DNA from: Lobosporangium transversale
Taxonomy: Eukaryota; Mortierellomycota; Mortierellomycetes; Mortierellales; Mortierellaceae
Reading direction: 5' to 3'
NCBI RefSeq assembly: GCF_002105155.1
Contig: NW_019028995.1
Location: forward strand, 62,001-126,000
DNA: 64,000 nt
Below are positions 1-64,000 of this stretch, piece after piece. The notes under the pieces were generated by a model. The model ran no database searches. It was not told where the DNA came from and saw nothing but the letters and a program-made list of their open reading frames with translations. Positions within the stretch are counted from its first letter, which is position 1, and each line of letters opens with the position of its first letter. The position numbers and the translations under genes were made by a program.

Positions 1-1086
1 TATGAACGAACCATGATAGCAAAGAATGACACCTCATCGTCACAGAGCCAAAGTGTCGATACAAATGACTTGAAGGGCAAGGTCATTACGCAGGATGGCG
101 TTATTATTTTTGAGAAGGTGCCCATCGTGACACCCAACAACGATGTCTTGGTGAAGGAATTGTCATTCAAGGTCACTAAAGGGACAGATGTCATTATTGC
201 CGGACCGAATGGTATTTTATTCTTGATTCAACAGTTAAGGAAACTTGGTGCAATTTGTGGAACTTTTCGTATATTGGGTGCTAACCCTCTTTTCTCCTTT
301 CTCTCTTTCTTTGAATCAAACCAGGCTGTGGAAAATCGTCGCTGTTCCGTATTTTGGGCGACCTCTGGCCATTGTTTGGTGGTACAGTAACGAAGCCCCA
401 TCCCTCCAAGTTGTTCTACGTCCCACAAAAACCTTACCTGGCGTTAGGAACCTTCCGTGACCAGGTGATTTACCCTGATACTAAGCAGCAGGCGCTTGCT
501 AAAGGATTCACGGATGCGAAGTTGTTTGAGCTTTTAAGCGTTGTTCACCTCGGATACTTGATTGATCGCGAAGGTGGATGGGACTCTGTTCAAGACTGGG
601 CTGACGTGTAAGTTTTCCCTGCTTCATTACGGAAAATCATGCTATATAGATCGAAGGCTTGAAGTATTCCAATTCATCTCCCTGTCATCCCTATTAATTA
701 TAACATTAACCCAATCAATACATAGTCTTTCCGGTGGTGAGAAGCAGCGTGTAGCAATGGCTCGACTGTTCTATCATCGTCCTCAGTTTGCTATCTTGGA
801 TGAGTGCACGTCTGCAGTCAGCATTGATGTCGAAGGAATCATGTATGAACACGCGCGACAGTCTGGCATCACTCTGTTCACGGTCTCACATCGTCCATCG
901 CTAATCCGCTACCACGAGTACCTGCTTCGGTTCGATGGGGAAGGTAACTATCAATTCCGAAAACTCGGCAAGGAAGACATCCAGCAAACCGCTTTTGGCT
1001 TTGGCCATGGGAAATCTAAAAAGATCAGGAAGCTTGGTGAGGAAGATAGGGATGGCGATGATGCTGATACAGAAAATAGTGTGTAA
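1..1086 (+). CDS. Peroxisomal ABCD-type (PXA/ALDP) half-transporter, C-terminal part
   Basis: The 5' end lies outside the window; the frame is open from base 1. Exons read 1-211, 325-607 and 726-1086, with both introns in phase and GT-AG. The protein is the nucleotide-binding domain of an ABC half-transporter. Walker A (GPNGCGKSS) is split by the first intron. It is followed by a Q-loop segment ([15 protein letters not shown]), the signature [13 protein letters not shown], Walker [11 protein letters not shown] and the H-loop TVSHRP. The [10 protein letters not shown] wording and the [13 protein letters not shown] segment are typical of the ABCD family (ALDP/Pxa1/Pxa2), which imports long-chain acyl-CoA into peroxisomes for beta-oxidation. 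After the NBD there is a charged tail of about 50 residues. The transmembrane part is not in view, so Pxa1 versus Pxa2 cannot be decided. Family assignment is strong. Confidence 0.88.
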
Positions 1087-1165
1087 ATAGGCAATTGAAA
1101 TTATTGTGAAGTGAGGGTGGGTCATCCATCCATAAATAAAATAAAACTATCAAATACAAATATTT
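1087..1165. other. Short 3' flank of ABC gene before retroposon copy 1
   Basis: A/T-rich spacer with several AATAAA-like hexamers (around 1130-1145) that could serve as the polyadenylation region of the ABC gene. The 3' end of retroposon copy 1 begins right after it. No gene seen. Confidence 0.5.
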
Positions 1166-1783
1166 GATAACCAGGGCCTGCAGGACCATGGGACTTATTA
1201 TCTACACTCTATGAACAAAATGCTCCAGAAACTATAGTCAATAAAAAGTTATACTACACAAACGTCGAAAGCGGCTGCATCCATGGTTTCATAAACCCTG
1301 ACCGTCGTAGTTGATACCTAAAGTCCGCCTTTCCGACCTGTTGCGCAACGCGACAAAATATCCGTCATCCATAGTTATCAAAACCTTCATTCCACCTAGC
1401 CGCTCCATCACGTCCAGTTTGGTTTTCCCAAGGTAACTGTCCCGGACTTGGTCATCCGCGATCTTGTAGATCTCTTTTACATTCAGCTTCTGTCTTTGTC
1501 TGAGGGAAGGGACAAGGAAATCATTGCTACTACGTCTGTGCTCCCCAACACAGTTGCGTCCTCTAGCGCGTTTGCTCATAGCAGTGATTCCACGAGCCTT
1601 TTCCTATTCAAAGGTGACTTTACACCGTTTGTTCCAGATTTCTGTACGGCCGAATTCTTCTATGGCCTTGACAAAGCGCCCTGCCATATATGTTGCTATC
1701 CTTGTTGTTGTCTTGAAGCCAACTTTCCAACTCTGAGCAATGGACTTGGGCGTAAGTCCATGATAAATGCCCTGCACAGACCA
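1166..1783 (-). mobile_element. Retroposon copy 1, 5'-truncated
   Basis: This segment is nearly identical to copy 2 (2199-about 2818) read on the minus strand; I see only scattered substitutions and a small indel near 1350. Its 3' end (minus strand) starts at the gataac box at 1166. Its 5' end stops abruptly at 1783, where copy 2 continues, so about 300 bp of the head, including the tRNA-like part, is missing. The coding frame shared with copy 2 is broken: a TGG codon of copy 2 corresponds to TAG near 1612, leaving two ORF fragments (1289-1579 and the C-proximal frame upstream). There is no clean poly(A) tail or target duplication, so it is probably older than copies 2 and 3. Confidence 0.8.
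1289..1783 (-). pseudogene. Decayed ORF of retroposon copy 1
   Basis: Reads the same basic protein as the ORF of copy 2 (segments MSKRARGRNCVGEHRRSS and LNVKEIYKIADDQVRDSYL are recognisable), but an in-frame TAG interrupts it and its N-terminal quarter is lost with the 5' truncation. Downstream it keeps a short extension that copy 2 lacks because of a stop at 2397. I do not recognise the protein family; the fragment is rich in Arg/Lys. It is unlikely to be expressed as a protein. Confidence 0.6.
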
Positions 1784-1799
1784 ACAAAACAAACGCCCA

Positions 1800-1843
1800 T
1801 TTTTTTTTTTTTCTTTTTTTTTTGATAACAAGGACCCTCAGGT
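1800..1843 (-). mobile_element. Retroposon copy 3, only tail plus about 18 bp
   Basis: A 44 bp insert made of an oligo-T run (poly(A) on the minus strand, one interruption) and the extreme 3' end of the element (gataacaaggaccctcag), flanked by a perfect 17 bp duplication, aacaaaacaaacgccca, at 1783-1799 and 1844-1860. This is what extreme 5' truncation during target-primed reverse transcription leaves behind. A second T run (about 1866-1886) follows just outside it. Confidence 0.8.
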
Positions 1844-1860
1844 AACAAAACAAACGCCCA

Positions 1861-2148
1861 CTCAATTTTTTTTTTTTTTTTTTTTAAGCAAAATACACAA
1901 GCACCCTTTAGTCACGTGTTTCAATTTATTGTCTTCTTAATCTGGCTAAAGCACTCGTCACTTGTCGTAAATCTGCTATTTACGTATCCTCTTCTTCATT
2001 ATTTCCATCATCATTCAGTACTTTTATCATTATTTCCTTTATCAATCCTAGTATTTAAATCACTTTGGCTTCTTTGCAAAACAGCATCCCTCTTTTCACT
2101 TTTGATGCTATTTTGCAGGTGAGCGACTTTTATTATTATTTGTAGTTT
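1861..2148. other. A/T-rich spacer between retroposon copies
   Basis: Pyrimidine-rich DNA without a supported gene. It holds the left copy (2086-2118) of a 33 bp direct repeat that recurs at 3166-3198. Confidence 0.5.
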
Positions 2149-2163
2149 TACTAAGTCAAGCTC

Positions 2164-2166
<3 letters not shown>
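2149..2166. repeat. Target-site duplication, left (copy 2)
   Basis: The 18 bp tactaagtcaagctcgtt is repeated exactly at 3128-3145 on the other side of retroposon copy 2. This marks the insertion boundaries. Confidence 0.93.
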
Positions 2167-2199
<33 letters not shown>

Positions 2200-2396
2200 A
2201 TAACAAGGACCCTCAGGGTCATGGGATTTATTTTCTACACTCTGTGAACAAAATGCTCCAGAAACTATAGTCAATAAACAGCTATTACTGTACAAACGAC
2301 AAGAGCCGCTGTATCCATGATTTCATAAACCTTGGCCGCCGTGGTTGGTACTCAAAGTCCACCTTTCCGACGTGGCCTGTTGCGCAACGCGACAAA

Positions 2397-2963
2397 TTAT
2401 CCGCTATCCATAGTCATCAAAAACTTCATTCCACCTAGCCGCTCCATCACGTCCAGTTTGGCTTTCCCAAGGTAAATGTCCCGGACTCGGTCATCCGCGA
2501 TCTTGTAGATCTCTTTTACATTCAGCTTCTGTCTTTGTCTGAGGGAAGGGACAAGGAAATCATTGCTACTACGTCTGTGCTCCCCAACACAGTTGCGTCC
2601 TCTAGCGCGTTTGCTCATAGCAGTGATTCCGCGAGCCTTTTCCCATTCAACGGTGACTTTACACCGTTTGTTCCAGATTTCTGTACGACCGAATTCCTCT
2701 ATGGCCTTGACGAAGCGCCCTGCCATATATGTAGCTATCCTTGTTGTTGTCTTGAAGCCAACTTTCCAACTCTGAGCAATGGACTTGGGCGTAAGTCCAT
2801 GGTAAATGTCCTGCACAGACCACTCTGGTGTGTGCTCTCTCTCTTCCTCATCACCGTCGTTCCTATCACCATGGCGTCGTACTTCTCGCACACCATCGAT
2901 ATGCATCTCTAGAGTTTTCCAAATGTAGTCCTCCTCTGCCGCAGTAAAAGTAGCGGAGAACAC
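2397..2963 (-). CDS. ORF inside retroposon copy 2, unknown basic protein
   Basis: A 188-residue ATG-to-stop frame in the same orientation as the retroposon transcript. The N-terminus is acidic (FTAAEEDYIWKTLEMHID, then DRNDGDEEE). The middle and C-terminal parts are basic and rich in Arg/Lys (SWKVGFKTTTRIATYMAGR, SKRARGRNC, PSLRQRQKLNVKEIYKI). I recognise no domain. Copy 1 shows that the frame once continued about 20 residues past the stop at 2397, so this copy may be slightly truncated. Whether it is translated, or is a captured host sequence carried along, cannot be told here. Confidence 0.4.
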   Translation of the reverse strand: MFSATFTAAEEDYIWKTLEMHIDGVREVRRHGDRNDGDEEEREHTPEWSVQDIYHGLTPKSIAQSWKVGFKTTTRIATYMAGRFVKAIEEFGRTEIWNKRCKVTVEWEKARGITAMSKRARGRNCVGEHRRSSNDFLVPSLRQRQKLNVKEIYKIADDRVRDIYLGKAKLDVMERLGGMKFLMTMDSG

Positions 2964-3039
2964 TAGGCTGTCTCGGAGAGAAAGTATAAAAACTCAAGCA
3001 AATCCCTGACCTGGCACATGTTTGCTTCACTTTATGTGC

Positions 3040-3118
3040 CTTAACCAGGACTCGAACCCGGCCCCTGGGCTAGACAGGAGGGTGCCCTGACGAGTATACT
3101 ACTCAGCCATTGGGCTTT
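3040..3118 (-). promoter_or_regulatory. tRNA-derived head with internal pol III promoter
   Basis: On the minus strand an A-box-like TGGCTGAGTAGT (3109-3098) lies about 40 nt before a perfect B box GGTTCGAGTCC (3058-3048). The B box sits in an intact T-arm (CCGGG loop CCTGG, one G-T pair). The acceptor stem is not convincing, so this is a tRNA-like promoter, not a working tRNA gene. It is the 5' end of retroposon copy 2. Confidence 0.75.
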
Positions 3119-3127
3119 GCCCAAAAC

Positions 3128-3145
3128 TACTAAGTCAAGCTCGTT
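3128..3145. repeat. Target-site duplication, right (copy 2)
   Basis: Exact match to 2149-2166; see that entry. Confidence 0.93.
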
Positions 3146-3165
3146 CTTATCAGTATTTATTAAAG

Positions 3166-3198
3166 ATCCCTCTTTTCACTTTTGATGCTATTTTGCAG
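3166..3198. repeat. 33 bp direct repeat of 2086-2118
   Basis: The 33 bp starting atccctcttttcactt is identical at 2086-2118. Without the retroposon the two copies would start about 101 bp apart, so a small local duplication existed before, or independently of, the insertion. Confidence 0.85.
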
Positions 3199-3351
3199 CA
3201 TTCTCCAGGACTATCATTGTTGATTTATGATCCTTTAGTGATCTATTTGTCAGATTATCTTCCTTTGGCACTTTGTCCATTTATGAATTTATCTTTTGGC
3301 ACTTCGTCCAATTTTTTATTATCATTTTGTTCATTTTCTGTCAATCTTTGG

Positions 3352-3404
3352 GATTATTGACGGATCTTTCCACGTCAGGATCATTGACAGATCTTTCCAC
3401 GTCA
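3352..3404. repeat. Two 27 bp tandem units upstream of tRNA-Asp
   Basis: Units starting at 3352 and 3379 share gat(t/c)attgac(g/a)gatctttccacgtca with two differences. They end 15 bp before the tRNA gene. A regulatory role is possible but not shown. Confidence 0.7.
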
Positions 3405-3418
3405 CACTCATGTGATCG

Positions 3419-3490
3419 TCTTTGGTAGTATAGTGGTCAGTATCTCCGCCTGTCACGCGGAAGACCCGGGTTCAATTCCCGGCCAAAGAG
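3419..3490 (+). tRNA. trnD: tRNA-Asp (GTC)
   Basis: A 72 nt cloverleaf. The acceptor TCTTTGG (3419-3425) pairs fully with CCAAAGA (3483-3489), with discriminator G3490. The D-arm contains the A box TAGTATAGTGGTCAGTA. The anticodon loop CTGTCAC gives anticodon GTC. The T-arm is CCGGG-TTCAATT-CCCGG. There is no intron. A short TTTCTTTT follows as the pol III terminator. The sequence fits eukaryotic tRNA-Asp. Confidence 0.96.
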
Positions 3491-4632
3491 TTTCTTTTAG
3501 AATCTGACACTTTTTTTGTTGATGAGAAATTGTGTTAACAACCCACCTTCAATGAAACGGAGACTAGATGCAGGAACGCTACGTAATCGAGGAGCATTTG
3601 AAACATGGGTGAAGATTTTTGCACGGGGTCTTTATTAGTTTATTGGATGAAGTTATTTGTACGGCCCCCGTGCAAATAAATTTTCTGCTCTGCCCCGTAC
3701 ACACCTTATTTACACTGCTCCGGGGTCTTTATTTCATCTACAAGCGGCAATATGTATCTACAGACTACATGATTCTAGCTTTTTATTTCGAAGGAAATAA
3801 TCAAAGATGAGTCTAGAGTAGAGAGGAGTCTGGAATTATTACTACTGGAAGTTGTAACGCCGTGGGAGCTGCGATACTCATCGCGCTCTGTTGCATATTT
3901 CACAGTATGCAATATTATAATGGCCTAGCTAGGAGTAAAAAACATTAATGCGCTAAAAAGATTAGCGGTAGAAATTAGTGACAATAATGCACCACACATG
4001 GACGCGATAAATCTTTGATATGAAGTTTTTAGAATGAACCAATGTCATCTTACAGATAGATACGTAGCTACCTGGTACAAGTTCTACCAGAAATGAATAA
4101 ATACCCATGGGTGTGGCGTGTGGACCCATATCTTATTCTCACTTACTTTTCGACTGCTTACTATCTACAAAATATATTTCACGCTCTATTCCGCTCTACA
4201 GTCACCCGAAAGAAAGTAAGGTCGTACAAATATCTTTTCCCTTGATTTTTCGTCTGTTTATACAGACTCGAACCGGAAAAATTGCTCAGTAACCAGTTGT
4301 CATCGACCGAATGTTAAAAAAAGATAGTCTTCCTGCTATTTCCTTCTGACATTCGAACGAGTACGTGAGCATGGTTCCGATACAGGTGCAGATGCAGATG
4401 CAGAGTACGTAGTTACCAGCTATATTGCTAAACCAAGGTATCAAGTAGCGATCTTGGAAGGTTATACGACCAGCCACAGCCTTTTTTTTACGTGGTTTCA
4501 TTAGCGAGTTATGGCCCGAGTTTTTTTTACGTAATTTCATTAGAGGGTCATGGCCCGAGTTTTTTTTTTTAACGAGTGATCAACCATCCATCTACGTGTT
4601 AATCCTCATTTTCTATTAATTAATCAATATAC
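3491..4632. other. Intergenic, no gene recognised
   Basis: About 1.1 kb between tRNA-Asp and the chitin deacetylase 3' end. Only short unsupported frames occur. It contains the 39 bp tandem repeat at 4482-4570. Confidence 0.5.
4482..4570. repeat. 39 bp tandem repeat, two units plus a partial third
   Basis: Units at 4482-4520 and 4521-4559 each consist of eight T, then acgt(gg/aa)tttcattag and end in atggcccgag (4 to 5 differences). A further T run and partial unit follow to about 4570. Confidence 0.8.
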
Positions 4633-6221
4633 TTAATAAAAGGCTACAAGGGTTGCAACGGTCATACTAATGCCAGCCACCAGGGCTGATGATGGGCTTG
4701 CAAAAATAGCAGCATTTGGATTTTTGTTTCCATTATTGGCGGCGGGTTCAGTGACGTTGCTGCCACCACTGCCACTGCCATTGTCATTACTATTGGTCCC
4801 ATTTGAGCCAGGAAGCAATACGAAGGAACCAACTCCTTCCTTATAGGGCTTACCATCACCCAAGCATTGAGCAATAGGCTGCATCACTAAACCTTTGGTC
4901 GAATACGCAATAGGCAAGATACCATTGACAGAGACGTCTACTTCTTGAGCAAATACTGCGAATTGTTTATTGGAGGACCAGTGAGAAGCTTGTTAGCCTC
5001 TTATAAAATAAACAAGGCCGACAGCAACAGCAACAGAGGAAAAGTATAAAGATATGAATAAACTTACAGTCGTGTTCCAAAACAATGAAACCGGTGCTCA
5101 TGGTGGGAATCTTGGTCAGCCATGCCTTAAAGGTGTCGACAACTGACTGTGAGGTAGCGGTGCCTCCAGGAATGTTCCACTATTTTTTTTATGACAGGGG
5201 AAAAGCAGGGGTAATAATCCAACAACAACAAAAAAAAAAATAGGTGTGTCCAAGTTAGATATCAAGAAATGAACTCCAAATGATCAAGAATTTAAAAATA
5301 CACCCATGTATCGGAATTTACATCATCAGTATCAAAACCCTGGGTCCAAATAGACGTCTTAAAGCCAAGCTGGGTTGCAATGCTGCGGACACGGTTGTCG
5401 ACATCACCATAAGGTGGACGCCAATAGAGTGGAGTTGCTCCGATGGTATCAAAAATGGCCTTCTCAGTCCATTTGAGTTCTGCAACGATCTGCTCATTTG
5501 TTAAACTGGTCATGGAAGGGTGAGACCAAGTATGGATAGCAATTTGATGACCTTCTTGATAGGCGCGCTTCAGAGTGTTGGGGAAGCTGATGGCGCGAGA
5601 CCCGACGATAAAGAGAGTCGCTTTTTGGTTATGGGCCAGGAGGTTGTCATACAGGCGGGGCGAGTCAGGCGAGGGGCCATCTACATGTATGTTGATATCA
5701 ATGGTTGAAAACGCGTGATGAGTATGATTATATATAATGTGTATTGTAATGGGAAGACAAGACTTTTTGTGCTGCAATGATTGCAAATAGCCACAATGTA
5801 TACACACTCATAAAATTACTTTTTCTTGCAAAATTAATAACAAAAAAAACTTACCATCGTAAGTTAGGCCCCATGTTCCAGTCTTAGGACAGCTTGTGAT
5901 ATCACCAGGGGCTTCACACTTTTGGCATGTCCACCAACATTGATCCTTTGGGATCGTAGTCAAATCTGTGGGGCAGACACCGTTCTTGGATGGCGGGAAA
6001 ACAGGGACTTTTGAGAAATCGACCAACTTGAGCCAAGCCTGAACCTGAGGGTCCTGAATGAAAGGTGTACAGTCCAAGGCTGGATATGCGTTGACGGCCA
6101 CTGGCTTGTAAGTAGTACTACATTTAGCTACAGCACGCTTTTCAAGATTGTAATGGCCATGACCTAAGGCCAAGGAGAGAGAGAGGGACAGGATGGCGAA
6201 AGTAGAAAGAACCTTGACCAT
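4633..6221 (-). CDS. CDA: Chitin deacetylase (CE4), secreted, GPI-anchored
   Basis: Exons on the minus strand are 6221-5855, 5680-5322, 5179-5068 and 4955-4633, giving 386 residues with phases consistent throughout. The enzyme removes acetyl groups from chitin to make chitosan in the cell wall. A signal peptide (about residues 1-20) is followed by a possible Kex2 site (EKR). The CE4 motifs are present: TYDDGPS (residues 120-126, created by splicing exons 1 and 2), HTWSHP with metal ligands H172 and H176, RPPYGD (from R210), DTDDW (created by splicing exons 2 and 3) and the late GFIVLEHD. A Ser/Asn/Gly-rich linker and a hydrophobic C-terminus (VAGISMTVATLVAFY) indicate a GPI anchor. The donor at 5321 was chosen over one nearer 5306 because it gives the family sequence DTDDWNIPGGT. 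Confidence 0.93.
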
Positions 6222-6701
6222 TATTAAAGGGGAGTATTAGGCGCTATTGAAGATTAATGATGTTTGAGATGGTTATTGGCCAAGGAAATGGATTAGCAAA
6301 TCTTAAGGAGGCAGGGAGAGGAAGGATAAAAGCGAGGCTTTGTGATATAATGTCGTTAATCCTATCGGTCGTATAGTTGAGCGTATGAGGGGAAAGGAGA
6401 AGAGCAAAGGAAATAAATATGGAAGAAATAAGAGGGACAAACTGCTGGGTTCTCTCTTTTTATTATGCTCGTCTTGCTCGAAACAATGGCCATTGTTAGT
6501 TGCTGTTGATGATGATAAGCAACCGTTCATGGCTAATAATGCGCCGTTTATTGGCAAGTGTTAAAAATGAATTCATCCATATGCCTTTGGTCTATAGAAA
6601 CGTTGACTTCGGGTAAACTCTTGATGGCTCTGTTGTGTAAAGTGCATTTGTATATTTTTGGAAAACATTAGGCAGCTGGACACGAGCAAGTTCACGCATG
6701 A

Positions 6702-6739
<38 letters not shown>

Positions 6740-7366
6740 CTAAGCAATATTGCAGCCCAGAAGAACGGGCATCTGAATAGATAATGCATTTAGCCACCTC
6801 AGATATAGAGCAAGGGTGTTTGGCTGGACCGTCTCGGGCTAACATAGGCTTTGATCGTTTGTAAAGTTAAAATATCTTTGATAATGTTCGGTTGCTTCTT
6901 TTTGTTAATGCATTTGTAGGTAATCAGTCGTAGAAATAGCTTGCCCTTTTAAATATTGCTCAAATTCCCAGGTGATGCTCGGTTCTTCGGGTTCTAGATT
7001 GCTTCTTGGATTCAGTTGTCCAGCAGGTATCAGATAGCATCCTCCAACACCAGTCATGAACAATGCTTCTTTGTTTCTGTCCCTTTCTCTCTACCACTAT
7101 GGAGAAACTTATGTATATTTCTTGAGGAATGCCAAATGATCTTTTTGTTGACATCGTTTTTTCGAATGCTCCAATTGTTTGCCACAGTGAGTAGTAGCTG
7201 CGCAAAATTCAATATTTTTGTTATCCGCATCACCATAAAGCTGTTAGAGCACTGTTAATTTATTTATTAATTTCTCAATTAAACTAAAGAAGTCCATTAG
7301 GGAAGAGAAAGGGGGTGGTTTATGCTTTTGAACAAAATGGAGGGTATTCTACTTTATTTTTTTTGT
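6222..7366. other. Promoter/5' region of chitin deacetylase; no other gene
   Basis: Upstream DNA of the chitin deacetylase gene and the 3' flank of the next gene (both minus). It contains a T run of about 30 at 6707-6735. No supported coding region. Confidence 0.5.
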
Positions 7367-7777
7367 CTAAAAGCCGACAATAATGGCAGTTGCTGCTCCT
7401 GTAACCACAAGCAGAGCCGAAGCCTGCGATGTAAAGGACTGAGCGCTCGAGGGCTTTGTGCCAGTTGCAATGGGTGCACTCACAGTAGATGATCCAGCAC
7501 CACCAGTAGTGCCGATAGGAGCAGATGGGACGGGAGGAACAACGACACCACTAGTGCCAGCAGAGGGCACAGGAGGGAGTACGGGCCCGGTCGTAGGGGT
7601 TACACCACCATCGCCCTCAGAAACAGAGGAGGTGGGCTCGGGAATATCACCAGCCTCAGTTGTGGTAATAACATCAGCAGTGGTAGTGACGGCATTGGGG
7701 GGTGCAGCAGTCACTAGAGCCAAAGCTAGGACGGCAGAAGCCAAAACAAGGCAGAGAGTGGTCGACAAGGATTTCAT
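7367..7777 (-). CDS. Small secreted GPI-anchored Ser/Thr/Pro-rich wall protein
   Basis: Single exon, 136 residues. An N-terminal signal peptide (MKSLSTTLCLVLASAVLALA) is followed by a low-complexity region rich in Thr, Ser, Pro, Gly and Val with repeats of the type VLPPVPSAG / VVPPVPSAP. The C-terminal hydrophobic stretch ALLVVTGAATAIIVGF resembles a GPI attachment signal. No catalytic domain is present; this is probably an O-mannosylated structural wall or surface protein. It is transcribed in the same direction as the neighbouring chitin deacetylase, which is also predicted to be GPI-anchored. A TATA box lies 129 bp upstream of the start. No specific family recognised. Confidence 0.72.
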   Translation of the reverse strand: MKSLSTTLCLVLASAVLALALVTAAPPNAVTTTADVITTTEAGDIPEPTSSVSEGDGGVTPTTGPVLPPVPSAGTSGVVVPPVPSAPIGTTGGAGSSTVSAPIATGTKPSSAQSFTSQASALLVVTGAATAIIVGF

Positions 7778-7905
7778 GTTGCTAGTTATGAATTTTTCGT
7801 CGCGTTATAGATTTTAGGTGTTGAATGTATAAGTGTTTGGAGAGTATAATGTTGTGAATGCTGTATGATCTGAAAAATAAAAAAAAAGTGGAGGGAGTTC
7901 TGACT

Positions 7906-7912
7906 TTTTATA
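7906..7912 (-). promoter_or_regulatory. TATA box of the GPI protein gene
   Basis: TATAAAA on the minus strand, about 130 bp upstream of the ATG at 7777, in an otherwise non-coding stretch. Confidence 0.5.
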
Positions 7913-8465
7913 TGTGCTTGTCATTTGGGGCAAAGAAAGGCATCATTTCATCGTGCTATCGAGCACAAGAACTAGATTATGGTTGTTTCTAGGGTCCCAG
8001 GTGTAAGCAATTCACGCTAGGACGAGTTCCTACAGATACTCCAAAAAAATACGGTCTAGTAGAATAGCATATACAGAGCAACGGAACAGACGCTACAGAA
8101 CGATGGATGCAGCAGGGGGTATGTACTTGGTGTAATTTCGGACATGCGCTAAGAAATATTGCATCCAAGGAAGTATTTAAACTAGTGTGTTCTGATGTCC
8201 CTTTATTCCTTCCCTTCTTATGCGTCGTACGTGTACGTGAAATAATGACAGGGAATTTCATGAGTTTTAGTCTATCAAAGGCCCAGATTACACGTAGACT
8301 AGATCAGTAGACTAATGAAAAATAACGCGCCTCAGGGCAAAAAAAGCATTGGATCCATATTTTTCTAAAAATAAAAACAATCATATGAATAAATACATAT
8401 GACAAGGCATCCTAATGCGTTTAATTCAAGGCTGTATAGACCATTAGACCATTATTGTGATTAAA
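7913..8465. other. Intergenic, no gene recognised
   Basis: Upstream DNA of the small GPI protein and 3' flank of the copper-fist gene. Only unsupported short frames. Confidence 0.5.
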
Positions 8466-11023
8466 TCATGATTTCAGGGTCCCTGGCAGCGTTAGTTCAG
8501 GGCCGTCCATTCTAATCTCGTCTACAAAGCTCCAGTCTTCATCATCCAAGAAGTCCAATTGAAGCTGATTCAGTGCAGAAGTTGGCCGCAGTTGAGAAAG
8601 TTGCATCTGCTCTTGCTCCATTAACCGAAGCCTCAATCGATGTTCCTGTTCCAGCAATTCGAGCTGACGCTGTTGTTGTTCTTCAGTTTGCTGCCAATGA
8701 GTTGCTTCGTTTTGATTTTCAGTAAACGAATCTGGTAAGTGAGGTCGATCTACTTGTAAATGATCTTGTCCTTGTTGTCCTTGTCCTTGTTCTCTTCTTG
8801 ATTGTTGTTGGTTCTCTCCTCGAGAGACATGAATATACGTTGATGAGGCCTCGGTGGGCCTTACTTCGGCTTGCGTTGCATCAGGATTCAACTCCATGTT
8901 CAACTCCATGTTCAACTCCATGTTCATATTCATGTTCAGGCTCATGTTCAGATCCGCCAGGAACCCGTCATTTCGATTCATAGCCAGCTCAAATTCAAGC
9001 TCCTCCTTCAGCATTCTTGCATGAGATTCTCCCACAAACTCGCACATATCTCGGAAGCAATCTGAACAATCTACCGTAGGACGTCCACAACCGCAGCCAC
9101 ATATCAAAATACCGTTGTCGCTGAGCAAAGTTGGATGTTGTAGCTTAACTGGCTCCATGCCATTTTGACTCATCATACCCAATCCTTGTCTCAAAGCTTC
9201 TCTTGCGCTGCTGTCTATTATACTTGAGGCAATTTGACTGTTTGCTTCAATAAGGCTCAAGGCTTGGCTCAGGTTGAGCGCATGTTGCGTGCCGGTACTA
9301 GTGTTTATACGGGCTGTATTGGGGTTGCCAGAGCTGCAACATGGACTTTTCCGGTCAGTCGATGCAGGCTGGGTCGAAGTGATATTGCGAGAGTCACTGA
9401 TATTTTTGTAAACAGAGCTACTGCCGACCATGGTATCGTTTGAGTATAGGCCTGATGAGCTGGGTGCTGTGAGAAGAGCATGGTTATTAGGGTAGGCAAG
9501 GCATCCAGGGCAAGCACACATCTCACCGCAGCAACACATGTTGGGCGAAATGGCGCAACCACAGCCGTTGTTTTCTCTTTCATTTGTGCATTCATCGCTC
9601 CTGTTAATAGAAGTGGACTGAAGTGCGACCGACAGTGCTGGTGAAGAAGTAGTAGTCTCAAGAACATTATTACAGCATGACTTTTTTGTGGTTGATGCCG
9701 ACATTTCAGTCGTTAGCATTGACTGCATAGCCATCGAAGGCAGTGAGGCGCTGAAGCCACGAAGGGTTGTGTAGAAAGAAGTAGGATCCTCAGTTGGTAG
9801 AATGTCCATAGACATTGATCTTGTGCCAATGGTGTCCTCATAGGCAGTCAAATCATTATCATCTGCAATTTTTTCGAGTGATTGGTTCACCAGAGTCTGT
9901 GGAAAATACAGGTCTGATGTCGGGAGGTTGTTATAGTGACTGCTATCGCCATTGGAGGAGCTCATATGGTCCGAACAAAGATTTAAATGTGGTTCATTCT
10001 GTTGATCTCCGCCCAAAGTCGAGGGAGCTAAAGGTGAATGGTCGCGACCCGGTAATTCTGTGCCCAACATCGTCGAAAGTTTAACTGGATCGTTATTGGA
10101 TATTTCCATTCCACCAAAAGTGCCATTGAGTCTTGAGTTTGAACTCACACTCCCATCTGGACTCTGTGCCATATGCATCCCTGAGAAAGTCTGGAGATAT
10201 GTCAAAGGGGAATCATCCTTTGGAAGGAGAGCCTTTTCAGATTTTCCAAGATCAAGTAAAGCTGGGCCACGTTGATGTTTTAATTCAGGGTAGCTCTTGA
10301 ATATTGCGTGCCGAGTCGAATTTTTACCGGGTTTTGAAACTACGTGTCCCGCACGGTCTCGACAACAGGTGCAGACTGAACCTTCAAGACACCCACAGTT
10401 GCCTGTATGTTATGTAAAACCATAAATAGAGGTTGTATAAGGGTATATCCATCCATATATTTAATTAGTAGTTTGGGATATGATGAACAATCGCTTTACC
10501 TCCTGTGATACTTAAACCTTCATCTTCCATGGAAGCAGCCCGAGAGGATTCTATAGCAGAGTTACAAGTTACGCCAACAGAGTTAAAGACAAGCTAGTAT
10601 ATATTTTTCGCATAATCTTATATCAAATCCCTATTGTATTTAAGCATACCATCTTCTTTGCCACAAAGGCAACGAACGCTGACTTGCTTTGCCTTGCGTA
10701 GCTCTTTGCAATGGAGGCACTGAGTTGAAGGACGACCTTTCTTTTTAACCTCGTGTAATGGTCGTTCACTATGAAACGAAATAGCTGTTGCTATAAGTGG
10801 CACGTTTAGAGTCTGATCTTGACGACAAATGACTTCTTAATACACTTTTGTTCATACTCATGATTGCATGTTGTTGAACGATGTCCCTTGATGCATGTAG
10901 CACTATGTAAAACAGGGGAAAGACATGCATCTAATTAGGAGGACCATAAAGCGAACAAACATTGCTGTAATAAGGGGTATTAAAGTTTTACCATGCAAAC
11001 TTTTGACCGTTAACGAATACCAT
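8466..11023 (-). CDS. Copper-fist transcription factor (Mac1/Ace1/Cuf1/GRISEA type)
   Basis: Exons are 11023-10992, 10902-10858, 10768-10650, 10550-10500 and 10402-8466, giving 727 residues. The first four small exons join into a textbook copper fist: MVFVNGQKFACATCIKGHR with zinc ligands C11, C14, C23 and H25 at the canonical positions, then KKKGRPSTQC (residues 34-43, the minor-groove KGRP segment) and a further CxxC...CxCG. The long last exon is Ser/Asn-rich with two Cys clusters. One (about residues 360-392) reads C-x-C-x3-C-x-C-x2-C-x6-H, close to the REPI motif of Mac1/Cuf1. The other (about 513-535) starts CGCGCGRP and ends CSDCFRDMC. Such clusters bind Cu(I). There are also Asn/Met/Leu repeats (NMNMELNMELN) and a Gln-rich tail. 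Expected role: copper-dependent control of copper uptake or detoxification genes in the nucleus. Confidence 0.92.
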
Positions 11024-11701
11024 GACTAAGGACCGTTATAAGGAAAACAATTAGATGGAAGGAAAAGAGAAAGCTGAGGATTATGCTGAATCAATGACAG
11101 TAATCAAGTTGTATGTGTGGGCAATGCAGATGTTTGTTGAAAAAAAGCAGACGCTTGGGTACCAAGAGCTAATGAATCAGCATCGGCGAAGGATCAGAAG
11201 AAGGAAGAGGATTGTTCGCACGTAATTGGTTACAAATGTTTTGGATGACTAATAAAGTAGCAAAAGGTTGATGGAATAAATATGCATGCAAGTGGATGGT
11301 GCTGATTTGCAAAAGAATAAAACAAAATAAACATTTGACCAGAAAAACCTCGATCAAGTTACTTTGGATATAAGCTACTAGTGCCAGTACTCGTGGCGAT
11401 AGTGCTGTAAAAAAGTTATAGTAGATGGAACACAGGGCTCATAATATTCATAGTTGGAACATGGTGTGGGCGCAATAAAATGATGGCATATGGGGCTGTG
11501 CGCAGCCAATGGATGAATCATCATTCTTCCCAGGATAAAGGCCTGAGACTAGAGGTAAAACCCATGGCTGTCTCAAGTTACAAATGCTGTTTTTAATGTA
11601 CAGTGACGTATTTGGCCCGATTTCTTTTTGTTTCCAACCTCAACCACATTCTTTCTCTCTCTCTCTTTCCCTACCATATCCCTTTCCTACAAATACTAGA
11701 C
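11024..11701. other. Divergent promoter region, copper-fist gene / Ran gene
   Basis: 678 bp shared upstream region between two head-to-head genes. A CT-rich stretch (11651-11685) directly precedes the Ran start, a common feature of highly expressed fungal genes. No further gene seen. Confidence 0.55.
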
Positions 11702-13103
11702 ATGGCTGAGACTCCTACTTTTAAGCTCGTCCTCGGTAAATAATTATTCAATCTTCGTTTTTATTCTAGGATCAAGGAAATCAGTTTTTAAGCAGAACGA
11801 GCATTGCTTCTTTAACTGTCGGATCCAACTTAACCACATTCTGATTTTTATTTTCTATTTGTTATGACTCTTTGTTAGTTGGTGATGGCGGTACGGGAAA
11901 GACTACCTTCGTTAAGCGCCATTTGACTGGCGAATTTGAGAAGAAGTACATCGGTAAAGACTCACTACAATTGTTAACCACTCTTTTCCGCACATTCTCC
12001 ATCTGTGGAATTATTTTGATCGGTCTAAATTACTATTGTTATATTCTGCTGGATGACGCGATATTGGCAGAATTAGCAGGAATTCACCGTTTACTCAGTT
12101 ACAGCGCATTAATACATAAAAGCTGGTCATCACTTTGGAATTTCAAGAGTATCCCTCAATATTGCATGTCTTTTTTATCTTTTATTATGGTCTGTTTGTT
12201 CCCATTTAAGCTGCTGCTACACCATATAGCAGCTTAAACGATTGGATCTTCATGATATTTGTATCACAGTCAACACAGATCACGATATTTATCGACAGTG
12301 TTCCAATGTTTAACATGGCATTTGCTGAACCGTCAGTCTTTCCATTCAGCAGCCAATGTCAATATATGTCGTCGAAACCAGTTCAGTTTTTTTGTGTAAA
12401 GGAAACAGAACTTGGTGCTAATATGCCTTTTTTGACCTTCTTTTTGAATAGCCACATTGGGTGTCGAGGTCCATCCTTTGAGATTCAGCACTAACTTTGG
12501 TGAGATTATCTTCAACACCTGGGACACTGCTGGACAAGAGAAGTTTGGTGGTCTTCGTGATGGTTACTAGTATGTGATTCATTCATTGAGACGCTACTAT
12601 GTCGTAAGCTTGCCGCGTATATTTAATTGTGACAGTAATGGTAAACTTAACACAGATGCGCGGCGTCAATCTTCTTTCTTTTTTTATGCAGTATCAATGG
12701 ACAATGTGGTATTATCATGTTCGATCTCACCTCCAGAATTACATACAAGAACGTCCCTAACTGGCACCGTGATCTCGTTCGTGTCTGTGAGAACATCCCC
12801 ATTGTTCTCTGCGGTAACAAGGTCGATATCAAGGAGCGCAAGGTCAAGCCCAAAGCTATTGATTTCCACCGCAAGAAGTCTCTTCAGTACTATGATATCT
12901 CGGCCAAGAGCAACTACAACTTTGAGAAGCCTTTCCTCTGGTTGGCTCGTAAGCTTTCCGGTCACCATTCACTGGAGTTTGTAGCCTCCCCTGCTTTGGC
13001 TCCCGCTGAGGTTGCAGTCGATGCTACCCTTATGCAACAGTACAAGCAGGAATTGGACAGTGCTGCACAGATGCCTCTCCCTGAGGAAGACGATGACCTG
13101 TAA
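11702..13103 (+). CDS. RAN: GTP-binding nuclear protein Ran (Gsp1)
   Basis: Exons are 11702-11735, 11879-11953, 12452-12569 and 12692-13103, giving 212 residues (Ran is usually 212-219). This small GTPase drives nuclear import and export and spindle assembly. G1 is [10 protein letters not shown] (built across intron 1), switch I starts [16 protein letters not shown] (built across intron 2), G3 is [11 protein letters not shown]4 is GNKVD and G5 is [12 protein letters not shown]. The C-terminus ends in the acidic EEDDDL-type tail characteristic of Ran. Intron 2 is unusually long for this window (498 nt). The short first exon (11 codons plus one base) is supported by the conserved N-terminus. 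Confidence 0.97.
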
Positions 13104-13351
13104 AAAAATTTAGGCGATTATAGCTATTCTTTTTAACGCTTTTTCCATATCCCTTCATTCGTTTGCGTTCACAAAGTTCTCTTCCTTTCGTATGTTCGCC
13201 AATAAAATGTAGCTTTTTCGACAACTTTGCCCATTATATGGGCCATAAGCCACATTAAAGATTTCTATAGTTTTATTATTCGTATATTTTTGAGAACTAT
13301 TCCTTTATTCTCAATAATAATAATAGTAATAATAATAATAATAAGGTCCGC

Positions 13352-16300
13352 ATGGAGAGAAGGGTCACCCGTCGTTCGAGCACTGTTGCTACAACAACAT
13401 CCACAACGAACGCTTCAGTCACCACAAAATCATCTGCTACAACACGAGGTCGGGTGCGAGGTCGAGGACAGGGCCGCACGCGTGCTAATCGCAAAAATGG
13501 TTCAAAGATATCCCATGAGGCCTTGAGCTCTATTGATGCAGCCGACAATAGCAATAATGAAAACAGCCATGATTATAAGAATGAATCGCAATCCGAGAAA
13601 AATGAATCAGGCCATGTAGATCAGGTCGAGCACGTTGATCACGACTCTAATGGAGCATCACAATTGCAATCTGATCAACCTTTTGTCGCAACGGAGCAAG
13701 ACAGTGCGGATACGCAAACAATAGGCAATATGGCGAATGAAACCATGGACAAACACAGCAACAAGGGTTCGCAGGTTGAATTAGCGGGCTCTGGTAGTCA
13801 AGATGATCAAAGTATTACTAATGGTATCAACATAATTCAGGATCTAAAGCTACCAGGAGATACTAGCGAACCAATGCCTGGAACCGTAAACGAAGCCACT
13901 GTTTCAACTTCGCATGCTAAAGTATTTTTCAGTGAAGAGCATTATAACAAACTTTCGGTTGGCGGCATAGGGAGATTAACTGAGCAGTTTATACAAAAGA
14001 AGCGTCAGTTTCAAGAGATACAACCATCTAGACCCATGCCACACACTGATGTTGAGGGTGACACTTCCACAAAGAAGCAGAGGGCTTCAAAGTGGATAAG
14101 GCCATCAATATCGAACGAAGGCATATTGTATAGCAATACGACTAAGCCAACGGGCTCCACTCTAAAGATAGATAATGGGCCAGATCAAAAGATTACATCT
14201 TCTTCGGAGTTAGTGGCCTCAACCACAGGCAAATTTGACATTATTGATTTGATGGCGTCTGTCTCGTCATACGTTCCTGAGATTGCCTCGGTTTTCCACA
14301 GTACTGATCCAAAACAAGCTAATAGTGAATTTCAACAGCAAAAACCACAGCAACCAGAGCAGCCAGGGCTTTTACAAATGTTGCCTCCTAAGGATCGGTT
14401 TTACCACCCATGTATTTATTCACACGAACACCGTTCGACTTTGACACGCGAGGAACACTGCCGGTACATAATGTATGATAGTATTATCCGTGGATTGCAT
14501 AAGCATGGGGGTGTATTGCAATTAGGATCGGAAGATCGAGAGCTCTGGACTTCTCTACAAGAGAGGGTGAATCAAGAGCGGCAGAGTGTGCGTCAATGGA
14601 ACGCTGAGACCGTGAGGGCCAGGATCGCTAGCTATTCAAATGTGGCTATCCAGGCTGCATTGGAGACAAAGTTCCTACGTGCAAGGAGGAGAGTACTAGA
14701 AGAATATCCTCGACGCTACGACTTTATTCAGTCCATTGGGTTGCGGCTTCCTGGTGTACCTTCAGTGAAGGAGCCTACTTTGAGCAGGAAAAAGGCAAAT
14801 GTGATCGCGCCACCAGGAGGGCTGGACAAACCACAGAGCAATTCAGTAGAAGAACCACACCCTCGCGGGCTTTTGAAGAGGACAGGGAAAGTTTGCCCAG
14901 TTTCTTTAGCAAAGCCAATCTGGCCTACAGATGAGAATGGAGTACCATATGAAAAGTCAATTGATATCAATGGCCGGTATTGGAGTCAGTCTGGAGAGTC
15001 GTCGACTTCCCAAAAAGCATCGAATGGACTGCGGGATAACAGACGCATCCACCTACCAAGCACATCTCCTGCACCATCAGTATCCAAGGATCCAACCATT
15101 AAGCACTTTGTCAAGGAGCAAAATATCCATATTGCATTTGCTGCAAGTGCATTAGTGACACTGGCGGAGACCTTGCCTAGCCTTGCGTCCGAATGGGAGA
15201 TCCCTGTGAAAGTTGTACTCGAGGAAGATCACGAAGGTAGTGGGGAACCTAATAATGTCGTAAGGGCTTTCTGTACCCTTGCAGGGGCAATGGGTCATTC
15301 GTTGATTAATACTGGCAGTGTTTTTTTTTGTAATTAGGAGTGATGCAGAAGCGGGTTTATGTCGACAAGCCATTGATTCGCAAACGGATGTCAGCGTTAG
15401 AGATGACCCAAGCATTTTACAACGGTGCACTTAAAAAGCTTTCTTTGATAGCTACTTCATCAACAGACGCTGCTATTCTTTCATCACCTCTGAAGGAGCA
15501 TATCACACTTCCCTCTTCAACTTCTTCAGAACAGGATCGCAGCGAGAATGCTGGAAAAATAGCTTTAGAGCATGGGCCCACAGTGCCACTGGATCATAGT
15601 GAATCGACGCCTCCTATCTCGTCCCAACAGGCAGACAAAGGATCACTTAAAAACCCTGCTAACGCTGGGGATGCAGAGCAAAATCATTCAAAGATGATGA
15701 CGGGGAGAGAGGATAAAGATGAAAATAAGGATAAAGATGAGGATAAGGATATGAACATGGATATTGATGATGAGGAAGAGGGTGTTTTGGGGAGTCAGGC
15801 TGGTGCAGTTTCTTCCGATGAATATGCCAATGACGGATTTGACTATTCACTTTGGACATTTGGAGATACGAGAATCCTGATCCGAAGCCGCATCCACGGA
15901 TATCTCGATAATACAGTAAGATAGCCCCTGTACACATGTGCACTTTTCCTCCTTTTCTTTGTCATCTTCCTAACATTCTTGTCCATCCATTAATTTGCAG
16001 GCGCCATGTAGGCAGGTAGTCCTTAAATCTATTTTAGATTATGCGCCAGAGATTGGCCTGTCTCTTCCAAGTAAATCAACTATGGCCGGTTGGTGGATGG
16101 CAACATGGATTCGTGATGATCGGCTTGTCGCTCTAGGACGCGTAGATGTTTCTAAAAACCAATTTGTACGGTATATGGACCCAAAGAGCATTGACTCAGC
16201 ACATAGCTCAAATCCAGAGAATCCGTTAGGCGCAACGTTTAGTGACTTGCCTGCGATATCGATTGTGGATGCAAGTACATTGCGCGTGCAAGAGCGTGAA

Positions 16301-16786
16301 ATTCAAGATTGGATTAAGCCTAATATGCGATCAATCCATTATGTCATCGGAAAGTTAATACAACTTAGGCCAGGCCAGTATATCCTGGGACATAAGAGGT
16401 CTGATATTAACGCCAATATCTACAAGGCGGTAGAGGAGGGATTCGATGAGTCTAATCTATCGCATGACTCTATTAAAGAGAATAAGGGGGTCACTAAGGG
16501 AGGAACAGCTGTATCAAAAGGCCAATATGATCTACATGCAGCTCACCAAAGCTCGCCACAGCTATTGAACGAGAATAACACAGACATCAGTGGAGCTGGA
16601 GGAGCAGGGTTAAATGACGACGACCTGCAGCTGCAGTGGGTCGGCACTCCAGACCAAATCCTAGGCACCTTTCCATATGAAGTAGAGCCAGAGCCTGTTC
16701 ACGTTAGTATGCATGACTCACGAAGGGGTCGTGGGAGAGCAGTAGGCAAGCGCAGTCGTGCAAAGAAGAATGGACAGAACAATTAG
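13352..16786 (+). CDS. Little elongation complex subunit 2-like (NARG2/ICE2 C-terminal domain) protein
   Basis: Exons are 13352-15259, 15349-15915 and 16001-16786, giving 1086 residues. The start is 8 bp after an AAT microsatellite. The N-terminal third is low complexity with an Arg/Gly-rich patch (RGRVRGRGQGR). The middle holds a conserved helical part (RFYHPCIYSHEHRSTLTREE). The C-terminal region reads LWTFGDTRILIRSR, then GWWMATWIRDDRLVALGRVD, then IHYVIGKLIQLRPGQYILGH. From memory this order of elements matches the NARG2_C domain of little elongation complex subunit 2, which in animals supports RNA polymerase II transcription of snRNA genes. The last residues are basic (RGRGRAVGKRSRAKK), a likely nuclear signal. 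Intron 1 (15260-15348) was chosen because the only other in-frame option would be a 20 nt intron. The gene ends 209 bp before ELP4, same strand. Confidence 0.62.
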
Positions 16787-16995
16787 TATATACATAATTT
16801 AATTATGCACAGTGGCGCAGTCTGAACGGTGTGACGGTGGGATGAAACAACAAAACCGCGATCACTCTGCCATTCTTACATTCTCATTCATTGCTAATGT
16901 ATCCATCTGGACATTCAAAAGGCAAAATAACAATAATAAAAAAAGCCTGTGAATACATTTACGATTATAAGCGGAGGGTTGTTAATAGCTAAAAT

Positions 16996-17532
16996 ATGAG
17001 CTCTTTCAAGAAGCGTGTGCCGTCAGCTCAAACCAGTCTTCCAGCGGGCTGCCGTCTTTCTGCCTATAATGGACAAGTTCTTATTTCGACTGGGATTCCT
17101 TCGTTAGATGATATTCTTGGGGGAGGACTTCCTTTAGGGACAATCCTCCTGGTCCAAGAGGATCGCCAGACATCCTACGGCCAATTACTACTCAAATATT
17201 TTTTAAGACAAGGAGTCGTGGCTGGCGACAAATGCGTGGTTGTGAGCGGTGATGAGCGTCCAGAGGCAATAATGAGGTCATTGATGGGGATCGCCGGTGA
17301 GGAGAGTTCCTCAAGCCAGGTGCAGCAAGGAGTTGATAGTCGTGATGACAATGAGGCGAAGGGGGACAACCGCAGGGTTAAAAAATCAGGAGCATCTGCT
17401 GAGGATGAAGATGACGAAGATTCAGAGCAAGGAAGACTTAAGATCGCATGGAGATATAGCGGATTAAAAAAGTTTGAAAGCGGGGTTGATGGCCGCTCTC
17501 TGCCAGGTATTTTCACTATTTAGAAATGGGGG

Positions 17533-17565
<33 letters not shown>

Positions 17566-19078
17566 AAATCAACAGCCTAACACTCAAACTATGGAGCAAT
17601 TATTATATTACTAGTCATATCGTCGCGTGTTAACAAAGAGCCATCCTCTTCAGATGGGTCTGTCCCAACGCCAAACCAAATCCCGTTTTGTGAACAGTTT
17701 GATCTCACGACACGCATTTCAGCTAGGGCATTGGAGACCGCCGACACGACGCTGATTGATTCTGGAGATCTATTAAGACATATCAGCGTCAATAACCAGG
17801 AAATAGCAGGGAGTGATCTGGACGATAGTGAAAATGAAAATGAGGATGATAATCCATCAGCTGCCGAAATAGTCAGTAATCAGCCTGATTTGTATCGAAA
17901 TGTGCTTGACAAGATTAGAGAGACAGTCGTCAATGGAGGATTCAGTACTACGCTTGTCAAGGACCCCTTGGCGCCATTGCCAGCGCCTGGAGCTGTCAAT
18001 CTATCCGGGCGACATGTTTGCAGGATTGGAATCAACTCGATTGCATCTCCAAGCTGGAGAAGTAAAACACCACAGGTATATTTAAGCATTCTAAAAAAAA
18101 AAAGAAAAAAAATATAGCCTTCATTTGGCTCATGTATGAAACTAACCATTTCTTTCTTATATGATTCTCCAGGATCTTTACAAGTTTTTGCATGCTTTGC
18201 GTGGCCTTTTACGGTTTAGTTTTGGTGCTGCGGTTATTACGATCCCTGCACATCTGTATGGCACTGTTGATCAGAGACATGCTACGGATGGCTCCACCAC
18301 TTCGCCATACATTCATCGTCTCGAGCAGCTCTGTGATGCTTCTGTTCGGATTGAGTCTTTTGCGGGTGCTTTAACCAATGCATCATCAGCGGCATCGGAT
18401 TATCATGGTCTATTTCATGTACACAAAGTTCCTGTTCTCAATGCTCTAGTTTCTTCCTCCACGAAGCTATCAGTTCTGCTCAATGGCTCTGCTAAGGGCT
18501 CGGGTGGACAAAGTGGAGGGAGTGGACGCAGTGGAGGCTCGAGTAAAGGAGTCAATAACTTGGGATTCAAGGTGCGAAGAAAGCGGTTCACTATTGAGAC
18601 GTTCCATTTGCCCCCCGAAGGCGGTGTGGGACAGAGGAGAACGTCAGCGGAACCATCGTCATCTGCGGGATCGTTATCAGATCGAAAGACAGGATCCAGT
18701 GCTACTTCATCCTCAACACCATCCTCATTTTCTAGGCGAGATGTTGGGGCATCATCCGGATCTCTTAGGAAGCCATTAGGTGGAAGTAATGTCAATAGCA
18801 ACAATAGCGGGAGCAGTAGTAGTAGCAGCAATAATAATAATAATAATACTATTAATGCCCGTGGAAAGGTTGATATACATTCTGTACCAGGAGCAAGCGG
18901 AATGGCACGTAAAATGATGGGGCTTCCTCCGGTTGGGATCCAAGGAGCGGTCACTTCAAGCTGCAGCACAGAAGGACCTGATAGCAGTGGACATCAACAT
19001 GTTCATGGACATGGACACGGCCATGGATCTCTGTCGGGAAAAGTAACAACATCCAATAGTAGTTTACTTGATTTCTAA
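16996..19078 (+). CDS. ELP4: Elongator complex protein 4 (PAXNEB family)
   Basis: Exons are 16996-17506, 17654-18075 and 18173-19078, giving 612 residues. Elp4 belongs to the Elp456 RecA-like hexameric ring of Elongator, which is needed for wobble-uridine modification of tRNA. Recognisable parts are STGIPSLDDILGGGLPLGT near the N-terminus, LLLKYFLRQGV, the IAWRYSGLKKFE segment, PFCEQFDLTTRI, and in the last exon ALRGLLRFSFGAAVITIPAHL. The protein is longer than yeast (456) or human (424) Elp4 because of Ser/Gly/Asn-rich insertions, an in-frame AAT run giving poly-Asn (about 18829-18846) and a His/Gly repeat near the C-terminus (HVHGHGHGHG). Intron 1 carries an A run of about 30 (17533-17562). 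Confidence 0.93.
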
Positions 19079-19152
19079 GAGAAAGGCAGATGAGCAAATG
19101 ATCTGTATTTCCAGTTCAAGCAAGAACCAGCAAGGATTTAACAGATCTTGTG

Positions 19153-19189
<37 letters not shown>

Positions 19190-19910
19190 AATAAAATTTG
19201 AATTATTATACAGACTAACCGTGAGAATAATTTCAACGAGATTGGAGAATGAATGCGGGGATGCGGGGTTAGTTGAGCAAAAAGGCGAGTGGCTTTAACT
19301 TCGGACTCTGTGAATGATGGGAATCAATATGAACACATGTAGTTCTTTGTATGCCAGTGCGTCATTACCCTTGCATCGCCAAGGATACTATCCGAGCCTT
19401 TCTCTTTGAGGTCTTTGGTACATGTATAAATTTTGATCTAGTGGTGATAGATCGGATGCATTGTAAAAGACACGATACATGTAGGAGTGAATCGAGACCC
19501 AGGAGAATAAAGTTCGGATCTGACAACCGAATAAAACCAACCACTGTAAAAAAAAAAATTGAAAATTGAGATATTGTATTATAAGAAAAGTGATTTTTGA
19601 TACTGCTCTTCTTCCTGTTTGTTTGTGTGTATGAGGTGCGAGATGAGTAAGAGATTTACATTTTCAATTTTCAATAATTAGATCACCAAGAGGCTGTTGG
19701 GTGTATATGGTGTGTGAGAGGAATAATTTTTTAATCTTCTGCCCCTCATTTTTTGAGGTCCCGAAATATCATTCTAGCTTTTTTTTTTTTTTTTTTTTTT
19801 TACTGGTATGATATTGATGGTATGATTTAACTCGTCAGTTTTTTTCTCCTCCACTTCTTTATCCTCTCCACTCTCTTTTCTCTCACGCACAACATAATCT
19901 AACAGACACA
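19079..19910. other. Intergenic ELP4-BIO2, no gene recognised
   Basis: Holds an A run of about 31 (19154-19184), a T run of 22 (19779-19800), two TACATGTA octamers (19419-19426 and 19476-19483) and a pyrimidine-rich leader before the biotin synthase start. Confidence 0.5.
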
Positions 19911-20240
19911 ATGTCATTTGTCTCATTACGCTCCTTGTCCTCTAGAGCCATCAAGATCTCTTCTGCAAAGAATGCTGCCCTTCAGCTGAGTCGCGCTTCT
20001 TACACCGTTGCTTCTACACCTACTAAATTCGCAACGATTGACGAGAGTCCCAGGGCTCAGAAGCAGATGGTCTATGGACGCGAACTTTCTGCTGCTGCGA
20101 TGAATGCTCATGGCGAATTACGTTATGATTGGAAGAAGGAAGAGATTGAAGCCATTTACCATTCACCCATTATGGAATTGCTTTATCATGGAGTAAGTTA
20201 CCGAAACAAGCTCTACTTCGGTATTATTCAATTGATACTT

Positions 20241-20275
<35 letters not shown>

Positions 20276-21064
20276 TCACTTCAAAGTGTGTATAGAAAGC
20301 CGAACCGTCAAATACTGCGACCCTGTCTTTTCCTTTTTTATATCTTCTTTTATTTTTTTATACTTTGCATCCATTCTTCCTAAGGGAAGATCTGGGGAAG
20401 ATATTTAATTTCCTCTCTTGGGAGCAGAGAAAAAAGATTTGTGCTTACGCGTTTCACGCGATTAAGGAGAGAGCAGAGCATACTGAGGATCAGTCACCCT
20501 ACATTTTTTTATCAATTGCCCCATCAAATATCAATTTTGACGGGGTTTTTTTTCTGATCTATAACTTCACATATGCTTCCGATTCTCCCGTCAAACCTAT
20601 TGCTATCGATTCTATCAACACTCTGCCTCGGATTTGGCCACTGCTACTTGTCTCATTATCTATTTATATATGATATGACATTCTAAAGAAAGAATTGTAC
20701 ATACTAACATGTTTGTCTCAATGATACAATTCCAACATTTGTGTGTAGGCTAATGTCCATCGCCTACACTTTGATCCCTTGGCTGTGCAGCAATGCACTC
20801 TTTTGAGTATCAAGACAGGAGGATGCAGCGAGGATTGCAAGTACTGCCCACAGTCTTCAAGCTACTCTACCTCTGTCAAGGCTCAAAAGATGCTTGACAC
20901 GGACGAAGTCCTCAAGGCCGCCCGTGCTGCCAAGGCTGCAGGATCAACACGTTTTTGCATGGGCGCTGCTTGGAGAGATTTGGCTGGACGCAAGAGTAAC
21001 TTTAAGAAGATTGTTGGATTTGTCAAGGAGATCAGGTAACAGTATACCCATTAGACTATCTCGT

Positions 21065-21097
<33 letters not shown>

Positions 21098-21952
21098 TTG
21101 GCTGTCTCGGATGCTGTAAAGTTAATCCCAATTTTTTTATTTAATTTTTTATTTTATTTATTTTTTTTAAAAAAAATGTATGTGTCATACAGAGCTATGG
21201 ACATGGAGGTGTGCTGTACATTGGGTATGTTGAACGATGATCAGGCAAACCAATTGAAAGAGGCCGGACTGACTGCATACAACCACAACCTCGACACCTC
21301 AAGAGAGTATTACCCCAAGATCATCACAACTCGTTCTTATGATGAGCGTCTTGAGACTATCTCCAAGGTCCGTGAAGCCGGCATTTCTGTATGCTCTGGA
21401 GGCATCATTGGCCTTGGAGAGACAGACACAGATCGTGTAGGAATGCTTCATACGCTCTCAACCATGCCTTCACATCCTGAAAGTGTTCCTGTAAATGCAC
21501 TTTTGGCTGTCGAGGGCACACCATTAGAGAAACAGGAGCCTGTCAAGGTCTGGGATATGGTTCGTATGATTGCCACCGCTCGCATTGTCATGCCCAAGAC
21601 TATGATCCGTCTCTCAGCTGGAAGAGTTCGTTTCACACAGCCTGAACAGGCTCTCTGCTTCATGGCTGGTGCTAATTCAATCTTCACTGGAGATAAACTC
21701 TTGACAACACCCAACAATGAGTTCAATGCCGATCAGCAGATGTTTGAAACCCTCGGTAAGGATGTTGTTGTAATTTTATTACTTTCCTAGTATGATGTGG
21801 CTTTAATTCCTATGATCCTCATTAATAGCCATATACATTGTATTTTTTTTATAGGTTTGGTGCCAAAGGCGGCCAGCTTCAAGGTCGATCTTGCTGCTGA
21901 CTCGGAGGTGAATGAGAAGAAGGAATGCTGCGGAAGCCATTCCCATGCATAA
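19911..21952 (+). CDS. BIO2: Biotin synthase, mitochondrial (radical SAM)
   Basis: Exons are 19911-20192, 20749-21035, 21193-21755 and 21855-21952, giving 409 residues. The enzyme inserts sulfur into dethiobiotin to make biotin. The N-terminal ~45 residues are Ser/Arg/Ala-rich and lack acids, as in a mitochondrial presequence. The radical-SAM cluster motif is [14 protein letters not shown] (CxxxCxxC), built in exon 2 after [12 protein letters not shown]. Further conserved parts are [61 protein letters not shown] and [14 protein letters not shown]. The tail ends CCGSHSHA. Introns 1 and 2 contain T runs of about 30. The length agrees with the family (about 350-410 in fungi). Confidence 0.97.
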
Positions 21953-22071
21953 GCTTTGGTGGACAGGTTGATAGATTGAAAGTGTAGAAGATTATAAAAA
22001 TAAAATAAAGCAGCAAATATATATTTATTATATAGTATACATTATATATTTATATATATTATTAATTGTGG

Positions 22072-22106
<35 letters not shown>

Positions 22107-23269
22107 GTGGTATGCAGGTAACCAACCTTCTGTTAAGAAGAGCAACTGAGTACGATTGGGATGCGAGAAGGGAAGAGATTACTAAATTTGTTTGCTCGGA
22201 GAAACGAATGACGGAAGGGACATGTGGACTTCGTGTGCTGTTGTCCTAGAGCCTTGACTTGGAGCCATAAGGAAAAACATTAGGGTTTGATCCTACGTCA
22301 ACGCTGCGATAAATTTGTTTTGCTCTCACATTTGCTAATTATTTTTTGCTTGTGCTCTCACAAGCGACAATGGCTGCGCTTTCTTTTACATCTCAAAAAG
22401 CAAGGTGGAGGGAATGTACCTGTACAAAAAGGAAATATTATCCTGAGCTAGGACCAGATCCATGAGGGGTTTAAATGGGGCCTTCATTTTTTATTTTTTA
22501 TTTTATTTTTATTTTATTTTTATTTCTTATTTCTTATTTCTTATTTTTTATTTTTACCTTATATTCTTTGAGGGAATAAAAAACAATGGAGGACAAGATT
22601 AAAGACAGGCTGCATAGTTTTTCCACCATTGATTATTATAGTGCACGGGTCAATGGATGACCCATGCTATTCTGAACAAACATCATACAAACTAGGATGG
22701 CTCCTTTTCACTCCAGTGCTTCGCTTCATCGACTCCATTGAAAGCAAATAGCGGATACTTTATCGCGCCTTCGACTGCGGAGATCGTCTATAATTTATAA
22801 TTATTTGTGGAGAAATGCAGCGGGAATAGCATGAAATTAGAAATTTATTTCCTAAAAGTTGTGCGCATGAGTTGAATGTGCCTGATCAGCGGCGGGATAT
22901 GACAAGGGCACAGGTAAACAGAGCCTCGGACAATGGGCCATGACCCATGAACCATGAATCGTGGGCCATGAGATCAATACGCCGTGGTATTATTAAAGGA
23001 CATTGATCCACCATCGCCTTTTTTTTTCTTTTTTTTTTTTTTTTTTTTCTTGGCACATCATTCAAACAAAGTTTTCTCACTTCCTCATCGCTATTCTCCT
23101 CATCATCACAGTTATTCCTATCATTACCATTATCAATATATTATCTTCCTCTTTCTTCGCCTTCCTCTTGTTCCTCACCGTCTCTTTTCAGTTTGCCTTT
23201 AGCTCTCATTACAAAGAGTCGCCTCTTTGATTCATTTTATTTTATTGATCTTTGTTTTACCTTACAGGA
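21953..23269. other. Intergenic BIO2-ceramidase, no gene recognised
   Basis: 1.3 kb containing an A run of 34 (22072-22105), a TTTTA/TTTCT satellite (22487-22557) and interrupted T runs at 23020-23049. The sequence ttttaccttacag just before the ceramidase ATG could be the 3' end of an intron in its 5' UTR. No coding region supported. Confidence 0.5.
22487..22557. repeat. TTTTA/TTTCT microsatellite-like array
   Basis: Degenerate 5-6 bp units of the form ATTTT and TTATTTC repeated over about 70 bp. Confidence 0.75.
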
Positions 23270-24790
23270 ATGATCACGTCCTCGCCTGAATATAATTCCT
23301 ATCTCAATTCAACTTGGGGGAACTCCTTACTACCAGTTGGTTATTGGGGTCCACCTACATCTTCAGGTTCGTCTCTAATGATTTTGTTCAAAAAAGAAAA
23401 TTTTGTACATCAGAGGGTTTCACAAAGAGACTTTCGATTGCTTCGCCCTGATAACACTTGAACTCTGTCCATGAACGTTGTCACCAAAATGAAATGAATG
23501 AATGTTTTTACACAGCATGAACTCATGAGTAAGTGTGAAAGTTGAATGACTAAATTCGCTAACATGAATGACCTTCCCCCTATTTTTCCTTTTTTTTTTT
23601 TTTTTTTTTTATAGTTGGTAAGTGCGCGCGCGATCATAAAAAATAATTCCAGTTTGAATAAGGAACAGGAACAACCACGAAAAAAAAAAAAAAAAAAGCG
23701 TGAAAATGTCATTGCTCCTAGGGAACGCAGGATTGGCTTGGGACATATTAAACGAAATAAGATTGATAATGGCAATGTGGGATCAGACATACTCTCAAAG
23801 CCCGTTTACTTTTAATAACAAGCTTTCATGTTGCTGAGATGGCTCCTTCTATTTTTTTTTTTTTTTTTTATAAAGGAGAAATGGGAGCGGGGGCAGGGGA
23901 GGGGTAGGGCCAGGAGCAAGAGTAAGGACAGGGCTGGGGGGCAAGGGGCGGAGTACACTTGCATAAACATATACATGTATATAGGGAGCCTACCACAAAG
24001 CGCATCATCCATAACCTGCTTGCTCCTCTTTCTTGGATGATTGTTTGAAATAGATTGGTGTGAGAGCAATTATGATGTCAGCTTCTATGTGGCCGAGTTC
24101 TTCAACTCGATTTCGTCTTTCTCCATGATCCTGGTCGGACTTGTGGGCGTATATCTCCATTCAAGCTTCGAGAAGCGGTTCTTGATTACATTTGGATCAA
24201 TTGCGGTTGTTGGGCTCGGATCAATTGCATTCCATGGCACACTGTTGTTTCCTTTGCAAATGTTGGATGAGTTACCGATGGTCTATTCGATCCTATCCCT
24301 CGCTTACTGCTGCATCGAAGATCGATCTTATCGTCGTTATGGGACATGGTTTCCAATCAGTATTGCACTCTATGGTCTCTTAACGACTGTGGTGATGCTC
24401 ATTGCAGGCCCCGAGAATCATTTGCTCGAGTTTATCGTCTTTCAGTCATCGTTTGCATTTGTAGTCCTGGTGGTGATGTCTCATATCATTAAGATTTATG
24501 GAAGCATCCAGGACTTGTCCATTAAGCGGTTGTGGGTCCTTACGGCCATGACAGCACTCGTATCGTATATTTTCTGGAATATTGACTTTCGTATGTGTGA
24601 TATAATGCAGAGTTTGCCAGTGAACCCACAGTTACATGCAATCTGGCATGTGGGTGCTTCGTTGAGCTCCTATCTAGTCACGTTGTTGGTCTGCTATCAG
24701 CGGGCAGAGAACTTGGGCCGTAAGCCATCAATGGAGTGGAAGTGGGGTGTTTTGCCGTATGTGGTGGTCAAGTACAGCAAGTTTGACTAA
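23270..24790 (+). CDS. Alkaline ceramidase (ACER/Ypc1 family)
   Basis: Exons are 23270-23366 and 24054-24790, giving 277 residues; the single coding intron is 687 nt. The enzyme hydrolyses ceramide to sphingosine and fatty acid in ER or Golgi membranes. The junction gives the family signature VGYWGPPTSSDWCESNY. The zinc-site elements are present: SIAFHGTLLFPLQMLDELPM (His and the DE pair) and HAIWHVGASLSSYL (two His). About seven hydrophobic segments are visible, as expected for the CREST fold. Yeast Ypc1/Ydc1 are about 316 residues; the shorter C-terminus here ends VVVKYSKFD. The long intron has a G-rich block (23880-23945) and two homopolymer runs, but no convincing extra exon. Confidence 0.93.
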
Positions 24791-25057
24791 AAAACCAGGC
24801 GCCATGTTAAATGTTGTATGATTTAATAAAAATGTGGCTTGTCACGGGACCAACTTTAAAAAAAAAAAATTCAGGACCATGGGACAGTTTCTGTAGCTCC
24901 ATCTTTCTGCTTTCCATTCATCCTTCAAATTGCACTGCACGCGCATTTACCTCCGCTATCACGCTCATTCTCCTCTAGGATAACCTCAATCCAATAGTTT
25001 CAAAGAACCAAAAAGAAAAAAGAAGAAAAAAAAAAAAAAAAAAAAAAAAACACGACC

Positions 25058-25089
25058 ATGTCGGTATGTGGTTGATGTCATTTATACTT

Positions 25090-25121
<32 letters not shown>

Positions 25122-25725
25122 TTTTCCTATACTCTTCATCCTCAAGACTGAGGCACCCCATTTGTTATTGTCATTGATTTCGGCCCTCAGAACAAACTAT
25201 GCTTGCTCACTGTTTCATTTCTATCTTTTTTTACTTGGTTTCCTTATTCAATCAATTTTCAGTATTCTGATTATGGCGATAACGACCCAATGTGAGTAGA
25301 CATTTTGATATTGTTTAGAGAAGAGTGGGAGTTTATTATCAAGTTTATCCCTTGTCAAGCCTCATGTTCTGGGTTCAATTTACTTTTCATATTGGGTTTA
25401 TACCCTGATCTTATTAATAACCGATACGTGTGTTCAAATAGCTATGGTGATGATTTGGCAGATGAGGATCGCGAGTCGCGGCCAAGACTTATGCTGATGG
25501 GATTAAGGCGGTATGTCATCTTATCATACTCTCTTTTTTTGAACTGTATTTAATGGGATGTTAGACTATCTCTTTATTAATTGAAAGTTAATTCGTACTT
25601 AGGAGTGGAAAGTCGAGTATCCAACGCGTCGTTTTCCACAAGATGTCACCTACAGAAACTTTGTTCTTGGAAAGCACCTCAAAGATCAATAAGGACAATA
25701 TTCAGTACGTTAACAATATCAACAC

Positions 25726-25756
<31 letters not shown>

Positions 25757-25812
25757 CCCTCTTTTTGATACCTTGGATCTAGAAACACAATAGTGTTGAC
25801 CAACGTGGGGCG

Positions 25813-25846
<34 letters not shown>

Positions 25847-26519
25847 TTCATTCATAGACTTTCAAGTTTGGGATTTTCCTGGCCAAATGGACTTTTTCGA
25901 CCCTACTTTCGATACAACAGCTATCTTTGGGGAAGTTGGCGCATTGGTTTTCGTTATTGACTCTCAAGTATGCTGGAAACTTCCTGAGCTTTCTGGATAG
26001 TTGCTACAACCGTTTTTTACTTGCGTTATGAGAGGCTCACATGAAACGTTGATTTGCTAACATGTACCTCTCTTTTTAAACAGGACGACTATATGGAAGC
26101 ATTGGCAAAGCTACATGCGACTGTTGTAGCAGCCTACCGTGTCAACCCCAGCATTACATTTGAAGTCTTTATCCACAAAGTTGATGGTCTATCCGAAGAT
26201 TACAAAATTGGTGAGAGGTCAAGCTTTTGTCTGTTAAAAATCATGATGTAGGTGTGGGCTACATCTAAATAGCTTTTTTTTTTTTTTTTTTTTTTTTTCT
26301 TCATGACATTTAGATACACAAAGAGATATTCAACAGACGACAACAGATGAATTGGCTGATGCTGGCCTGGAGAATGTCCAATTGGCATTTTACTTGACGT
26401 CCATTTACGACCATTCGATCTTTGAGGCATTCTCTAAAGTTATCCAGAAACTCATCCCACAGTTACCCACCCTCGAAAACCTATTAAACATTCTCTGTGC
26501 GGTATGCATATTTTTCATG

Positions 26520-26554
<35 letters not shown>

Positions 26555-27311
26555 AGTATATGCATATAATGAAAAATTGCAGACACTAAACCTCTTTTTA
26601 ATTGTACGCCTTTTTTTTTTTTTTGTCAAAAAAAAAAAAAAAAAAAAAAAAAAATAGAATTCAGGGATTGAAAAGGCATTTTTGTTTGATGTGATCTCCA
26701 AAATTTACATTGCTACAGACTCATCACCTGTGGACTCCCAGTCTTATGAGATTTGTAGCGATATGATTGATGTGATTATTGATATTTCATCTATATACGG
26801 ACGAGCGGCTATTGGAGCCAAGAGTCAAGGATATCTTGAGGATCAACATGATGCACACGATGATTGGACACAGCAACAGGATGGTCATAATGACTATGAG
26901 AGTTCGAACGGAAGACAGGGCAACAATCACCAACAGATCAGTGGCAATGATTCAAGCTCACAGGCTGTTGCTAGTATCAGTAGTCGTGCGGGGTCACTGA
27001 ATAACCAACCAACACAGCAAACAAGTGGAAACCATGAGGCTTTCTCTGTGATCAAGATGGGTAATGGCACGGTGCTGTACTTGCGGGAGGTGAACAAGTA
27101 CCTAGCTTTGATCTGTTTGTTGAGGGCAGAGACATTTGAGAAGCAAGGATTGATCGACTACAATGTACAGTGCTTCAAAGAGGCAATGGACCAGGTGTTT
27201 GAACTTAAGAGGGCAGAGCGTACAAGACGAGAGATGGAGAATCAACTGATGCAACAACAACAGCAACAGCAACAGCAACAACAACATAACGGCATGTATG
27301 GACATGGTTGA
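25058..27311 (+). CDS. GTR2: Rag GTPase Gtr2 / RagC-D
   Basis: Exons are 25058-25063, 25263-25291, 25442-25510, 25603-25704, 25847-25967, 26084-26210, 26314-26501 and 26658-27311, giving 431 residues. This is one half of the Gtr1-Gtr2 heterodimer that reports amino-acid status to TORC1 on the vacuole. Family sequences are nearly unchanged from animal Rag[20 protein letters not shown] (G1, across intron 3), [15 protein letters not shown] (G3), [14 protein letters not shown] (G4) and [18 protein letters not shown] (G5). The C-terminal roadblock domain starts [18 protein letters not shown]. It has a hydrophilic Gln/Asn/Asp-rich insertion (about residues 270-335) not found in animal RagC, and a poly-Gln stretch near the end. 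The first exon is only ATG TCG; it is supported by phase but could be replaced by an upstream start. Confidence 0.96.
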
Positions 27312-27858
27312 TTTTTTTTTTTCTACAAGTATTGTTAAACAATAAAGCACTCCTCTGTAATCGACATTCTGTTTTGGCCTTGTTGATGCTTTCTTTTTTG
27401 TAGAAGGACGGATTATTATGTCTAGAAAATTAAAGTATGTTGACGAGTATTACATTTTGAAAAAAAAGAAACCAACTCTGATTTGATGGCACAGTCTGAT
27501 ACATTGGAGTGGAATATGGAATAGATAAATGGATGTCCTGTATTTGTTATACATGTTTCATTGTCGTGCTTTTTGGGACACTAGACGCAACACTACACAA
27601 CTTTGTAGCAGATGCACAAAGAAGGGTGCAAGCTCGTCTTTAGGGAAGTGCATGCTCTTCTATGACGATCTGGACCCAGGCCAATCAGCTTCGACCTCCC
27701 TGTTGCGTCGCGTCTATTTATCTCTCTATGGTTAGGAGGAAGGGAATCTAGATTCCAAGTGATGCCAGGAGCCAGATACCCATCCGGCCACATCTTTTTC
27801 TATTTATTGTTTCCGTGTCGTCTTGCATGCTCCGGCTTTTGGAGCTGATATCCAGAAT

Positions 27859-27864
<6 letters not shown>

Positions 27865-27910
<46 letters not shown>
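27865..27910. repeat. (GA)23 microsatellite
   Basis: Uninterrupted GA dinucleotides over 46 bp. Confidence 0.95.
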
Positions 27911-27915
<5 letters not shown>

Positions 27916-28471
27916 GCAGTTGTTGCTCCTGTTCCTTTTCTCTTTTCAGTAAACATGTTTTGATACTCGACATCTTGCATTTATCTACTTACGTCTGTCT
28001 CTTTTTTTTATTTTTTATTTTTATTTTTTACTTGACTTGTTCCTGATGAACATGAAGGTTTCTGTTCCTTACTTTTCCTCTTTATACCTCTTCCTTACTC
28101 CATCTCCTTTCCTCTTGGGCTCTGGTTGCAGTCCCTTTCTTGTACAATTTGAACCCCATTTACACCAATGGATGTAGTATAGTTTTCACAAAGTCAAATT
28201 AATTACAGCTAATCTATTTCAAACGAGATCAACTCAAACCCCGCCCAAATACCCGTTCACTAACCCAACAATCCTTGCTCTCTGCTAAAGCCTCTGAGCC
28301 ACCGGTAACACTTTATTATCACTATCCCTCTTTCTCTTCTTTGGTTATTAATGCCGAGCGATCCTTCAAACCAATAGGTCCCATTTATTTATCATTCAAA
28401 AATCTTTACTCCCTACATATCATCTTATCATTATCTTTTTAATTCACTGCATTTCTATCTGCACCAAATTT

Positions 28472-28504
<33 letters not shown>

Positions 28505-28798
28505 GAATTTACGTTCAAATCATCATACCTTGCGCGTATTATTTTTGTGAGAATAAGTAAGTATATGATCAATATGCAATATATGGTAATATCATTCTTC
28601 ACCATAAGGAAAGAGATACATGTATAAAAAAAAAAAAAAAAAAAAAAGAACGAAAAGGTTCTTTTTTCTTTTTTTGATATTAGCATGATTTACACGACAA
28701 CAAAAGCCTTCAAACGGAGAGAGAAGGTTAGATGGATGTAAGGGGTATATACTGATAGTGAAAGGTAGAAGATCAAAGCTTGACAACAGCCCTCTTCA

Positions 28799-28833
28799 AG
28801 AAAGAAAGAAAGAAAGAAAGAAAAAAAAAAAAA
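28799..28833. repeat. (GAAA)n microsatellite with A run
   Basis: Six GAAA units followed by about 13 A. Confidence 0.85.
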
Positions 28834-29542
28834 GTGGTAGGGACTGAAGTCCGACAATGTAATCTAAAAGATCAGATATCGAATGACGGTTAGTGAATGA
28901 TTGACTGAATACAATCCCTGTCCTAATTGCGTTCGTGCCACGTTTTTTTCTTTCTTGGAGGACAAACGGATTTGCCTTGTGTTACCACTCTTTTCTTTCT
29001 CATCTTTATTCTGTGTGCTCGTAAGAAAAGTCAATGCATCATCTCTCGCGTCATGTTTTGTTCCCTTACTGTTAAGTGTTGACACACCATGCATTTGGGA
29101 GAATATGATAATAAACATAACATTAATTTTTAAATCATTTTTGCCTCGGGCGCTTTTAATGTTCTTGCAACATGTTGCACAATTTTCATATTTCATTTCA
29201 CTTTGTTCATTTATCGATAATTAGACCTGTGTTCTCTTTAGTTTACCATTGTCAAACATTACATGTTTATACACAGAGAAATAATCGAATTGAGTTCCTT
29301 CCAGTCTGAATTGGGTTCCCCAGCTTTGAAGGATAAAAATGTTCATTATCTTTTTTTTATGCAATTTATGCTTGTGAGTGTATAGTGCCCTGATCTTTTT
29401 TTATTTATTTATTTATTTTTCTTCATTTCTCTTTCTATCAATCTCCACGGCTATTGGATCAGTGGCCTACCCTTTTTGTCCCTAGACAATAGATACAAAC
29501 TATATATAATGAGCCATAAAAAGGCTAAATACAAAGCCAAGG

Positions 29543-29575
<33 letters not shown>

Positions 29576-30450
29576 GACATGTAGGCCCAAGGGGTGGATG
29601 CATTCAAGTGAGCAAAGAGCGATGACGGACAGGGGAGAGATAAAGTGGAAAGGAGAGAGAGAAGGGGGATAAAATAGCAGGGATGGGAAAGATGAAACCT
29701 AGAGACATGCATCTCTACTCACAGAATTTGTATACTTGTCAATATACATGTATACCACATTCCTGCATTTGTGGCATGCATTCACTCTTTTAACGCCTTC
29801 TCTTCTAAACGTTCACAGCATTAAGGGATTTTGTTCTTCATTTACTGCTTGAAGATTTTGTTTAAACGCTTTCTAGTATTGTTTGATGTTTAGGACCATT
29901 GGTATTGCTCTTGTTGGTGTTGTTGCTGTTGCTGTTGTAATAATTCTAGTCTATTATATATTTTATTTTTTTATTTGGTTTCTTTCTCTCCGTTGACTGG
30001 ATGATATATATATATATTTCACTGTATCGGACTAGAAGATCTTGATTCCAGGAAAAGGAGGGACAACGGACCAAAATAACTACAGTAATAGGTGATAGTG
30101 GCTAATAAGATGACATGATCATGGCCCTGGCAATAGAGCTCGCGTTGTTTTGCTGATGGTCGCATGCAGATGCTCCTAGTTCAGTGGACCTGCACATTGC
30201 GATGAAAGTGACAAAGGGTATCGGGAGAAAAAAAAAAAAAAAAAAAGAGCTTTTTTTAACAACAAAGAAACCAAGGTGCTCTGAGAGCCTGCACAAATGT
30301 CCAGTCGTTTCTTTTCCTTTTGCTTGTAAAATATTCATCGTCAAAAGAGATGACGGGTTACCCACATCTCAATTTTTTACTTTTTTTTGTGAGCTTTCTT
30401 TCTTTTTTTTTTTTTTTTTTTTTTGTATTGCACTCCTCTTCGTCGCTTTT

Positions 30451-30490
<40 letters not shown>

Positions 30491-30654
30491 CCTTCTTCTT
30501 CTTCCTCATTCAACTCATTCACTTTCATCTGCATTTGAAGTCGTTTCTCTTTTTCCTCTCAACAGACCCTTTTTCATTTTTTATTATTTTAGTTTAACGT
30601 CTTAAATCACGTCCCTGTTGAAATTGGATATTGTTGTCCATATACCCTATCACC

Positions 30655-33600
30655 ATGACAGAGACCACAGAGTTAGGACTTGAATTGGCAACCGAGTCTC
30701 CGTCCTCACTCGCGCCCACGCCTTCTGTCATGGATACCACGCCTTCATCTGATTCTATCTCTTCTTCTGAAACCGAAACTGAGACTCAAGTTGAAATTGC
30801 TGCAACTACCATGGCTGCCACAACTCCAACTTCTACTACTTCCACTACTACTTCCACTACTTCTACCACTTCTACATCTAATTCCAATGATATTTCCACC
30901 TCTACCCCCGCTTCTACCATTTCCTCCATAAAGCGGATCTCTTTCATCACACCGCTGCCTCGTTCTTCATATTCTTCGTCTTGTAAGTTTTTTTTTTTTT
31001 TTTTTTTTTTGTTCTGAGCAAATTTGCATTCCTTTCGGAACTTCCGAAATCTGTTCCACAAACACACAAACAGGGCACGAACCTCGTTTTTTTTTTTTTT
31101 TTTTTTTTAAAAAAATATGCATGTGCATATTTCTCGCTATTGGATTCCAACTGCTGTGAATTGACAGTTGGGACGGTTGGTTGCCGTCCATTCAGTTCAG
31201 AGGTGTTTGTGTTTACTAGACGAGTTGATGTCTACTATTCAGTACCAACCTTGCAAATCATAAGTCAGTGTGAGAGGCTCTCTTCAGAATGGAGAATGAA
31301 ATGAATGGATTAGGCAACAATTTTATTTTTGGGATGGTAGCATGTGCTAATGATGAGCTTTTGAGCATGCAGCAACCGATCGTGAGTGACCCAACTCGGG
31401 AAAAAAAGATCCTTTCTGATCTAAGCTTACTCCTTTTCATCTGACTCATCTGTTAACCATAACAAAAACAAAAAGCAAAGTTCTGCTGCATTCGTTGATC
31501 AGCACTGAAGGTGGACACAAATGGACAGATATGGGCAGAAGAGAGAAGGGAAAATGCAAAGGCCTCAGGTCTTTTTCAGGAACAGATTTATACATTTTCA
31601 GGCACCAGTCTGACGAGACTGAGACCGAGACTGAGACACAACTGAACCTAAACTACGCGTGGCTGAAATTCATTACGCGTTCTAACTCCTTCGGACTCTT
31701 TACTTATTGCATTTGTTCACTTGACTAGCTCTTTCAAAATCATCAGTGGATGCAAAGTCTGCATTAGAAGAAGAAGATCACGTTGCTGCATTTAAGAGAA
31801 TGCTGGACGATATCCTTGATAATGCTGTTGCCTCCTCAGAGTCACTCACTAAAGGGCTTGATGGTAAGGCCAGTGGTCACCTCGCTGCCTCCTCCTCTTT
31901 CCTCCAGGGCTCTTCCGCTGCTGATAGAGCCAGATTGAACAGAAGTACCACCCTGGGATTCTTGCTTCCTCAACCCAAGAACCATTTTGCGAAGCTCAAA
32001 GGTGGTCACAGTTCCCGTTCTGATCTTTCAGAGAGTACAGTCGATCCCAACATCCTTCACAAGTTGGAAGAACAAAATAATCTTCTACTTCCACAGGTAA
32101 ATACACATTTCATTAATAGTTGACAGATCCCTAGTCAATATCCGCAACCCTAACTTTTTTTTCTTTTTTCTTTTTTTTCCTCTGGAAATATCCAGGAGTC
32201 CACAGCATTCCTTTTGGCAAGACTAGAGAGACAGAATGGATTGCTTGATACGGATCCCAAAGCCGTCTGCATCGAATCCAACGTCCTCAAAGGAAATCTC
32301 ACTACACTCCAAAAACTCATTACCGACTCGACAGCACTCAATAGCCCCAACTCAGGGACTATTGCTCCCATGTCGTCGGGCTCCAACATTATGGAGCACC
32401 AGGAGGGCGATGAGGAGATTGACTGGGAGTTCTGGGGTATGCTTGTTCAGGATTATAATGCAGTAGCAAGTAAATTACCACATCTTTTGGCAGCGCGTGT
32501 GCGACAGGGTTTGCCATCAAAGCTCCGTGGACTGATTTGGCAATCCATGTCACAGGCCTCCTCAACCTACCTTGAGACAATGTATACTCAACTCTTAAAG
32601 GAGCATTCGCCTTATGAACGTATCATCCAACGCGACCTCGCCAGGACTTTCCCTCAAGTTGACATGTTTAAAGAGGAAGGCGGAAAGGGTCAGGAGAGTC
32701 TTCGCAATGTTCTCAAAGCCTATTCTCTCTATGATCCTCATGTTGGATATTGCCAAGGTCTTGGTTTCTTGGTTGGACCACTACTTATGAATGTAAGTCC
32801 TTTTTTTTTTTTTTTTTTTTTTTTTTCCTCCCTCTCTCTTTTCTAAAAGTTTATAATGCATGAGCGTCTTTGCTGTTACTTCAAAATGCTGTGTTTGTCC
32901 GCTAATTGTGTTTCTCACATCATTTCATTCTTGTCATATGTGGTGAATGATAAATATCTATTCTAGATGGACGAGAGAGAGGCATTCTGTGTTTTCGTCC
33001 GCTTGATGGAGACATATGACATGCGAACCATGTTTACACTGAATATGGAAGGACTCCAGCTTCGCCTCTACCAGTTTTCTGCACTTCTTTCCGAGCATTT
33101 GCCTATGCTTCATGCCCATCTTTCATTCCACTCGATTCAGGTAGCTATGTATGCTTCACAGTGGTTCCTCTCGCTGTTTGCCTATACCTACCCCTTGCCA
33201 CTGGTTCTCCGGGTGTATGATGTTGTGTTTTCGGAAGGGGCTCCTGAGACTATTATGCGTGTTGCTGTTGCATTCATGAAAAAGAATGAAGAGAAGCTGA
33301 TGCAACTACAGGATTTCGAGGATTTGTTGGACGTTCTATCCACAAAACTGTACGATATCTACGAGGACAATGCAGGAGAGGTCATTAAGGATGCTATGGC
33401 TCTTTCCAGTGAGATTTCCAAGGATAAGATGGATGCACTTGCTGTGGCCTATGTCTCAGAACTAGAGGATCAGCAAAAGCGAGCAGGAGTAGAGACTAGC
33501 AAGCGATTCAAGGACCGATTTGGATCGGTAAAATCGAGCGATTCAGGTAGCAACAAGACCCCAGAGCCTTCAATAAACAAGGAGATCAAGACCAAGTTGA

Positions 33601-34967
33601 GCCGCGGCGCCAGTAGGCTCTCGATTGCGGCCTCATTTGGCTCGTCAGCTAGTTTACTCTTCAGCGGTAACAGTAGCAACGCCAATAGTAGCAGTGATGA
33701 GATTGTAGAGCCAGCAAGCAGTGCCTCTCAGTCCTTCATCTCTGCAGGCTCAGATGCCATGCTACTTGAGCAGATCCAGGATCTGGCGAAGGCACTGTCC
33801 GTTTTGCAGAAGGACCATGCTGAGGTCACTGAGGGTTTAGTGATGGCCAAGCTGGAGAAGACTCAGTACCTTGAGGAGATCGAAGGCTTGCGTAAGAGAT
33901 TGCTAGATATGGAGCGGCAGCAAAATCGCGCCTCCATGATGAGTGCTATTTCACCCTCGGTGATGAGTAACAGCGATGAGACCTCATCGGTTGCAATGTC
34001 GTCTCCACGAACGATCACCCATGAGGACGGTAAAATGAGCTGGTCAAGACATTCACAGGATGAAGAGATCTTTGGCGAGGAGATGAAGTATTCCCCTATG
34101 TCATCGTTGAATGTTAGCCAACACAACCTTGCTAACCGTCTGGCCATGACAGAGCGTGAACTGTCGCAGGTCACAACCGAGCTTGTTCATGCCAAGGTCT
34201 CGGTAATGGAGGCTATGAATGAAGTCGAGTCACAAAAGGCCAAGACACAACATATACAAAACATTCTTATGGATTCGAAAGAGGCTGTGGTGATGCTCCA
34301 GGAACAGCAGATGGTACTCCAGACCACCAAGATGAACATGACTATGGAGATTGACTCTATTCGCCACGAACGCGATCAGTTCGAGAAGGAATTGAATGTG
34401 ATGCGTCAGCAGTTCGAGGAGACCAAGCGTCTGTGGCTGGAAGGCCAAGTCGAGCGCCAATCATTGCAGGAAAAGGTCAAAGAGTTGGAGATGAATGCTG
34501 CATTTGCAGCTTCAACAGCCAGCCTGGGTCGTGGCCGCACCCTCCGCAAGTCTATGAATGATGTCGCAATGATGAGCCTTATGACCTCTCGTAATGGACC
34601 CCCTTCACCAAAAGCATCAACGCAGATGATGTCTCTGTCAGAGACACCTGAGGTAATGTCCCCATCTAACCACGAGCCTGGTGACTCGTTAGCCCGTCGC
34701 GGTAGTAGTGATGGACAGAGCTCGATCCATACCAATAGCAACGGTCGTGAGTCGATGTCCTCTGCGCGACCTCCAGCGATGGTTCGTAAAGGCTGGCCTA
34801 GCGAGAAGGCTGCTAGTGTAGGTGTTGTCCCCAGTGCCCCCGCAAACTTTGGTACACGCAAGTTTACGGTTGCCATAGATTCAGACACTGCCAAACTGAA
34901 AAGAAGTGCATCACATCGTAACAGTATCCTTGGCGCGTTGACCTTCCGTCGGTCAGAAACTTCATAG
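30655..34967 (+). CDS. GYP5: TBC-domain Rab GTPase-activating protein (Gyp5/EVI5 type)
   Basis: Exons are 30655-30982, 31747-32096, 32196-32792 and 32967-34967, giving 1091 residues. It stimulates GTP hydrolysis by Rab proteins (Gyp5: Ypt1/Sec4) in ER-Golgi and secretory traffic. The TBC domain spans about residues 330-555: GLPSKLRGLIWQSM, the arginine-finger motif IQRDLARTFPQVD (about 369), the glutamine-finger motif HVGYCQGLGFLVGPLL (about 411), then WFLSLFAYTYPLPLVLRVYDVVF. Downstream (about 690-935) is a long coiled coil (heptads such as ALSVLQKDHAEVTEGLVMAK and later VELEMNAAF-type stretches), as in Gyp5/EVI5. The N-terminus is Ser/Thr-rich with a TTSTT repeat. Intron 1 is long (764 nt). 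Confidence 0.92.
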
Positions 34968-35795
34968 TCTTTTTATGTATACATGTATTGCTGCTCACTC
35001 CCTACACCTTTTAGATAACATTTGCGTGTGGAAACACCTTTATTATAGCTTTTTATACACTTGCCATAGACTAATATTCTAAATCTTTTTTTTTTTTTTT
35101 TTTTTTTTGATCCTGTACATTCAACATCCACCCACACAAAAATAATAATTATAAAATAAATAAAAAATAAAAAATAAAAAATAAAAAATAAAAAAAGTAA
35201 AGGTACCAATGGCTGTTATGAATATCAGCTCTTATTCAGCACACTTTCGGAGGACATTTGCATTCATCATGGAATACATATGAATAGTAAGAGCGGGGTC
35301 CGCTGATTTTTTTTTACGTTCAGAAGTGTGTGTAATATTTCAGTACCTCCCAGAGGTCTCCCACTCATCTAATGAAATAAAACGAATAATTTTTGATAAA
35401 GTACCAGTTCATCGTTCATCGAGAACAAAATCAGCTATGTTGGTGTTGGGAACCAGGGACAGATTGGTGAGGCCGGGAGAGTCCTGCTTCTCTCCTCCTG
35501 CTTAGTGCTGACCTGATGTCTGCATCAAAACGGAAGATTTGTCGTCAGTCAGGTGATTATCCTCAGAATTCATCTTGGGGAGTCGTTGGGACTGAATCTT
35601 GTCATTCTCCCACGGGGTCGTGACTCAAAAAGCTCTTTCATTTTTTATTTTTTATTTTTTTTTTTTGTATTCGTCCGCACCCAAAAAGCCTTCATTAGTC
35701 TTCTTTTGCATTCATCCACATCTCTACTATACCTTCCCATCATAAAAAGTAGTCACCACACAAGGAATTGTGAACAGCGCAAGTTTTGTAGCTCA
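34968..35795. other. Intergenic GYP5-kinase gene, no gene recognised
   Basis: Contains TACATGTA at 34980-34987 in the presumed GYP5 3' UTR, a T run of about 25 (35085-35108) and an AAAAAT array (35152-35197). Confidence 0.5.
35152..35197. repeat. (AAAAAT)n array
   Basis: Repeated TAAAAAA/TAAAAA units over about 45 bp. Confidence 0.8.
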
Positions 35796-37881
35796 ATGAT
35801 GCATACCGCCATCATCCGTCGTCTTATAAAAGTCTCATCAGACTCGGGATCTCCTACATTGCTTGTGTGCCACGCATCACAACAGCAAAAATACTCAAGA
35901 TGCCAGGTCACAACAGCATCAATAGCGGTGATAGCGCCTATGAGGCGGACCCTACATGTAACTACTCGACAGGCAAATAGTGTTAGCAACAGAAATAAGA
36001 CTAGCAGCCACTTGGTTAAGGCTAATCATAATAGTCAACATCTTGAAGAGCATCGTCTTTTGACACAAGCTCCAACCCACGGATATCATTCCCGGCCTAG
36101 TACTAACGCCATCATGAGAAGAGATACTGGAGTGATAGCGACTGCCTCTCGTCTTCTACAGGCAACAGACCCCATATACCTCAAAGCCATGGCCTCAGCT
36201 CGGAGGAGTTTCTTCTCACAATCCGAGCAGCGTGAAATGGACGATATAGTTTCATTCTATGATGATAAGGTGACTCAGGTATAGTAAATCTTAAATACAT
36301 TTATTGAAGCAGTGACTTTTACCCTTTTCTTTCTTTCTACTATATTCTTTATACTTCATGAAAGAAGCCACTTTGAAGTTTATATTGCTTGCACTAGATG
36401 GGCAATAGGTTTTCAACTGGACTAACCAATTCATTTTCTCGCTGACCTTTAATGACATCTTAGTATGCAAATCAAGACATTCAGACAGTCACACTCAAAG
36501 CTCTTTTAGGACTAGGACGGTCAGGATTAACAACATCATCATCTCCACCTTTGTCAACATCAACACCAACAGCAACAGCAGCATCAGCCCAGCAACGACG
36601 AGATGAAGAAGCGGCTAAAGACCTTGCTATCAATTTGGATGTAGCACGGTATGCACGTAAGGAGTTACCAGTTCGATTGGCGCGACTGATCAAAGAAACT
36701 CAGAAGCTTCCTTTCATCGTGGGAACAAATCCCTATATCAAACGAGTCTACAAGTTGTACTATGACTCTTTTCAAACTATTACAGCAAGTCCACAGCAAA
36801 TTAAGAATAAAGAGGATCTTGATCGGTTTGCAAATCTGTTGCAAGGCCTTGTAGCATCTCACGCCGATGTTATTCCTATGCTTTCTCAAGGTAACGAATG
36901 GACATGCGCATCTATTGGAGGCGATTTGTCTGCTATTTTCTCACGTTTACTTCACTTTTTGACATATCTTTATTGTTTTCCAAATTACGTTATTTAGGTT
37001 TCTTGGAATGCAAAAAGTATATGGAAAAGGAAGCGATTAAAAAGTATTTAGATGGAATTATTCAAGCTCGTATTGGTATTCGCTTGATTGCTGAACAGGT
37101 AATTTCGCTCAGAGAGCAACGAGATTATAACGAAGAAAAGACCAACAGTGATATTCAGAATGCCTCCGGAGAAAGGATGTCTACATCATCACAATCCTTA
37201 TTAGAGGCTGTACCCCGTCGTCACTCGGATGTTGTGGGAGTGGTTCATACAGAGCTTCGACCTGCAGATTTGATCAAAACATGCGCCTCCTTTGTCCAGG
37301 ATCTATGTGATGTCAACTATGGATCGAGTCCTGAGGTTGTAATTAATGGACAGACAGATGCAACGTTCACCTATGTTCCAGTTCATCTCGAATATATCCT
37401 CTGCGAGTTGCTCAAGAATGCTGTCCGAGCTACCGTGGAGCATTCGCAAAAGATTGGCAGATCCGCTATTAGCCCTCATGGCACCCAGCACCAGCCTCTC
37501 TTTTCATCATCAGCAGCGGGCTCTCATCATGAAAAGCGCAGCAACAGCGCCGTAATTATCAACCAGGATGATGATCAGGATATCACAAGACGACCTAATG
37601 AATTTGGACACCCACCTGTGGAAGTGACTATCGCTCAGGGAGAGCACGAAATCACAATTAGGATCAGGGACCATGGTGGAGGAATACCACGAGAATATTT
37701 CGATTCAATTTTTGATTATTCATTCACAACTGTTAAGAACGAGAACGATACAGCGAATTCCATGGATGCTGGAGGTGATACACCCTATGGTGTGGATAGT
37801 ATCTTTAAGGGAGTCAGTCGACTTGCGATGCAGGCTGGTTTGGGTGGTCCTATTGCTGGGCTTGGATTTGGGTAAGCTTGT

Positions 37882-37915
<34 letters not shown>

Positions 37916-38116
37916 GCTGCATTCTTTATTTTCAAGCAATATTTATTAATACCGCCCCCTTTTTTTCCTTCCTATAATAATAGGTTACCATTGACAAAGA
38001 TATATGCACAATACTTTGGTGGTGATATGCAACTAGTCTCGCTGCAGGGATATGGCTGTGATGTATTTTTGAAGCTCAAGCAGATTGATGAGAACTTGGA
38101 CGAGCTTCGAATTTAA
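35796..38116 (+). CDS. Mitochondrial PDK/BCKDK-type protein kinase
   Basis: Exons are 35796-36278, 36464-36890, 36998-37871 and 37984-38116, giving 638 residues. The family phosphorylates and inactivates the E1 subunit of pyruvate or branched-chain ketoacid dehydrogenase in the mitochondrial matrix. The N-terminal ~130 residues are basic and Ser/Thr/Gln-rich, consistent with a presequence and linker. The BCDHK/Adom3 part includes QTVTLKALLGLGRSG and ARYARKELPVRLARLIKETQ. The ATPase domain shows the N box HLEYILCELLKNAVRAT, the G1 box IRDHGGGIPREYFDSIFDYS and the G2 box AGLGFGLPLTKIYAQYFGG (built across intron 3). A Ser/His-rich insertion of about 50 residues lies between the N and G1 boxes. 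Whether it acts on PDH or BCKDH cannot be decided. It converges with RTT109, 200 bp apart. Confidence 0.9.
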
Positions 38117-38316
38117 AGTCTGCCTTCTCTTTTTTTTTTTATTTTTTTTTTTTATTTTTTTAGTTGTTGAAGCTACGTTTCAAAGGAGCAACGTTTATAT
38201 ATATACTGTGTATGTCATTTATTCTTTTTATTATTATTCTACATTGTACAACAGAAAATAAAAAAAAATACATATATAATATATATATAACACGAGCATA
38301 TTTTCTAGCAACTCTA

Positions 38317-40530
38317 TTACGGCTTTCCACAATCTGTCTTTTGCTTCTTAGTGAGGCCTGAATCCTGCACTACGGAGGCAGGTGCTAGTGTTACTGTAGA
38401 CGTAGATATAGATGCTGTGCTCGGTTCTTTCCGTTTAATTAGACTAGAGCTCAAATTATTGACTACAGGCGTCTTACGTTTGATAAAACTAGCATTCAAA
38501 ACATTGACCGTTGGAGCCTGTCCCGAAGACGATACAGATGCAAACTCCGGGACTTTGGGCTTGATCAATCCAGCTCCAAGAATGTTCACAGTAGGCGCAG
38601 AAGATGAAGCATTGATGGAACTGGTGGAACTGGTGGACTGCGACTGGTTGCTTACGACTATCTCGTTCACATGCTGTAAGAATATGGTGAGACTTGTAGT
38701 CTGAATCCATGAAGGTAGCAATGTAGAATGGTTCTCTTCTTGTTGTTGTTGTCGTTTTTCTTGAAGCTTTCGAGTCCAGCTATTGAAGCGGTTCATCCAC
38801 TGTCTAGTAGAGTTTTTAGACTTCTCCAGAGTCGAAAAGTCTAAGCTCAGTAGATAGTTGATGACCTTTGTGTATGATTCTGATGAACCTTGCGCAGGTG
38901 AAATAACGGTTTCTATCCCTGCTGCTACCGTTGTTTCTGCTGTTGTTTCATGAGATACAGATGTACTTTTGGATCCTTTTGGCTCTTCCTCGACCGCTCC
39001 AGTCAGTTTTTGTCCCTCCTCTCCCTTTGCTTTCTGTTCATTTGTTTCTCCTTCTTTTTCCCCTTCTTCTTCATCTTCTTCTATGTTTCCTTCTTCCACT
39101 ATGCGGAAAAAGCCCGTAATTTTCCCAGCACCGCTTTCTTCTCCAATAGCTACCAGCTCCCAAAACGTGTTGATATCAACAGCTCCGCCAGAACATGAAG
39201 CAGATTGCATTAGCCTAGACTTTGGGTCGTCAGGGAACTGTGGGATCAAAGAGTATGCCATCTCCTTGGAATTTCTATCAGGGTAGCCATATGTCCAATG
39301 GAATGTCGTCGTAGTCGATAGGCTTATTGAGGATAAAGGTGAGAATCGGATGATGCTCGATGCTTGACGTTCCGTCTCCATCCCTGGGATATACCACCAT
39401 GCCTGTTGTTTCCTTTTACATTTACTGTCATTGACGGGAATTTGTTGACTGTAGATAGTTGTCAACAAATTTTTCCACCAGCGGACCAAACCGCGATCAT
39501 CCAGAACGCGTTTCCCAGTATTTTGAGCAGATTCTGCAAAGAGGTACTGAGGTTGAGCACGCGCAAAGACATAAAGCGAAGTTTTGTGTGGGGTGGATAC
39601 TAGTAATGGTAGCTCAAACCCTTCTTCTTCTTCTTCTTGTTGTTGTTGTTGTTGTTGTTGCAGCTTTTGTTCTTCGTCATTTGACAACGGGCTAGAGTCG
39701 CCTGTTGCATCCCCACAACTGTCCTCTTTATCACTTCTCTGCCCATTTTCCTTTTTCTTTTCGGATGAGATAGCCATAGAGGAAAGTTTCGCTGCGGCTA
39801 CAGCTGATGACGATTGATGGTGAAGATGAGAGATACAAGTAGAACCTTTAGTGAACGCGGTGGTGATGATAGTGTTGGATCGCATTGCGTTCAAGTAGCC
39901 TCGGACTAAAGCGTGTGTGGGACTCTTAAGCCCTCGTGTGTCGACTTTAGGCAGAGGCCAGCAACCAGAGGTATCTACCTTGGCAATATAAATGATACGT
40001 TCGAGTGGACACTCGTTCGAGCTGTGGCTCTTAGCGCTACTACTACTAATATCAGCAGTAGTCATCGGCGTGAGTAGGTATTCAAGCACCTCTAGGCCCG
40101 CAACAAGTACAGGTGCATCTATTCCTTCTGTACTTGGTTCATGCTCTTTTTCCTGCTCCATGTATCTTTTCTGGTCAAGGACTTGGTGGCCATGATTCAG
40201 GGCACCCTTGTTCTCCTTCGTTTCCGCTTTTGGTCCAATTGACAAAAGAATCAACCTCTCTTGCACTGTAATACTCTGGTGGCGCTTTTTTTGGACATGG
40301 GGTGGAAAAAGCTTCTTGCACGTCGTGGGTCGAGTTAAAAAACTGAACAGCTGAAACTCATATGGATAAAAAAGGTCTTGCCTCTGATAGGACTGCTCTT
40401 CATTAGGCTTATCATTACTCTTATTGTAGTTCAAAGGAACTCTTTTTACTTGGCCTTGGAAAGAAATAATGAGCTCTTGTGCAATGGACTTGAGCACTGG
40501 ATCTTCACCAATGACATTAATGGATGTCAT
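38317..40530 (-). CDS. RTT109: Histone acetyltransferase Rtt109 (KAT11, H3K56)
   Basis: Single exon, 737 residues. Rtt109 is the fungal enzyme that acetylates histone H3 K56 (with Vps75 or Asf1) during replication-coupled nucleosome assembly. Family blocks: YPYEFQLFSFLTRP near the N-terminus, IYIAKVDTSGCWPLPKVD (about 195-212), SLYVFARAQPQYLFAESAQN, then RVLDDRGLVRWWKNLL (about residue 343; the acidic DD pair lies in the catalytic region), WYIPGMETERQASSIIRFS, HWTYGYPDR and LIPQFPDDPKSRLM. It is longer than yeast Rtt109 (436) because of low-complexity insertions: Gln/Glu runs (trinucleotide repeat at 39631-39661), Glu/Lys-rich acidic stretches and a Ser/Thr-rich C-terminus with three degenerate NxxxSxLIKxK-like repeats. 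The basic end GLTKKQK could be a nuclear signal. Confidence 0.93.
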   Translation of the reverse strand: MTSINVIGEDPVLKSIAQELIISFQGQVKRVPLNYNKSNDKPNEEQSYQRQDLFYPYEFQLFSFLTRPTTCKKLFPPHVQKKRHQSITVQERLILLSIGPKAETKENKGALNHGHQVLDQKRYMEQEKEHEPSTEGIDAPVLVAGLEVLEYLLTPMTTADISSSSAKSHSSNECPLERIIYIAKVDTSGCWPLPKVDTRGLKSPTHALVRGYLNAMRSNTIITTAFTKGSTCISHLHHQSSSAVAAAKLSSMAISSEKKKENGQRSDKEDSCGDATGDSSPLSNDEEQKLQQQQQQQQEEEEEGFELPLLVSTPHKTSLYVFARAQPQYLFAESAQNTGKRVLDDRGLVRWWKNLLTTIYSQQIPVNDSKCKRKQQAWWYIPGMETERQASSIIRFSPLSSISLSTTTTFHWTYGYPDRNSKEMAYSLIPQFPDDPKSRLMQSASCSGGAVDINTFWELVAIGEESGAGKITGFFRIVEEGNIEEDEEEGEKEGETNEQKAKGEEGQKLTGAVEEEPKGSKSTSVSHETTAETTVAAGIETVISPAQGSSESYTKVINYLLSLDFSTLEKSKNSTRQWMNRFNSWTRKLQEKRQQQQEENHSTLLPSWIQTTSLTIFLQHVNEIVVSNQSQSTSSTSSINASSSAPTVNILGAGLIKPKVPEFASVSSSGQAPTVNVLNASFIKRKTPVVNNLSSSLIKRKEPSTASISTSTVTLAPASVVQDSGLTKKQKTDCGKP

Positions 40531-40771
40531 TTCTTGAATCTAAAAGAGGTTGACGAAGGATTGCCGAATCACGTCTAATTTTTTTTTTTTTTTTTTTCTT
40601 TGGTGGCACAAGCGTTGGTATCAAAGCCACTCTGCGCAACAAATCTATTGGTTACGGAATACGCGTTTTTTCTGATTCGAATGACCAAATTGACAAATAG
40701 AAGCAATTTAACGCGATAAACAAACTAAAGGTGCGTTAAAGATATATTAACAATATAATTACTATGAACAG

Positions 40772-40803
<32 letters not shown>

Positions 40804-41007
40804 TCTATAGTGAATCACAGATGTTACATGCCATAATTTTTTTTTGTCCTTGCTGTTAAAACAAGATGTAACCAAGCCAAGAAGAACTGTACAGGCATAT
40901 CGAGCGATGAGATAAAAGGGAAAACAATTAAAGAAGCAGTGGTATACGAACGTTCCTTTCTCATCACAGGCAAGTAGCTCATCCAGACTACTCACCACCT
41001 ATTCTTT
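40531..41007. other. Intergenic, RTT109 promoter
   Basis: 477 bp with an interrupted T run (40579-40597) and an A run of about 26 (40771-40796). No gene seen. Confidence 0.5.
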
Positions 41008-43306
41008 TCAACCATAGGTCGTGACGATCTGAGCCAAATGTGCAAGCCCAGACATTTCCTCCTCTGTTTCTTGGTTACGCTGTTTATCTGCATTATGTGC
41101 CTTTGCAGGTAAAGAGACCGAAGAAGCCGAAGAGGTAGAGGTCATGGATGAGGCTGAAGACATGATGGACAAACGTGTCGTAGACGACATGTCCTCATCC
41201 TCCATTGATGTGCCTTGATACTGAGATGTAAGGCGTGGCTGAGGCTCATAATGTGATTCGCGATGTTCACGGTACTGGTGCCTATCTTGCTGTAAACAGT
41301 CTTGAATAGGATCAAAGCGATACTTTGTTGGTGTATGCGGTGTCGACTGGGGCGAAGGTGGCATAGCAGCATTCAGGCGATTACTAAGGTATCTGTTTTC
41401 GTGAGTCAACCTTTCATGAGCATGAGCAGACGAATTGTGTTGGTAATCATCGTGAGGTTGAGCCGCCTGAGCATGACCAGCATGTGATGAGTTGCTATGG
41501 TGTTGATGATAAGATTGTTCCGGATGTGGCTGTTGGCTGTAGTAAGCTTGATGATAGTAGTGCCGGTTGCGATCCTCCAATGATGGTGTAACTCCCTCCA
41601 TGCGCTCGACGTCCTGCGTCATAGGCGATCTGGGAGAGGCAAGGACATCGGACCGATGGTACTTAAGAGCAGGCTTGGAGATATCGATATCGTGACTATG
41701 ATTGTAGGATGTATGCATGTCCTGATGACGAGTAGCCAAAGGATATGGAGCGGCTGGGGTGTATGCGGCTTGGTGCTGGCTGTGGTTCACGAATGTCGCT
41801 GACATCGTTGGGGTTAGAGGTGATGGCATGGCTCCTTGAGAGGTAGCAATAGGGTGACCAGCAGCTTGTCCATGGCCTTCATTCTGTGACTGCGACATTG
41901 ACGACACGGCATGCACGTCGAAGTGAGGCATAGGTGTGTGGTGTTGATAGGCTTGAATGACGCCCGATTTTTTATGTCTTAGGCCAACAGTACCACTGCC
42001 AACATTGTAGTTTACATCCATATGATTGCGTCCATTAAATTCAATGCCGTTATTGCGGTCGAGAGGATTGAAGCGCGGAGGCGAGTTTTGTCGAGAACCT
42101 TGACGTGACCCGTTCATCTTGGAGACATGATGATGTTGATCATAGTCAGCTCCATGATAGCCTATCACTGGGCTGTGCTCACGGCCAGTATGAACCAAGT
42201 TCTCTTGAGAGCTGTTGCCACTGACGCCTACAGTCAGAATCTCCTTTTTAATAGGACAACGACGTGATTTAGGTGAAATATGAGTACGATAATGTTGCAT
42301 CATGTTATCTTGACGAGAAAACTTGCTGGGACATCCAGGCATAAGACACGGAAAGTTTCGTTCTCCAGTATGAATCCTATTATGCCGAGCAAGGTGTCCG
42401 CTATATAATTACCAATAAGGAAAAAAAAAAAAAAAAAAAAAAAAGGATAAGTCTATATTCGCATGTGTGCATTATCGAAATATCGCAAATGGGCAAGGCT
42501 GAAACACTGTACCTCGTGGTGAAGCACTTATGGCAACCAGGGTGCGAACACATATATTTGCGCTTTGCAGCAACAGGGGACCCAGATGCGTTGGTAGAGT
42601 TGGGATCTGACGGTTTTCGATTCGATTCCGAGTCATCTGACTGATTTTCCTCAGAGTAAGATCGTGAAAAGAATGGATGCGTTGGTGACGATACAGAGGC
42701 GGAAGGGCTGGAAGAGGCTGCGGAAATCCTTGGGGATAGTGTAGAGCCGCTACTGAGACTCCGACTGCGTTGTGACGATATTGCTAGGGGCTTTGAGGAT
42801 GACTTTGAGGACGTCAGTTCACCACTGGAATAGATGGGTGTAGATGCGTTAGTAAGGGATGACGATCGTCCGGTATAGCTGCTCTCTGAATGGTCCTGAT
42901 CATGAGTCTCTTCTTGACGATGACCTGGGTAGGATTGAAAGCGTTGCATGGGATGTGGGCGTTCGTTTGAAGTGTGTCTCTGTCGACTAGCTGTCTCTTG
43001 CGAGCGAAGAGACGGAGAAAATGGTGAGTGAGGCACGGGCTGTTGTTCGGATGGTGTATTGATTTCAGCTGAATTGTCGTTGAGGATACTGACTTTAGCT
43101 CCAGTAGCGTTCGTAATAGATAGTCCGGCAAGACGCTTTGACTGTTGGTGAAGAGCCGAGTCTGCTTCAGAAAAGTCCATTTGACTTGAGGGAAATGTGG
43201 AGGAATGTGGCTGGGAGCTGGGACGGGCCGAGGGTTGGGTATGATCGTAAAAGGAGTGAGAATAAGAGGATGTTGGAAGAGTAGAGAGGGAAGCTGTGCT
43301 TGGCAT
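41008..43306 (-). CDS. C2H2 zinc-finger regulator with an Nrg1-like finger pair
   Basis: Exons are 43306-42513 and 42400-41008, giving 728 residues. Two adjacent C2H2 fingers are formed across the intron. Finger 1 starts KYMCSHPGCHKCFTTSGHL and finger 2 starts NFPCLMPGCPSKFSRQDNM; both are C-x4-C-x12-H-x3-H and are joined by the linker HTGERNF. The TTSGHLARHNRIHTGE wording and the second-finger SRQDN...QHYRTH are like Nrg1/Nrg2-type glucose and stress repressors. The N-terminal 240 residues are Ser-rich; the C-terminal part is His/Gln/Ser-rich and disordered. The ATG at 43306 was chosen as the first in frame; a non-ATG open frame continues upstream. It is probably a nuclear DNA-binding regulator; its targets are unknown. 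A 9.6 kb gene desert lies upstream. Confidence 0.83.
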
Positions 43307-46300
43307 GACCTGGGAAGAATACAAGGCGATTCGCGAAAAGGCAGACAAAGGTCCTATTGTGACTGTATCAGAAGAACAGTTCAGACTAAAGTTAAGCACT
43401 GGAAAATGAGAGCAATGGGCCCCTGTTTGACCAACTGGAACCTGCACAGCAGTATACTCCAGCTGGAAATTGCGATGAGGGTACTAAAGAAAGATTGGCG
43501 GAAGTAGGCCAACAATGATGAAAGGGATTTCCCGAAAAAATTAATGCATGTCTAAAAAAGACATACTCCGTCAACGCACCCGCATGCATCTCAACGTCAA
43601 TACCATATTTTGTCCCTTCTTTAATAGACTACATTCGGACATGTTTGTATAGGAGTGAGCGGAGCAGAAAAAAGAAAAAAGAAAAAAGAAAAAAAAAAAA
43701 AGGGTGGGTAAGGGGAGGAAGAGGGACTAGGTCTGAGACTAGTACATGGCTATGGGAGAGCCATGGCAGTAACGGTGACCATAGTGGTTCTTTAGGACAG
43801 GGTGCAGATGCAGAGAGTCCAGTTGTTTGTCCTTTTGAGCTCAGACAAAAATAAATAAGTTAACTTAAAGAGGATGACTTTTCTGGATTAACGTTAAATC
43901 GAACAAAAATGTAATTCATTCTCAATTATTGTAAAATATAAATCAACCAAATCACCGGTTTAGTAAATGTGCAGGCAAATGGCAACGACCAAGGAAAAAA
44001 AAAAAAAAAAAATTGAGCTCGTTCGACTTGGTGAATTAAAAAAATAAAATATAAATATATACATTGCTGTTCTCTTCTACTTTTGCGTCGTTGCAGACGT
44101 AAAACAGTTGCAACAGTTAACTCGCTGGACAAATCAATAAAAGGGGTAAAAGAATGATAAAAAGAGAAATACAACAATAATAAACGGTGAAGAGTGACAT
44201 GAGATGATTGATTATATATTTATATATTGGTTATTGTTTGGTAAAAGAGTCTTGATAAGACATAGAAAGACTCGAGAAGCTTGACAAAAAAAAAGCTCTC
44301 CTTCGCCGACAAAGTAGTTATTGCACTGTCTGCCTTACATTTACGGATAGAGCTGGCGCAAATTGTGATTGTGATATGAAAAGCGGGAAGAGACGCGTGC
44401 AGGAGGTAAAAGAGAAGTTGTTCAAGTTGGAACAGGCTATTCTAGGGAGAAAGGGAAGAAGGAAGGTGGCCTAAAGTAGCTTTACAAAAGACAGGACAGG
44501 GAAGTGTGGAATGAGGATTGGGTCGAATGGCAAAGGGCAAGCAAACAGTGAGCAGTGGGTAGTGGATGGGTATGTGTGTTTGAGGGGGTGATATCAGAAT
44601 AGGACAAGACAGTGAACAAAAGCCATAAGAGATGAAGAAAAGAACGGAAAAGAGATAAAGGATGTGCGGATGGAGAAAGAAAGAAAAAGGGAAAAAGGGT
44701 CGAGAATACAAACACTCATTTTATATAAATATTTATTCTACACATTGTTTTGATACCTTGATAAAGTATTCTGAAGCAATAGCAAAGCAAAAGAGCATTC
44801 TTATTTTTTATTTTATTTTAAAATACCAACTGAATAAAGGATAGCATATTCAATCCTGTTCTATAAACTAAAGAAATATGTATCCTTGCAGGACACATTC
44901 ACAAGTCGGTCCCTTCTCCGTGCAGGGTTACGTACATCCGTAATGGGTAACGGCTTCGTTTATTTTTATTCAAAATTCTTCCATTTAAGCAAACGGATAC
45001 ACCATCCTCATTTACGCATACACCTTCTTGGCTTTGCCGTTGCCATTGAAGGATGAGCTATCTTTGATCATCTCGTAGAAAATGAGGTTAAAACATCGAC
45101 AGGAATTAGGTTGTCTTGCGAAACCCTGCAGGCCATCCTACCTCTCAACTGCGTACAGCAATGCTACCATCTTTCCATAGATGCTGGTTTGTCAAGTCCA
45201 ATAGTGAATATGGGCGAAAAAGATGTGTAAATAATTCAATGAATCTGCACTGAATTGAATGTAAAATAAAGGTGTTCGGTGTGTAAATGAATGGAGGGAG
45301 CAAAAGAGAGGGTCCTCACCTCGAAGAGCAGTGGAGTTGAGTTGTTTGTTTGTGTTTGTGCATCCAGTTTCTCTCCCCTCTTACTCTTATTCATGTTACT
45401 GCACACACCTATGATCCTAAAAAGGGGTGAATGAGCTTACCACTTGAAATATCCACTTGAAATATCCCAAAGGATAAGTGTTACTACTCAGAAAAAAAAA
45501 AAAAAAAAAGTACAAACGATGGTGTGCAGTAACATGAAAATAAGAAAACTTTTTTTTTTTTTAAATCTGCAACAGGACCCTAATCTGATTCAAAGCTTGC
45601 CATAAAGATTTATTCATCGTCTTCTCAGTGGTTAAGGATCCATAGAAGACCGCTTGTACACTTGCACTTATTTTATTGCTGAGAAAGATGCGACTCCTTC
45701 CTGGAAAGCACTCTTATAGCAGTTCCCAAGGCATAATGAATGCATCGCATTACAGCATTATATGGGACTTATCAGAATGACAGGAACAGTTTTTATATAT
45801 CTGAAGCAATTGGACTTTTTCTCATTCCATCTCTTACTGCTTGGTGGATAGTCAATCTTTTCTCCTCGAGATCGCTCCCACCCTCATCCTCCAAACCCTC
45901 TCCTGGAATCCTTTTACCTCATTGTGCAGGTTTGAGGCAACCTGGGTTCAGTTCAGCGTTGCCACATTGATTACAGCTAAAACAGAATTAAACATCTGAA
46001 GATCGACAACTGCAAGCTGATAGAAGGTGGGTGTAATGGTTTTCTATGGACTACGCGCCAGCAACGATAGATTCTGACATGATTCTCCGTTCCATTTGCT
46101 CATTCCTACTCGCCGCTCTCTCCAGTCCAATCGTTTCAAAAAATGCGAATAAAATTCCTTTTATATTCCCTGAGATGGGCAGTTTCAGATGGTTTAAGGA
46201 ATATAATCTTAGTTTGTGTCCATGTTTCCAAGCAGACACCTATTATCCTTAGCTGCCATAGTCGTTCGACTTTCTTCACCTTTTTTATTTAATTTTATTT

Positions 46301-47359
46301 TATCTTATTTATTTTTTAGACCTATTGATACAGCTTAAGTCAAGCTAAAAGGTATGAGCATGACTACGCGTAGCATACACGATGTTAATGCTTAATCAAA
46401 GTCAAGGAATTTATTGTGCCGCCATTTAAAGTAAAAAAAAAAAAAAAAAAAAAACTTCTCTTGATGCCTCTTTTTTTTTCTTTTGCACTCACCCGGTTCT
46501 ACCTTTCCATCACTTTTCCTCATAAATGATAAGTACAAGATGCTACTATATATATACTCTGTCCATCAGGAGCATTAGGGTAATTACAGTGAACGAAAAA
46601 AGGGCATAGTTTAATTAAAGTATTTCTTACTTTCCTTGCCATGAGCCGCGGCGCGGAATAAGAGTTTATTTGGTTAATATGGCCACTTTCTCCAAGCGCT
46701 ACAGTCATGTCATGTTTAGCATTCATGGAAAGTCACATTCACAAACATAAACACAGGTGTATAAATATTTAGACCCGATATCTGACCCGCTAACTTTCCT
46801 TATGGCACAAGGAGCATGGTGCTCAACTGACCTTGCTCGGATTATTAATGTTTAACTTCAGCAAGCGAAATGCTATCCTGTCTCAATACAATTGTCTGTG
46901 CTTAGCTTGATGGGCTTGTTCACGATCCTAGTCCAAACATGTAACAGCATCCAGGGATAGTGCATACAATGAAACCCGCAGGGCTTAGCATCCATATCAT
47001 ATATATAAGCTCAATTTGAATGATAAAAAAGACTTCAATAGACAATACACTGTATATCTTGAGCTGTGTCTTTATGCAAGCTCGGCAGCCTAACTGATAT
47101 CCCGGAAATAGTCACCCAAGCAACCAAATAGTATATCAGAGTTTTGAATTTTGACCGCTTTGATAACAATGCGTCTTGTCATAGAGAATACTCTTCCATA
47201 TCCTCCGTTGGGGCTTATTTTGGCTGTGGGTTTCGGTAGTCGAGCTAGAGAATAGGACAATTCTGGATATAAACCTTGATAAAGAATAGCAATACTGTTC
47301 AGAGGCCAGGCTCATACTCTGGCACCCTGCTGTATTGTACATACTTTTAGGATAAAGAA

Positions 47360-47396
<37 letters not shown>

Positions 47397-47485
47397 CAGG
47401 CAGTTACTGATCTCAACTACAAGTCTAACAATAAATAAACAAAAAAGCGATAGTAAAAAAGCAAAAACAACTTAATGCTGACCAA

Positions 47486-47521
<36 letters not shown>

Positions 47522-50500
47522 AAACTAGGCCACAGTGGAGCAAGGCGAAAGATCTTCCAGGTTCCCCCTTTTTCCCACAGAGCAATCGCGCCAATTTAAT
47601 TTTACCGGGAGATCATCCAGATTCCTACATATCCTGTATTTATCTGGCCTATGGGCGCAGAAGAAGATTATGAACAAAACCCAAATAAGTCAAAGTAAAA
47701 TGGATGGCACAAGTTCAAATGCAGTTGGGACTGTACGACAGTCGTTTCTGAGCAATAGAATGAATTCCTTTTTTTTTTTAGCTATATTCTTAAGCAACAG
47801 TATATGTATATATTTACAGAAGTATTGTAAAGGAATCTCGCAGTTTTCAACTGAAGCGATGTCTCTTCATCGATAGCGACACATTTGCAGGAAAGAGCAA
47901 CCAAGAGTCTTTCTCTAAGCGTTAGGTTGGTAATAGCTCTATTTCTTTTAATATGTATCCTTTGCATCTTGTTAACAAGGCTCTTTGTGAGAAAATTCAG
48001 TTAGAGCATACATGTCCCGCATTAAATTAATAACAGGCATCAATCGTAGGCTGTAGGCCTCCATAATGCATCATTGGAGGATACTACATTTATACAGATA
48101 TACTGCAATTCGCCTCAGTGTGCACCTTGTGAGTTGTTTGGGTATAGAAACCAAGTCGTGCATGCATTGATACATATGGTGATACATGTTATTTTTTATA
48201 TATTTTATATTCTGTGAATAGGTCGATTTATACCAAATGATTCAATCTCGAGGTGGAGGAATCGAGTGGAAATGTTGGGACCATTTTATGCTCTATTTCT
48301 GCGCTACATGATAAAACGAGAGAAAAATGAACAGGAGCGCATGGTCCTCACGCTCTTTTGGTTCTGCTCCAAAGAACAGCCGCAGCTCGCATTATCAAAC
48401 AAACACAAACAACCCCCTTCAAATTTTTTATTTTCTTACCCCCAAAGCAAAATGAAAGGAGAGCCGAGAAAAGACTATGGCAACCATCCAGTTGTATTCC
48501 TCTTTCATACAATGTTCCAATACAGAATAAATGGATGAATGGACTGAATAAAATGGTTTGATGAACTAACAGAAAGCCGAGAGCCAACAAAGAGAGCTGT
48601 AAGATAAAGTTAATTATGGTTGGACACGGCTTGACAGAAATGAATGGTTCCATCACATCAAGTAAAAAGGGAGAATACTCTGCAAGCATTTTAGAGTGGA
48701 GGTTAATGTTATGTGTGATGGTTTGGTATGGCAAGTGCATAGATTGGATATGTAGATGATGCCTTGCGCAAGAGATGCCAGTCAACCGACTGCATCTGGT
48801 ATCCCGATGGCAATGAAGTTTTTTTTATAGCAAATTGAGTTCTTCGCAGCGATTATCGTCTTTTCTAATCTTTCTTCGACTTATCATGAGAATGCATAAA
48901 GAATCATTGTGCATTCTGCTCACTCATTTGTCATGAAAAAGATTTTCATGCTCCAACGTCTCCACGTTCTGTATCTCTACTCTTGTACAAACATCATGCC
49001 ATGACCTCTTCGAATGTAAGCATTGCCACCTCTGTCCAGAAGATGTGACATGCGTTTCTTGGTGATAATATTATTAATTCTAAATGTCCGCTACTGTTTC
49101 TCATTCACTTTTCTCATCAAGTACAGTCTGTAGATCCTATAACCGGAGCTGCTCTCCATGTGCCCTCTCTCCACATGATTTTCTATTCCGCACAATTATT
49201 CTATCATCACGGTGCTTCGGAAGCATAGCTCAAGTTGAGTCCGTTTTGTTTAGTTTCTACAGCATTGGCTTGAAGTTATCTGTTTTGGCATCACAAGGAT
49301 CTCAATTCCTACATACTACAAGGGACGGTTTGATTGAGAATAGTGTTATCACTAATCACTGATCAATTTTTTTTTTCCTTCAATGCTCTTCTATGTGCAT
49401 CTCAATCAATACGAATGGAAAACTGTGAAGGGAATGAAAAGCCTAGCAATAACTGTAGCAACTTCTTAATGTTCCTTCTGCTCTTTGGGTTGTTTTAATC
49501 CTAATGTGGATATGAATATTCATTTTAGCTATCATGTGTAATCGAATGCTTGTGGGGCTATTATATTTTTTGCATATATAATTGCTCATTGTTTATCTGC
49601 ATGTTCAGATGTCTGTCTGAATGGAGATGGTACCCACTAACCTTGTACTCTTCATTTCTAACCAGTCGCTGTCATTCCGTGATTTGAATACCACGTCTTT
49701 TAAATTTTTTGTGTCTTTATCAATTATATACATGTATATTTGTATTAATATATAATATAATTTTATTAAGAAATGACGAATTCTCCTATTCAATCTCCAT
49801 CATCACCCATCTTTTTTTTTTTTTTTTTTTTAGTTGCAGGGCCCCAAATCTCCATGACGGCGCCTTTTTCAATTCTATTATTGACTGCAAAGATTAAAAT
49901 TTGGTGCATGAATAAATCATATATATATACAGTATATATATAATAAATGTATAATATGGTTGCAGTATTTCTTACACCGCCAGGGTTTATCCAGTCAACA
50001 AACAGTTTTTCCTCGCGCCCTTTTTTTTATCTTAAGACGAACACAGCAGGGGATACGCTATTTGGATCCAATCCATGGCGCCATGTAAACATCTATATAT
50101 TAAGAGTAGCCCTGCACCTCACTTATGAATATGGCGTGGCCGAAATTACGGATGTTGTTATAACTATATACGCCTTCCCATAATTTCATTTTTTTTACCT
50201 CGGCATTATAATATAAAAAAAGGCGGAGAAATAGCAGGCGTAGCGAAAGAGGGTCCAACAAGAATGACAACATATCTCGCTCATCTCCTGGGAAACAACC
50301 TCGAACAGGGTGGCCCATCAGCAGCTCCTGTATCCGGAGCACATATGAAATTATAGGTTTTTCACCTATAGTGTTCCTTTCCCCAATAGATCTGCATTAC
50401 TAGATTGATAGACATTGTTGTTTGCTGAATGGCATTTGCATGCAATGAATAGCAATTTTTTTTAACCAGTAACATATATATTATAACAAAAAAAAATTGG

Positions 50501-52492
50501 GTGGAAGAGAGGCTAGTCTAGCTATCCGTATATATATATATATATCATGGTTAGTGATCATCTTAGCAACCTCGACCTTCTTTCTTTGCTATCAGGCGAT
50601 CTAAGATGTCTTCTCGCTCTCAATTTTTTTTTTTTTTTTTTTTTTGGTGTATACATACGCAAATTATATATAATATATTCATTCATTTGTGACCTAAAGA
50701 TTCATATCCAGGTGAGTTCTGACACTTTTGCAAAGTAAACCAAACTCCGGAAAAAAAGCTGTGCGACAGAACTGAGAATGAAATACAAGCAAAGAGTACT
50801 TTATTCATGACAATAAATTCGTAAATACATAAACACTCTTAGTCATTTAAAATGCGAAAGATGATCTTAAGCTAAGTTAATTGTTGAATTAAATCAATGT
50901 CCTAAGAGATATTGTCGCAGTTCCTTTGTTTTTCTTTACATTCCACTTGATCCCATTCAAGATGATACGCCGGCTCCCTTGGGGTTTGAAAGGGTGCTAA
51001 AAACTGCCTTCTCTTTTGTCATTCCGAGGATGCAAAGAATTAACGTGAAGAAAAAAAAAAACATCGGCTGCTTATCTACTATTGCGACCCTGTATTGCTC
51101 ATGGCGCATTCTCATATATCGGAACTTACCTAAAAGAAACGTCAACCTGGAAAGGGCTTTTTTTCAGTCTTGATCTTGAAATGTGGTGTGTAAAGTAGAC
51201 GTATTTACTTTTTTTGTGGCTCTATCATCGGATTAAAGTTTACCTTATCTTGGAGGGAAGACAAAGAAAGTCTAACTGGGCAATTGAGTCGGTCCCTGCG
51301 TACACACAAACACTACGATAAAAAGCCATACCCTGTCGTCCGCTTCTTTTCCTCTGTCTCTTGGTGAATACAGAATACCAAGTAGGTTTATGCTTGCAGA
51401 ATCAAACAACGAGAGATTGACAAAAAGAGGGTTCGATTCTCACCTTATATCTTTTTGTTTTGTACTCTGTTTATGGTGACATTAAGGAATCCCAAGCTTG
51501 TAGTATGTTGAGAGAACGAATAAGAAGAGATAGAAGATAAAAAAAAAAAGACAATCAATCTATATTATACGCAATAAAATATATATACAATATATATATA
51601 CCGTATATTTGATCTCTTCTTATCGTTCTGTGAAGGATTTATTATAACATAGTAAAGACAAATATCAAAGTAATGATTGTTCCTTGTCAATATTAAGAGC
51701 ATAATTCAATGAAAAGATGAAGGAGTAAGTCAAAAAGTCCAATAGAGCGCTGTACATGTATAAATATTACTGTTTACAAACCTTGTTATTGCTGTGGTCG
51801 TTATGGGGTTTTTTATTTTATTCCTTCTGCACCCCAATAGGGTGGAGTCTAGTTCTTTTGCGGGAGGGTAGAACGCTACAGCCCAAAGGTTAAATTATTG
51901 ATCAAAAAAAAAACAAAGATGCACACCTTAACTTATGCATGAACATTTGCTCTGAGAGTTCATTGTCATTATTGACAGTTCTTTCCTCATGAACTACACT
52001 ATAAATAAAATTATTGTTATTATATATATATTTATTCCGGAGTATTTTGAATATTACATCTAAAGTTTCGAGGTGGCTACCAAGAAAAAGTTACTTCCCA
52101 TGAGTCCACGTGCTTTAACCTTCCTTTTGCCATAGCTCACTATCCACTTGATTGGTTGCTTTTGCGTTATCGGAAAAGGAAGGACTGTGGAACGACGATC
52201 AAAATCGTTCCCTGTTTTGTCCCCATAATTATAGACTCGTCTCTGCTGCAATTGGTTCTTTAATCATGATTTGCATTGCGGCTTAAAAACAAAAAAAGAT
52301 TTGCACAAAGTCTCATTATTGTTTGTTGTGAACACTGTTCATCCAGCCCTTTTACTTTATTTAATTTATCCACAACATGTGTGTAAATGTGCATATTGTT
52401 CATACTGTTGCACTTGCACTTTGTGCAACCTGAGCGTTTAATGTCAAAGGCAAAGTATAAGGCCTGCACTTCTATAGGTTCTCGATTGAAAG

Positions 52493-52523
<31 letters not shown>

Positions 52524-52873
52524 ATACAGACAGAGAGAAACATGGAGGAAACTGTCAGAGAGAGGTAGGCTCACATCTCCGAGACTGGTGCATGAATTTC
52601 TTGTAAATGAAAGATCTGTTTCTGGTACAACGCATAAATCGTAGATGTGATTGTGTTCATTTTCATGGGCGTCAGAAGTAGGAGAAACATGCTCTGTGCT
52701 TGTTCTCTAGAAATGAATTACAATTCTTTAAAGAGACGCGTCTAAAAACGTGACATGACTGCTTTCCACGTATTTTTTGACTATTACAGATATTGTTTTG
52801 TTCTTCAAATTGTTCACTTATTTCACCACATCAAAGGAACTCCATCGCGTGTGTTTGGCATTCACTGCAAGAA
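43307..52873. other. Gene desert of about 9.6 kb
   Basis: I find no supported coding gene or RNA gene. The longest open frames (for example 48348-48785 minus, 145 codons) have no family resemblance. The sequence is A/T-rich with many homopolymers (A33 at 47363-47395, A32 at 47489-47520, a T run at 50623-50645, A runs near 52493), AT dinucleotide stretches, and TACATGTA at 49729-49736 and 51753-51760. It lies between two head-to-head genes (zinc-finger regulator and KAT14), so it may be regulatory or hold a long non-coding RNA. Confidence 0.5.
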
Positions 52874-55800
52874 ATGGCAGCACAAGCATCGCGCCATGGC
52901 GGGAAGCCCGTGAAAGAATTTCCATACGAGGTAATCTTGAGAGAAGAGGCGTGTTTTTTATTTACTACGTCAGCTGATGCTAGTGAACTACACTGTAAGC
53001 GAGTGAATTGAACAGGAAAAAATGCATTGTCTCCGTCTTGTTGACAATAAATTACATTGGAATTACATTGAGCGGACAAAAATGAGACTATTGGCGTTCT
53101 TTTGCCCTTTGACATTGGAAGAAAAAAAAAGAAACGCAAATCTCTAAAACAGGAGCATGACTGTTCTCAATGTGCATCGCAGCTAGACGAGTTACATTGG
53201 AGCCCTGATCATAAGAGTAACACCGAAGATGTCTACTGCTACTGTGGAGAGAGCAAAAGAGAGTAGGTGCTACTTCGCTTTCGACATCTTTCCATGCCAT
53301 GTTCCGCTTTACTTACTGCTAGAGTTCTAATGGCTCTTGTGATGCAAATTGTGCATTGGTTGTGAATAGTGACGAACCAATGCTACCATGTCAAAAGTGC
53401 GGTCAACTTTTTCATTCGGGTAAGTTAAAACTAGGTCTCACGTTTGTATGCTTGCATCCGAATCGGGCTTATTTATAAGTAGGTCTTTTTAAAGGATGCT
53501 TATAGTCTTCAATGTTCTTGCTTATAATCAGGTTGTGTCTCCTGTCTTCCAAAACCATTGCTCAAGGGAGACGAGTTCTTCAAGTTTGAATGCTCTGTCT
53601 GCACACAGGGTCCAGAATTTTTCGAGAGGGCCGTTCTGAGCTGGTAAGCAGGCTTAAATTAGGCTGATGCTCTGAAGTTACCATCAATAAGTGTTTATCA
53701 TACCACTGAACGGCACTATGGATATCTTTTTTTAGGGTGATTTTAGTACATTTGGTACTTTACAACTTGATGGACGCACATCCAGAGCAACAGTATTTTC
53801 GCTGGAAAGAGGAGATTTGCAAGTTTATTGATGATTATTGGTCGTATCTTCTTCCAGATAAAGAACGTACGTACAAGCTTTATAAGCGCTGGAAGTCTAA
53901 TGAAGCTGATAAGCTTAAAGTTCTAATACATTTTTTTTTTCTTTTCATAATTTAGAAACACCCACATGGAATAATACGGTAGCTAGTGTTTTGTCTGTTC
54001 AAAACCATATTTTTCATTCTGGAGTGGAAATAAAAGGAGCATCAGGTATCTATCCAGTAGACTAAGAGACACTTAGAATATGAGCTATAACTTCACAGAG
54101 AACGAAAGTCGCTAACAGTGTTTTTTTTTGTTTTTTTGTTTAGGATGGTGGACACTGATCGAGAAGGCTCCACCAGATAGGAATAGAAGTAAGTACTGGA
54201 CTCATCCTTGTTCTGATAATGTTTCATATTGTAGATAAAAGAAGCTAATTCTATAGATAATCCCTTATGGACCATTCATTTCAGAGCTGAAGCCGAAGAA
54301 CAAAGCCTCTCAGAAGCTTGGAAATCCTCGGCACACTAGTTTGAAAAGCAAAGAGAAGAGAGTACGGGCGAAAGGCTCCCCATCAAGAAAGAAGACAAAA
54401 TTCGATGAGACTTCGTCTGATGATGACTTCCATACTTCAGCAAAACCCAGGCCCGAATCAACTGCGCCAACCACGAGGATCAAGGTAGAGCCTTAGATTT
54501 AATTGTGTTCCTGCCCCCTTACCAATTGAAAGTACTTGATCAATAAACTACGATCTAACCCAAGGACAATCAACACGGTTTTTTTTTTTTTTTTTTTTTT
54601 TTCCTTGATTTTTCTTAATTGTCGATAGAGTCGACAATTCTCATTGACTTCTGGATCTTCGCTTTCTTCGGCTGGTGATACCGACTCAAGCGACGATGAT
54701 CTATTTTGGAAATCGGATGAAGAAAAAGAGGTTCGGCCTGTGGTACATTTACACGGGATTCCCGCATGTATCCATCATCACTTCAATCCTTCAGGACTTG
54801 ATTTTTCCACAGGTCCAATACATCTCGAAGAAATTTTCCGCCTGACGGATCTCATTGACGAGAATTCGTCAGGAAGATTAATTAATAGGGTGAACAGTCT
54901 TGGCGCGATGTCAGTAGGCGGGAAGAAAAAGAGAAGAAAGGTATTTTATTCTATTTCATTAGTTCAGTCGTATCATCTGCTAGCACGCATCTAACAAGTG
55001 ATTTTATTGATATCGTGATACAAATGGTAGTCCTCCATCGCAGAGATCAAGGCTGAGCCCATGAAGAGATTTACAGATGAACGACATTTTCCTCAGGACA
55101 TATCTGATATATTGGATGAAGGCCAGGATGAGGATAATGACTCTACTGATGCAAGCGATATTGACTCGGACGATGGATCGAATTCTGATAGTATGCAGAT
55201 GACAAGGCATACAAATGGAAAGCGTTTCAGTCATATATCGGCTCCAAGGAAGGGCTCATCAACACAAAGCAACTCCATTGCACCACCAATATCAGGGGGG
55301 AAATATGGGCGAACAAAAAGTTCGCTGAAAGATCCTATATCGCCGTTCGATCACCTACGGAAGCCAAAGAAGAATGTGTCATTAGCAGACGATGTCGATG
55401 TAACCTATGTTTCGCCGCCAAGTGGAGGCAAAAAGTTCTCGCAGGCTCATATTGATGCTATGACGAAAGCTTTGGTCTCTTCAAAATCAGGAATGAAGAC
55501 TAAAACAAGAGCTAAACCAAAATCCAAAACCACATCTTTGAACGAACTTCATACTTCAAGTACTGATTCAGGCGCATTCTCTCAATCAGTGGCCTCTCTT
55601 GAAAACTTATCGTTGACAGAACCCACAGCCAAAGATCTATTAGCTTTAACTCTTCAGCAGGTTCAGCGGCAGCAGGAATGGCATGTGCTACAGATGCTGG
55701 AAGACGCTTCAAAAACAAAAGCTTTACCAACGGTAGCCGCTAGATTCAAGCGCAAGCTGCATCTTAAACGACTGAAAGCCTTTTTACATCTGCCTTTATT

Positions 55801-56477
55801 TAATATCGAAACTTTTATGCGACAGCATCTGATTTCACCATTCGACTTGAGCCAACTATCAAAGCATATCCCACCGGACCCATATGAGCTGCGGAGATTG
55901 CGCGAGGAAGAGTTTCGGGAAAAGATCCAAAAAATCAATCATACACCTTACGCTAATTCGTTTGCATCTCGATTACTGGGTCAGCCCGTGGAATGCAATA
56001 CTCGGAAGCCATGGGAGCCCTTATGGAGAAGTCCTTTTTCTGGCAAAGTTCTCAAAGATTTTATTTGGAGGGATTATGAATCTCGATCGGTAATGATGGA
56101 TGTTTTGGACGAAATTAAAGCACGGCAAGGACGGCCTTCAAAAGTTCCGAGAGCGAGTTTGGGTCCCACGAGTCTTAAGGCTGGAGCGAAGCGGAAAAGA
56201 GAGGAGGATTTGGATCATGGGTGGATGGACATAAATGATGATATAGGTCACAGCAAAGAATCAGCGTTTTCTTCACAGACTCGCGCACCAATTGATTATT
56301 GCTACTTCAGAAGGGAGCACCTAACTCAAGTCAATGAGACCCTCTGCCGACGATTTTGGCCTGGCATCGACAGTAAGTTATTGAAGAGAGAAGAAATATT
56401 GCCAATTGAGAGATGAGAAATACGCTAAGGTTGTGGCAAAAGATTGTCTGACTGTTCCATCTTAATCTTCAATCCTG

Positions 56478-56508
<31 letters not shown>

Positions 56509-57041
56509 GACAGAAGCGCTGCAATACCCAGAATACTCAGTTGTTGTTCTTTACAAGCGCCTTGTGGTCGGTTGTGCTTTTATGACCCCAGAGGGATATA
56601 TTACATATGTTGTTGTATCAGCAGGTTGGGAAAAGGCAGGCATTGGGCAGTAAGTACTTGTGAATGTGTTTTCAGATGTAGTAGCTTATTCCAAGTTTTC
56701 TTCGTGGTTGTACTAACCTTTTTCACGCACTTTGTAATGCAGGTTTATGTTGTATCATCTCATGCAAGCCTCCGAAGGCAAAGATATCACTCTACATGTG
56801 AGCGCAAACAATCCGGCGATGGTGAGTTTTTTTTTGGACCTCTATGCTAGATACGCATCCTTCGTGTTTTTTTATTTTTGTTTTGTGATATATTACTGAA
56901 TGTTGCTTTTGATGTATTTAGATCATGTATCAGAAATTCGGGTTTAAGCCGGAGCAATTCTTGATTAACTTTTATAAGGAGTACCTGCCTCAGGACAGCG
57001 TAATGTGTCACAATGCCTTCTTTGTACGCTTACGGCGGTAA
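52874..57041 (+). CDS. KAT14: KAT14/CSRP2BP-like protein: PHD-like finger plus GNAT acetyltransferase
   Basis: Thirteen exons: 52874-52994, 53073-53262, 53325-53419, 53532-53643, 53736-53866, 53956-54045, 54144-54188, 54285-54484, 54629-54940, 55046-56372, 56508-56649, 56743-56821, 56922-57041; 987 residues, all phases agree. An N-terminal PHD-like Cys/His region includes YCYCGES, PCQKCGQLFHSGC and FECSVC. Next comes the segment shared with animal KAT14, QQYFRWKEEICKFIDDYW through SGWWTLIEKAPP. A long acidic/basic disordered middle follows, then IDYCYFRREHLTQVNETLC and FWPGIDMTEALQYPEYSVVV, and a C-terminal GNAT domain (KDITLHVSANNPAMIMYQKF). In animals this protein belongs to the ATAC acetyltransferase complex. 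In GNAT motif A the usual Q/R-x-x-G-x-G/A reads EKAGIG, with Glu first. The N-terminal exons 1-2 are the least certain part. Confidence 0.85.
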
Positions 57042-57553
57042 CTCAGAAGAACCGCCCTTTCCCTTTTCCGCTGTTTGTTTTCTGTATTTTAGTTCTTTCA
57101 TTCTTCTTATGAGATGCCATAAATGTACTTCTGCGTGAATGCGAATGTGTTTTCGCATTTAAAGCGAACTTTAGACAAGAGTTATTTGTAATAACTTTAA
57201 ATTAATTGTCAGCAAAGCTTGCACGATTTGTCATTTCAGCCTATTTCCTATTTTGTTATATTTATTCTTGCATAGAAGCCACTCTTTTTTTCTTTTTTTT
57301 TTTTTTTTGCGCTGTGTCTGCCCAATTGCCGAACACTTCATCAGATTTGCGCGAGAAGACTGCATAATAATTGACCCATTGGGTATATTCTTCAGATGAA
57401 TTCCAATCTTCTCTCCTCTTTTTCTTCCCTTCTTCACTTTTTACTTCCTCTTCTTCTTTCTTCATTTCATACTCACTTCATCATATTGCGACAGCCGAAT
57501 AAAATTCAAGTGTCTAAGACATCGATAAATATACGTTTTACTTTCAACAAACG
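57042..57553. other. Intergenic KAT14-RIB3
   Basis: 512 bp, with a pyrimidine-rich block (57409-57465) just upstream of RIB3. No gene seen. Confidence 0.5.
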
Positions 57554-58927
57554 ATGGTTCAAGAAATGTCACATGTCCGTTTCGACTCTGTCGAAGATGC
57601 TATTAAGGATTTTGGTACGTCTGTCATGATTAGAACAGGCAACCTGATGAGTATAACAATGCCTATGTCTAAGCTAATTGCTAGTTATACTTCTAACATT
57701 GATGTTTTACAATGCTCTTTATTTGTTTTTAAAAAAAATAGCCGAGGGAAAATTTGTCATTGCAGTGGATAATGAAGACCGAGAGAATGAAGGAGATCTT
57801 ATTATCGCTGCCGAGAAAGTGACAACAGAGCAAATGGCTTTCTTAATCCGTCACTCCAGGTACATGAATAATCTTTTTTTTTTTTTTTTTTTTTTTTTGA
57901 CTCATACTGATTCCGAAAGTTTAACAAGAGGGAGGGAAAAAAACCAAAATGAATTCTTACAACTTATTTCATGTGAATAAAAGGAATTACCTGAAATCTA
58001 CAGGGAGAATGAATAAGGGAAAGGAGGAAAAAAAATAAAAGACCGGTAGAAGCTGTCAGAATATCATCGTCGAAGCAAATAGAAAGAGGATAAATAATCG
58101 ACTGTTACATATATATTCAAAAGGTCGGGTGGAGCAATAAGGTTAACAGTACAACATACAGTGTACGAGTTATAAATTTTGGTCCGCGGATGTCTCAAGA
58201 CGATTCTTTGACATGCCATCGTCTAGGCTTTAAAGCATTGCTACGCACAGAGAAAAAAAAACCTTGGATAAGCATGTTTTGCATGAATATCTCGTGGCGC
58301 TGTTGCACTGTTCGCTGTGTTTTCCCTTGAGATCGCAAACGGAAAAAAAAGAGTACATTTTTTCTAAGGGGCAGGAAAGTTTGCATCAAACTGACAGTGA
58401 CATTTCTTTTTTTTTTTTATTGCTGGAAAAAAAAAAAAAAAAAAAAAAAAAGTGGATACGTTTGTGTGCCCACGGCACCCTCAAGGCTCAAGGAACTGGA
58501 TCTGCCTTTGATGGTTCCTAATAATCAAGAGCTCATGAAGACAGCCTACACGATCTCGGTCGACTATGCTCATGGCACGACCACAGGCATTTCGGCTCAT
58601 GGCCGCGCACTAACGGCTCGCTCGTTGGCCGATCCCACAAAGACTGCTTGTGACTTTAACAGGCCTGGACATATCCTGCCTCTCCGCTATGCGGAGGGTG
58701 GCACGATCCGCCGTTTTGGGCACACCGAGGCCTCAGTTGATCTCTGCAAGCTCGCAAAGCTACAACCCGTGGCCGTCATCTGTGAACTAGTCAATGATCG
58801 TGATGGTTCAATGGCTCGCCGGGACGACTGTTACAATTTTGCGAAGGAGCATGGCATCAAGTTGATCACCATCGCAGATCTCATCAAATACCGCCTGGAG
58901 TATGGCTTGATTGGGGATGATTTTTAA
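57554..58927 (+). CDS. RIB3: 3,4-dihydroxy-2-butanone 4-phosphate synthase (riboflavin synthesis)
   Basis: Exons are 57554-57614, 57742-57859 and 58453-58927, giving 217 residues (family about 200-230). The enzyme converts ribulose 5-phosphate into the four-carbon precursor of riboflavin, using Mg2+. Conserved parts: [20 protein letters not shown] with the acidic metal-binding segment, SGYVCVPT (its Ser is made across intron 2), [44 protein letters not shown] and DGSMARRDD. It is monofunctional, as in fungi: no GTP cyclohydrolase II domain follows. Intron 2 is 593 nt and ends in about 28 A directly before the acceptor AG at 58451-58452. The stop is followed by another A run. Confidence 0.97.
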
Positions 58928-59462
58928 AAAAAAAAAAAAAAAAAAAAAAATTGTTTACCAGCCAACAAAGCAAATATATTTAATTCTCTTTTCTCTGTCA
59001 ACCCATTTTATAGAATAGTTTTAATATTCCGAGAATAGAAGATCATTACTTTCAAATTCTGTTTTAAAGTATATCATTATAATGTTTTTAATCGGTCAGT
59101 TTGCAGTGTAAGCTGTATCCGATTTAAGCTTATATAGTTTCCTAAAAGTAATCTATTTTTTCCGTGATAATCGAATCCACCATGTCCTTTACATGCCCAC
59201 GGATGTGAATGCTGAACAGACAAAAAATACACAAAATCCCATGGTTACTTCCGCATGACCATCTTATACAAAATTTGCAAACGTTCGGATAAATTACTCC
59301 GCCCTTTTCAGTTAATTTTCTAACTTATCCCTTGGACAATTTTTTATTCATTGGAACAATGTAAAAAGAAAGCAGAAAGACTTTTATTACTGATGAAAAT
59401 GAGGATGACAAAGACAAAAATGATAGTAATAATAATAATAAAAAAAGGAGGTTGCATTTTGA
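58928..59462. other. Intergenic between convergent RIB3 and bZIP gene
   Basis: 535 bp of 3' flanks, with an A run of about 27 (58927-58951) and an AAT repeat (59426-59440). No gene seen. Confidence 0.5.
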
Positions 59463-60791
59463 CTAGTACAACTTTTCTCTCAAAGCTGCAAGCATTTTTT
59501 CCAACTCCTGAATGCGGGCCTGTTGCATCTGATCCTTGTCTGCCAACAAGGAACGTTCGAGCTCGACTTCGTTCAGCTTGGCCTCAAACATCGAGTTCTC
59601 GACCTCCAATTCAGCCACACGCTGCTCCAAACCTTCCATTCTAACCAACTTCTTGTGGCGTGAACGGCGGGCCGCATCAGTATTCTTGGCACGTTTCAGC
59701 GCCACTTCATCCATCTCAGCGAGATCCTTGCCTTCCAAAACCGAAGGAGGCTCTTCGATGACACGATCGCGCTTCAAGCTGCTACGAGGAAGCGAAGTGG
59801 AGCGGTAAGCGCTCTTATAGGTCGTAGCCTTGACAGAGCTAGTACCAGGAACAGGTGTCTGAGTGCTGCTCAAAATCGAAAGCGACATTCGAGGGGTTGG
59901 AGGCGACGAAGGAGTAGTGGAGGAGGCACGTTCCAAGGCAGCAGGGCTGGCAGGTGCAACAGATGCAGGCGACAAAGCCCTCTCGGTTGGCTTCGGTGAA
60001 GGGGCCTGAGTCGCTGGAGGACTCAAGGGATTGACAGTCGCAGGCTTCAATGGCATCTGAAGAGCCAGAGGGATGGAAGCCAACAAGGACTGGGCCAAGA
60101 CAGCCGTCTCCAATGATTTGCTCCAAGGGATGTTCAACGCTGCGGCAGCTTGCTGAACAGCCTCTGGCGTCAATGGCAACATGGGCGTAACAGTTGCAGG
60201 AGCAAATGAAAGCATTGAGGGCTGCTGCTGGACTGGAGTTGAACTAGGGGCTGAAGCTTGAGCCTCAGGGAACAAAGCCATCGGCGTATCATTTCCGGTG
60301 GATTGAATCAACTCTGAAGAGGCGATAGAATCAAATCCGACGACGGGTGAGTCGCTCTCGTTGGAAAGACGTGGGCTGTTATTAGGATCAGAGTCTGAGG
60401 ACGAAGAGCATAGAGGCTCGTCCTGGCTCACAAAGCCAACCTGCTGAAGGTCGTTCTCAAGCCAGTCATCAAAGAGAGCGGCAGAGAGGTCGCCTGCTCC
60501 CGAGAAGATACTGTCGAAGCCACCAAAGTCAAGGAAGCCTCTGTTGTTGACAGTGACGCCTGTGTTGCTCTTCTTGTTTGCGCCTAGATTTAATATGATT
60601 GGTTGACGTGGCAGAACTTATTTTAAAAAACGCAGTCCGATTACTCATATCTGTCATTGAGGTATGACAAAGAAACTTTAATTTTTCTTACCTTGGAGGG
60701 CAAAATCAAGAGAGTCTGCAGACTTCATCAAACGTTCGGCTGTTGTGCCAACAACGTTGAGAGTACTGTGGAAGTTGTTCGTCGTGGTCAT
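59463..60791 (-). CDS. GCN4: Gcn4/CpcA-type bZIP transcription factor
   Basis: Exons are 60791-60692 and 60583-59463, giving 406 residues. The C-terminal bZIP (about residues 329-400) has the basic region LKRAKNTDAARRSRHKKL, matching the Gcn4 N-x-x-A-A-R-x-S-R pattern, and a leucine zipper running to the C-terminus. Upstream lie a Pro/Ser/Ala-rich region and an N-terminal acidic-hydrophobic patch (AALFDDWLENDLQQ) that could be an activation domain. Gcn4/CpcA proteins activate amino-acid biosynthesis genes during starvation. Regulation is suggested by the sequence: a TATA box at 61374-61367 predicts a leader of about 550 nt with just two ATGs, each opening a short upstream ORF. It is longer than yeast Gcn4 (281) and nearer in size to other fungal homologues. 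Confidence 0.88.
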
Positions 60792-60880
60792 TTTTTGGAT
60801 TCTTTTTTTCTTTTCTGGGATATAAAGTATTTTAGCTCAAAACGAGAAGGAAAGGGTAAATTCAAAGACGGATTTTTCTT

Positions 60881-60991
60881 TTACGACGGTTGTGGGAATG
60901 GTCTGTGTCTATCGGCAGATGTTTTTGATTCTGATCTATTACGGTTCTTGGTAGTAGCACTTGAGTGAGAGGGGGGGCAAGAGGAAGCCAT
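60881..60991 (-). promoter_or_regulatory. Upstream ORF 2 (36 codons) in bZIP leader
   Basis: ATG at 60991, stop TAA at 60883-60881, 90 nt before the main ATG. Ser/Pro/Arg-rich peptide. As the second and longer uORF it corresponds in position to the inhibitory uORF of cpc-1/cpcA-type leaders. Confidence 0.6.
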
Positions 60992-61123
60992 TTTGATAAC
61001 AAGACGAGATATTGAGATTTGAGAGATTAATTGAGATGAGATTGAGATGAGAGTAGAGTAGTTTTCACTGAGAGTAGAGAGTATTTTTTCACTGAGAGAA
61101 GGCGCGCGAGGAGAGAAAAACGT

Positions 61124-61144
61124 TTAAACAATGATGGACGACAT
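61124..61144 (-). promoter_or_regulatory. Upstream ORF 1 (6 codons) in bZIP leader
   Basis: ATG at 61144, stop TAA at 61126-61124, 132 nt upstream of uORF 2. Very short, as is typical for a reinitiation-permissive first uORF. Confidence 0.55.
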
Positions 61145-61174
61145 CTTGGCGATAATAGTCAAAGGTAATGGTTA

Positions 61175-61176
<2 letters not shown>

Positions 61177-61209
<33 letters not shown>
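61177..61209. repeat. (AAT)n microsatellite in bZIP leader region
   Basis: About ten AAT units on the plus strand, within the predicted 5' leader of the bZIP gene. Confidence 0.9.
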
Positions 61210-61210
<1 letters not shown>

Positions 61211-61366
61211 TATAATAAAACTAAAAAATAAGTAGGCTTTAAAATGTCAAGGGAGGTAGTGTTCTAGAGTAAGAAAAAGAATTGGAAAGGGAGGAGAAAA
61301 GTTGAGGTAAAGTGAAGAGAAGAGAAGAGAAGAAGAGAGAAGAGAGAAGAGGACAGGAAGGAGAGC

Positions 61367-61374
61367 TTTTTATA
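61367..61374 (-). promoter_or_regulatory. TATA box of bZIP gene
   Basis: TATAAAAA on the minus strand, about 580 bp upstream of the bZIP ATG. It implies a transcript start near 61340 in a purine-rich (plus strand) stretch. Confidence 0.45.
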
Positions 61375-61509
61375 TGCACACTAGCTAGTCAAGCCTTAAA
61401 AAAAAATGGCTCGGATCCATCTCTAAATTCCTATTGGTTCGCTTTGTATCTCCATCTCCATCTTTTTTTTTTTTTTTTTTTTTTTGGCAGATCCTTTGAT
61501 AGTGTCTCC

Positions 61510-61723
61510 ATGGCCACTACCACACAGAAACCAAAGCCATCTTCAACAGTGAGGTTGCTACTTGATGGGTTGAAGGTAAGATGTTAAAACAATTTTTTGC
61601 TGTTGTTGTTATTGTTGTTGTGGACTGAAAAAGAGGACATTTTTATCAAATCAACAGATTATCGACACTTTTCACTCACTGCGCAAGTATACTCTCACAA
61701 AAGATAGACTAGACCAGAGATAG
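61510..61723 (+). CDS. Possible small two-exon gene, 43 residues
   Basis: Exon 1 61510-61575 (22 codons) ends in the donor GTAAGATG; an 82 nt intron ends in ATCAACAG; exon 2 61658-61723 continues in phase 0 for 21 codons to TAG. The joined peptide has a Thr/Lys/Pro N-terminus (MATTTQKPKPSSTV) and an amphipathic basic part (RLLLDGLK then IIDTFHSLRKYTLTKDRL). A T run plus GGCAG just before the ATG may be a 5' UTR splice acceptor. No family recognised. Frame, splice sites and intron length all fit this genome's genes, but a 43-codon match can arise by chance. Confidence 0.35.
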
Positions 61724-62408
61724 GACAAATAGAGATAAGCCAGATAGAACAGGTCTAGGACCAGGGGATTTGTGTGTAACGCCAATCTCCCTTATTTGCT
61801 CTGTCCACTTTTCAAGTTCTTTCTGAAGGCCACAGAGTGTAAGTCTATTTGACGAAATAAAATTTCCGGCACGCACTCAAAGAACAAATTTCAGATGCCG
61901 ATCTGTCAAATCAGATGAGACCTCGGCAGGGATAGAGATTTAAATAAGCCCTGCAAGTGTCAGGGATGGCCATGCTTTAAGGAGAGACAACGGCATCGCA
62001 GGCAAGGATTGAGGGAAGAGCATGAAAGGTTACATACTCTTTGTGGGGTTAACAGTTTATTCTCGCACAATCTTGCTAAATTGAGCTGAATTGAAAGATT
62101 AATTAAATTTATATATCAGCATATATCTCAAAAAAATGAATACGCGTCTCTAGTAGATATGATAGTTTTGAGAGCCATTGAAGTTGATGCCTTGGGATTT
62201 TATATTATATATTTCAGTTGGCATAACTGCGAGGCCTACATGCGACTCCTCGCGTATGAATTTGTAGTTAGACGCGGTCTACCTTTTGGATTTCCCGCTC
62301 TCTGATCCATTTCCTCTTGGTTATTGGGTTAGTTAATCACGCTAGCGTCATCAACATGGAATATATCAGTGTGTTCCATCTTGCATAAAAATATTCAAGG
62401 GGAATAAC

Positions 62409-62441
<33 letters not shown>

Positions 62442-62517
62442 CAACTTACATCTCTCTTTGTTTTTTTTTTTTTTTTTTTTTTCCATCTCATTCCTCATTT
62501 CGACACGTTCTCTTGGC
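61724..62517. other. Upstream region of NADH dehydrogenase gene
   Basis: About 800 bp without a gene; two T runs (62412-62440 and 62461-62482) lie directly before the NDE start. Confidence 0.5.
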
Positions 62518-63978
62518 ATGCTCAGACTCATTCATCCTCAAGGACGACCTTTGCGTATTTTCTCAAGGGCCGCAACCCCTATGCGCCAACAGTTACCATT
62601 CTTTGACCACAGGAGGTTGCCTACTGCAATTAGGACATCCGCCACGTCCAAACCAAGACAGCCAACGGCTTCCTTCTCAACAACATCTACTAAGCTGTCT
62701 TCACCGGCGACGTTATCATCACCTTCTCCTCCACAACCCAAGCCAAAACGCTCACGGCTGTATCGCGCTGGCCGTGCATTGCTCATCACGGTTGTAGGGA
62801 TTCCCGTAGCCGGCACGTTGGCATCGTACGCATACGATGAGCTGTTTATGATTAAGGGCGATGACTTGCACCAAAAGCGCCCTCGTTACGTCATTGGTGG
62901 GCCAAAGAATCTAGTCATGACCCACGGCTGCCGTGGCAGCATCCTGAAAGCTGAAGAGATCCATGAGAATGATCCACGCCAGAGGCTGGTCATTCTTGGA
63001 AGTGGGTGGGGCGTAAGAATATCTACAAAGTCGATATGTTCACAGCAAAAGTCAGATATGAAAAACTTGATTACTCTCATAGCTGCTGACGCGATTGATT
63101 GTTGGTGTAAAAATAGGCTGTCTCAGTCATCAAACAATTGGATCCCAAAAAATTTCATGTCACAGTCATTTCACCAACGTAAGAACTCTTTTCTTTATTG
63201 TGTTCAGAATGTCGTCGTCTTGCATCTCAGCGTAATTAATACCTAGGACTCACCTTGATTGATGGTTTTTAGAAACTATTTTCTCTTTACTCCTTTGTTA
63301 CCGAGCGCAACGTAAGATACAACAAAACAGTTTTGTATATATATATAAAAAGCAACTGGCCAATTAATCATCCTTTCTTTGCATGTGTGTTTGGATAATA
63401 GTGTTGGTACACTGGAGCTTAGGTCAGTACATCTCATCGATCTGCTATTTTTTCAAGGAAATGTTGCATTATGAGCTGGAAGCCAGCGCATTAGGAAATA
63501 CTGAGTTGTTCACATGTTTATTCCTGCTTCAAGGTCTCTGATCGAGCCTGTTAGGAGACTCCTGTCGCGACTCGGGGGTTACTACCTCGAAGGACGCGCA
63601 GAAGATGTCGACTTTGAAAACCAGCTGGTAGAGGTTTCAGGAGTCAATGATAGCGAAGGGCGCAGATTCTATGGTAAGCAATGATCCTTTTACCGAGCTT
63701 AGATGTCTCAATAAAACTATAATCCCATATTGCTCCAAGTACTCATCAAGGGCCTTATCCTGTTCTCTTAGTTCCTTATGACAAATTGGTCATTGCCGTA
63801 GGCTCAGAGTCCATGACGCATGGTGTAGAAGGACTGGAGCACTGTAACTTCCTCAAATCAATCACGGATGCGCGTGATATCAGGAGGAAAGTCATGGAGA
63901 ACTTTGAGAAAGCTAGCCTGCCAACGACGTCGGATGAGGAACGGCGTCAGTTGCTTAGCTTTGTCATTTGCGGAGGTG
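62518..63978 (+). CDS. Type II (alternative) NADH dehydrogenase, N-terminal part
   Basis: Exons are 62518-63012, 63117-63178, 63273-63311, 63402-63422, 63534-63673 and 63772-63978; the gene continues past the window. The enzyme passes electrons from NADH to ubiquinone at the inner mitochondrial membrane without pumping protons. It has a basic presequence (MLRLIHPQGRPLRIFSRAA), then a single hydrophobic segment (ALLITVVGIPVAGTLASYAY), as in external NDE-type enzymes. The first dinucleotide site is LVILGSGWGAVSVIKQLD (FAD, joined across intron 1), then [27 protein letters not shown]. The start of the second dinucleotide site, FVICGGG, is cut by an intron and the window end. Exon 4 is only 21 nt. 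Internal (NDI) versus external (NDE) role is not settled; the membrane anchor favours external. Confidence 0.92.
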
Positions 63979-64000
63979 GTAAGTAAAAAACATGTTTTTG

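Follow-up and report, generated by a model that had tools for sequence, protein, structure and literature searches.

A composite of a SINE head and a truncated LINE 3' end upstream of a tRNA-Asp gene in Lobosporangium transversale

As far as the accessible portions of the published accounts go, the non-LTR elements TRE5-A and NLTR-B, which have an APE endonuclease, insert upstream of many tRNA genes, TRE5 doing so in opposite transcriptional orientation; the reported distances are 40-54 bp for TRE5 and 39-64 bp for NLTR-B, and NLTR-A/B carry an RNase H (PMC5911963, PMC5006619). Within those same portions, dictyostelids are the only organisms in which target-primed elements are described as homing on tRNA genes. 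Yeast Ty1 and Ty3 are likewise described as inserting at fixed places on the upstream side of pol III genes, with Ty1 entering upstream nucleosomes (PMC5911963). A second kind of precedent comes from Magnaporthe, where MINE and other WEIRD/Mg-SINE/MGL chimeras join one RNA copy to the 5'-truncated 3' end of a LINE, in the same orientation and within one duplication; the available text has a SINE with a LINE-like tail participating and describes template switching (PMC2104539).

Here we describe an insert at positions 2149-3145 of a 64,000-nucleotide stretch of the L. transversale genome (the window). The insert is very probably a single composite, made of the 5' 167 nt of a SINE and the 5'-truncated 3' end of a LINE, integrated by target-primed reverse transcription (TPRT) upstream of a tRNA-Asp gene and stemming from a LINE/SINE pair that faces tRNA genes.

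Anatomy of the insert and origin of its parts

Features are given with window coordinates, strand and method.
2149-2166, no strand: target-site duplication, copy 1, tactaagtcaagctcgtt (direct reading)
2167-2198, minus: poly(A) tail, appearing as poly(T) on the plus strand (direct reading)
2183-2951, minus: LINE 3' end, 98.7% to positions 1487-2255 of the LINE reference piece Xc, low end overlapping the A tail (alignment)
2397-2993, minus: open frame of 198 codons, stop to stop (ORF scan)
2951-3117, minus: SINE head, SINE positions 1-167, 99.4% to the reference SINE of L049 (alignment)
3048-3058, minus: B box, GGTTCGAGTCC (direct reading)
3099-3109, minus: A box, TGGCTGAGTAG (direct reading)
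3118-3127, minus: 10 extra nt separating the duplication from SINE position 1 (alignment)
3128-3145, no strand: target-site duplication, copy 2, tactaagtcaagctcgtt (direct reading)
1963-3404, no strand: probable solo LTR, ends TGTCGTAA...CCACGTCA (ends and recurrence)
3419-3490, plus: tRNA-Asp (GTC) gene, head-to-head with the insert (Rfam / ARAGORN)

The insert is flanked by an 18-bp duplication that is recovered identically on the sense strand, 16 bp of it being unambiguous because its final two T merge into the poly(T) run, which ends at 2198. Both the flanking duplications and the poly(A) tail had been pointed out in an earlier note on this DNA, and both hold. The SINE head (167 bp) and the LINE part (769 bp) meet at 2951. 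Within the head, the two motifs fit the A-box and B-box consensus sequences. The boxes of the "tRNA-like head" proposed by the earlier note are therefore present, but its resemblance to a tRNA is not borne out: Rfam (E≤1) and ARAGORN reported no tRNA in the head, the sole tRNA reported there being the tRNA-Asp gene, so that "tRNA-like" rests on the A and B boxes. The composite as a whole is contained in the probable solo LTR, whose end lies 14 bp from the tRNA-Asp gene and whose identity as an LTR derives from its ends and its recurrence beside other tRNA genes, not from a database.

The LINE part was traced by searching the insert against its own genome (42.7 Mb in 127 contigs; 40 of 194 candidates scored), which gave 41 matching places, each 486-997 nt long; the window accounts for two. 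Leaving the insert itself aside, 34 of the 40 matches start beyond the head, at query position 195-197, and the rest are truncated at other points. The earlier note had made its reading depend on other copies sharing the same head; in the copy count that it had proposed, the SINE head was present in two of these 40 matches (C45 = L025 and C39 = L032), with other LINE joints, and the note's main reading thus fails the condition that it had set itself. Upstream of the head point, the other copies continue into one common sequence, with 5' ends at many positions. Reading upstream in one copy yields a LINE of about 7.7 kb (summed pieces), with a 563-codon frame as ORF1 and Exo_endo_phos, RVT_1 and RNase_H domains in ORF2. 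Its very 5' end was found at 14 places: eight show 97-100% identity, and the other six are related sequences at 81-82%. Duplications flank 4/17 of the LINE-type loci tested, window included, and none was seen at the other 13. With an ORF for endonuclease and reverse transcriptase, 5' truncations, an A tail and duplications, this is an autonomous LINE of the APE type. The reference piece Xc was taken from a single copy of it, in L007.

The first ~14 codons of the 198-codon frame come from the SINE head and the remainder is the C-terminus of LINE ORF2. The 188-codon sense frame of the earlier note is thus open and represents the conserved end of ORF2, and the homology check suggested for it leads to the autonomous LINE with its endonuclease, reverse transcriptase and RNase H; a captured host gene is ruled out by the same identity. 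The suspected chimera of a SINE and a captured gene fragment came close, the head being that of a SINE and the fragment a LINE 3' end. A Pfam search with the short frame alone gave no match. The ORF2 C-terminus is open over at least 276 codons in 17/22 LINE copies; L024 is truncated and open through its LINE part, and L002, L007, L013 and L022 are broken. Relatives of this domain at 45-69% identity retain many invariant residues. Neither Pfam nor PDB gave it a substantial match: a Myb-like Pfam score (E 0.13) is weak and below cut-off, and a fold search of PDB with its AlphaFold model (mean pLDDT 68.7) gave no match at E≤0.001, the best E being 1.1.

Several related structures were also observed. 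The first of the two window copies ("copy 1", about 1163-1783) is related to the LINE part, to which it is 92% identical along its main stretch; inside it, 1783-1860 is a tail-only insertion of extreme 5' truncation, with poly(T) and ~19 nt of LINE 3' tail (1800-1843) between two aacaaaacaaacgccca (17 bp), and L010 has a similar one within a SINE head. L029 is an internally deleted LINE in which ~25 nt of the 5' end are fused directly to the element's last part. L092 and L108 (C51) hold a related LINE, ~66% identical over the aligned ORF2 stretch, that has a SINE head as its 5' end, lies 137 bp from a tRNA-Val gene and keeps the 3' half of ORF2 open. L071-L074 (C37, C96) represent a segmental duplication including a tRNA-Arg gene and a full-length LINE, the latter with a SINE inside its 5' region and a 20-nt repeat, TCCAAATAGCGGAATCGGAT, on either side of that SINE.

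The head belongs to a SINE that is common in this genome. We obtained 41 matches to it at 98-100% (40 of 71 candidates scored), and an 18-nt motif of the head has at least 60 sites (56 exact and four with one mismatch). Its usual continuation is ~500 bp long (40 scored body copies at 98-100%), and the full SINE measures 671 bp, with a tail similar to the LINE 3' end. The best 30 of the 41 head matches were taken as the set of SINE loci; 23 of them have a tail recognised by our script, and duplications of 16-21 bp flank 18 of these 23, the exceptions being L034, L035, L046, L053 and L057. A 3' tail related to that of the partner LINE, an A tail and target-site duplications thus characterise the element as a SINE, with a predicted internal pol III promoter whose A and B boxes were read directly. 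Rfam (E≤1) and ARAGORN detected no tRNA-derived head in it, and "SINE with pol III boxes" is a safer name than "tRNA-derived SINE". The junction GTGTTCTCCGCTA followed by TTTT within 12 nt has one site in the genome, that of the window; since this exact junction is found once, the insert is a single composite and not a family. The same search lent no support to a stand-alone head RNA gene as the source of the fusions, as no head with a T run was found besides the window junction.

Joining of the SINE head and the LINE tail

In the scenario that we favour, the SINE would borrow the LINE proteins via its related tail, and the composite would have been integrated upstream of the tRNA-Asp gene through the LINE's target-primed reverse transcription. 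The two parts would have been joined when the reverse transcriptase changed templates, from LINE RNA to SINE RNA; this is the least certain part of the scenario, with about an even chance of being right. Fusions of this type recur: five of them (window, L025, L032, L092 and L104) break between SINE positions 165 and 172, and two break elsewhere, L010 near 95 and L076 near 133. Template switching is consistent with the one duplication that encloses the window copy and with the L092 and L076 joints at a LINE's first bases. The window copy consists of two RNA copies in one orientation within one duplication; L025 and L032 do not. No duplication was found, by eye or script, around L010, L025, L032, L076 and L092, nor does L104 show one. 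This absence counts against a switch, as do two further observations: the fused head is an incomplete SINE (1-167 of 671), whereas the template-switch chimeras described from Magnaporthe have a full-length RNA copy at that end, and its breakpoint coincides with a proven site of nested insertion, in L050.

The same parts and the same targeting could instead have given the fusion secondarily, and we hold this possible at somewhat below an even chance. A LINE would have landed in, or exactly beside, a resident SINE, whose last 504 bp were later lost, e.g. by deletion between poly(A) tracts or inside a SINE-LINE tandem sharing its target site. In L050, a young SINE sits within an older one at position 165, with a duplication of 149-165, and breakpoints at 165-172, as in the five fusions, would follow from a fixed nick at 148/149 with duplications of 16-21 bp. 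Furthermore, a SINE-LINE tandem at one site does exist, as SINE and LINE used the same bases in L022/L048, and an internal deletion there would yield the window structure. L071 is a proven case of a LINE nested in a SINE head; its 18-bp duplication removes it from the list of candidate fusions. However, the examined stretches of the window, L025, L032, L092 and L104 (the last interrupted by another insertion) contain no SINE remainder after the LINE part, while the remainder of the host element is kept in the nested pairs at L040, L050, L052 and L059, though not at L035. The joints of L092 and L076 at the LINE's very first bases are also something that random deletion would rarely produce, but nested insertion would. 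A strong RNA structure was rejected as the cause of the hot junction: compared with shuffled sequences, the SINE's first 200 nt showed no greater folding stability (z -1.2). We retain template switching as the preferred joining step by a narrow margin, the two routes being close to even.

Spacing and orientation relative to tRNA genes

SINE and LINE tend to land at a near-fixed distance upstream of tRNA genes, with their 5' ends facing the gene, an association that the earlier note had missed. When tRNA genes were sought within 1.5 kb of the 30 best SINE loci, one was found upstream of 27 and, once, one downstream; L036, L037 and L042 had no tRNA gene within that distance. All 27 pairs are head-to-head (two-sided binomial, 1.5e-8). 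The gap between the tRNA gene and SINE position 1 is 121-161 bp at 20 loci (121-131 bp at 15 of them), 267-301 bp at six, including the window copy with its 301 bp, and 570 bp at one. The SINE-bearing loci comprise tRNA genes of 12 amino-acid types, so that insertion occurs at a set distance from many types of tRNA gene. Comparison of the 27 loci revealed no two with common DNA on the far side of the tRNA at an equal distance, indicating separate events rather than segmental duplicates. In a reverse census, 24 of 63 scored tRNA genes (of 1628 candidates) had a SINE no more than 1 kb away; 23 of these pairs are head-to-head and one runs in the same direction. Of the 23, 19 lie at 115-163 bp, in positions computed assuming a full-length SINE and with the pair C37/C96 being a segmental duplicate.

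The LINE behaves similarly. At eight loci a distance of 124-141 bp separates its 5' end from a tRNA gene: L009 (126 bp), L016 (134 bp), L071 (127 bp, with the 18-bp duplication), L109 (138 bp) and, as fragments beneath later SINEs, L035, L040, L052 and L059. L109 is one of two LINE 5' ends predicted from tRNA positions and was found as predicted; at the other, L110, the 650 bp examined contained no LINE. Many LINE copies have no tRNA gene within 1.5 kb, a stretch beyond which the 5' ends of long copies fall. At L075, L077, L080, L081 and L082 the 5' end is absent from its predicted place, so these copies are truncated or rearranged.

The LTR-like sequences around these loci raise the question of what sets the distance. 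A recurring LTR-like end, of what we read as at least three families and in either orientation, lies 8-24 bp from the tRNA in 19/27 flanks; at L047 it is found only at 130 bp, and 7/27 loci have none. In the 121-161 bp group, which holds the tightest gaps, 13 of the 20 loci lie in such flanks, at 121-138 bp, and are not independent of one another in sequence, which counts against the case for targeting; the other seven, at 123-161 bp, lie outside them. One could thus imagine an indirect targeting, in which the elements recognise the LTRs that adjoin tRNA genes, or some sequence or hairpin within these LTRs, all the more as insertions repeat at identical bases within one flank family. We consider this very unlikely: L039, L053, L055, L056, L059 and L060 have no near LTR-like end, and L047 has one only at 130 bp, yet they show the 123-161 bp gap, and at least three LTR-like families, read from either end, all yield 121-138 bp. 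The spacing being the same across different flanking DNA, it is probably the tRNA gene that sets it for SINE and LINE insertions. The solo-LTR-like repeats themselves (window 1963-3404, flanks of L031-L060) may represent a second, LTR-type class of tRNA-gene-targeted elements. Downstream of the tRNA genes, L033, L035, L044, L053 and L059 have repeats several hundred bp long in common, as do L041, L055 and L058; their distances vary (roughly 20-230 bp), and they are perhaps elements targeting downstream of tRNA genes.

The LINE/SINE pair thus very probably integrates with its 5' end toward tRNA genes, mostly ~126 bp and less often ~290 bp upstream, possibly by tethering of the LINE proteins to the pol III machinery or to the chromatin associated with it. 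The two main gaps differ by ~165 bp, which would amount to about one nucleosome repeat. Some of the SINEs concerned lie in older LINEs whose remainder is kept: in L040 and L052 at 267 and 287 bp from the tRNA, and in L059 at 159 bp. A broader reading, which we put forward tentatively and rate just short of evenly likely, is that SINE and LINE share a pol III-directed targeting into two chromatin-phased slots (~126 and ~126+165 bp), head-to-head and with a step set by the nucleosome, and that SINE heads and LINE tails become fused repeatedly in the arrays so built, the window being one case.

Status of the composite and comparison with known systems

The composite is a one-off fusion of two mobile elements that are common in the genome, not a new protein-coding element. 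That it should represent an independent family of pol III-headed, protein-coding, non-autonomous retroposons, the distinct element of the earlier note, is hardly credible, for although both boxes persist in the head and the frame runs uninterrupted through the junction, a search of the genome recovered that junction only once, the frame derives from the C-terminal end of ORF2 in an autonomous LINE, and the head is part of a non-coding SINE.

We know of no tRNA-gene-targeted SINE, nor of a non-LTR system so targeted outside dictyostelids; if the two-slot reading is true, these would be the first of each. Searches of an open-access library (most subscription papers being outside its scope) turned up neither a SINE targeted to tRNA genes nor a fungal non-LTR element with this habit among the papers listed. 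The LINE/SINE pair would then be an independent origin of the "safe haven" habit and, since a gene-less SINE lands where the LINE does, it would also indicate that the LINE proteins carry the targeting with them. The recurrence of SINE-LINE fusions at one type of address further offers a natural series on how SINEs acquire new tails.

Among fungal LINEs, the closest type is presumably Tad, with which this LINE shares an ORF1 followed by an ORF2 with APE, RT and RNase H, and from which it may differ in its long C-terminal domain. The closest analogues of the targeting are the TRE5/NLTR elements of dictyostelids and yeast Ty1/Ty3. With TRE5-A and NLTR-B the pair shares the APE endonuclease and the position upstream of tRNA genes, with TRE5 the opposite transcriptional orientation, and with NLTR-A/B the RNase H; it differs in distance (~126 and ~290 bp here, 40-54 and 39-64 bp there) and in having a SINE partner, of which the accessible parts of the dictyostelid accounts make no mention. 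We regard the pair as TRE-like by behaviour and do not file it as a TRE/NLTR member. The MINE-type chimeras of Magnaporthe are likewise fungal fusions of an RNA copy and a truncated LINE, in a single orientation and within one duplication. Their 5' part, as far as the available text goes, is mostly a full-length WEIRD RNA, whereas the window copy has the first quarter of a SINE in its place, and that text mentions no targeting of tRNA genes (PMC2104539). Finally, the insertion at fixed places upstream of pol III genes resembles that described, in the portions available, for yeast Ty1 and Ty3, but these are LTR elements that use an integrase and not target-primed reverse transcription.
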